This document shows positions 1-33,877 of a stretch of 33,877 nucleotides of DNA, piece after piece. Made by a program: the position numbers and the translations under genes. Position 1 is the first letter of the stretch; each line of letters starts with the position of its first letter. This stretch comes from a virus. The stretch covers positions 1 through 33,877 of the IMG/VR virus record IMGVR_UViG_3300024520_000293; one strand, given 5' to 3'. The notes under the pieces were generated by a model. That model worked only from the letters and a program-made list of their open reading frames with translations. It was not told the origin of the DNA and did not search any database.

Positions 1-1
1 G

Positions 2-121
2 ACGAATGCCACGACAGGGGTCTTTCATGTCGAGGCTGTATCTCCTGAGTGCAGGACTATCAGAGATGCCCTGAAGGAGAGATTTGGCGGTAGAGACTTA
101 GATATAATTGCTATAAAATAA
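2..121 (+). CDS. C-terminal fragment, resembles the end of DUF6745-type proteins
   Basis: Open from the window edge and stopped by TAA; 39 residues remain and the start lies outside the window. The fragment contains TGVFHVEAVSPECRTIRDA followed by LKERFGG. From memory, bacterial DUF6745 proteins end in a similar block (a hydrophobic strand, V-P-P, then a T-A/I-R-x-A helix and a phenylalanine-glycine), and in bacteria they sit beside a small HGDV-type protein. The next well-supported gene here looks like that partner, which strengthens the reading. Function is unknown. The family assignment is by motif recall only; the frame itself is clear. Confidence 0.55.
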   Translation, partial: TNATTGVFHVEAVSPECRTIRDALKERFGGRDLDIIAIK

Positions 122-148
122 TTGACTTCTAGGAGAGAGAGAGAATTT

Positions 149-241
149 ATGTCATTAAATCAATTAAAGGACAAATACAATGTTAGTCAAAAATTAATAT
201 TGTTAGTTTGTCAGAGAAAAATATGGAAACATGTCAAATAA
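149..241 (+). CDS. possible 30-residue peptide
   Basis: An ATG stands 9 bases after a purine-rich AGGAGAGAGAGAG stretch, the best ribosome-binding site in this part of the window. It opens a 30-codon frame with a basic end (CQRKIWKHVK) that stops just before the start of the next gene. It may be a leader peptide coupling translation into the HHVV-type gene, or the purine run may serve that gene. Nothing is recognised in the peptide. Confidence 0.3.
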   Translation: MSLNQLKDKYNVSQKLILLVCQRKIWKHVK

Positions 242-252
242 AGGAAAATAAA

Positions 253-606
253 ATGAATAAAATGAATGAAATTAATAAAAATACCGCCATTCTTCATGGT
301 GAATGTATTATCCGTAAAATAGAAGATCTGCCCAGTAAGGTTGTTAAATTAGAAAATATAAAAAATCATTGCATTATTGCGGAAAGTGAAAGCTTCGGTA
401 ATCATCATGTCGTTGACTGTGCTGAAGGCGTAGGATTCTATGAACTTGATGGCGTCCGCTATATGAAGAATGAGAAACCTGCGAACGTCAGGTGCGTTCA
501 CACCGACAGGCATGACGCTATCTCTATCCCAGAAGGAATCTGGAGGTTTGATTCACAACTAGAATATGACTACTTTGAGCAAGTATTACGCAACGTCAGG
601 GATTAG
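253..606 (+). CDS. small phage protein of the HHVV / HGDV-like family, unknown function
   Basis: About 117 residues from ATG 253. An in-frame TTG at 208 and an ATG at 223 would add a tail of low complexity; I prefer 253 because it has the AAATAAAATG leader seen before other genes here. The protein shows an ordered set of motifs: HGECIIRKIEDLP, then AESESFGNHHVVD, a short FYELDGVRYM strand, TDRHDAISIPEGIW, and YDYFEQVLRNVRD at the end. I recall the same order in small proteins of environmental phages and, in more diverged form, in bacterial proteins next to DUF6745 genes. The paired histidines and the conserved RH suggest a metal or ligand site, which is inference. It follows the DUF6745-like fragment on the same strand. 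Confidence 0.8.
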   Translation: MNKMNEINKNTAILHGECIIRKIEDLPSKVVKLENIKNHCIIAESESFGNHHVVDCAEGVGFYELDGVRYMKNEKPANVRCVHTDRHDAISIPEGIWRFDSQLEYDYFEQVLRNVRD

Positions 607-633
607 CGTTAAAATAAAAAGCAATAGAATAAA

Positions 634-852
634 ATGATTAAGATGACAAAACTACAGAGGAAGGCCATGACCTATATTAGGGCATACCATAGCAGGTATG
701 ATAATATGCCTACTATAAGGAATATATGCCAATTTATGGGATATAAGTCTACTTACTCTGCGGTAGGATTACTTAATAGACTAGTTAAGCATGGTCACTT
801 AGAACGCATAAAGGACGGGAAGTATAGATTCTCTAGGAAACAGTGTGACTGA
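634..852 (+). CDS. stand-alone LexA-type winged-helix protein
   Basis: 72 residues that match the LexA N-terminal DNA-binding fold almost from end to end. LQRKAMTYIRAYHSRYDNMP is helix 1 and the typical turn, TIRNICQFMGYKSTYSAVGLLNRL is the helix-turn-helix, and GHLERIKDGKYRF is the wing. The LexA protease domain is absent, so it cannot self-cleave. It is likely a DNA-binding regulator of phage early genes or a competitor for host LexA sites; the target is not visible. ATG 634 is preceded by AATAGAATAAA; ATG 643 is an alternative start. The stop touches a small AT hairpin. Confidence 0.75.
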   Translation: MIKMTKLQRKAMTYIRAYHSRYDNMPTIRNICQFMGYKSTYSAVGLLNRLVKHGHLERIKDGKYRFSRKQCD

Positions 853-870
853 TGATAAGCAATTTATCAT
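852..870. repeat. 7-bp inverted repeat after the winged-helix gene
   Basis: ATGATAA, five loop bases, TTATCAT, with perfect arms. It begins on the last base of the stop codon and is followed by ACTTTCTC. All pairs but one per arm are A-T, so it would make a weak RNA hairpin; an operator for the adjacent winged-helix protein is an equal possibility. Confidence 0.3.
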
Positions 871-919
871 ACTTTCTCAGCGCGACGTTGAGGGATAGAT
901 AACAACAAAAGAAAGCGGT

Positions 920-1111
920 ATGATAAAAGAAAACAAACCTGAATACGATACCTTCCGAGGCGATGAGAAAGTCTTGGCGACTGGAGACGAGGTGTGCAAC
1001 ACTGAGGATAATCCTGCTCATGAAGAGGTATGGACGAAGGTATCGAAAGTGTCAATTGGCAAATTCGGTAACTCAAGAAAGACCTATAGGAGGCTGAAGG
1101 AGGCTGACTAA
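920..1111 (+). CDS. small phage protein, WTKVS...YRR type
   Basis: 63 residues. The layout (a charged start, EKVLATGDEV, an acidic linker, WTKVSKVSIGKFG and a closing YRRLKEAD) matches a pattern I recall from many phage small proteins, in which a 'rxGDE...W..V....iG.......YRR' core is shared. That core looks like a small beta structure. No catalytic residues are seen and the role is unknown. There is no Shine-Dalgarno at the usual distance; AAAGAAAGCGG precedes the ATG. Two overlapping frames on the other strand lack any family resemblance. Confidence 0.65.
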   Translation: MIKENKPEYDTFRGDEKVLATGDEVCNTEDNPAHEEVWTKVSKVSIGKFGNSRKTYRRLKEAD

Positions 1112-1134
1112 ACGTTAACAGCTTAGGCTGGTAG

Positions 1135-1156
1135 AGTCCTGTTTCGGCAGGGCTTT
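1135..1156 (+). terminator. hairpin between small genes, weak terminator candidate
   Basis: AGTCCTG pairs with CAGGGCT (7 bp, one T-G wobble) around the loop TTTCGG, followed by only TT. The T-run is too short for a convincing intrinsic terminator, so attenuation or RNA processing is also possible. It lies in the 86-base gap between two small genes. Confidence 0.35.
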
Positions 1157-1197
1157 ATCCAATCTGACTAGAACTTAACATCAAACTCAAACATAAA

Positions 1198-1392
1198 ATG
1201 AATAAGAAACGACGAGCAGCAATTGACAGTGAGACTGAATCACTGCGACTAATCCATGGTGAACTAACTATGTTAATGGAGGAGGAGCAAGATAGCTTCG
1301 ATAATCTCCCTGAGAGCTTACAGGACTGCGAGAAGGGTCAGGCCATGACTGAATCGGTTGACAACCTACAGGAAGCGAAGGGCGAATCATGA
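1198..1392 (+). CDS. small acidic phage protein, FDNLPESLQ family
   Basis: 64 residues, helical and acidic. The hallmark is EEEQDSFDNLPESLQDCEKG followed by a second helix (AMTESVDNLQEA). The same 'basic start, long helix, EEQ.AFDNLPESLQ..erGe' order recurs in small proteins of unrelated phages as I remember them; function unknown. It probably forms a helical hairpin dimer (inference from the amphipathic helices). It overlaps the next gene by ATGA, implying coupled translation. Confidence 0.75.
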   Translation: MNKKRRAAIDSETESLRLIHGELTMLMEEEQDSFDNLPESLQDCEKGQAMTESVDNLQEAKGES

Positions 1393-1811
1393 AAACAGAA
1401 AAGATAGAAAAACCGTATACGCTAGTCGAAGGGCAGAAATGGAAAGTTAAAGTCGCTGAGCATTTGGAGAAAGGCGGTAAATTGATTGATCCTGAAGGAG
1501 TGCCATGGGATAACCCGGGGCTTCTTGGGGCACCTCATAGATACCAAATCCTCCACGAACCCAAAAAGAAATGGGTTCCCTTCACTGAGGTTAAAGAGGT
1601 GATCGGGAAGGCTATTAAAAGTAAGGCCAGTAGTTATAGTTACGTTATTGACGGGGCTCATACCGAGGACGGGTTATTGCGTGTAAAATACGGTAATGAT
1701 AGTTGGAGTGATGCCGCAGCCGTACTAAACCACTTCACCTTCCTGGACGGCACACCCTGCGGCGTTGAAGTGGAGCTGAGAGCATCAAATTCAACTAAGG
1801 GAATTAAATGA
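1389..1811 (+). CDS. hypothetical phage protein, 140 residues
   Basis: It starts inside the stop of the preceding gene (ATGA). The protein is mixed alpha/beta with many lysines and tryptophans. Its centre reads WVPFTEVKEVIGKAIKSKA and the end has a conserved-looking HFTFLDGTPCGVEVELR strand pair. I do not recognise the family. The coupled start, the good length and the absence of stops support a real gene. The antisense frame across its first half looks like a shadow. Confidence 0.7.
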   Translation: MKTEKIEKPYTLVEGQKWKVKVAEHLEKGGKLIDPEGVPWDNPGLLGAPHRYQILHEPKKKWVPFTEVKEVIGKAIKSKASSYSYVIDGAHTEDGLLRVKYGNDSWSDAAAVLNHFTFLDGTPCGVEVELRASNSTKGIK

Positions 1812-1815
1812 AATT

Positions 1816-2094
1816 ATGAGTGTAGAATTAATCAAGCCAAGCTTATCTGAGTTCCCTAGACGCCCCGGCAAGGGATGGGCAAAGGTCGGAATGTGCTGGG
1901 ATCACATATCAGGACTCAGACTGCATCCTCATGGAGTAATAAAGCTCCCTTGCGGCACTTTTATACATCAAAACATTAGGCCCTGGTGGGATACTGCAAA
2001 TCCAGCGATAAGGATTGCTGGAGGACGTAGACGCGGGTTAATGATATGGGCACTCTGGGTGCTCGGTAAATATACAGTAAAGGAGTCGGAATGA
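1816..2094 (+). CDS. hypothetical phage protein, 92 residues
   Basis: The gene starts five bases after the preceding stop with the AAATT-ATG leader typical of this genome. The first half (GWAKVGMCWDHISGLRLHPH, then GVIKLPCGTFIHQ) looks like a compact beta sheet with two cysteines. The end is basic (GGRRRGLMIWALWVLGKY) and could form a membrane-touching or amphipathic helix. Family not recognised. Its stop overlaps a possible 23-codon frame that continues the operon. Confidence 0.65.
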   Translation: MSVELIKPSLSEFPRRPGKGWAKVGMCWDHISGLRLHPHGVIKLPCGTFIHQNIRPWWDTANPAIRIAGGRRRGLMIWALWVLGKYTVKESE

Positions 2095-2145
2095 AGCAGG
2101 ACTTAAATTCCCAAAGCCTGGGACGAAATCAGAGAAGGAAGAGAG

Positions 2146-2307
2146 ATGAAGGAAAATTATAAGTTTAAAAAGTTCAATGATGGATGGTGGTCTGTTATTA
2201 AATACGCATATAATAAACAATGGGGCCAGTGGCGTGGGCCTTTTGCTTCTGAAGCTGACGCACAGATTGATTGCGTCAATGCCTCGAAGGGTGATTATTC
2301 TTTGTAG
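2146..2307 (+). CDS. small aromatic-rich protein, 53 residues
   Basis: Preceded by GAAGGAAGAGAG, a fair ribosome-binding site. The sequence NDGWWSVIKYAYNKQWGQWR followed by GPFASEADAQ has five tryptophans and looks like the small beta-beta-alpha domain phages carry in several copies (a 'W.V......W....GPF.s..eA' pattern). Function unknown. It is short but has clear protein-like composition and fits the operon spacing. Confidence 0.65.
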   Translation: MKENYKFKKFNDGWWSVIKYAYNKQWGQWRGPFASEADAQIDCVNASKGDYSL

Positions 2308-2345
2308 CTAATCCAGTATAAACAATAAAATAGGAGATAAGTATT

Positions 2346-2516
2346 ATGGTAATATCAAAAGAACAACAAGAAGAACTGTTAACCGCAGCTAAGCCGCTCA
2401 TTAAATGGTTGAATGAGAATTGCCACCCTCATGTCAAGGTGATTATTGAAACTGATAGAGCTGAGCTATTGGAGGGTGTCGTAAATATACCGACTGAAGA
2501 GTTTATCAAGGATTAA
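2346..2516 (+). CDS. small phage protein, AAKPLIKWLNENCHPH family
   Basis: 56 residues with a good ribosome-binding site (AGGAGATAAGT before the ATG). The order AAKPLIKWLNENCHPHVKV, then a beta strand, ELLEGVVNIPTEEFIKD is a pattern I recall from many phages and prophages, nearly always as a tiny stand-alone gene. The CHPH and the conserved tail suggest a small alpha/beta fold. No function is known to me. It sits five bases before the next gene. Confidence 0.8.
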   Translation: MVISKEQQEELLTAAKPLIKWLNENCHPHVKVIIETDRAELLEGVVNIPTEEFIKD

Positions 2517-2520
2517 TAAC

Positions 2521-2841
2521 ATGACCAACCCAAAACAACTAACGCCAGACCAAGTAAGCCACGTCCCGAAGACTGTGGAGCGCAGAATCGTGTGTGCGGC
2601 CTTGCAAAATGAGACTGGATTTATAATCTGCGGCCCTCGACATTTCGACGGCATAATGCATAGTCAGATAAATATGAGGTCAGATGGAAGCACGTGGAAG
2701 GGGTCAAAGCAAGGATTCGTAGATCAACGAGGGAATTTTCTGACGAGAGAAGAGGCTCTAATTGTCGCAGTAGATGCAGATCAGCTCATTCGGAGGTGCG
2801 GAGGTGACGGGGCGCAACTATTCAGTGAGAACTTGTATTAA
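2521..2841 (+). CDS. conserved phage protein, KTVERRIVCAA...CGGDG..L.SE.LY family
   Basis: 106 residues of a family widespread in phages by memory. The order is KTVERRIVCAALQNETG, IICGPRHFD, then QGFVDQRGNFLTREEAL and the closing RRCGGDGAQLFSENLY. The strongly conserved first and last blocks, with paired cysteines and a GPRHFD loop, suggest a compact enzyme-like or ligand-binding fold, but no activity is established to my knowledge. It is the most conserved-looking protein of the left cluster. It starts five bases after its neighbour, so the two are probably co-translated. Confidence 0.85.
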   Translation: MTNPKQLTPDQVSHVPKTVERRIVCAALQNETGFIICGPRHFDGIMHSQINMRSDGSTWKGSKQGFVDQRGNFLTREEALIVAVDADQLIRRCGGDGAQLFSENLY

Positions 2842-2874
2842 ATTGGCTCACTCAGACTAAACTAATTAAATAAT

Positions 2875-3000
2875 ATGAAATACGAAATTAAAATATGCAA
2901 GATAGCGAAGTCTAATAAGTGGTTTATTGATAAATTGAATGAGGAAGGAATAACTACTAATAATCCAGAAGTTAGTAGCAAATTAGTAGAAGAATTATGA
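2875..3000 (+). CDS. small hypothetical protein, 41 residues
   Basis: Starts with AATTAAATAATATG and overlaps the next gene by ATGA. The short sequence has a beta-like start (KYEIKICKIA) and an acidic helical end (SKLVEEL). No family recognised; it is supported mainly by its coupled position in the operon. Confidence 0.5.
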   Translation: MKYEIKICKIAKSNKWFIDKLNEEGITTNNPEVSSKLVEEL

Positions 3001-3137
3001 AAGCAACAGAACAACAGGCAAGATATAGGGCTATTCAATTGATCGCCAATAGAAGAGCTAGGGCTGGGGAAGATAGAGTGAAGAAAGAAGTTATGTGGCA
3101 TCTGCTTACTGAGCGTACGTATTCTTCTGTCAACTAG
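2997..3137 (+). CDS. small basic helical protein, 46 residues
   Basis: Its ATG lies in the stop of the preceding gene. The arginine-rich helix QQARYRAIQLIANRRARAGE and the later KKEVMWHLL stretch suggest nucleic-acid binding, which is inference. It is the last gene before a strong inverted repeat. Confidence 0.5.
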   Translation: MKATEQQARYRAIQLIANRRARAGEDRVKKEVMWHLLTERTYSSVN

Positions 3138-3140
3138 TAA

Positions 3141-3162
3141 TTTTGGTTTTTTTTAACCAAAA
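3141..3162. repeat. 8-bp perfect inverted repeat with a T6 loop
   Basis: TTTTGGTT, six T, AACCAAAA. Read from the plus strand the T-run is in the loop and not after the stem, so it is not a normal terminator; from either strand it could be an operator. A third partial copy (AACCAAA) lies about 17 bases downstream. It separates the conserved small-gene cluster from the tiny membrane peptides. Confidence 0.45.
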
Positions 3163-3204
3163 CAATGGCTTCTTTATAACCAAATAAAATGAGATAATGT
3201 ATGG

Positions 3205-3285
3205 ATGGACATAATATTAGAACATGCGGACTGCATAATAGTCGCAATAATATTCATATTGTCGTACATAGATCTAAATAACTAA
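3205..3285 (+). CDS. possible single-span membrane peptide, 26 residues
   Basis: Translates to a short polar start followed by CIIVAIIFILSYI, a plausible membrane span, then DLNN. There is no clear ribosome-binding site. Phages often carry such mini-membrane proteins, but in AT-rich DNA hydrophobic frames arise easily, so support is limited. Confidence 0.3.
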   Translation: MDIILEHADCIIVAIIFILSYIDLNN

Positions 3286-3294
3286 TATATAGCA

Positions 3295-3399
3295 ATGAAG
3301 ATAACTAAAAAGATAATCATACAATTAACAGTGTCTCTCGCTGCATTCGCAGCAGTAACACACATATTCAGTATTATAGGGTCATATATATTAATATAA
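3295..3399 (+). CDS. possible membrane peptide, 34 residues
   Basis: Basic start MKITKKIIIQ followed by LTVSLAAFAAVTHIFSIIGS and a short hydrophobic tail. Positive-inside charge plus one span make it a believable small membrane protein, in series with the peptide just upstream. No lipobox or family feature is visible. Confidence 0.4.
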   Translation: MKITKKIIIQLTVSLAAFAAVTHIFSIIGSYILI

Positions 3400-3447
3400 T
3401 ATATAGTGATCAAATATATACTTGACGATCGATCTTAAATAATCAGT

Positions 3448-3564
3448 ATGATCGATGTGAGCAGAGAAAATCCACTAACTACACCACGTAACCCATTTAC
3501 TAAGGGATCAATCAAATACACTATGTGGGAAAGACTACAGAAGACCATAGAAGATGATGAATAG
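3448..3564 (+). CDS. small hypothetical protein, 38 residues
   Basis: The frame overlaps the start of the Tat-signal gene. The core RNPFTKGSIKYTMWERLQ resembles the 'NPf..GSk.a.vfeal' pattern at the start of several short phage proteins with a helix-turn-helix character, from memory. It is truncated compared with those, so it may be a remnant or a minimal version. Confidence 0.45.
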   Translation: MIDVSRENPLTTPRNPFTKGSIKYTMWERLQKTIEDDE

Positions 3565-3856
3565 GCGATCATTCCTATCTAAGGCATTATTGGCTATACC
3601 AGCTATACCGTTAGCCATTAAATCGCTTTCTAGCCCTATTCAAGCAACGCTTAAGAGCTATACATACCCATGCGATGGAAAAGAAATCAGTGGTAAACAG
3701 TACGATTTCTATTATATCGGAGATTCCTCGATTCATACTGATAATAATGGACTTGATTTTATTACATTGGATAGTGGATCAGCGATGAGGCTAGGTAAGG
3801 CACTTAAGGGTTTTGATCCAACTAAGCACACGAAGTATATATCAGGAATAAGATGA
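3554..3856 (+). CDS. small exported protein with a Tat-type signal peptide
   Basis: 100 residues. The start NRRSFLSKALLAIPAIPLAI has the twin-arginine pattern (RRxFL) before a mildly hydrophobic stretch, and ends in SSPIQA, a plausible signal-peptidase site near residue 31. The remaining 70 residues hold KQYDFYYIGDSS and DFITLDSGSAMRLGKALKG. I recall RR-F-L small proteins in other phages of this kind. Export of a folded protein to the cell envelope during infection is inference; superinfection exclusion or envelope change are possible roles. ATG 3554 and ATG 3557 are both usable. It overlaps its neighbour upstream and shares ATGA with the next gene. Confidence 0.7.
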   Translation: MMNRRSFLSKALLAIPAIPLAIKSLSSPIQATLKSYTYPCDGKEISGKQYDFYYIGDSSIHTDNNGLDFITLDSGSAMRLGKALKGFDPTKHTKYISGIR

Positions 3857-4020
3857 GCGTATCAATCGTAGCTATCGGCCCATATATGCCAACGATCATA
3901 ACAATCTCAGCAATATTTAATGCTCACATGTCAGCACAAGCTTCTAAGTATGCATCATATGCACGTAAACGACATATGAGCCTACGTCCATATAAACTAC
4001 AACACTTTAATAATCAATAA
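3853..4020 (+). CDS. small hypothetical protein with a hydrophobic start, 55 residues
   Basis: Starts within the stop of the Tat-signal gene (ATGA). The first half (VSIVAIGPYMPTIITISAIF) could span the membrane; the second half is basic and histidine-rich (KRHMSLRPYKLQHF). Topology with the basic tail inside would fit the positive-inside rule. Family unknown. Confidence 0.5.
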   Translation: MSVSIVAIGPYMPTIITISAIFNAHMSAQASKYASYARKRHMSLRPYKLQHFNNQ

Positions 4021-4025
4021 CTTAT

Positions 4026-4547
4026 ATGTCATCTAATAGTGACAGCAAGAAGGAGACTGCGGTACAATTAGGACAACATAAACAAGCCATACTTTCCAGG
4101 CTACCAGGACACCATGGAAATGTATCGAATACATGTAGGTCAATGGGGATATCAAGGAATACATATTATAACTATTGTCTTGATGACCCGGCATTCAAGG
4201 AAGCTGCTGAATTAGCTATCATTGAAGGTAGAGAATCCAAATTAGACCTAGTAGAAGATGCTATACTCACATCTGCATTAGGATCTAAGGTTAAGGAGGA
4301 GAACGAAGATGGTGACATGGTAGACACAGAGGAATGGTTAACTAAGCCTAATGTCATCGCTCAGCTATTCATACTCAAGTGCCAGGGCAAGCATAGAGGT
4401 TATAGGGAAGGTGAAGCTCCTCCACCTCCACCTCCTTCAGATGAGGATAAGCCTGAGGCTAAGGACGGTATTAGAGAGGTATTAGATGAATACTTTAAGG
4501 AAATGAAGAATGCAGACAAGACAACAACTAAACCAGAGAAGGAGTAA
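4026..4547 (+). CDS. HTH protein, small-terminase-like
   Basis: 173 residues. An N-terminal helix-turn-helix (about residues 15-60: ILSRLPGHHGNVSNTCRSMG, ISRNTYYNYCLDDPAFKEA) is followed by a helical pair (SKLDLVEDAILTSALGS) and a polymer-like segment KCQGKHRGYREG, then a Pro6 run and an acidic end. This is the arrangement of phage small-terminase-like proteins: HTH that selects the packaging site, oligomerising helices, a charged tail. Against this, the large terminase lies 3.7 kb downstream; the pair is normally adjacent. A transcription regulator is the alternative. Confidence 0.6.
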   Translation: MSSNSDSKKETAVQLGQHKQAILSRLPGHHGNVSNTCRSMGISRNTYYNYCLDDPAFKEAAELAIIEGRESKLDLVEDAILTSALGSKVKEENEDGDMVDTEEWLTKPNVIAQLFILKCQGKHRGYREGEAPPPPPPSDEDKPEAKDGIREVLDEYFKEMKNADKTTTKPEKE

Positions 4548-4549
4548 TA

Positions 4550-4846
4550 ATGACTAAGATAACGATAACTAATAAGGATAAACCAACGCCATCAGAACCA
4601 GAGGCATTGAAGCCCGGTATGATGTTTGTGCATAATGATGATAGCGATGCAATATATATAATATCTCATGCCGACTCCACTGAATCTAATGAATATATTC
4701 TCGCATGCCTGGACGGCGTACCATATAGTTCTGGCCCAGAGGATGAAATAGAGAAGGTATTCGAAGGCGATAGAGATCACTTCACCCTCATCAAATCCAT
4801 CGATATTCAATACTCAACCAGGACAGTAATACACACACAGCTATAA
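4550..4846 (+). CDS. hypothetical protein, 98 residues
   Basis: Starts after GAGAAGGAGTAATA, a good ribosome-binding site, two bases beyond the preceding stop. It is acidic, with a small beta domain feel: LKPGMMFVHNDDSDAIYIIS, YILACLDGVPYSSGPEDEIE, FTLIKSIDI. That order (a 'PG..f.....d..y.l' strand set) is common in small phage proteins but I cannot name a family. It is the last gene before the hairpin-rich gap, so its transcript probably runs into that region. Confidence 0.65.
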   Translation: MTKITITNKDKPTPSEPEALKPGMMFVHNDDSDAIYIISHADSTESNEYILACLDGVPYSSGPEDEIEKVFEGDRDHFTLIKSIDIQYSTRTVIHTQL

Positions 4847-4968
4847 GGAGAGTATATAATACCATAGAGAGACTACTACTATCGCGCGTAGCGCGTATTA
4901 ATACTATACTTCTATAGTTATTACATATAACTACTCTAGATAATTGGTAAGCAATAGTACTATAGAAT

Positions 4969-5011
4969 AATAATGAAAAGATTAGACATTAATAATGAAA
5001 AGATTAGACAT
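4969..5011 (+). repeat. 22-bp direct repeat, two adjacent copies
   Basis: Two head-to-tail copies of a unit starting AATAATGAAAAGATTAGAC. The first copy is 4969-4990; the second runs from 4991 and breaks off at 5011. Twenty-two bases is two helical turns and a common iteron length. Each copy contains an ATG but no open frame of note. Confidence 0.75.
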
Positions 5012-5089
5012 AACGATAATTATGCGTGAATACGTTCACTAATATACTGATGTTCAATACTATACATAATATCACTACTACTATACATA

Positions 5090-5105
5090 AGCGCACTAGT
5101 GCGCT
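5090..5105. repeat. 16-bp perfect palindrome
   Basis: AGCGCACTAGTGCGCT reads the same on both strands. It is GC-rich inside AT-rich DNA and has a central CTAG. It could bind a dimeric protein or extrude as a cruciform. The same central ACTAGT recurs at about 5131-5136. Confidence 0.7.
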
Positions 5106-5141
5106 ATTATACACTACTATACTAATGTATACTAGTGAACA

Positions 5142-5153
5142 GGGGGGTGGGGG
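5142..5153 (+). other. G-tract, G6-T-G5
   Basis: Twelve bases, eleven of them G, in a region otherwise strongly A+T. Purine tracts of this kind can stall polymerases or take part in G-quadruplexes; only two G-runs are present, so an intramolecular quadruplex is unlikely. Confidence 0.6.
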
Positions 5154-5160
5154 TAGTCGA

Positions 5161-5180
5161 ATATTCATCTATCTGAATAT
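5161..5180. repeat. 7-bp inverted repeat
   Basis: ATATTCA, six loop bases, TGAATAT, perfect arms, placed eight bases after the G-tract. It ends the hairpin series of the non-coding region. Confidence 0.5.
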
Positions 5181-5263
5181 GGCGACCGATAACAGCACAT
5201 AAAATTTATTAATATAAAACGTTACTATATAATACGCTATGAGAAATATAAGGAGAGAATATA

Positions 5264-5323
5264 ATGCCTAAGGAGAAGAGAGGACATCAGAGGACAATTA
5301 ATATAACAAATACGACATTATGA
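5264..5323 (+). CDS. possible 19-residue leader peptide
   Basis: ATG with an excellent AAGGAGAGAATATA leader opens a basic 19-codon frame that ends in ATGA with the next gene. It may exist only to bring ribosomes to the downstream gene. Confidence 0.35.
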   Translation: MPKEKRGHQRTINITNTTL

Positions 5324-5496
5324 GTGATATAAAAAGAATAGTATTCAGGCTCAACGGAGTGGCGGTTAAACACTACGTGATGTTTAACGTAAACACAGCA
5401 AAAGGCATGGAGTATTACACTGATTGGGGTGTCGTGCTTGAATCGAATGTCTTGAGTAAGGGAGGATATAGCGATAGTGGAGGAGTTGAATTATGA
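5320..5496 (+). CDS. small hypothetical protein, 58 residues
   Basis: Coupled at both ends by ATGA overlaps. Sequence has a beta-rich, evenly spaced look (KRIVFRLNGVAVKHYVMFNV, EYYTDWGVVLESNV) with a glycine/serine end. No family recognised. The double overlap and balanced composition support translation. Confidence 0.6.
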   Translation: MSDIKRIVFRLNGVAVKHYVMFNVNTAKGMEYYTDWGVVLESNVLSKGGYSDSGGVEL

Positions 5497-6050
5497 ATGG
5501 GAGTTATAATATGATAAAGCTGATAAAAAGGATATTTAGGTGTATATGTGAATACTTCGGTAATAACGACGTAGGTGACCAGGAGAAGCTGAATTGCGCG
5601 TTATCTGCTGGTGTGGTAGCTCCTGAGGGCGTGACACGTGCGCAGAGGCGTTCATGGATCATTAGCAATATAACGAAGAGTGCCAGGCTCTATTCAGGAA
5701 ATATAATACCTGAGCACTACATCACTGAGGAGGAGAGGGAATTACTATCTGAGAGTATTTACTTTATGATGCCTCATTCATTCCCCCAGGTTCCTAATGG
5801 GGAGGAATGGTTTCGCACTATCTGTGGCGACGTTAGGTTAAGACGGCCCCCTTTCTTTAGGGAACCGCCAGAAGTTGACAGTCCTACGGAGACTAAATGG
5901 CACTCTATGGAGGAGAATGGGGCTGAATTGGAGGAAAGTGATTGTGGCAGATATATGGTGCTGAGGTCAGATTTTGGTGAGCTGTGGTTCGAGAGGCATC
6001 CATTATTTGAGGATGGACCGATTGAAGGAGAGGTAGTTACAGGAGATTAA
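5493..6050 (+). CDS. hypothetical phage protein, 185 residues
   Basis: The first 20 residues form a basic amphipathic helix (MIKLIKRIFRCICEYFG); a second possible start is the Met before it. The middle has IIPEHYITEEERELLSESIY, a helix-rich stretch, then proline-rich RRPPFFREPPEV. The end holds WHSMEENGAELEESDCGRYM, LRSDFGELWFERHPLF, likely a beta hairpin. I do not recognise the family. It overlaps its upstream neighbour by ATGA and is followed by another small gene three bases on. Confidence 0.65.
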   Translation: MNGSYNMIKLIKRIFRCICEYFGNNDVGDQEKLNCALSAGVVAPEGVTRAQRRSWIISNITKSARLYSGNIIPEHYITEEERELLSESIYFMMPHSFPQVPNGEEWFRTICGDVRLRRPPFFREPPEVDSPTETKWHSMEENGAELEESDCGRYMVLRSDFGELWFERHPLFEDGPIEGEVVTGD

Positions 6051-6053
6051 TTT

Positions 6054-6248
6054 ATGAGTGAAGCAATAAAACAGAAATTATACGAGATGGATGACCTTGA
6101 TAGTGCCGGGTTGATGGCAGAGCTACTGGATCAATTGAGCTGTCTAAGTGAATGCGTTACGCGAGAGAGTGATAATGCACGTATCAGGCTATGCCATATG
6201 TACGCTGAGAGGCTGGATAGGATAATAAAGGGAGGCAATAATGAGTAA
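6054..6248 (+). CDS. small helical protein, 64 residues
   Basis: Two amphipathic helices (IKQKLYEMDDLDSAGLMAEL and LDQLSCLSECV, then ARIRLCHMYAERLDRIIKG) suggest a helical hairpin that could oligomerise. Unknown family. It overlaps the next gene by 8 bases. Confidence 0.6.
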   Translation: MSEAIKQKLYEMDDLDSAGLMAELLDQLSCLSECVTRESDNARIRLCHMYAERLDRIIKGGNNE

Positions 6249-6408
6249 GGGTTCCAAAAATAGAATCACTAACCATGACAGCTATCGGGATAACTACGAT
6301 AATATATTTAGAACAATATCAATTGGGCATCTCTGTGGTGATCTGGGTGGATGTCACTCTATCGCCATAGGTAGTGGGCCTGTAAAAAAGGAGAAGAAAG
6401 AAAAATAA
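6241..6408 (+). CDS. small phage protein, NR..N...Y..NYD.IF family
   Basis: 55 residues. The start SKGSKNRITNHDSYRDNYDN followed by IFRTIS matches a pattern I recall in many tiny phage proteins ('s.nR.t....Y..NYd.IFg.k'). The usual form ends soon after IFG; here a CGDLGGCHSIAIGSGP stretch and a lysine-rich tail are added. Function unknown. It begins inside the end of the preceding gene. Confidence 0.65.
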   Translation: MSKGSKNRITNHDSYRDNYDNIFRTISIGHLCGDLGGCHSIAIGSGPVKKEKKEK

Positions 6409-6409
6409 T

Positions 6410-6703
6410 ATGAAAGAAATAGAAAATAAGATCACTGAACTAGAAAAAGCAGACACCAAGGACTACTACCGCTATTATGACCTGATTAAAGAGGTAATCG
6501 ATCGTAAGCCTGTTCAGGGCTTTTCGAGAGATGACTACAAAAAGCGGGATCGAATAGAGGATGCTATGGCATCAAGGGATGATGAGGTATTGAAGTTTGA
6601 GGATAATGACTTCTCTGAGCTTCAGAGGCTCACAGGCGAGATGACATGGTATATCAGACACAAGGATATATCCACATTTATCGACTTAATAGAGGCGACA
6701 TGA
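6410..6703 (+). CDS. hypothetical charged helical protein, 97 residues
   Basis: The gene begins one base after the preceding stop. It is almost wholly helical and rich in D, E, K and R (IENKITELEKADTKDYYRYY, KKRDRIEDAMASRDDEVL). Short end ISTFIDLIEAT. No family recognised; overlaps the next gene by ATGA. Confidence 0.6.
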   Translation: MKEIENKITELEKADTKDYYRYYDLIKEVIDRKPVQGFSRDDYKKRDRIEDAMASRDDEVLKFEDNDFSELQRLTGEMTWYIRHKDISTFIDLIEAT

Positions 6704-7191
6704 GCGACACGGATAGAGCGAATGATATCTTGCTGAAGGCCCAGAAATGGGCAGAAGAGAAGTTCAAGGAGACCGGGACACTAGACGGTAATCCCTATGA
6801 GATAAGTGAGGAAGATCATCTTATCCTTATGAGGGGATTAGAAGGGTATGATGGCCGGGAGATTAATTGTAATGATCGTTTCGGGCATATGCGGATCACC
6901 TGCCCTCATGAGATTGCCAATCAGGATAAAATAAGGGACGAGAATCTAGCGAAGGAGGTTAAGACATTAACTGACAATATTTGTGATATATCATCAGATA
7001 TAAAGGAGAATGCTTGTCTCGGAATTAAATGCGGGATTGTTCCATTAGTCAGGAAGGAGTGCAGACAGTACGTAAAGACACCTCAAGCAATGAAGGAAAT
7101 TTTGTCTAATCCTAAATTGTCAAAGTTTAAGAAGGGGGAGATATATGGACTAGATAAAATATCTAGGCACTTCCTGAAATATGCAGAATAA
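6700..7191 (+). CDS. hypothetical protein with scattered cysteines, 163 residues
   Basis: I choose ATG 6700, in the stop of the previous gene, over an upstream in-frame ATG at 6646 that would bury half the neighbour. The first part is helical (RANDILLKAQKWAEEKFKET). The second part carries six cysteines (DRFGHMRITCPHEI, NICDISS, ACLGIKCGIV, RKECRQYV) but not in a spacing I can assign to a zinc finger. It ends with KFKKGEIYGLDKISRHFLKY. Function unknown. Confidence 0.6.
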   Translation: MSDTDRANDILLKAQKWAEEKFKETGTLDGNPYEISEEDHLILMRGLEGYDGREINCNDRFGHMRITCPHEIANQDKIRDENLAKEVKTLTDNICDISSDIKENACLGIKCGIVPLVRKECRQYVKTPQAMKEILSNPKLSKFKKGEIYGLDKISRHFLKYAE

Positions 7192-7207
7192 CAAAGGAGA
7201 AAATAAT

Positions 7208-7603
7208 ATGGAATCAGTAAAAGATAAAAAAGAAAATGTTAAAAATAACAAGCCTAAGACAGAGAAGGTGGAGATCGAGGATGAAGATCTATATTCCTTT
7301 GTTAAGGGTGTCTCGTCAAAGGCAAATAAGGAGATCTCTCAGCATGTCAGGAAGTTGCCTAAGGGCGAACTCTGGGATCTGAACAAGAAAGATATCTTCA
7401 ATGAGATTATAGCAGCTGCAAATGCAGGTATCACCCAGGCATCAATATACGATATCAGGACTGTGGTTGATGGTGAACCTGTAATACTAAAGAGTCAGGA
7501 AGGGTTTACTCCTATTATAGAGAAACTGTCTTCCCTGAGATTTGGTGCAAATATCAGATATCAGCCAATCACCGGGTTCTTTATCGCTGTAACATGGGCA
7601 TAA
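7208..7603 (+). CDS. hypothetical protein, 131 residues
   Basis: ATG 7208 has a perfect AAAGGAGAAAATAAT leader; an in-frame ATG at 7181 lies inside the previous gene and is less likely. A lysine-rich disordered start (about 30 residues) leads to a folded part with LPKGELWDLNKKDIFNEIIA, GITQASIYDIRTVVDG, and FTPIIEKLSSLRFGANIRYQ. Unknown family; possibly a virion or packaging accessory given its place upstream of the terminase. Confidence 0.65.
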   Translation: MESVKDKKENVKNNKPKTEKVEIEDEDLYSFVKGVSSKANKEISQHVRKLPKGELWDLNKKDIFNEIIAAANAGITQASIYDIRTVVDGEPVILKSQEGFTPIIEKLSSLRFGANIRYQPITGFFIAVTWA

Positions 7604-7604
7604 T

Positions 7605-8048
7605 ATGGAAAAAGAAAAAAAGGCTAAGAAAAATAGCAATCTAGCTGAGCGACTATACGACATCCTATACTTAGAGAAGAAGTATCAGCTCGCTCAGTTC
7701 AAACTCCTTTCGTTACTTGAACAACTAGAGGTGGGGAAGCACTATAAACACGTTGATGGCCGCGTAAAGTATACGCAAGTAGGCCTAATGCGAATGGGCC
7801 GTATAATTAAGAAGACTCCACCTGATATGCTACCGGATGACCCTAACGGCCCCATTATTGTTGAGGCTGAGATGATAAATGAGTGTATTAATCAGCGAAT
7901 GATTGAATGCAGCGTGGATGGGAAGCGCGTAGCAGTGACGGTGAACCCATTAATCAAGCGTAGCTATCGAAGAGGTAAGAAGCTATTAATCGAAAAGATG
8001 GCCGATGATCTATACACAGCACCTCCTCGCGTAAACACTATGGGATGA
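7605..8048 (+). CDS. hypothetical protein, 147 residues
   Basis: Starts immediately after the preceding stop. A basic start (KKAKKNSNLAERLYDILYLE) leads into a predicted long helix (KYQLAQFKLLSLLEQLE), then a beta region with PPDMLPDDPNGPIIVEAEMI and basic RSYRRGKKLLIEK. It may bind nucleic acid through the basic end (inference). Its stop overlaps the sigma-like gene by ATGA. Confidence 0.6.
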   Translation: MEKEKKAKKNSNLAERLYDILYLEKKYQLAQFKLLSLLEQLEVGKHYKHVDGRVKYTQVGLMRMGRIIKKTPPDMLPDDPNGPIIVEAEMINECINQRMIECSVDGKRVAVTVNPLIKRSYRRGKKLLIEKMADDLYTAPPRVNTMG

Positions 8049-8236
8049 TGAAGAAATACACCGCAACAGAGAGAATCGATGTCGTCCTAGAATATATGGA
8101 GAGGATGCACCCAGGGCCGCACACTCTGCAAGACATCGCTGATATGTGCGGATGCAATAAAAAGAATATACATCAACGTGTGAATGTAGCTATAGCCAGC
8201 GTAAGGCGTATCTTAAAAGAGGGAAATATCGAGTAA
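8045..8236 (+). CDS. mini helix-turn-helix protein, sigma region-4-like
   Basis: 63 residues, all one domain. TLQDIADMCGCNKKNIHQRV followed by NVAIASVRRILKEG matches the sigma-70 region 4 helix-turn-helix, in which the recognition helix is followed by 'A..rlR..l'. Regions 1-3 and the core-binding part are absent. It could act as a small transcription regulator of the late genes, a terminase-associated DNA binder in the small-terminase position directly before the large terminase, or both. The gap to the terminase is one base. Confidence 0.65.
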   Translation: MMKKYTATERIDVVLEYMERMHPGPHTLQDIADMCGCNKKNIHQRVNVAIASVRRILKEGNIE

Positions 8237-8237
8237 T

Positions 8238-9902
8238 ATGATATATAAGGGGAAGGAGATTAATAGCGTCCAGGATCTTTTCCACTGGGCGAAACACCCG
8301 ATATTGCCCGTGCCTACGATGGAATACATCAATGAGCAGGGCTGGGGCGTAGATGAAATCGTAGACTATTATGAGAAGAGGGAGCTCGCGATAAAGCGAG
8401 AGGCCGATGATCCTTACCGGTTCGGATTTGAGCTCCCTCACTGGAAGATATTAGATCGGTTGATAAACGAGGGAGCCACAGAGGTTTTATTGATGGGTGG
8501 CAATAGATCGTCGAAGACAGAAGTCTGTGCTAAGCAAGTAGTTAGGTCATTGGTCGAGAATCCTAATTCTATCATATGGTGTTTCCAGACGACCTACGAG
8601 AACTCCATACAAATGCAACAGAAGGCTATCTATAAGTATCTGCCGAAGGAATTAAAGGAGACTCAGCGCGGGAAGATCGGATATATCTCATATACACAGA
8701 AAAGGGGATTCTCTGACGCTAAGTTTGTGCTTCCAAATGGATCTGAGTGCATATTCCGCAATTACTCCCAGGATGTAAGCACGATTGAGGGTGGTGAAAT
8801 TGGTTGCATAAATCCAACTGAGGATCAGGAAAATGTCCATAACATAGGCTTCTGGGCAGATGAGCTTATCCCACAGGACTTCCTTGATACACTTAGATTT
8901 CGCCTAGTGACTCGTAATGCGGTCGGATTAATATCATTTACTGCGATCGAAGGTTATACTCCTGTAGTAAGAGAGTTTTTGTCTGGAGCCAGGACTTTAG
9001 AGGATAAAGAGGCTGAGCTATTACCCGGTCGAAGAGTCCCGATCATCCAACAGCCAAAGCGATCTGATTCAAAAATAATATATTTTCACACCGCAGATAA
9101 TCCTTATGGAGGATTTGAGCGGATAAAGAAAACGCTCGCAGGGGCTCCAAAGGATGAGATTCTATGTCGCGCATACGGCGTACCAGAGAGGCCAATGGCA
9201 GGGAAGTTTCCCAAATTCTCTCACAAATACAACGTAGTAGAGCACGACAAGATACCATTCATCAAAGACAGGACACAGATAGTCACGCATTACCAGGTAA
9301 TAGACCCTGCTGGGTCTAAGCCATGGTTTATGATCTGGCTAGCCGTAACTCCGTTAGATGAGATCTATGTATGGGCCGAGTACCCAGACTCAATGTACGG
9401 AGATTGGGCTGATATGGCTAAGGGGAAAAAAGGGAGGCCGGGTGATGCCGCGAAGCCCAACGGGAACGGATACCAGGATTATATTGAGATAATGGAGGAC
9501 ATCGATGGCGACATAAATGTATTTGAGCGTATTATCGACCCCAGACTAGGGGCTACCAAGTTCCAAAAAGAAGAGATGACTACAGATATGATCAATGAGC
9601 TATCCTTGTTAGGGATAGATACTGTCCCGGCTCCTGGGTGGGACGAAGAGACAGGTATCCAAGCAATCAATAAATGGCTGGCATGGGACGACAGGAAAGA
9701 AATGCAGCTAGGGAATAAGCCTCGGCTGTTTATCTCGGATAGATGCGAGAATCTTATCTATGCGATGACCGAATATACGGGCTTGTTGGGTAAGGATGAA
9801 CCATGCAAAGATCCGATTGACGTTTTGCGTTATGCAGCAGTTTGCGATATTTTATACGTAAATGAGAAAGAATCTAACTATTTTGCGAATAGAGGACGGT
9901 AA
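8238..9902 (+). CDS. terL: terminase large subunit
   Basis: The ATP-driven motor and nuclease that packages phage DNA into the prohead. In 554 residues the ATPase half shows the Walker A GGNRSSKT (residues 87-94), Walker B FWADE (205-209, catalytic E209) and a coupling strand LISFTAIEG (231-239). The nuclease half has the RNase H-like acidic triad: VIDPAGS (D356), RIIDPRLGA (D434) and KDPIDVLRY (near D526). The length fits the family. There is no tape-measure gene, and the portal follows after 64 bases, separated by a promoter. Start ATG 8238 is one base after the HTH gene. Confidence 0.93.
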   Translation: MIYKGKEINSVQDLFHWAKHPILPVPTMEYINEQGWGVDEIVDYYEKRELAIKREADDPYRFGFELPHWKILDRLINEGATEVLLMGGNRSSKTEVCAKQVVRSLVENPNSIIWCFQTTYENSIQMQQKAIYKYLPKELKETQRGKIGYISYTQKRGFSDAKFVLPNGSECIFRNYSQDVSTIEGGEIGCINPTEDQENVHNIGFWADELIPQDFLDTLRFRLVTRNAVGLISFTAIEGYTPVVREFLSGARTLEDKEAELLPGRRVPIIQQPKRSDSKIIYFHTADNPYGGFERIKKTLAGAPKDEILCRAYGVPERPMAGKFPKFSHKYNVVEHDKIPFIKDRTQIVTHYQVIDPAGSKPWFMIWLAVTPLDEIYVWAEYPDSMYGDWADMAKGKKGRPGDAAKPNGNGYQDYIEIMEDIDGDINVFERIIDPRLGATKFQKEEMTTDMINELSLLGIDTVPAPGWDEETGIQAINKWLAWDDRKEMQLGNKPRLFISDRCENLIYAMTEYTGLLGKDEPCKDPIDVLRYAAVCDILYVNEKESNYFANRGR

Positions 9903-9915
9903 TTCTTCCAAATAA

Positions 9916-9944
9916 GTAACTAAATTGATAAATTATGATATAAT
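9916..9944 (+). promoter_or_regulatory. extended -10 promoter before the portal gene
   Basis: TATAAT at 9939-9944 preceded by TGA (TG at 9936-9937), a textbook extended -10. Exactly 17 bases upstream is GTAACT (9916-9921), which is a poor sigma-70 -35 but is repeated at the same distance before the scaffold gene. Transcription would start near 9951, about 15 bases before the portal ATG. It likely drives the head genes. Confidence 0.65.
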
Positions 9945-9966
9945 TCGCCAAAATTTATGAAAAATT

Positions 9967-12093
9967 ATGGCTGATTTAGGAAATAGAGAAGAAATTAAGA
10001 GAAAAACCGACGAAGATCCCGATATTAACAGGATTAAGGACGCTCATAAGCAAACATTGAGTGATTTATCTGAATATATCAATCAGACAAACATCAATCA
10101 TGAGACTCGAAATGAGATCTGGGCAAATCAAAACGTAAAGACTGGTCGTAAGCATGGGTCGGAGACAAATCCTGTCCATCCATGGGAAGATGCAAGCGAC
10201 ATCCGTCCATTTACCGTCAATACTATTATAGATGAGGATGTCGCCCTATTAGTAGAGTCTTTAGAGAATGGTAATTTGTTGGCCGTCCCCGTCGAAGGCA
10301 ATGACACTGCTAGAGGCACGATGATTAGCCAGTTCATGAAATGGATGATATTTCAGCAGTTCAAAGAATTTAATAGAGAGGCCACTATCCTCGCCAACTA
10401 CCAGGAAGAGAAAGGTATCGGTATATTAGCTGTGCTATGGGACACCAGGACAGAGGAAAAATTACAAGAGATTAAGATCGAAGATATACTCGCCATTGAT
10501 CCCGAGAATCCCCAGGTAGGAGAAGACTTGCTTGCGATGATACAGGACAAGGATCTAGCTAAGGACGCCTCAGCCATCATACAACGTATATTTCCCACTA
10601 TTAATAAGCGTAAGGGCAATAAAATCGTTAAGGAGCTTAGGGAAAACGGAAACACTTTCGTTGGTATCCCTGATGTCATCTGGAATCGTCCGGTAATCAA
10701 GGCCCTATCTGTCGATGAAAACTTCTTCTTCTCTCCTAATATTGAAAATATCCAAGATGCCCCTTATGTTTTTCACTCTGAATACCTTACTCCTGAGCAA
10801 CTACGGGCTAAGATCCGCCAGGGATGGAATAAGAAGTGGGTAGAAAAGGCTATTGAGATGACGATAGGCAAGACGACAGAGCATCATATCAATACCATTA
10901 ATAGTGCATCCAATACATTCGAGCAAAATCTATCCGTTGACGTAGCAAAGGGATTCATCCGTGTAACACATGCATACGAGAAGGCTACGACAGAGGATGG
11001 AGTCCCCGGAATCTTCATTACATCGTTTCATCCTGATCTTGAAGGATTTGGCCAAAGCCACCTATTGAATTATAAGCCTTCAAGGTACCCATTTGTAGAT
11101 TTCCCTAGAGAATACCGATCTAGACGATTAATGGATGTAAAGAGTGCTCCAGAACTGGCAAAAGGATATAGTGATGAGATTAAAGTCCAAATGGACTCCC
11201 GTGTCGATCGGACTACTTTGGCCACATGTCCACCTAGATATCACGCATTAGGACGCAAACCATCAAACTGGGGGCCAGGAGATAGCTTAGGCGTCCGCAG
11301 GCGAGATGAGACTGGATTCATGGAAATACCTCCATTTGACCAGGGAAGCGTACAGATAGAGAATGATATAAGGGACAATCTATCTCGTATGTTTGGTCGG
11401 CCTGTAGATGAGCAGAATGCCGCGCAAGCCAATAGGATGCAGCAGAATAAGGTCAATAGATGGCTTAAACGTTGGGTCGAGGTAATGAATCAGGTATGGG
11501 ATCTACATCAGCAATTCGGAGATGACGAGGAGTTCTTTAGGGTGATCGGTTCAGTTAATCCAGAGCCAATGCAGTTTATTAGAGCCTCAGAGAATGAGAG
11601 ATTCGACTTTTACTTTAATTATAATGTTATCAATTCTGATTCTGAAGCATTAATCGGAAAACTAAAGACAGCCGGGGAAATCCTCACCACATTTGATCCT
11701 AATGGGACATCTGACATGGATGAGTATAAGAAACTTGTACTGTCCGCGATTGATCCATCATACCCGGATAGACTCGTTAAACCTTTACAGACAGCGACAA
11801 TGGAAGAGGTTCGCAAGACTCAGGATGATATTGCTAAGATATCAAGCGGTCAGTCAGTGAATGTCCCGGAGAATGCAAATCCCGAACTCCGCATAGAGGT
11901 ATTAGAGTCATACTTCAAGGGCACTGAAGATATCCCTGCTGAAGATGTTCAGAGAAGGCTACAGGATGAACCAGAGTTCCAGGCAAGAATGAAGAAATAC
12001 GGGGATCAGCTTCAATTTATAATCACTCAAAGAGAGAACGCCAACATCGGGAGAATGGGAACGCAACCAGGAAACGCACTACCAAGCCAATAA
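9967..12093 (+). CDS. portal (head-tail connector) protein
   Basis: 708 residues, the size of large podovirus portals. This ring of twelve is the DNA gate at one capsid vertex and binds the terminase. It is identified by position between terminase and scaffold, and by a body I recall from related portals: early HPWEDASDIRPFTVNTIIDE, then about residue 374 YPFVDFPREYRSRRLMDVKS, and RMFGRPVDEQNAAQANRMQ near residues 476-494 before a basic helix. The C-terminal 60 residues look helical and charged, like a portal barrel or head-facing tail. Start has an AAAATT-ATG leader without Shine-Dalgarno, just downstream of the extended -10 promoter. Confidence 0.85.
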   Translation: MADLGNREEIKRKTDEDPDINRIKDAHKQTLSDLSEYINQTNINHETRNEIWANQNVKTGRKHGSETNPVHPWEDASDIRPFTVNTIIDEDVALLVESLENGNLLAVPVEGNDTARGTMISQFMKWMIFQQFKEFNREATILANYQEEKGIGILAVLWDTRTEEKLQEIKIEDILAIDPENPQVGEDLLAMIQDKDLAKDASAIIQRIFPTINKRKGNKIVKELRENGNTFVGIPDVIWNRPVIKALSVDENFFFSPNIENIQDAPYVFHSEYLTPEQLRAKIRQGWNKKWVEKAIEMTIGKTTEHHINTINSASNTFEQNLSVDVAKGFIRVTHAYEKATTEDGVPGIFITSFHPDLEGFGQSHLLNYKPSRYPFVDFPREYRSRRLMDVKSAPELAKGYSDEIKVQMDSRVDRTTLATCPPRYHALGRKPSNWGPGDSLGVRRRDETGFMEIPPFDQGSVQIENDIRDNLSRMFGRPVDEQNAAQANRMQQNKVNRWLKRWVEVMNQVWDLHQQFGDDEEFFRVIGSVNPEPMQFIRASENERFDFYFNYNVINSDSEALIGKLKTAGEILTTFDPNGTSDMDEYKKLVLSAIDPSYPDRLVKPLQTATMEEVRKTQDDIAKISSGQSVNVPENANPELRIEVLESYFKGTEDIPAEDVQRRLQDEPEFQARMKKYGDQLQFIITQRENANIGRMGTQPGNALPSQ

Positions 12094-12360
12094 ATGACAC
12101 AGATAAAAGACCCTAATACTGATAATTATGAGAGGTTGAGAATCTTTCTTAATAGAATTTATAAGACAGCAGACGCAGATGTATTATTTGATCTACTTGA
12201 AGACATGAGGGATAATGCTGAATCAATTAGATATGAAGAAAACGTTATCTCTGACTCATTACTTTCAAGCCATTATGGTGGTATGTCTTGTACTTATCGC
12301 AATCTTCTGGACATAGCTGGCCCTATATTGAAGCCAGAGCGATATAAAAATAGGGAATAG
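12094..12360 (+). CDS. small hypothetical protein after the portal
   Basis: 88 residues, beginning directly after the portal stop. Helix-rich and acidic: DNYERLRIFLNRIYKTADAD, VLFDLLEDMRDNAESI, CTYRNLLDIAGPIL. No family recognised. It may be a capsid assembly or portal accessory protein by position. Its stop codon is immediately followed by an inverted repeat, so it probably ends the portal transcript. Confidence 0.6.
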   Translation: MTQIKDPNTDNYERLRIFLNRIYKTADADVLFDLLEDMRDNAESIRYEENVISDSLLSSHYGGMSCTYRNLLDIAGPILKPERYKNRE

Positions 12361-12375
12361 CGGCATATATTGCCG
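12361..12375. repeat. operator-like inverted repeat, copy 1
   Basis: CGGCA-TATAT-TGCCG, perfect 5-bp arms. It begins on the first base after the preceding stop codon. There is no T-run after it, so it is not a standard terminator. Confidence 0.6.
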
Positions 12376-12392
12376 CCAATATACACATTAAT

Positions 12393-12407
12393 CGGCACAT
12401 TCTGCCG
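12393..12407. repeat. operator-like inverted repeat, copy 2
   Basis: CGGCA-CATTC-TGCCG: the same arms and loop length as copy 1, with a different loop. It begins 32 bases after copy 1, about three helical turns, placing both on one face of the DNA, and lies 19 bases before the -35-like GTAACT element. Confidence 0.6.
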
Positions 12408-12425
12408 CATAACCTTCCAAATGTG

Positions 12426-12454
12426 GTAACTTTTGCCTGCCACCATGCTATAAT
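12426..12454 (+). promoter_or_regulatory. extended -10 promoter before the scaffold gene
   Basis: GTAACT at 12426-12431, a 17-base spacer, then TATAAT at 12449-12454 with TGC immediately before it, followed by TCCCGG. Layout and bases repeat those of the promoter before the portal. The two CGGCA-N5-TGCCG sites lie just upstream, where an activator would bind. Expected to give high expression of scaffold and capsid. Confidence 0.7.
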
Positions 12455-12498
12455 TCCCGGAAATTAAGTTTCTGTGAACGTAAAACACTGGGCAATTT

Positions 12499-13596
12499 AT
12501 GGCAAATGAAAATACCGAAGGTGATTCTGCTACCGAAACAGCAGTAGATGACATAGCCGACAAGGCTATTACTAACATATCTGAACTAACTCAATCATTT
12601 CTTGATGAAGGAAAGCCAGCTGAAGAAGCTGACGGGGAGACAGAGCAGGAAGTTAAAAAAGAGGAAGAAACCGAGGAATCTAAGAAAACCGAGGAATCTG
12701 AAGAAACTGAGGGCGAAGTTAAGGCCGAAGAGACTGAGGAGACTAAAGAAGAAGAGGTTCAAAAGGAAAAAACCAAAAATGTTCTTTCAAATAAAAAGAA
12801 TCTGCAAAAAATGCGCAAGCGGATTGATAAGGTTACTAAGCGAGCTAAAACCGCTGAGGAAGGCCTTGAGGATCGAGACGAAAGGATCGAATCTCTTGAG
12901 AAACAGGTAAAAGACCTGTCTCGGGATCAATCAGGCGAAAGTGGACAAAAAACTTTTGCTGAAATCGCAGCAGAGACGGAATCAATAGAGGGATTAGAAT
13001 CTCTTTTAGTTAAGGCCGAAAAAGCTGAAGAGTGGGCTGAAGACATGCTTGATAAACTTCGAGACTCAGGAGAGGACGAAATTGAGGTAAAAGATGTTAA
13101 GTTCGATCGACAGCAAATCAAGGACTTATTAAGAGGTGCTAGAGCAGCTATAAAGAAGGATATTCCGTCAAAAGCTAAAGAATTTCAGCAACGCGAGCAA
13201 TTTGATACTATGGCATTAGAGAAGTTTACCTTCTTAGGCGATGCACAATCAGAGGATTATAAAATAGCCGAGGAAATACATGCGGAATTGGGAAACCTAT
13301 TAGATTCGCACCCGGCAGGAATGGTTTTACTCGGATTGCTAGCTGAAGGAAAAAAAGTTCTCATGGCTAGAGAGTCAAAGAAAGAGACTGAAGATAAAAA
13401 AGAGGAAAAGAAGGAAGAAACTCCTCTAAAAAAGAAGTCTAAGATCGCACAACAAGTACCAGGGTTATTGTCGACCGCAGCCCCAGCAAGAGCAGGAGCA
13501 GATGAAAAGAAACAAAAAGCAAGGGACACTCTCTTGCAGAAATCATCATTAACTGAAAACGACTTAACCGCTCTAATCCTAGCAGAAACGGAATAG
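12499..13596 (+). CDS. scaffolding protein (inferred)
   Basis: 365 residues, very highly charged. Residues about 45-95 are a glutamate/lysine polymer, followed by a coiled-coil (KKNLQKMRKRIDKVTKRA, ERIESLEKQVKDL) and more helices. The C-terminal part is basic and disordered, as in scaffolds that touch the capsid through their end. Scaffolds guide capsid assembly and leave before packaging. There is no sequence motif for the family; the call rests on composition and place directly before the major capsid gene. Start ATG 12499 lies 44 bases after the extended -10 promoter. Confidence 0.75.
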   Translation: MANENTEGDSATETAVDDIADKAITNISELTQSFLDEGKPAEEADGETEQEVKKEEETEESKKTEESEETEGEVKAEETEETKEEEVQKEKTKNVLSNKKNLQKMRKRIDKVTKRAKTAEEGLEDRDERIESLEKQVKDLSRDQSGESGQKTFAEIAAETESIEGLESLLVKAEKAEEWAEDMLDKLRDSGEDEIEVKDVKFDRQQIKDLLRGARAAIKKDIPSKAKEFQQREQFDTMALEKFTFLGDAQSEDYKIAEEIHAELGNLLDSHPAGMVLLGLLAEGKKVLMARESKKETEDKKEEKKEETPLKKKSKIAQQVPGLLSTAAPARAGADEKKQKARDTLLQKSSLTENDLTALILAETE

Positions 13597-13614
13597 AGCA
13601 ATGAAAGGTATATT

Positions 13615-14586
13615 ATGGCATCTACAGCATCATTTGACGCTACAGGTAATAGAGAGGATAAAACCGATCTACTAACAACGGTTTCCCCAGAGGAAACTCC
13701 AATGTTGTCAGGTCTTGACAAATTCCGTGGGCCCAAGGCCAACTTAATGGAATGGCAGACCGACGACAATGACGAAGTAACCTTTGACGGTACTATCGAG
13801 GGGTCTGACCAGACTTCATTCGACGACAAAGCAAAGAATAGGAAGCTTTTAAGCAACCGTATCCAGGAAGAACGCAAGCCTTACCAGGTGACGGATATCC
13901 AGGAAATGGTCGACACTGCTGGTGTTGCCAGTGAAGTCGCTCGCGCTAAGGCTAAATCCTTAATTGAACTAAAGCGAAATTGGGAGAGTTTGATTGGCTC
14001 AGACCAGGAGCTTCAGGCGGGGACAGGCGGACAGCCTCATCTTCTTCGCGCACTTGGCAAGTTCATTAACAGCACTAATACTAACATTGATTCTTCTGTC
14101 AGGACTCCTGCCGCGTCTATAGGCACGACTGCTGGAATGACTGAATCTCAGTTCAATGATGTGTTACAGTCTGTTTATGAGTCAGCTGGAGTAGTTCAGA
14201 CCATGCGTTTATATGCTGGTTCTGGCTTACAGCGAGTAATCACTAATTACACACGCTCTGAAGGAGCTACCACGCCGACTCCATTCCAGGTAAATTCAAA
14301 TCAGAAGGATCGTGAGATTGTATTCTCTGTTCAGTTCTATCGTGGAGACTATGCAAATGTCCAAGTTATCAGTGACCTATTCTTAGGTCGGGTATCTGGT
14401 GTTGCGTATGATACTACGGCGAAGAATCGAGGATATCTTATCAATCCTGAGATGGTGAAGACTTCAGTAATGAAGGCTCCGTTTATCTTTGAGAATACCG
14501 ATGAAGGCGGCGGGCCACGAGGTCACGCTAAGATGATCGGATCTCTGCTTTGTAAGAATCCAAAGGGATTAGGTAAATTCGTTTAA
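13615..14586 (+). CDS. major capsid protein, DUF5309 / SU10-type
   Basis: 323 residues, HK97-fold capsid protein by family. Its start REDKTDLLTTVSPEETPMLS leads into LDKFRGPKANLMEWQTDD, the standard opening of the SU10-type capsid family. The following block RKLLSNRIQEERKPYQVTDI with VARAKAKSLIELKRNWESLI is the spine-helix region. The end shows VKTSVMKAPFIFE, a typical beta strand with the C-terminal GGGPRGHAKMIGSLLCKN. Position after the scaffold and composition both agree. AAAGG stands about 8 bases before the ATG. Confidence 0.85.
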   Translation: MASTASFDATGNREDKTDLLTTVSPEETPMLSGLDKFRGPKANLMEWQTDDNDEVTFDGTIEGSDQTSFDDKAKNRKLLSNRIQEERKPYQVTDIQEMVDTAGVASEVARAKAKSLIELKRNWESLIGSDQELQAGTGGQPHLLRALGKFINSTNTNIDSSVRTPAASIGTTAGMTESQFNDVLQSVYESAGVVQTMRLYAGSGLQRVITNYTRSEGATTPTPFQVNSNQKDREIVFSVQFYRGDYANVQVISDLFLGRVSGVAYDTTAKNRGYLINPEMVKTSVMKAPFIFENTDEGGGPRGHAKMIGSLLCKNPKGLGKFV

Positions 14587-14610
14587 TCTTTAAAAAGAAA
14601 GAATTATATT

Positions 14611-15075
14611 ATGAAAATTAGACCACTATCAGTTCAGGAGGCGGCTGCAAGCGGCTGCACTCACTCTGTCAAAATCGATTCAGATGATTTGACCGAGACA
14701 ACTAATAACACCGCACAGACGATATCGCTATTGCCTGTAGTTAATGGCTCTGTCGTTAAGTATGGCGGATATTTCCTGAAGACTCCGTTCCAGGATGCAT
14801 CTGACGCTGCACTTAATGATACCGCCATCGAGATTGGTGACGGTGTTGTAAATGGGCGTTATCTTGGGTCATCTCAGGTAAACGAGAATGGCACTGAAAT
14901 TACTGCTGGGTTCACCCCCAATAGTAAGGCCACTGCCCCTCATGCGTATGTCGCTGGAGACAATGTAGACATCATATTCGGGTCAATGGCTGCTAAAGCA
15001 CTCAATGATATTGATACAGGTGAAATACATGTCTTCTTGAGTTTATATAACTTCAAGGACTTAACAAACATCTAA
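14611..15075 (+). CDS. head decoration-type protein
   Basis: 154 residues, beta-rich. The motif order (SVKIDSDDLTETTNNTAQTI, VVKYGGYFLKTPFQDASDAA and the closing FGSMAAKALNDIDTGEIHVF) is one I recall directly downstream of the capsid gene in related environmental podoviruses. That place is typical of outer capsid decoration or head-fibre proteins. Such proteins stabilise the expanded capsid; that role is inferred from position. The ATG has an AT-rich leader (AATTATATT) without a Shine-Dalgarno. Confidence 0.65.
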   Translation: MKIRPLSVQEAAASGCTHSVKIDSDDLTETTNNTAQTISLLPVVNGSVVKYGGYFLKTPFQDASDAALNDTAIEIGDGVVNGRYLGSSQVNENGTEITAGFTPNSKATAPHAYVAGDNVDIIFGSMAAKALNDIDTGEIHVFLSLYNFKDLTNI

Positions 15076-15088
15076 AGGAAGAATTATC

Positions 15089-15445
15089 ATGGCTAACGAA
15101 AATGAAGGTCTAGGTGTCCCACGCAATGCAGACGGGCAGCTAACAATGAAAGTTAATTACCGAGAGGTACGTGAATCGCGTGCCGCTCGTGCCTCCGTGG
15201 CGTCTGTCGGGACAGCGGCCTCGGCGGCTTCAGTAGCGAATATTGCATCTACGTCATCTCAGGTGTCACATGGCAGTATGGGAACTGTAGCAGGTTACTC
15301 ATCTCATGCATCAGCAGGGAGCACTGCTTCAGTTGCATCTACGTCATCTGTCGCATCGGTCACGGCAACAGCATCTCGCGCATCCGTGGGATCTGTCGCA
15401 TCGGTATCATCCACCGCTGGATTCAATGAACCGTTTTACGGATAA
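15089..15445 (+). CDS. Ala-Ser-x tripeptide-repeat protein
   Basis: 118 residues. After a 30-residue normal start (ENEGLGVPRNADGQLTMKV) nearly every third position is A, G or S, followed by S or T and one free residue, for some 27 tripeptides (ASV, ASV, GTA, ASA, ASV, ANI and so on). It ends in AGFNEPFYG. Period three or six fits a hexapeptide beta-solenoid or another rigid extended fold, and the free position alternates V/I with polar residues. Small-side-chain repeats of this kind occur in phage head-associated proteins, from memory. It lies between the decoration and adaptor genes, so a virion part is likely. AGGAAGAATT precedes the ATG. Confidence 0.7.
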   Translation: MANENEGLGVPRNADGQLTMKVNYREVRESRAARASVASVGTAASAASVANIASTSSQVSHGSMGTVAGYSSHASAGSTASVASTSSVASVTATASRASVGSVASVSSTAGFNEPFYG

Positions 15446-15456
15446 ACATTAAACCC

Positions 15457-15497
15457 TATGCGCACGTGAGGAGAATCCCTTGCGTGCGTATAATTTT
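15457..15497 (+). terminator. long hairpin ahead of the next gene, terminator or translation control
   Basis: Positions 15457-15471 pair with 15478-15492: fifteen pairs, three of them G-U type, around a 6-base loop. ATTTT follows. The arm TATGCGCACG mirrors CGTGCGTATA. The T-run is short, so termination would be partial; that would cut the transcript between decoration and tail genes. The stem also covers an AGGAG (15469-15473) that could serve a GTG at 15484. Confidence 0.5.
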
Positions 15498-15501
15498 ATA
15501 T

Positions 15502-15813
15502 ATGGACATAATAATTCCTAAGTTACCTAAGAACATGAGCGAGCAGACTAAAACTCAGCTATATAGGTGGGCTCAAGACGAACAAGAGGCAGACCGTGTT
15601 ATGCATGAGGCATATCTTCAGCGCGTCAAGGCTCAGAGCGATGGAATCGGGACTAAGAATGTAGACGGTATAGGTGAGTGCTACGCGCAGATCGATAGCA
15701 GGATGTACCATAGACAACTCCAGAGTGATCCACATTTCTGGGATGACTTAGGAAATATTAAACGATTTATGAAAGATAACCCTCAATATCTTAACGATGG
15801 ATACAAGGTTTAA
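15502..15813 (+). CDS. small head-tail region protein, 103 residues
   Basis: Charged and helical: MSEQTKTQLYRWAQDEQEAD, then VDGIGECYAQIDSRMYHR and HFWDDLGNIKRFMKDNPQYL. A 'G.Ge..a.ID.r.y.r......W.D..f...f..dNP' pattern recurs at the same spot in related phage genomes as I recall. It may be a head-completion or connector-associated protein. I choose ATG 15502; a GTG at 15484 with an AGGAG at good distance adds six residues and cannot be excluded. Its stop overlaps the next start (TAATG). Confidence 0.65.
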   Translation: MDIIIPKLPKNMSEQTKTQLYRWAQDEQEADRVMHEAYLQRVKAQSDGIGTKNVDGIGECYAQIDSRMYHRQLQSDPHFWDDLGNIKRFMKDNPQYLNDGYKV

Positions 15814-16643
15814 TGGCTAGGACTGCTACGATTCAGGAGGTTAGGGATAGGTGGGCTGCATTAGTCGGCCTAGACGGAGCTAATATCATTACAGATGATG
15901 CTACAAACTTCCTGGAATACGTAAATAGGAACACAAGGAAGGCGTGGGCTCGGGCTGAATGGACGTTCGTCACTAAAAGGTTAGCCGATACTACAGACTC
16001 AAATCTTTTCGTTGATCTTTCATCAAACGCAGAAATTTCGGAGGTTCTAAGGGTTTATGACTCTGATCCCTATATTGCAACTGGAGCAGTTCAATTAGAC
16101 TTTATTCCCGTTCGGGACGATGTAGACGACGGGCTATTTGTTCCAACAGCATCCGCTAGTACAGCACTAACAGTAAGCAGTATCACGAGGGCGAGCACTA
16201 CGGCTACGGTGACAACTAGTTCTGTTCACAACTTATCAACAGGTGACTCTGTGGAGATCATTGGAGCTGCTGAGACTGATTATAACGGGTTTTATGTAGT
16301 TACGGTAACCTCTACTACCGCATTTACTTATACTGTCGACAATTCTCCTGGAACTCCGGCCACTGGAACGATTACAGCAACCAAAGCAACGGTATTTTTA
16401 TTTGTTCGGATCAGAGAGACTGTTCAAACCGCATTATCAGGAACCGTCCCATTTGAGTTACAGGATTATTTAGCTCATGCATCCGCAGCAGATTTCCTCC
16501 GATCTGAGGGACAGAACGGTAAGGCTAAGCTAGAGGAGACAGCCGCAGAATTAATACTTTTAGATGAAATAGACAGGGTTGAAAGGCAACAGCGACATCA
16601 ACCTCCTACAACAGTAAATACAAGAATTAAAGGAAGAAAATAA
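15813..16643 (+). CDS. head-tail adaptor protein with an inserted beta domain
   Basis: 276 residues. The opening IQEVRDRWAALVGL, FLEYVNRNTRKAWARAEWTF and the closing helices LQDYLAHASAADFLRSEGQN, ETAAELILLDEID are typical of adaptor proteins that sit under the portal in short-tailed phages. Between VRDDVDDGLFVP and VFLFVRIRET lies an extra domain of about 75 residues rich in T, S and V (GDSVEIIGAAETDYNGFYVV). In relatives I remember, those two strands are close together, so the domain is an insertion. The same kind of domain recurs four times in the nozzle protein. Stop and next start are one base apart. Confidence 0.75.
   Translation: MARTATIQEVRDRWAALVGLDGANIITDDATNFLEYVNRNTRKAWARAEWTFVTKRLADTTDSNLFVDLSSNAEISEVLRVYDSDPYIATGAVQLDFIPVRDDVDDGLFVPTASASTALTVSSITRASTTATVTTSSVHNLSTGDSVEIIGAAETDYNGFYVVTVTSTTAFTYTVDNSPGTPATGTITATKATVFLFVRIRETVQTALSGTVPFELQDYLAHASAADFLRSEGQNGKAKLEETAAELILLDEIDRVERQQRHQPPTTVNTRIKGRK
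16161..16390 (+). repeat. inserted beta-domain, copy in the adaptor gene
   Basis: Encodes ITRASTTATVTTSSVHNLST, GDSVEIIGAAETDYNGF...TPATGTIT. Bases 16353-16377 match 22101-22125 in the nozzle gene at 24 of 25 positions. The fold resembles what databases call the ubiquitin-activating E1 FCCH domain when seen in phage tail proteins (recall); no ubiquitin role is implied. Confidence 0.7.
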
Positions 16644-16644
16644 A

Positions 16645-17007
16645 ATGTCAGGCAACGCAGGTATAGATAATATTAGCTCTGAATATAAGGTAACCAGAGA
16701 CTCAGATGACAATATAGTTAATCGGGCGATAAAAACAGTTAGTAATGCTTCTGTGAATTTTTTACCAAATACGCTTAATGCTGCTACGACGCATGTATTC
16801 TGGCAGGTAATTACAGCAGATATAAACGTAAGATTTGATCAAGGGGCAGCTACTACTTCAGATATGTTTTTCGACAAGAACAATAGCGCAATCTGGTCAA
16901 AGCAAATGGCTTTTGATGCTAGGGCAATACGTAATGCCGCTTTAGATGCGACAATAATTATATATGAATTACAAAAGGGATCACCTCAAAGTCAGGCTCC
17001 ATCATGA
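16645..17007 (+). CDS. small virion protein, beta-rich, 120 residues
   Basis: Starts one base after the adaptor gene. The sequence TTHVFWQVITADINVRFDQG, ATTSDMFFDKNNSAIWSKQM, IRNAALDATIIIYELQKGSP resembles short beta proteins found among tail genes of related phages ('i.v.....vr..fdg..pt......l.....l.......rfi...a.l.i...'). Perhaps it decorates the tail or forms the fibre base (inference). It overlaps the next gene by ATGA. Confidence 0.6.
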   Translation: MSGNAGIDNISSEYKVTRDSDDNIVNRAIKTVSNASVNFLPNTLNAATTHVFWQVITADINVRFDQGAATTSDMFFDKNNSAIWSKQMAFDARAIRNAALDATIIIYELQKGSPQSQAPS

Positions 17008-18476
17008 TTAACGGCGATAGTAATATTATCGGTAAAAAAGGAGGAGGAGCTAGTCTCGATGGTGATGCCGACGGCAACCCAGATGGGCTACAGTTTGGAC
17101 TAGGCGGTGTTACTACTGCCTTAATTGGGGGACGCAAGACGACTGATGCTGGCGCAGCATTAAGCGCATTAGGAGCGGATTCAGTAACCATTATCTCCGG
17201 TGCGGCAGCAGCCAGCAATGTAGCAGTGGGAGCAACCTCAGTGGTTATAGGACACGACGTAGGCTGTGTTGTTGGTGCGACAAGTTCTGTAGTCATAGGT
17301 GATGGAGCGAATGCGTCAGTAGCCCCTAGAACCGTCGTGATCGGATTCTCAGCTCAAAGCTCAAGTCAAGACAACGTCACAATAGGGACTCATGCTCATG
17401 CATCGGGGGTAGCGTCATTAAGGATTGGATCTGATTCAGCTACTGCTGATGCAGCAGGTGTAGAATCTATTGCTATTGGATGGAATGTTAGCTCAGATTC
17501 AGGAGCAATAGGCGGTATCGGTATCGGTAGGGATCTTGCAGTAAACGGTGTTAGCGGTATAATTATTGGCGATGCTGCAAATGCAGGAGACGGAGCTAGA
17601 AATATCTGTCTTGGTAATTTGGCATCTGTTAATGTAAATGTTATTACCGATATTATCTGTATTGGAGCTAACACCCTTGGCAATGTTCAGGGTGCAATAG
17701 CCATTGGAAGTGATGGGACAACTGGAGCCCAAGCAACTGGAGCTGGTGCAATTGCTTTTGGTGGAGATGATGGAACTAATTCCGCCGCCAATGCGTCAGC
17801 CGCTAATGCAGTGGCTATTGGTTCAGGCTCAATTGCCAGTGCCTCAGGTGCATGGCAGCTTGGCATTGGGACTAATTCAACCGCGGACACACTTCAGTTA
17901 ACCTTAGATTCAGCAAATATTTTAAATATAACAAGTACATCTGCTACGGTAGCTGGACAGATTGATATCGAGGGATATGCCGCGATTGGAAACGGAAGTA
18001 TCCTTGACGCGGAGGCCACGCTTGTCGTGGATAGAGACTTCTCTTCGTCTGGCTCACCTCAGCAGCTACTTGTCCAGGGAGCAATGACGACAAGCGGAGG
18101 AACAGGTAATGTCAGTGCGCTTAAGGTACAACCTACGGTTACGGTCAATTCTGGGGGTGCTCATCCTCTAGTTGCATCGGTCGTACTAAAGGAACCTACT
18201 GTCACCTTGACTAGCGGGACAGTCACGACTGCCGCAACTCTTTATATTGAAAATGCACCTACTGAAGGGGGTAGTAATTATGCTTTATTCGTAGACTCTG
18301 GAGATACTCGGCTTGATGGAAATATTGAAGCATCTGGAGGTATTGGGGTGAATGGAGTCACTCCGCCTGCACAAGCATCGCATATCGCCAACCCAACCGA
18401 CTTGGCAACCTCAATTACAGCAATTACAGCAATAAATCTAGTATTAGAAAATATAGGGCACGTAGCAACATCTTAA
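17004..18476 (+). CDS. tail fibre-like protein with YadA-head-type repeats
   Basis: 490 residues. From about residue 75 to 290 the motif [VAI]xIG followed by small residues recurs roughly a dozen times every 13-17 residues (SVVIGDGANAS, TVVIGFSAQS, ESIAIGWNVS, GAIAIGSDG). That is the trimeric left-handed beta-roll seen in YadA-type adhesin heads and in fibre proteins. The second part is a beta-sandwich-like region (LLVQGAMTTSG, LKVQPTVTV). The end GIGVNGVTPPAQASHIANPT, then a helix ITAINLVLENIG, is a motif I recall at the end of several phage structural proteins. Likely a trimer that binds the host surface. It overlaps its upstream gene. Confidence 0.7.
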   Translation: MINGDSNIIGKKGGGASLDGDADGNPDGLQFGLGGVTTALIGGRKTTDAGAALSALGADSVTIISGAAAASNVAVGATSVVIGHDVGCVVGATSSVVIGDGANASVAPRTVVIGFSAQSSSQDNVTIGTHAHASGVASLRIGSDSATADAAGVESIAIGWNVSSDSGAIGGIGIGRDLAVNGVSGIIIGDAANAGDGARNICLGNLASVNVNVITDIICIGANTLGNVQGAIAIGSDGTTGAQATGAGAIAFGGDDGTNSAANASAANAVAIGSGSIASASGAWQLGIGTNSTADTLQLTLDSANILNITSTSATVAGQIDIEGYAAIGNGSILDAEATLVVDRDFSSSGSPQQLLVQGAMTTSGGTGNVSALKVQPTVTVNSGGAHPLVASVVLKEPTVTLTSGTVTTAATLYIENAPTEGGSNYALFVDSGDTRLDGNIEASGGIGVNGVTPPAQASHIANPTDLATSITAITAINLVLENIGHVATS

Positions 18477-18480
18477 AATT

Positions 18481-18726
18481 ATGATTACAAAAACATTAAC
18501 AGAAACATGCGGGAGCATTTGGGTAGTTAAGTCTCATCGCAAGAATGAAGAGGCTAAAACGGTTCAAATAGGACTCGCGGTATATAAGAATCAGGATGCA
18601 TTAAAGGCAAAGGAATTATGTCGTCGGGATTCTATCACCGTTCCAAGCACAGGCTATAATGGCACTGTCGCATGGTGTGAAAATGCATTAAAAACTGATC
18701 CCAATTCTAAGCTTAAGTCTAGCTAA
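18481..18726 (+). CDS. small hypothetical protein between fibre genes, 81 residues
   Basis: Starts AAAATT-ATG, four bases after the fibre gene, and its stop shares a base with the next start. CGSIWVVKSHRKNEEAKTVQ, LAVYKNQDALKAKELCRRDS, ITVPSTGYNGTVAWCENA. Three cysteines, mixed alpha/beta. No family recognised; its place suggests a virion or fibre-assembly role. Confidence 0.55.
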   Translation: MITKTLTETCGSIWVVKSHRKNEEAKTVQIGLAVYKNQDALKAKELCRRDSITVPSTGYNGTVAWCENALKTDPNSKLKSS

Positions 18727-20312
18727 TGGCGTATGAGAGTCAGACGAAGAATGAAGTAATAAGCGTATCAGATGCCATCGCGTCACGCAGGGGAAAGCTG
18801 TCGACTAATTATTCATTCAATGTCAATAATAAGACTCTCACGATAAACGACACTGACTATATTAAGCCTCTATTTGTTGCTAATGTAACGAGAGGAACTG
18901 TATTATATAATCCCACGGATAGCTCTACATCAGGAACTATCGCAGGTGCGGTTATTACTCTGAATAAGAGCACTGTGAGCATGGCTAACGCCGATGAATT
19001 GGCAGTGCTATATGAAGCTACTGAATTAAATTCGACGACACTCGCTGATATACTTACGGAGCTTTTGGCACAAGGGATTACGCTTGATAGCACCTTAACG
19101 GAATTACTTGCTCAAGGCGTGGTACAGGATAGCATGCTGGCTGAGCAAGCGGCTCAGGGGGTAGTCCAAGATAATCAGTTAACGGAACTACTAGCACAGG
19201 GAGTCACTCAGGACAGTCAGTTGACAGAGTCATTAGATCAAGGCACTACGCTTGATTCTATAGAAACTGAGCAAGCCGATCAAGGGACTACACTCGACTC
19301 ACTAGAGACTGAACAGACAGACCAAGGAGCAACCTTAGACAGCCTAGAGACTGAGCAATTAGCGCAAGGAGTATCATTAGATACAATCATTACCGAACAG
19401 TCCGACCAGGGTACATCTCTCGACTCCTTAGTCACAGAACAAGCGGCTCAAGGAATTGTTCAGGATAATACATTAACTGAAGTAACGGATCAGGGAACGA
19501 CTTTAGATAGTCTGGAGACAGAACAGCTCGCCCAAGGAGTATCGCTTGACTCCATCCTTACCGAAGGAGGTAGAGAGTATTTTACAGAGGTATGCAAAGG
19601 GAATGTAACTGGACAGGATTGTATTCATAAGTTTGGGGCGAATGATTCTGTCCCTAATGGAACGTGGGCATTTGTCTCTACATTAGGACAGACTACATTT
19701 CCGCTTACAGCTGCAACTACGGTAAGAGTAAAAGCTGGAAATGCCGCTGACACTGCCGCTGGAGCTGGAGCAAGAGAAGTTACTGTCCAGGGAATAGATG
19801 ATAGTTTTAATGAGGTAATAGAAGCGATTGCCACCGCAGGAGGTTCAGCTAGTTCAGCAACAACAGCATCTTTCTGGAGAGTTCATAGAATGTGGGTCTC
19901 TTCTGCGGGAACATATGAAGGGAACAACACAGGAGATGTAGTCATTGAGAATAGCGCAGGAGGCACAGATATTATCACAATGTCCGCAGGAGACGGTCAA
20001 ACGCTAGACGCAGTATGGACGGTTCCTATAGGTAAGACCGCATACCTGATAAGCGCACATATTACAGTAGATGCAACTAAGCCAGCAGACGTCCGAATAT
20101 ACACAAGAGAGAATATGGATGACACGAGCGTTCCAGTGACGGCTAAACGCTTAAAAAAACATTTTATAGGACTAGAGACTCCATATGTTTACAGACCTTC
20201 GGGAGCTAATACCAGCGTCAACGCAAAGGGTGATATCTGGGCAGAAGCAAGGGGAGGAGGAGCGGCATCAGCTGTATCCGTAGACTTCGAATTATTAATA
20301 ATAGACGATTAA
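18726..20312 (+). CDS. structural protein with twelve 14-residue repeats and a conserved beta C-terminus
   Basis: 528 residues in three parts. Residues 1-109 are a normal beta domain. Residues 110-277 are twelve tandem 14-residue units of the form LTELLAQGVTQDSQ / ETEQLAQGVSLDSI, two heptads each, which fits a trimeric coiled-coil or fibre shaft. From about 285 on is a globular part (AREVTVQGIDDSFNEVIEAI, ASFWRVHRMWVSSAGTYEGN, VWTVPIGKTAYLISAHITVD, RPSGANTSVNAKGDIWAEAR). That order I recall in phage structural proteins that carry it without the shaft. It is probably a fibre or head-spike protein. Stop and the next start are four bases apart. Confidence 0.7.
   Translation: MAYESQTKNEVISVSDAIASRRGKLSTNYSFNVNNKTLTINDTDYIKPLFVANVTRGTVLYNPTDSSTSGTIAGAVITLNKSTVSMANADELAVLYEATELNSTTLADILTELLAQGITLDSTLTELLAQGVVQDSMLAEQAAQGVVQDNQLTELLAQGVTQDSQLTESLDQGTTLDSIETEQADQGTTLDSLETEQTDQGATLDSLETEQLAQGVSLDTIITEQSDQGTSLDSLVTEQAAQGIVQDNTLTEVTDQGTTLDSLETEQLAQGVSLDSILTEGGREYFTEVCKGNVTGQDCIHKFGANDSVPNGTWAFVSTLGQTTFPLTAATTVRVKAGNAADTAAGAGAREVTVQGIDDSFNEVIEAIATAGGSASSATTASFWRVHRMWVSSAGTYEGNNTGDVVIENSAGGTDIITMSAGDGQTLDAVWTVPIGKTAYLISAHITVDATKPADVRIYTRENMDDTSVPVTAKRLKKHFIGLETPYVYRPSGANTSVNAKGDIWAEARGGGAASAVSVDFELLIIDD
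19053..19556 (+). repeat. 42-bp tandem repeat, twelve units, encoding 14-residue motifs
   Basis: Twelve in-frame units; Q-G at positions 7-8 and D at 12 are invariant or nearly so, while DNA bases vary at third positions. That suggests old duplication kept by selection for protein sequence and not recent slippage. A thirteenth unit breaks off after LTE. Confidence 0.8.
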
Positions 20313-20316
20313 TATC

Positions 20317-20889
20317 ATGATTGACCTACTTGAAGCAGCAGTACCAATGGGGAGCACGTTAATCGGAATGGTTAGCGGACTTAAGAGTGCACATACCCAG
20401 ATGCAGCTTGAGCACCAAGAGCGCAGGGAAGCGCGTCAGCAAGAAAAAGACCTAGAATCACTAAGACTCGCACATGAAAAGGATATAGAGCAAAATGAAA
20501 TCAATATTCAACCGACGTATACGGACAGGTTTTTCGGCATTGTCCTGGCCGGAAAAGAGTTCGGCATTAAGATTACCAATCGCAGTGAGTCTCTTCTTAT
20601 GTCTCCTGTTAATACTGCTAAGTTTATTATTGCAGGGCTGTTTGCATACACGTACTGCGTCATATGGCAGTTCAACGCCTTCAACGCAGAAACAGCAGTT
20701 AGAACAATCCTCCCAGAACCCAACACCGAAACCTGGGACATCCTCGGGATCAAGTTCGAAACCATCACACATATCATTGATACGCTTACCCTCGGTGGTC
20801 TTGCCGCCACTACCATGGCCCAACCCCCACTGATGTTAGTGAGTTATGTTGTGACTAATTTAACCTATAAACAAATCGCGCAAAGATGA
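20317..20889 (+). CDS. holin-like membrane protein
   Basis: 190 residues. A hydrophobic start leads to a long charged helix (residues 28-60, EHQERREARQQEKDLESLRL), then a span at about 101-119 (AKFIIAGLFAYTYCVIWQF) and another hydrophobic stretch at about 157-182. Proteins with a Q/E/R-rich N-terminal helix and C-terminal spans are common as putative holins in phage lysis cassettes. It precedes a spanin-like gene and holds another frame with a lipobox, both of which support lysis. Pore formation itself is not shown by sequence. Overlaps its downstream gene by ATGA. Confidence 0.6.
   Translation: MIDLLEAAVPMGSTLIGMVSGLKSAHTQMQLEHQERREARQQEKDLESLRLAHEKDIEQNEINIQPTYTDRFFGIVLAGKEFGIKITNRSESLLMSPVNTAKFIIAGLFAYTYCVIWQFNAFNAETAVRTILPEPNTETWDILGIKFETITHIIDTLTLGGLAATTMAQPPLMLVSYVVTNLTYKQIAQR
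20495..20833 (+). CDS. candidate o-spanin (Rz1-like lipoprotein) embedded in the holin gene
   Basis: A 112-codon frame in the +1 register inside the holin-like gene. It holds a strongly hydrophobic signal (VSLFLCLLLILLSLLLQGC) ending in a lipobox-like LQGC (C49), then a serine/threonine/proline-rich tail ending VVLPPLPWPNPH. An alternative GTG start at 20585 gives a 19-residue signal sequence, the classic o-spanin size. Embedded, proline-rich lipoproteins are the hallmark of Rz1. Caution: Q at the -2 lipobox position is unusual, and hydrophobicity can echo from the host frame. The i-spanin would be the next gene. Confidence 0.4.
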   Translation: MKSIFNRRIRTGFSALSWPEKSSALRLPIAVSLFLCLLLILLSLLLQGCLHTRTASYGSSTPSTQKQQLEQSSQNPTPKPGTSSGSSSKPSHISLIRLPSVVLPPLPWPNPH

Positions 20890-21155
20890 CAGATAGAATA
20901 AAAAACAAATTAGACTCATGGTCATCAATGATCAAATTCGTTACGCCGGTAGGTGTATTGCTGATATTGGCCCTGCAAACTAAGTTTGCGACAAGAGGCG
21001 AGATACAGCAGATACAAGCTGAGATAGTTAAAATTAACACATCAATCACTCTCCTTTTGGACTGGAGCAGTCGAAATGATGAGCAGGATAAGCGTATGGG
21101 TGAAATAGAAGACAAGCAGCAGAAGATGGAAATTGACTTAGCTAAACTATTATAA
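20886..21155 (+). CDS. i-spanin-like membrane protein
   Basis: 89 residues. A short basic start, one span (SMIKFVTPVGVLLILALQ) and then a continuous periplasmic coiled coil (GEIQQIQAEIVKINTSITLL, DKRMGEIEDKQQKMEIDLAK). That is the Rz/i-spanin layout, which links inner and outer membrane at lysis; small phage XhlA-like proteins look alike. It follows the holin-like gene through ATGA, and overlaps the next gene's start by one base. Confidence 0.55.
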   Translation: MTDRIKNKLDSWSSMIKFVTPVGVLLILALQTKFATRGEIQQIQAEIVKINTSITLLLDWSSRNDEQDKRMGEIEDKQQKMEIDLAKLL

Positions 21156-23705
21156 ATGACTCGATACCGCATAAAAGATCCACTTGATGATCCCATTTTA
21201 CCCGATGGCGACAACGGATGGATCGGCTTTGAAACTAGGCGTCATGCGACAATACTGGAACCAGGAATAGCAAGATTCTCTCAAAATCAAAGATTCGAAG
21301 ATAGCGTATCAAGAGTCAGGAAGGGGATTGACCGGATTACGTCTGATCTCAGGACTGCGAGCCAAACTCCATTAACCCTTCCATTTAATTTAGGTACATT
21401 TGTCTCGGTCAGTACGTTAGTAAGCACAGGGACAGCGGCAACCTGCACGACATCAGCTGCTCACGGATATTCCACTGGTGACACTGTGGAGATTGCTGGT
21501 GCGAATGAGGGCGATTATAATGGAGAATTTGTTATCACTGTGACTGGCACAACAACTTTTACTTTTACGTTGGGCGCAGACCCAGTAGATACCGCCACAG
21601 GTACAATAACGGTAGCAAACCATCCTATACTGCTGGCTGATCTTGACGGAGTTCACGCATCAACGTTATTTTCAGATCCAGAAACAAACAAAGAATACGT
21701 TGCTATAGCGACATTTGACAGGGTGACTCTAGTAGACCCGGATGACACAACTAATAATGTTGATGTCCTTTATCCTGGAGCATCGTGCAGCGAGTCACTT
21801 GATTCTAATGACCCTGCTAATCTAGTGCAGGTAAACTATGGATTACTGTTGTTTCGTGGGCCAAGGAGGTCTCCACTGGAATGGGATGGCAATGTATCTA
21901 ACACGAGTAGCTTCAGCGTAACCTCTATCACTCGGTCTGGCACTGTGGCTACTGTTACGACACCTGGAGAGCATGGATACAAGGCAGGAGAGAACGTTCT
22001 TATTGCAGGGGCGAATCAATCCGATTACAATGGGACTGTCGGAATCCTTTCTATACCCACATCTACTACATTTACTTATGCGGTAGCGAACTCTCCAGCT
22101 ACTCCGGCCACTGGAACAATTACAGTGGTAAAAGTGCCTCAATTCACCGCTGTATCAGATACTAGTCTTTCTGCATTCCTCAGTATCCCATGGGCATCAT
22201 TTGGAGTGTATCACACGCTTGCGAGGCTAGTCGTCCCGGTCGAGAACATCACTTTAACCCTATCCTCTCTAGTCAGGAGCGGGACAGTCATCACTGGGAC
22301 TACAGCAATTAACCATGGACTTGAGTTAACTGACAGGATCACTATCGAGGCTGCTACGCAGTCAGATTACAATGGAACCTTTGAGGTGACTGGAACTACT
22401 GCTACTACATTCACTTATTCTACTAGTGCCACTCCGGCGACTCCGGCGACAGGGACACCTATATTAAAGATGGCTGTAAGGGATCAATTTATCGTGTCTG
22501 ATGTATTTGATCACAGAACATATGACCCAGTAAATAATCTATTCCGCATAAACAGGGGAACCGCTGACCACTTAGTCGGTCTTCAACCATTCCAGAATGA
22601 CAACTTTATAGCATTATATCGTAACTCGATTAATCTAGTTACGGGAATGTCTCTTGCTACCCTGGAAGACAGCAGCACCTTTCTTATCACCGATGAAGTT
22701 GGGTGTATCGCAAGGAAAACAGCTGTAATCATTGGAGATCGGTTGATATTCCTCTCTGAGCAGGGAGTATATTCTATTGGGATTACTCCAGAAATAAATT
22801 TAAGAGGGCAGGATATTCCATTGTCATTGGATGTCGAGGATCAGATAGAGAGCATTAATTGGGCTGTCGCATCTGACGCCGTTGCAACATACTTTAATAA
22901 TCGATATTATATTGCCCTCCCAGAGGGTGAGCGTATCGCTACAAATGATACCGTTACTACGGACGGGGCAACTGTCACGGTTAATACTTTAGAAAATCAC
23001 GGATTCAATGAAGGGGATACTATCGTCATGGCAGGGATGACTCCTGCGGGATTCGATGCATCAGCCACAATTACCCTAGTCGATAGAAATACATTCACTT
23101 ATGCGAATGCGACAGTTGGCCCGATAACAGTCGCAGGAACATCGACTAAGGCAGCTAGCACGAGGAATAATGTAGTATTTATATATAACTTCTTAAATGG
23201 TAAATGGGAGAGTAAGGATACATTTGGAGCAGAAGGATCATTTATTGATGACTTTGTAGTCTGTAATAAATCAGGTAAGAAAAGACTTTTTGGGACTTCC
23301 GTAGAAGGAGCTGTTCAGTTATGGGAAGAATTAGATCACGATGAGATAGGCCCACTGGGTGGGCCATTCTTGGATGTCGAGATTCCAGGGCAACTGATTA
23401 CTCGAAGGTATACACAGAATGATCCATTCGATGTAAAGAAATACATGAAGGGATCTATCGATTTTGATGTATTAGCAAATGACGAATTTTCCATTACTGC
23501 GACGACCGAGAACCCTGACTCTACCGCGACTGTTGCTACCTATTCTTCTCTAACTACTAAGGAGGATCATTTTAGGAGTTTCAGAATAAATAAGAGAGGC
23601 AGGGGGTGTGAGATCCAGATAGATAGCACAGTCGGGAGACCAGAGATAAGACAAATCACGGTTCAGGCGACCGTATTACAGAGAGCAAACAAATCATTTG
23701 AATAA
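21156..23705 (+). CDS. tail nozzle-type protein with four inserted beta domains
   Basis: 849 residues. The start (DNGWIGFETRRHATILEPGI, RFSQNQRFEDSVSRVRKGID) is the opening I recall for the long tail-tube or nozzle proteins of short-tailed phages. Later come GDRLIFLSEQGVYSIGIT and YFNNRYYIALPEGE, then VVFIYNFLNGKWESKDTFG, the blades of a propeller-like body. Four extra domains of about 70-75 residues interrupt it (near 21402-21620, 21911-22130, 22253-22470, 22945-23152), each with a G-D/E-x-V...Y-N-G pattern. This protein closes the tail tip and channels DNA. No helical tail protein is in the window, so this is a short-tailed virion. Confidence 0.75.
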   Translation: MTRYRIKDPLDDPILPDGDNGWIGFETRRHATILEPGIARFSQNQRFEDSVSRVRKGIDRITSDLRTASQTPLTLPFNLGTFVSVSTLVSTGTAATCTTSAAHGYSTGDTVEIAGANEGDYNGEFVITVTGTTTFTFTLGADPVDTATGTITVANHPILLADLDGVHASTLFSDPETNKEYVAIATFDRVTLVDPDDTTNNVDVLYPGASCSESLDSNDPANLVQVNYGLLLFRGPRRSPLEWDGNVSNTSSFSVTSITRSGTVATVTTPGEHGYKAGENVLIAGANQSDYNGTVGILSIPTSTTFTYAVANSPATPATGTITVVKVPQFTAVSDTSLSAFLSIPWASFGVYHTLARLVVPVENITLTLSSLVRSGTVITGTTAINHGLELTDRITIEAATQSDYNGTFEVTGTTATTFTYSTSATPATPATGTPILKMAVRDQFIVSDVFDHRTYDPVNNLFRINRGTADHLVGLQPFQNDNFIALYRNSINLVTGMSLATLEDSSTFLITDEVGCIARKTAVIIGDRLIFLSEQGVYSIGITPEINLRGQDIPLSLDVEDQIESINWAVASDAVATYFNNRYYIALPEGERIATNDTVTTDGATVTVNTLENHGFNEGDTIVMAGMTPAGFDASATITLVDRNTFTYANATVGPITVAGTSTKAASTRNNVVFIYNFLNGKWESKDTFGAEGSFIDDFVVCNKSGKKRLFGTSVEGAVQLWEELDHDEIGPLGGPFLDVEIPGQLITRRYTQNDPFDVKKYMKGSIDFDVLANDEFSITATTENPDSTATVATYSSLTTKEDHFRSFRINKRGRGCEIQIDSTVGRPEIRQITVQATVLQRANKSFE
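21402..21620 (+). repeat. inserted beta domain, nozzle copy 1
   Basis: HGYSTGDTVEIAGANEGDYN-G core. First of four copies in this gene, closest in wording to the adaptor copy. Confidence 0.7.
21911..22130 (+). repeat. inserted beta domain, nozzle copy 2
   Basis: HGYKAGENVLIAGANQSDYN-G core. Bases 22101-22125 match the adaptor copy at 24 of 25 positions, the closest DNA match between two genes in the set. Confidence 0.7.
22253..22470 (+). repeat. inserted beta domain, nozzle copy 3
   Basis: HGLELTDRITIEAATQSDYN-G core with a doubled ACTCCGGCGACT-type stretch near 22431-22450 encoding TPATPATG. Confidence 0.65.
22945..23152 (+). repeat. inserted beta domain, nozzle copy 4
   Basis: HGFNEGDTIVMAGMTPAGFD core, the most diverged copy: the YNG is replaced by FDA. 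Confidence 0.6.
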
Positions 23706-23708
23706 ATT

Positions 23709-24371
23709 ATGAGTACAACAATTTCAATCACTCCAGGGAGAACTTGGGCTAATGGCGAGACTGTAACAGCAGCTAAATTAAACTGCATTTGGACTGATGC
23801 CACAATAGCATCAAGCGACATCATCCCTGTTGGGTCTATCATGCCGTCATTCGACACTACAGCTCCAACGGGTTATGTTTTCCTCGCTGGAAAGACATTA
23901 GGTAATGCTGCGTCAGGTGCGACTGAGAGGGCTAACGCTGATTGCGAAGAATTATTTGAAAAACTATGGGATAATTTAGCAGACTCTGAGGCTGCCGTAT
24001 CAGGTGGTCGCGGAGCTAGCGCACAGGCCGACTTTGACGCAGACAAGACAATTACATTACCGGACGCAAGAGGAAGGGCGTTTGCGGGGCTAGATACTAT
24101 GTCTAGTACTGCTAGTGCAAATAGATTAACATCTGCGGGTGGCGTCGATGGAGATGTATTAGGCGATACAGGCGGAGTTGAGACTATCTCTATTGGAGCT
24201 ATCACTATAGCGAACCAAGCGGCTAATGCTGATATTGGAGCAGGTGCAAATTTTGACGGCGTTGTGAATGCAACAGGATACAAATTCAGTCTCGCAGTGA
24301 CAGGTGGAGATGCGAGGACAGAAGTAAATGTCCAGCCCACAATGATTTCAACCTTTATCATTAAATTATAA
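23709..24371 (+). CDS. tail fibre / collar domain protein
   Basis: 220 residues with a phage tail collar domain (Pfam Collar). The IPVGSIMPSFDTTAPTGYVF L segment leads to FEKLWDNL and ITLPDARGRAFAGLD, the exact order of the family; residues about 40-130. The short N-terminal part RTWANGETVTAAKLNCIWTD is the common anchor before collar domains. It ends in VQPTMISTFIIKL, the usual last strand. Probably a short fibre that contacts the host surface. Gap of three bases after the nozzle protein; the next gene overlaps its last base. Confidence 0.85.
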   Translation: MSTTISITPGRTWANGETVTAAKLNCIWTDATIASSDIIPVGSIMPSFDTTAPTGYVFLAGKTLGNAASGATERANADCEELFEKLWDNLADSEAAVSGGRGASAQADFDADKTITLPDARGRAFAGLDTMSSTASANRLTSAGGVDGDVLGDTGGVETISIGAITIANQAANADIGAGANFDGVVNATGYKFSLAVTGGDARTEVNVQPTMISTFIIKL

Positions 24372-24661
24372 TGGGCATAACAGACATACAGAGAAAAAAA
24401 GAATTACCTCAATTTAGCTGTAATCAGTGCGGTCTATGCTGCGTGGATGTGACTAATGTTGACCTGCCCAGTAAAGAGAAATCGAAAGAATGCTTGTTCT
24501 TAAATCAAGACAGGAGTTGTAGGATTTATGACATGAGGCCGGACTTCTGTAGTGTAAATAGATCTTATCATCTTAATAATGAAAATATGAATATAATGGA
24601 ATGGCATAACATTAATTATCGGTCTTGTGATAAATTAAAAATGGAGGAATCTGAATTATGA
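24371..24661 (+). CDS. YkgJ-family cysteine-cluster protein
   Basis: 96 residues. Cysteine pattern FSCNQCGLCC (C17, C20, C23, C24), then ECLFL (C41), CRIYDMRPDFC (C50, C60) and C85, with the RP between the last pair. That spacing is the YkgJ-type CxxCxxCC cluster, proposed to hold zinc or an iron-sulfur cluster; the role is unknown, even in bacteria. It is not a normal virion protein yet sits between fibre and internal virion genes, tied to both by overlapping codons. It could mature or modify a virion protein (inference). Confidence 0.8.
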   Translation: MGITDIQRKKELPQFSCNQCGLCCVDVTNVDLPSKEKSKECLFLNQDRSCRIYDMRPDFCSVNRSYHLNNENMNIMEWHNINYRSCDKLKMEESEL

Positions 24662-25707
24662 AAAATAACTTAAACTTTATTGAAAGATATATGAATTTCT
24701 TTATGGGAGTTCATTTAAGGCTCTCAATCGCCCCTGTAATCATTGGAGCCGGGATCAATGCTTTAGGCGGTATCGCTAGCTCACTACTCGGGAAGAAGGG
24801 AAGCAAGACATCAGCTCCTCCTCCAACTCACGACAGAGGGTTAGTTCAGCGCGGCTTAGCGATAAGAAAGCAAGAGGCATTCCCTGAGATACTCAGTATT
24901 AGAAGTGAGTTTGATCCTAAATTTATTGAGCAGAATATTCGTAACACGAGACAGGCTCAGTCCGGGATAGCAAGCCTATTAGGCGATGAGGTAACAGAGT
25001 CTATAGGCAGACAGAGAGGACAACTCTTTGAGAGTGACATTGATCGCCTCCAGGATGTTACTCCTGGATTATTTGGGGCTCAAAAGCTTACAGGGGAATT
25101 ACAAAGACAGGCCCAGGAAGGTCTTGCGCTCGGAGGAGAATTGTCAGCAGAAGACATCAGGGCAAGCGAGCAGTCAATAGGGGCAGCTACACAGCGAAGA
25201 GGCAGGGGATCAGGTGCATTTGCGGTCGGTCAACTTGCACTAGGAAGGGATGCAGCTAGGAGAACTAGGAGAGATGAACGCCGACAGTTTGCTGGTCAAT
25301 CAGCACAGCTAGGCATACAGACAGCTCAACCATTTCTAGGAATACAGGCAAGGAATAATCAATTAGTAGGCAGTCCATTACAGCAGCTTAGTGCGGCCCT
25401 TGGATTAGGGGCATCCGCTCCCGACGTCCCAGTATTTGATCCTAATGTGGTTAATATTGCTCAAGGCAATCAGGGAATACAGGCGAATGCCTCAAGTCAA
25501 GCAGCGGCATCAAGGTCAAGTCGTAATGCTGGATTGTTAAGTGGAGGACTTTCGGCAGCAGGTCAGATTGGTGGATCTTTATTTGGACAAGGTGGAGGAC
25601 TTAGCTCTATATTCGGAGGAGGAAATAGCGATCAAGAGCAATTTGACCTTGGAGTATTAAGCGACAGAGGATCTTCCGCGGAATCTATATTTAGTTCATT
25701 AGGATAA
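24658..25707 (+). CDS. internal virion (ejection) protein, 349 residues
   Basis: A hydrophobic glycine-alanine segment near the start (PVIIGAGINALGGIASSLLG) is followed by a long, Q/R/A-rich helical part: RNTRQAQSGIASLLGDEVTE, then RGLAIRKQEAFPEIL and RRGRGSGAFAVGQLALGRDA. The end is glycine/serine-rich (GGLSAAGQIGGSLFGQGGG). This matches the first of three internal or ejection proteins in short-tailed phages. Ejected proteins form a channel through the envelope. The ATGA start is possible; in-frame ATGs at 24691 and 24703 may be the true ones. Confidence 0.65.
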   Translation: MKNNLNFIERYMNFFMGVHLRLSIAPVIIGAGINALGGIASSLLGKKGSKTSAPPPTHDRGLVQRGLAIRKQEAFPEILSIRSEFDPKFIEQNIRNTRQAQSGIASLLGDEVTESIGRQRGQLFESDIDRLQDVTPGLFGAQKLTGELQRQAQEGLALGGELSAEDIRASEQSIGAATQRRGRGSGAFAVGQLALGRDAARRTRRDERRQFAGQSAQLGIQTAQPFLGIQARNNQLVGSPLQQLSAALGLGASAPDVPVFDPNVVNIAQGNQGIQANASSQAAASRSSRNAGLLSGGLSAAGQIGGSLFGQGGGLSSIFGGGNSDQEQFDLGVLSDRGSSAESIFSSLG

Positions 25708-25732
25708 ATCTTTAAATTAACAGAATAATATT

Positions 25733-27280
25733 ATGGCAGAAGGAGATATTATAGCAGCGGGATTACGCGATTTTGGATCGGGTATAGCAGGAGGTATAAG
25801 GCAGCGAGCCCAAAACGTTATTGACAAACAAAGCCTTGATCTCAAAAAACAGGATTTTCAACTAAGGAAACAGGCGATCGAACAACGCCAACAAGTCATA
25901 GATATTCAGGCTCAGGAATTTCAGATTGAAGCTCAGGACAGAATCGATAAGCAGGAAGCAAGGAAGCAAATCTTTTCAACTGTAGCGGAGCAGATAAATC
26001 CAGAAAACAGGACTCTTACAGAAAGATTCCTATTAGAGGCCGATCCATTCGAGAAGACTCCTATATCCGTTCCCAAAGAGGATACGCTTGCAGGTATGAT
26101 TGCAAGCGGCAAATTTGACTTTAGTCAATTCGGATCACCTGCTGACTCAGCTCAAACAGGGCAAATCATTGATGCGATAATCAAAAGTGGCGGAGGAGAA
26201 GAAGGGCTGAACGCTCCAAAGGCTAAGAAGGCATTAGAGGAAAAGAAAACAAAAGCTATCCAGGCTATATCTCAGGCAGCAGATGAATCTCAGCCCACTC
26301 AAGAGCCGCAGCCAGAGGTATCTCCTACTGATTTCCTGACTCAGGCGGGAGTGCCTACAGAGTTAGAGGAAGTATCGCCACAGATATCAGGAGAAAGGAC
26401 AACCGCGCTGCCTCCTGCAACAATACAAGATATAGCCAATACAATATTATCGACTCCAGGAATTGAAAAATTTGATCAATCGGAAATACAGGGAATGCTT
26501 AAAAACATTTCTTCTGCAATCGAGCAGAAGGATTCAGAGGATGACTTGCTAGAGAGAGAATTGACTCGGGCAAAGATAGGGCTAACCGTTGCCCAGCAGC
26601 AAAAGCTGTTAAATGAATCAATCGGTGGTGAAGCTAAAAATCTTACTGAGGGACAAAGGAAGACTTTAAACCAATTTAACCGCATGCGGAAAGCTAGTCG
26701 AGGACTATTAGGAATACTGAGAGAAAAAGATGATCAAGGTAATTTAATTGATGGCACTTTAAGTTTTGACCCGACGTCTTTTTCTTCAGGGTTTCAGAGG
26801 ATATTACCAAATATGTTGAGAGGTGAGAATTTACAAATGTATGACAGTGTAGCGAGCGCATGGGCGCAGGCATTATTGAGACTTGACTCTGGGGCGGCAG
26901 TGCCAGAGACAGAGGTTAAGCGGTATGTAGAGACATTTCTTCCTAGATTTGGCGATGGCCCTCAGACGATAGAGGCTAAGCTTCGATTAATGCAATCAAC
27001 AGAAGATACCATAAGAGAAACTCTAGCAATGGAGGGATTGGCAAACCCATACAGGGAAATGCATGGAAGGAATGCGGTAACAGACCACGAGTTTGCGAAC
27101 AATATATTCTCTTCTCAAGACATCATTGAGGCCTTCGAGGAAGGAAGGATTACAAGCGAGCAAGCTATAGATATTGCCCAAGTAAAGGGTCTATCACTAG
27201 ATGGGGATTCATTACAGGCTCATCCATTGTCAGGGTCAACAAGCAGCGGGTTAACCTTTACGATAACTCCAGCGAGCTAA
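25733..27280 (+). CDS. internal virion protein, 515 residues
   Basis: Long helical and polar. Residues 25-75 are a glutamine/lysine coiled coil (KKQDFQLRKQAIEQRQQVID). Around 365-410 is LQMYDSVASAWAQALLRLDS, GAAVPETEVKRYVETFLPRF, GDGPQTI, a domain known to me from ejection and internal proteins of many phages ('aLRxeSGA.i...E...y...y.P..GD'). The C-terminal residues LTFTITPAS repeat the start of the next protein. Likely the middle of the three ejected internal proteins. ATG has a TAATATT leader without a Shine-Dalgarno; stop and next start overlap by one base. Confidence 0.7.
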   Translation: MAEGDIIAAGLRDFGSGIAGGIRQRAQNVIDKQSLDLKKQDFQLRKQAIEQRQQVIDIQAQEFQIEAQDRIDKQEARKQIFSTVAEQINPENRTLTERFLLEADPFEKTPISVPKEDTLAGMIASGKFDFSQFGSPADSAQTGQIIDAIIKSGGGEEGLNAPKAKKALEEKKTKAIQAISQAADESQPTQEPQPEVSPTDFLTQAGVPTELEEVSPQISGERTTALPPATIQDIANTILSTPGIEKFDQSEIQGMLKNISSAIEQKDSEDDLLERELTRAKIGLTVAQQQKLLNESIGGEAKNLTEGQRKTLNQFNRMRKASRGLLGILREKDDQGNLIDGTLSFDPTSFSSGFQRILPNMLRGENLQMYDSVASAWAQALLRLDSGAAVPETEVKRYVETFLPRFGDGPQTIEAKLRLMQSTEDTIRETLAMEGLANPYREMHGRNAVTDHEFANNIFSSQDIIEAFEEGRITSEQAIDIAQVKGLSLDGDSLQAHPLSGSTSSGLTFTITPAS

Positions 27281-27303
27281 TGCCTAAATTTACGATAACT
27301 CCA
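27257..27303 (+). repeat. 15-bp direct repeat over a gene boundary
   Basis: TTTACGATAACTCCA occurs at 27257-27271 and again at 27289-27303, 32 bases apart, coding FTITP in both proteins: at the end of one and the start of the next. This looks like a small duplication that occurred at the boundary. Confidence 0.7.
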
Positions 27304-30300
27304 TCTGTAGGATCTGCTATAACAATCGAGGCCGACAGGGCTCCTAATGAACAGGAGGCGGCAGAGATCTTTTCTCAGATATCAGCTCCGCCAAAACAGC
27401 AGCGAAATACATCAGAGTTAGCAGATCCAAGGAAAACTACATTTGATCAATTCGCGTTAAAAGCTAAGCTTGATGATGAAAAGTCAACACTGGATAAGAC
27501 TGGAGACTTCTTTAGTGGCGTAGGCACTGGCATTCTTCAAATGGGAAGGATTGGTCTCGGGGCTGTCTCTGAGACTGGCGAAGCAATCGCATCGGGTGAT
27601 TTTAATAAAATAGCAAAGAGTTTACCTGAAGGCGTCGCTAAGGCAGTATTTGATGTTGGCGAGATAGGTGAGGCTATAGGAGGAAGGATAGGCGATCAAT
27701 TCGTATCTGATGACGAAGCTCTAAGAAGGCAGTTCTCTAGGTTTCAGCAAGACATAATTGACAATAACAGAAGAAAGGAAGGATTCTTATTTGGACAAAA
27801 CGAAACACTCCCTAGTCTCACAGAAGCATCCAGTATACTTTTAGACCCGACAAACCTAATTGGGTTAGGGGCCGCAGGGAAATTGACTAAGGCATCTAAG
27901 CTTGGGAGGGCTGCTCAAAAGGCTGGAAACATCCTAGATATCCCATCTAATTTAACTCGAAAGGCACTAAGGACAGGATTGCAGGCAGGGGCAAGAGGCG
28001 CGGCAAAAGGGCTAGCGAAAGCGAATAAACCCCTGAGGATTATTTCAAAAGCAGGGGATGTCAGCGCAGATGTAATAGGATTTCCTCGAAGGGCGGTAAC
28101 GGGATTGGTCTCTAAGGTAATTGGGGCCACCCCTGATCAGACAGGATTACTGTTAAGGCTCACTAAATTCGGAACTCCGTTAACGTCTGGGATATTAGCA
28201 AAACTAGGTATTGCTGAATTGGGAGCTAGGGGCGTTGGGAAACTTGCTGGAATAGCTCAGGACTCTACAACGATATTAAACCTTTTAGGGGATGGGACTA
28301 GGCAGGCTCGATTCCTCGAGGCGGTATTGCTATCCAAAAAAGTCCCAGATGCTGTAAAGAAAGCAGTTTCTTCGGCAGGACAAGGCGGTCAAAGGGCATT
28401 AGATATTGCTTTCAATTCTATCTCTAATGGCGTTTCAGTATCAGTCCTACAGGGTATACTGGCAAAGATGGCTACTGACGACCCTGAGGCCATTGGGCAG
28501 GCTGTAGGAGGAGGCCTTGTATTCGGAGGGGCTATTCCTATTGGGCCTAAGGCAAGAAAAGGGGTAGGAGGACTAGATCGAGTATCTAAACTTAAGTCGA
28601 AGCAGAGGAGGGCCGCGAGAGAGGCCAAGCAGGGCGATACGACTATATCACCCAATGTAATTTCACCTGAAGCTGGAGCTGTAAGAGAATCCAGGGGACT
28701 TCAGTCAGAACAAGATTTATTTAAGCCAACACCACAACGCCCATTTGCAACATTTGAAACATCTATCCCTGAAGGGATAAGCCACGTAGACTCAGTGCTA
28801 ACGAGGTCAGAGCGTGATATTAAGAGTCAAATACACTTAAAGAAGAGAGCTGAGCACGAACAAGCAATCATGGCAAGCAAGATGTCTAATCCTGATAAGG
28901 CGACTATTGCGATGCTTACAGCTGGGCTTTCTGATATAGATGTAAGGCTTCTTGATAAGAATACATACAAACAAGAGCATGTTAATGAATTTGGCGAGGG
29001 CCCAGGAGGGAGGCCGTTCTTTGAGGATGAGAATGGGACTCTATGGGTTGATTCATCTCACAGGAATATATCACCTGCGCTTATCGAGACTTTTACCAGT
29101 AGGGTCGGAAAAGACTTTATTGCAAACACACCAGATGCAGTTCCAGCTATAGCGAATGATTTTGCCTCTCCTACTGGAAGAGAGTTTCCTGTTGACGCCT
29201 CAAACCCTGATAGTCTTAAGATAAAAATAGGAGGAGATCTCCTAACTGAAATAAATGCATTCAACAAAGCCTCTTCTCAGCAAAATCAAATCATAGACTT
29301 AAACAATGGCGTCCAACGATATATGGACGTTAACGTTGATAGGATTTTTAGTCAGACAAATGTTGAGTTTTTAAGAAATCTAGGCAATCGACCTGCTACA
29401 AAACAGGCGATAAGAGACATTAATCACTCAGCCCTCGGTCGTCTTGGACTTGTAGATTCTTCATCTGGAAGTCCCTTGACTGGGAAGGCACTGCCAAAGA
29501 TGCCTAGAAACATTAAAGGGAATAGAGATATTTCTAAGGGTGTTAGTAACCTAGATAGACTAAATCGCAATATAGAGGCCACTCAGCAGGCAGAATTAAG
29601 AGCAAAGCAGAGGCAGCAGGCGAAAATAGATAAAATACAGGCGAGACAAAACGCCAAGATAGCAAAAGAATTACCTAAGGCAGAAAAAATAGAAGGAGAT
29701 ATTTCTACTAGGCTAAGCAAGATTATTTCAATCGAAAAGAAGAGGCAGTCTAAGAAGGCAGGTGCTCAAGAGAGGAAAGACTTCTTACTCCATAAGAAAG
29801 CTCATAGCTCAGAGATCAGCCGCTCTAAGCGCAAGAAGGGGGAGGCTAGTATCGGTCTTGGCAATGAGGGTATTAAATTCCCTAATGCATCGAAGCGATT
29901 CTATAAGAAGATCGGTGAGTCTGATGGTGCTCGGAACATGGGTGCTATTGAGTCCATAATAGAATCAAGAGACAATGCGACTATCGCTTACGTCAAGACA
30001 GCTGCTCAAAAGCTAGAGGCCCGAGGTCGAAAAGAGTCAAAGATTCAGGCGTTAAAGCAAGAGTACGCTCCGTTTGATGTCCAGGTTCCCAAACAGACAG
30101 CAGCGAACACAACGTTAAGCAGCACTAGGGCGATAAATGTCGATACTCTTAGACAGTTAGCAATAGAGAGAGGGCTTAATATTAACTTCTTAATGAGTGA
30201 GCTGGCCTCATTAAGGAGCTACATATTAGGAGGTGGTAAGCTTAAAGATAAAGCCATCGCGAAAAATCAAATAGTAAAGCTTATTGATTCAGTCAGTAAG

Positions 30301-30360
30301 GATAGAGGCCTTATTGCGCAGATTGAACCTAGAAACATCGTCCAGATTACAAGGAAGTAA
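27280..30360 (+). CDS. large internal virion / ejection protein, 1026 residues
   Basis: The start MPKFTITPSVGSAITIEADR with APNEQEAAEIFSQI is an opening I recall from the largest internal protein of many phages ('fTit...g..i.ieg...Pt..e...if'). Residues about 80-150 and 185-340 are alanine/glycine-rich helical stretches able to touch membranes (GDFFSGVGTGILQMGRIGLG, RRAVTGLVSKVIGA). The C-terminal third is lysine/arginine-rich and helical (RAKQRQQAKIDKIQARQNAK). No muramidase motif is seen. Likely ejected to line the DNA channel. Convergent with the minus operon after 8 bases. Confidence 0.65.
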   Translation: MPKFTITPSVGSAITIEADRAPNEQEAAEIFSQISAPPKQQRNTSELADPRKTTFDQFALKAKLDDEKSTLDKTGDFFSGVGTGILQMGRIGLGAVSETGEAIASGDFNKIAKSLPEGVAKAVFDVGEIGEAIGGRIGDQFVSDDEALRRQFSRFQQDIIDNNRRKEGFLFGQNETLPSLTEASSILLDPTNLIGLGAAGKLTKASKLGRAAQKAGNILDIPSNLTRKALRTGLQAGARGAAKGLAKANKPLRIISKAGDVSADVIGFPRRAVTGLVSKVIGATPDQTGLLLRLTKFGTPLTSGILAKLGIAELGARGVGKLAGIAQDSTTILNLLGDGTRQARFLEAVLLSKKVPDAVKKAVSSAGQGGQRALDIAFNSISNGVSVSVLQGILAKMATDDPEAIGQAVGGGLVFGGAIPIGPKARKGVGGLDRVSKLKSKQRRAAREAKQGDTTISPNVISPEAGAVRESRGLQSEQDLFKPTPQRPFATFETSIPEGISHVDSVLTRSERDIKSQIHLKKRAEHEQAIMASKMSNPDKATIAMLTAGLSDIDVRLLDKNTYKQEHVNEFGEGPGGRPFFEDENGTLWVDSSHRNISPALIETFTSRVGKDFIANTPDAVPAIANDFASPTGREFPVDASNPDSLKIKIGGDLLTEINAFNKASSQQNQIIDLNNGVQRYMDVNVDRIFSQTNVEFLRNLGNRPATKQAIRDINHSALGRLGLVDSSSGSPLTGKALPKMPRNIKGNRDISKGVSNLDRLNRNIEATQQAELRAKQRQQAKIDKIQARQNAKIAKELPKAEKIEGDISTRLSKIISIEKKRQSKKAGAQERKDFLLHKKAHSSEISRSKRKKGEASIGLGNEGIKFPNASKRFYKKIGESDGARNMGAIESIIESRDNATIAYVKTAAQKLEARGRKESKIQALKQEYAPFDVQVPKQTAANTTLSSTRAINVDTLRQLAIERGLNINFLMSELASLRSYILGGGKLKDKAIAKNQIVKLIDSVSKDRGLIAQIEPRNIVQITRK

Positions 30361-30368
30361 TGCCAGGA

Positions 30369-30785
30369 TTAAAGACTTGCTATCTGATTCCGAGCGTTAA
30401 AGTTTTCTATTAGAGGCTCTAATACAAGTTGAACCTTCCCCCAGTATAATTCAGTGCATTCCTTTCGGTAGCCGAGATGTCCTCCATTCCAGTTCCTCGC
30501 AATATCTTCTAGTGTAGCTGGCCTACGCTCCCTTTCCTCTATCTTTAGGGCATAATGCTCTGAATAAAGAAAGAACATAATCTTAGCATAATCATAGTTT
30601 ATTGCATGTTCGTGTTCAAATTCTAAGTCGTATATTCTATTGATGTCCTTTACGCATATAGCTGTTATCTGCATACATCCAAGCTCTCCGGCGGAACCCA
30701 CCTTATCGTTAGTGTCGCCTGATTCGACTATTGCTATGGCCTTCATTAAAAGGAATATTATAGGGTCGTTTAGTATATTACTCAT
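30369..30785 (-). CDS. lytic transglycosylase-like endolysin
   Basis: 138 residues. The motif AIAIVESGDTND (E21, the catalytic-type glutamate), then GSAGELGCMQIT, and later EDIARNWNGGHLGYRKE follow the single-domain soluble transglycosylase fold: E-S, G-x-Q-x, and A/R-x-W-N-G-G. Such enzymes cut the glycan strands of peptidoglycan. No signal peptide or membrane span, so it needs a holin for release. It is the last gene of the minus-strand operon, far from the plus-strand holin-like gene. Start ATG at 30785 follows the winged-helix gene by two bases. A bonus inverted repeat is inside its end. Confidence 0.75.
   Translation of the reverse strand: MSNILNDPIIFLLMKAIAIVESGDTNDKVGSAGELGCMQITAICVKDINRIYDLEFEHEHAINYDYAKIMFFLYSEHYALKIEERERRPATLEDIARNWNGGHLGYRKECTELYWGKVQLVLEPLIENFNARNQIASL
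30408..30424. repeat. 8-bp inverted repeat at the convergent junction
   Basis: TATTAGAG-G-CTCTAATA, perfect arms, inside the last codons of the transglycosylase gene, 48 bases beyond the end of the convergent virion operon. No T-run follows on the plus strand (CAAGTT), so termination is possible but weak. Confidence 0.35.
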
Positions 30786-30787
30786 AA

Positions 30788-31111
30788 TTAAAATAACTGC
30801 CCCTGGCTAACTGATTCATTCTTCCTGATTCTAACAATACGAACAGGTTGTTTAGTCTCATCGTCATAGACCTTTCCACATTCCTCAAGTACATCGGCCT
30901 CAGTAATAAGCTCATTTATTCTAGGTCTAGTTTTATTAGGATCTACATATCCAAGGGCGTTCATAATCTGTCTATCCGTAGCTGAGCCTAGTCTTCTAAG
31001 TACAGCTATTATCTCTGTCTCACGCTTAGAGAATAAGCCGCTTAGCTTACCCTCATAGTAGGCTGATATCGAATTAGGATGCTGATTCCTGATTTTAGAC
31101 CACTTACTCAT
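30788..31111 (-). CDS. phage winged-helix protein
   Basis: 107 residues. LFSKRETEIIAVLRRLGSAT, DRQIMNALGYVDPNKTRPRI, NELITEADVLEECGKVYDDE is a familiar phage winged-helix core ('l..Re..il..l...g..TDreI...lG..d.N..RprI.eLi'). The end TKQPVRIVRIRK is the last wing strand. DNA binding in replication or regulation is inference from family. Start overlaps the RusA-like gene's stop by one base. Confidence 0.65.
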   Translation of the reverse strand: MSKWSKIRNQHPNSISAYYEGKLSGLFSKRETEIIAVLRRLGSATDRQIMNALGYVDPNKTRPRINELITEADVLEECGKVYDDETKQPVRIVRIRKNESVSQGQLF

Positions 31112-31488
31112 TATTCATCCCATATTAGGGTTATTGTTGTTTTTTCGGGATTCCCCTTCTTTTGGGAATAGGTAACCTGGGAGACTTCCTCGGCCTGATC
31201 AGATCTAAGTATTCCAACATGCACCAAACCGTCGATCGAAGCTTTAGCGGAAATCCCATCGGGGTCACATAATCTTTTCCTAACTGAGTGTACGTGGATT
31301 GCGCAACGACCGCATGGATGTGGTCTCTTATCTTCTTTCTCTGCCACGGGTTTGCTGCTAGAAGCCTGTTCCAGGTTGGAAGAGGGATCGGAAGAACGAT
31401 CTTTAAGCATTTGCTGTGCTGCTTGTTCTCTGTAGCTTTTAGGCAGGTCATCTAAACTATAGCGTGGTGCTTTCATCTGTATTTTCAA
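31111..31488 (-). CDS. RusA-like Holliday-junction resolvase
   Basis: 125 residues. The second half (residues 60-123) reads RCAIHVHSVRKRLCDPDGIS, AKASIDGLVHVGILRSDQAE, EVSQVTYSQKKGNPEKTTIT. This fits the RusA pattern D-x-D...K-x3-D-x-L...G-hh-x-D with D75, D77, K82, D86 and D97 as likely metal and catalytic residues. RusA cuts four-way DNA junctions. The N-terminal 55 residues are low-complexity and probably a linker. A second Met at residue 5 (31476) is possible. A frame at 31131-31451 is a shadow of this gene. Overlaps its upstream neighbour by 32 bases. Confidence 0.7.
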   Translation of the reverse strand: MKIQMKAPRYSLDDLPKSYREQAAQQMLKDRSSDPSSNLEQASSSKPVAEKEDKRPHPCGRCAIHVHSVRKRLCDPDGISAKASIDGLVHVGILRSDQAEEVSQVTYSQKKGNPEKTTITLIWDE

Positions 31489-31738
31489 TTGTTAATATTC
31501 TCTCATTAGAATCTATATATGCTCGCTTAGGAATCTGGGTGTTATATAAAGATTCCATAAAAGCTTTTCCTCTCCTCGTAGTGGTATAACCACAGCCTGA
31601 TTTAGCGGGGGTAAGTAAGTCTAGACCGCAAAGAGTCCCTACCTCTTCTTCGTATTTCGGGGCAGCACTTCTAGGAAAGTCAGCAGTAGACCAATGGTGG
31701 TGAATTATTATTTCTAGCTGGAATGGTGTGAATGTCAT
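31457..31738 (-). CDS. small phage winged-helix protein, TTRRGKAF family
   Basis: 93 residues. MTFTPFQLEIIIHHHWSTAD, RSAAPKYEEEVGTLCGLDLL, then GYTTTRRGKAFMESLYNTQI match a family I recall in many phages ('tpfq.eill...........a..l...gLi.....y.tT.rG.a....l..tP.P'). The T-x-R-G wing motif is that of winged-helix proteins. Function unknown. The last residues extend into the next gene. Confidence 0.7.
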   Translation of the reverse strand: MTFTPFQLEIIIHHHWSTADFPRSAAPKYEEEVGTLCGLDLLTPAKSGCGYTTTRRGKAFMESLYNTQIPKRAYIDSNERILTIENTDESTTL

Positions 31739-31745
31739 ATTATTT

Positions 31746-32006
31746 TTATTGTTTAGTTTTTATTAACGGTTTGATTGTGAAATAAATAGTTACCGAGATC
31801 CCCGCATACAGTGAGTATTTAAGGAAGGCGAATAATGGATTGTCGCCTGTAATAAATCTATTAGCAGCAATGTATCCAATTGTGCTGTCTTCTAGTTGCG
31901 ATACTGCAACGGCTCCTTCTATGGGGCCCATTGCGACTTCTGATATGTAGCTACAAAAAGCCAACATTCCTACCAGTGTAATTAGTATTAATATTTTTAG
32001 TTTCAT
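31746..32006 (-). CDS. small membrane protein with signal-like start, 86 residues
   Basis: KLKILILITLVGMLAFCSYI is a hydrophobic start that could be a signal or lipobox-like segment (AFCS); the middle PIEGAVAVSQLEDSTIGYIA is a short polar stretch I recall in small phage proteins. SLYAGISVTIYFTIKPLI is a span at the end with a basic KTKQ tail. It could lodge in the inner membrane. Possibly lysis- or exclusion-related (inference). Confidence 0.55.
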   Translation of the reverse strand: MKLKILILITLVGMLAFCSYISEVAMGPIEGAVAVSQLEDSTIGYIAANRFITGDNPLFAFLKYSLYAGISVTIYFTIKPLIKTKQ

Positions 32007-32010
32007 ATAA

Positions 32011-32307
32011 TTATAATTTCTGTTTTAATATTTCATGTGATATTTCTTTTAGTGTGCTATTCGCAAAGTATTCTACGGCCCTTTTTATGTGTTTGCATCG
32101 AGTATGCGTGCTATATAGTGGTTTACCTGTCTTTATATTCTTCTGCTTAACAATAACAAAATTCTTACAATTACACTCACCGTTTCCTGAATATGCAGAA
32201 AGATCTACCAAGTAGTCAGGCTCCCCTTCTTTAGAAGATTCAACAAAATATCTCAATGGTTCGCCCAAAATAAGCTTTACCTTGAGTCGCTTTTCGTCAC
32301 TGGGCAT
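32011..32307 (-). CDS. phage SWIM-type zinc-finger protein
   Basis: 98 residues. Strand YLVDLSAYSGNGECNCKNF followed 23 residues later by TRCKHIKRAVEYF gives C45, C47, C71, H73: CxC...CxH, the SWIM zinc finger. I recall tiny SWIM proteins next to SSB-type genes in phages, with the same '[YL]VDL....G.C.C..F ... RCKHI..A' order. SWIM domains bind DNA or proteins. Its start lies within the end of the 32297 gene. Confidence 0.75.
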   Translation of the reverse strand: MPSDEKRLKVKLILGEPLRYFVESSKEGEPDYLVDLSAYSGNGECNCKNFVIVKQKNIKTGKPLYSTHTRCKHIKRAVEYFANSTLKEISHEILKQKL

Positions 32308-32626
32308 TGATTATATTATCCCTTATATTAATAAGCTTAGCCTTTTCCTGTCTAGCAGTCTCATATGCCTGTAATTGGGCCTCTGATACCTTAACAGGGT
32401 TAGGGCATCCACCCGGAAACCTAATACTATGTATAGTTGTTTCAAGATCAGATATACGCTCCTTAACCTGATGATATGACATTGTTGGACTGAAGTTGCT
32501 ATTATTATTCATTTTATAATACCTTTCAAATTTACGGCAGAGATTGACGCCTATGTCACCTGGGACATTTATACATACTGCCTCTACGAATGTTTGTATT
32601 TCAGTTGCGAATTTATCTAATTTCAT
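32297..32626 (-). CDS. hypothetical protein, 109 residues
   Basis: Charged and helical, with a central disordered part: LDKFATEIQTFVEAVCINVP, KFERYYKMNNNSNFSPTMSY, QVKERISDLETTIHSIRFPG and AYETARQEKAKLINIRDNII. No family recognised. It sits between the SSB-like and SWIM genes, so a replication-accessory role is possible. The overlaps at both ends (one base and 11 bases) imply co-translation. Confidence 0.55.
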   Translation of the reverse strand: MKLDKFATEIQTFVEAVCINVPGDIGVNLCRKFERYYKMNNNSNFSPTMSYHQVKERISDLETTIHSIRFPGGCPNPVKVSEAQLQAYETARQEKAKLINIRDNIINAQ

Positions 32627-33156
32627 CAGAAGGGGACATCTTCATCGTTCGCCGAGGTAGCCTGGGCGTCCACAGGAGAGGCGACTGGTTGATTCTCGAA
32701 CCTAGACATACATTTATCAAGTAACTCCATCATAGACATGATATTGTCCTCTGTAGGGTCTGTTTTGGATGATGCCATAAGGTTACAGGCATTATTCATT
32801 AACATTCCGCTTCTCGCTCCATTAGCTTGAGGTTTTGCAATACCCTGAGGCCTTACAGTGCTTTCAATGAATTGTTTAGTCTCTTGAGATTGCTTCTCTG
32901 GTATAGGTTCACCTCCATCAGACCCATTATAAGGTTCATCTGACTTCTTTACACTAAACTTAGGCATTCCATTGAACTCTCCGGCCTTCTTCACCTCTAC
33001 GACAGATCCTACGAAATATGGAGGGTCTTCAGACATAGCAGAACATTGGCCTCTCTCGTCATTATCAAAGGCAATATCAAAGTTATACATTGTCTTTCCC
33101 TGGCCTTTATTGAAATATGAACCCGTCCTATTTAGCATCGTTACTTTAGTAATCAT
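32626..33156 (-). CDS. SSB-like single-stranded DNA-binding protein
   Basis: 176 residues. N-terminal beta-rich OB-type part (about 1-72: TMYNFDIAFDNDERGQCSAM, YFVGSVVEVKKAGEFNGMPK), a long polar linker, and the diagnostic acidic end DEDVPF, equivalent to the bacterial SSB tip D-D-D-I-P-F. That tip binds many DNA-repair and replication partners. The protein would coat single strands during phage replication. Together with the RusA-like and SWIM genes it marks a replication module. ATG at 33156 is 1 base after its neighbour. Confidence 0.75.
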   Translation of the reverse strand: MITKVTMLNRTGSYFNKGQGKTMYNFDIAFDNDERGQCSAMSEDPPYFVGSVVEVKKAGEFNGMPKFSVKKSDEPYNGSDGGEPIPEKQSQETKQFIESTVRPQGIAKPQANGARSGMLMNNACNLMASSKTDPTEDNIMSMMELLDKCMSRFENQPVASPVDAQATSANDEDVPF

Positions 33157-33157
33157 A

Positions 33158-33376
33158 TTAATGTCCCCCTTGTTTTCTTATATCTGATTGGAGTTCGGCT
33201 TGATTTTCCATGTCCCAATCTGACATGACTAATCTTTCTATCGTTAGATCCCTTATTTTTAGTTTTCGATCAAGCTCACTTACTTCATCCTGGAGCTGTA
33301 AGCATTTATTTTCCAGCCCATCGATAAACTCCAATAGGTCATCCTTGCTCTTACTTTCAAGTGTTACTAGATTCAT
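33158..33376 (-). CDS. small coiled-coil protein, 72 residues
   Basis: Two heptad helices: LLEFIDGLENKCLQLQDEVS, then ELDRKLKIRDLTIERLVMSD; likely a dimer. The end is QSDIRKQGGH. No family recognised. A gap of one base to each neighbour fits operon transcription. Confidence 0.55.
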   Translation of the reverse strand: MNLVTLESKSKDDLLEFIDGLENKCLQLQDEVSELDRKLKIRDLTIERLVMSDWDMENQAELQSDIRKQGGH

Positions 33377-33377
33377 A

Positions 33378-33572
33378 TTAGTTATTCCTTATTCCTATTG
33401 CTTTATGTTTAATATTAATTTCCTTCTCCTCTTCTTCGAGGGCAGTATACACTGTGTCAATAAGCTCCATTTCCTCATCATGGACAGGATCAGCCCTATC
33501 AACTAAGTCTTCCGCGTGTAGGTCGATTAAGTCTATGAGCCATTTTACCTCTTTTAGATTTAAGTCTAGCAT
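33378..33572 (-). CDS. small acidic protein, 64 residues
   Basis: LDLNLKEVKWLIDLIDLHAE, DLVDRADPVHDEEMELIDTV, YTALEEEEKEINIKHKA: helical with a strong negative charge at the C-terminal half. It is reminiscent of small phage proteins of the 'lt..Ev..l...l' kind that hold a short helix hairpin. Unknown function. Confidence 0.55.
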   Translation of the reverse strand: MLDLNLKEVKWLIDLIDLHAEDLVDRADPVHDEEMELIDTVYTALEEEEKEINIKHKAIGIRNN

Positions 33573-33592
33573 GTTATTGTCTTATTTAAGAG

Positions 33593-33877
33593 TTATTCTT
33601 TAATTACCCGTACGCCATCGCCATAGCCAGAGCCAGAGCTAGAGCCATAGCCAGAGCCATAGCCAGAGCCATAGCCAGAGCCATAGCCATAGCCAGAGCC
33701 AGAGCCATAGCCATAGCCATAGCCATCGCCAGAGCCATAGCCATAGCCAGAGCCAGAGCCATCGCCATCGCCATCGCCAGAGCCAGAGCCATAGCCAGAG
33801 CCAGAGCCATAGCCATAGCCATAGCCATCGCCATAGCCATAGCCATAGCCAGAGCCAGAGCCATCGCCAGAGCCATC
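33593..33877 (-). CDS. glycine-repeat protein, 5' end cut by the window
   Basis: Open from the window edge for 94 codons to TAA at 33593. It reads G-x-G-x throughout with x = Y, S or D (GSGYGSSSGSGYGDG near its end), closing in GVRVIKE. All three minus-strand frames of the repeat are stop-free; I choose this one because G-[YSD] repeats occur in phage proteins, while the Met/Ala/Leu and Trp/Leu readings do not resemble proteins I know. The N-terminal part is outside. It starts the minus-strand operon seen here. Confidence 0.5.
   Translation of the reverse strand, partial: DGSGDGSGSGYGYGYGDGYGYGYGSGSGYGSGSGDGDGDGSGSGYGYGSGDGYGYGYGSGSGYGYGSGYGSGYGSGYGSSSGSGYGDGVRVIKE
33614..33877. repeat. 6-bp tandem repeat to the window end
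   Basis: Forty-four units of GCC followed by ATA, AGA or ATC (plus strand), with one GCT variant near 33638. The window ends inside it. Slippage-prone DNA of this kind stops short-read assembly; it is not an identified attachment site. Confidence 0.9.

What the first reader, a model, noticed from the sequence alone, without database searches (positions are those of the whole stretch)
4847..5263. Hairpin, heptamer and direct-repeat region without genes
About 415 gene-free bases hold six same-strand TACTATA copies (two of them 21 bases apart in a 12-base version), a 22-bp direct repeat, a perfect 16-bp palindrome and several hairpins. By base composition such a heptamer is expected much less than once in 330 bases (rough estimate). 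The set resembles an iteron origin or a multi-site control region, and no known feature explains it.
Basis: partly seen in the sequence, partly recalled or inferred. Interest (0 to 1): 0.75.

Follow-up and report, generated by a model that had tools for sequence, protein, structure and literature searches.

The report
Probable phage DNA-packaging start site

Summary
In detail: a 417-base gene-free gap (4847-5263) holds six TACTATA, a 21-bp spaced 12-mer, a perfect 22-bp tandem repeat and a 16-bp palindrome at the centre of a ~91-bp imperfect dyad. These features are not what relatives keep. TACTATA is absent from the gap of relative L095 and only weakly present in L007, and the palindrome is different or missing.

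What is kept lies at the right end of the gap: G6-T-G5 (5142-5153), CCGAT (5186-5190) and AAAATTT (5201-5207). A profile built only from other lineages (terminase 35-44% identical) finds this place as the single significant hit in the window (E=2.5e-4; next 0.37). In 54 related contigs with enough upstream sequence, 44 carry a G-box followed 42-56 nt later by an A-tract, always on the terminase strand (0 on the other strand; 0.2 expected in shuffles). The site is single-copy and lies beside terminase small-subunit-like genes, upstream of the large terminase.

Best reading: a terminase recognition (pac/cos-like) site of an uncultured phage group, with anatomy resembling herpesvirus pac1/pac2 and the A-tract of HK97 cos. 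Function is inferred, not shown. Rivals are a replication origin and a late-operon control element. The iteron/TACTATA origin is not supported.

The parts
5142..5153 (+). G-box GGGGGGTGGGGG; the most G-rich 13-mer of the window on either strand
   Evidence: G4-9 N(N) G4-8 box on the terL strand in 7 of 8 terminase lineages
5144..5204 (+). whole conserved module (G-box, spacer, CCGAT, A-tract)
   Evidence: profile R1 built without the window's lineage: E=2.5e-4, next best in window 0.37
5161..5180 (.). mid-spacer dyad ATATTCA-tctatc-TGAATAT; candidate region of terminase cleavage (inference)
   Evidence: stem 7, shuffle P=0.03; mid-spacer AT palindromes in several other lineages, mostly not significant one by one
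5186..5190 (+). CCGAT box, 32 nt after the G-box
   Evidence: CCGAT at +30 to +32 in window, L007, L014, L015, L100, L101 (CCGGT in L099)
5201..5207 (+). A-tract AAAATTT, 47 nt after the G-box (weaker than the A7 of other lineages)
   Evidence: other lineages A5-A9 mostly at +44 to +52
5050..5141 (.). ~91-bp imperfect dyad with 16-bp perfect palindrome 5090-5105 and three TACTATA; variable part
   Evidence: not conserved in L007 or L095
4968..5011 (+). perfect 22-bp tandem repeat TAATAATGAAAAGATTAGACAT x2; variable part
4902..5229 (+). six TACTATA heptamers (4902, 4958, 5058, 5079, 5115, 5223); the last overlaps a TATAAT-like -10 (5228-5233)
4842..4863 (+). ribosome-binding-site-like copy without a start codon (ATA instead of ATG); 20/22 identical to 5247-5268
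5264..5322 (+). first small ORF after the gap (19 aa), with SD AAGGAG, overlapping the ORF at 5320
4026..4547 (+). terminase small subunit-like gene just upstream of the gap (one small ORF between)
   Evidence: phrog_309 E=1e-6, phrog_4044 E=1.2e-5; homologue in L095 directly before its G-box
8238..9902 (+). terminase large subunit gene, 3.1 kb downstream of the G-box
   Evidence: Terminase_6N E=8e-4, below curated cut-off; homologues hit phrog_2 TerL

Best explanation
The gap carries the phage's DNA-packaging initiation site. A terminase small subunit encoded next to it would recognise the bipartite signal (G-box at one end; CCGAT and A-tract about 32 and 47 bp further on) and position the large terminase to cut in or near the variable ~48-bp spacer. 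Packaging would then start there, probably by a pac/headful mode, because assembled contigs run through the site. SHOWN: the module exists, is single-copy in the genomes scanned, always lies on the terL strand upstream of terL and beside TerS-like genes in five lineages, and keeps its spacing while the spacer sequence changes. INFERRED: that terminase binds it, where it cuts, and the pac mode. The AT-rich repeats and dyad to its left are a fast-evolving flank, possibly also holding a promoter or terminator.
For: Module (G-box plus A5 tract 42-56 nt later) in 44 of 54 loci on the + strand, 0 on the - strand, 0.2 expected in shuffles. A G-box alone is seen in 48 of 54, across 7 of 8 terminase clusters at 60% identity. 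A profile built from other lineages finds 5144-5204 as the only significant window hit, and 10 of 17 scanned records each have exactly one match. CCGAT is at the same offset in three lineages. TerS-like genes adjoin in whichever order: upstream, same strand (window, L095); downstream (C75C1, L067, L049, L031; L031 hits a TerS family at E=8e-4); upstream on the opposite strand with terL 122-220 nt downstream (L099, L101). Known parallels: the HK97 TerS site (+15 to +29 of cos) is read through one G plus an A-tract (PMC11331095); the herpesvirus junction is pac1 (C-runs around an AT core), 32 bp, cut, 32 bp, pac2 AAAAAAATTTTT (PMC10763189).
Against: No virion-end data: contig ends do not pile up at the site (two contigs, L058 and L141, begin inside the spacer, about what chance gives). 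A site upstream of the terminase/late genes could equally serve transcription or replication. The A-tract of the window lineage is weak (AAAATTT; AAATT in L007; a T-tract in L095), and so is that of L001. In the window the module is separated from terL by about ten ORFs. The TerS calls are weak for several lineages: the C75C1, L049 and L067 proteins hit no TerS family and are called only by alignment.
Confidence: 0.6

Rival explanations
1. The module is part of a replication origin. For example, a G-rich non-template strand could form an R-loop or G-quadruplex that stops a transcript and leaves a primer, as at conserved sequence block II of mitochondrial DNA, with the AT spacer as the unwinding element.
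For: G5-9 N G5 closely resembles the CSB II G-tract described as G-quadruplex forming (the exact CSB II letters are from own knowledge). The cumulative GC skew of circular phage C75C1 turns from falling to rising at its G-box (23.1 kb). The site is single-copy and non-coding.
Against: In C75C1 the skew turn coincides with the switch of gene strand, so it proves nothing; in the window there is no skew reversal. There are no conserved iterons; upstream repeats differ between lineages. Adjacency to terminase genes is not explained. The annotated replication initiation protein of C75C1 lies about 4 kb away.
Confidence: 0.16
2. The module is a transcription control element of the late (terminase/structural) operon: an activator or promoter-upstream element or a terminator.
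For: It lies 100-200 nt before the first gene of the operon in several lineages. Several C75C1-type loci have a conserved TTGACA about 24 nt after the A-tract. The window has TATAAT at 5228-5233.
Against: No common promoter follows the module in other lineages. In L014/L015 it lies 3.5-4 kb from terL. It occurs once per genome although such phages should need several control sites. No intrinsic terminator was found.
Confidence: 0.17
3. Iteron-type origin built on TACTATA.
For: Six same-strand TACTATA, two at 21-bp spacing, next to a palindrome.
Against: Heptamer and palindrome are not conserved in L007 and L095; no skew reversal; some heptamer reaches six copies in 7.6% of shuffles.
Confidence: 0.04
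4. Unselected, degenerate spacer.
For: The left 300 bases vary freely between relatives; a start-less ribosome-site copy at 4842-4863 looks like a relic.
Against: The right part is matched by a profile from other lineages at E=2.5e-4.
Confidence: 0.03

Closest known systems
cos site of HK97 (and lambda)
   Same: Lies beside terS/terL; in HK97 the small terminase reads a G and an A-tract 15-29 bp from the cut (PMC11331095). Lambda has G-rich cohesive ends and a bendable cosB (own knowledge).
   Different: Here the A-tract is ~47 bp from the G-box, the spacer sequence is free, and contigs do not end at the site, so fixed cohesive ends are not indicated.
pac sites of P22, Sf6 and SPP1
   Same: A single site in or near the TerS gene used to start headful packaging (PMC9611059); contigs run through it.
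   Different: P22 pac is a 22-bp asymmetric site inside terS; no sequence likeness. The present site is intergenic and bipartite with fixed spacing.
Herpesvirus pac1/pac2
   Same: Two elements, one a homopolymer run broken by A/T and one an A-tract (AAAAAAATTTTT), separated by a non-conserved stretch that is cut in the middle (PMC10763189).
   Different: The G-run, not the C-run, is on the strand of the A-tract; the spacing is ~48 rather than 64; a different virus lineage (though terminases are related); cleavage not shown here.
Mitochondrial conserved sequence block II
   Same: Nearly the same G-run with one interrupting base.
   Different: No evidence of transcription stop or primer formation; no single-subunit RNA polymerase found in these records (an inconclusive test because its controls did not ring).

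Membership tests
phage packaging recognition site (pac or cos) | located in or next to terminase genes | tested here: met
phage packaging recognition site (pac or cos) | one site per genome, fixed orientation | tested here: met
   (the L016-L033 group has a second G-box ~140 nt away)
phage packaging recognition site (pac or cos) | bound by the cognate small terminase | not testable with these tools
   no binding data
cos site | genome ends fall exactly at the site | tested here: inconclusive
   assembled contigs cross the site and no end cluster was seen; many samples may be cellular rather than virion DNA
pac site | headful packaging with one cut near the site and permuted ends | not testable with these tools
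   needs virion reads; C75C1 is deposited as circular, which is compatible
herpesvirus pac1/pac2 | poly-C run with A/T core, cut, A-rich pac2 on the same strand | tested here: not met
   G rather than C on the A-tract strand; works-like comparison only
iteron replication origin | conserved iterons bound by an initiator | tested here: not met
   TACTATA not conserved in L007 or L095
iteron replication origin | skew reversal or read-depth maximum at the site | tested here: inconclusive
   no reversal in the window; reversal in C75C1 confounded with gene strand; read depth not available
CSB II-type transcription stop | transcript 3' ends or RNA-DNA hybrid at the G-run | not testable with these tools
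   needs RNA data

The most novel reading that the evidence does not exclude
A widespread uncultured phage group uses a bipartite packaging signal of the herpesvirus pac1/pac2 layout, a broken homopolymer G-run and an A-tract at fixed spacing around a sequence-free cleavage zone. That would suggest that terminases of phages and herpesviruses share, or repeatedly evolve, a distance-measuring recognition mode.
Probability: 0.3. Interest if true: 0.8.

Novelty: new variant of a known kind. Interest (0 to 1): 0.6.

Why it matters
Packaging signals are known for few phages and cannot usually be seen in uncultured genomes. A recognisable, spacing-conserved signal shared by lineages with ~40% identical terminases would let packaging sites be annotated from sequence. 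It would also give a concrete cis site with which to test how small terminases of this group read DNA, which a review still calls unclear (PMC9611059), and whether phage and herpesvirus signals follow one plan. If the function turns out to be replication or transcription, it is still a strongly conserved, previously unannotated phage control element.

Tried and rejected
(1) Whole-region DNA search in phages: no match. (2) Rfam: nothing. (3) sigma-70 promoter and terminator scan: at chance level. (4) Structured RNA on the minus strand (z about -3.5) rejected as a conserved feature because L007 and L095 show none. (5) Exact pattern G6NG5-N-CCGATAACA in viral contigs found only L007; the L085/L086 hits are poly-G/poly-C tracts in unrelated contigs. 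(6) Relatives in bacterial genomes: none, so host and prophage state stay unknown. (7) Single-subunit RNA polymerase search: nothing, but its controls did not ring either. (8) cos ends at the G-box: no contig-end cluster. (9) A stem between G-box and downstream CCC was considered by eye; CCC is not universal and pairing is inconsistent. (10) Mid-spacer palindrome as a universal feature: not significant in most lineages. (11) TerL alignment against solved structures: no match. (12) Literature search for the G-run, C75C1 and G-rich packaging signals gave no prior description in the open library.

Full report
WHAT WAS CLAIMED AND WHAT IS THERE. The window is a 33,877-base linear virus record, a tailed phage by its capsid, portal and terminase genes. 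TACTATA is over-represented against shuffles of the gap (6 against 1.25, P=0.0006), but in so biased a sequence some heptamer reaches six copies in 7.6% of shuffles. The 16-bp palindrome is the centre of a longer imperfect dyad of about 91 bp. A further repeat at 4842-4863 and 5247-5268 is ribosome-binding-site context.

FINDING RELATIVES. The region itself has no DNA relative among deposited phages. The large terminase (8238-9902) led to phage C75C1 (38% identical) and, through an alignment, to 353 stretches encoding relatives in IMG/VR, of which the 80 best were kept, plus closer ones. L007 (66% identical terminase) and L095 (66%) belong to the window's own lineage and reach the gap. Both have a gene-free AT-rich stretch at the same place: L007 1-483, 3.3 kb before terL, and L095 861-1028, directly after its TerS-like gene.

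WHAT IS NOT CONSERVED. TACTATA is 2+/2- in L007 and 0 in L095. L007 has another palindrome, and none was found in L095. The minus-strand RNA folding signal of the window (z -3.65 for 5020-5145; -3.3 for the gap) is absent from L007 and L095. The heptamer, the repeats and the dyad are therefore best read as a fast-changing flank.

WHAT IS CONSERVED. In L007 and the window the right end of the gap reads G6(A/T)G5, 31-32 nt, CCGATAACARCAC. The same kind of G-box stands upstream of terL in phages with only 35-44% identical terminases. In 54 loci with at least 1.5 kb upstream, 48 have a 13-mer with 10 or more G on the terL strand. In 44 it is followed 42-56 nt later by an A5 tract; no locus has this on the other strand, and 0.2 of 54 are expected in dinucleotide shuffles. 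The offset to the A-tract is mostly 46-52 nt although the spacer differs completely between lineages. CCGAT sits at +30 to +32 in the window, L007, L014, L015, L100 and L101. The loci fall into eight clusters at 60% terminase identity, and only the singleton L012 lacks a box. An almost gapless alignment of ten modules from other lineages gave a sequence-only profile. In the window its only significant match is 5144-5204, + strand, E=2.5e-4, with the next at 0.37. Of 17 records scanned, the 10 with a match each have exactly one.

WHERE IT SITS. The module is always upstream of terL on the same strand, from 122 nt (L099) to about 4 kb (L014). It adjoins TerS-like genes whatever their order: behind them in the window (4026-4547) and L095; before them in C75C1, L067, L049 and L031; and between an opposite-strand TerS-like gene and terL in L099 and L101. 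The link to terminase genes despite rearrangement is the main argument for a packaging role.

HOW IT MOST LIKELY WORKS. A small terminase ring would bind the A-tract/CCGAT side and fix the G-box side at a set distance, so that the large terminase cuts in or near the free spacer. That a small terminase reads a G and the shape of an A-tract close to the cut is shown for HK97 (PMC11331095). In herpesviruses the concatemer is cut midway between pac1 (C-runs around an AT core) and pac2 (A-tract first), 32 bp from each in duck plague virus (PMC10763189). The layout here is similar, but with G rather than C on the A-tract strand and ~48 bp between the elements, so this is likeness of design and not membership. 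Assembled contigs pass through the site and do not end there, which favours a pac-like over a cos-like site but is weak evidence, because the samples may be cellular DNA.

RIVALS. A replication origin (including a CSB II-like R-loop) and a late-operon control element both remain possible. C75C1 shows a GC-skew turn at its G-box, but genes change strand there as well; the window shows no skew reversal. Several C75C1-type loci have a TTGACA after the A-tract, but the other lineages do not.

LIMITS. No virion-end, binding, RNA or read-depth data are available. The host is unknown: no relative was found in bacterial genomes. The window lineage has weak A-tracts. Several TerS calls rest on weak profile matches or on alignment only. 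The literature search covered open-access papers only.

VERDICT. Observation confirmed. Interpretation partly right (a control region) and partly wrong (the heptamer is not the conserved element). Most likely a packaging initiation site with an anatomy not described before for phages, as far as could be searched.

Noticed in passing
L019, L020, L026, L030 and L033, position 1: Five contigs of the L016-L033 group begin exactly at ATCAC, the second part of a repeated TACTATCAC motif found just before several genes (L031 6382 and 7868; L025 590 and 1737). Could be genome ends, transcript starts in RNA-derived contigs, or an assembly effect.
   Followed up: partly
window 33614-33876: About 44 copies of a hexamer (GCCATN) fill the right end of the record and read as an Ala-Met/Leu repeat; possibly an assembly stop or a real microsatellite.
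   Followed up: no
L001 7380-9425: The large terminase reads through an insertion of roughly 120 residues that looks like an intein, between GGNR and SSK of the ATP-binding motif.
   Followed up: no
L118 5165-5190 (MW202524.1, ctKR88): A distant podovirus has GGGTGGGGGAGGGGGGGG at the end of its annotated small terminase gene, about 110 nt before terL, but inside codons for glycine and without the A-tract; the profile does not match it.
   Followed up: partly
window 634-852: LexA-type DNA-binding protein (PF01726, E=4.5e-9) of 72 aa without a protease domain, in the left gene cluster.
   Followed up: no
window 24371-24661: Small CxxCxxCC metal-binding protein (PF03692) among the tail/structural genes.
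   Followed up: no
window 2842-3553: Another ~700-base stretch without a convincing + strand gene.
   Followed up: no
L018, L019, L022 upstream of terL: A second G-box (GGGGGGCGGGGG followed at once by TAAAAAGTTACAC) about 140 nt after the first; in L016, L018-L020 the first G-box is preceded by C-runs that could pair with it.
   Followed up: partly
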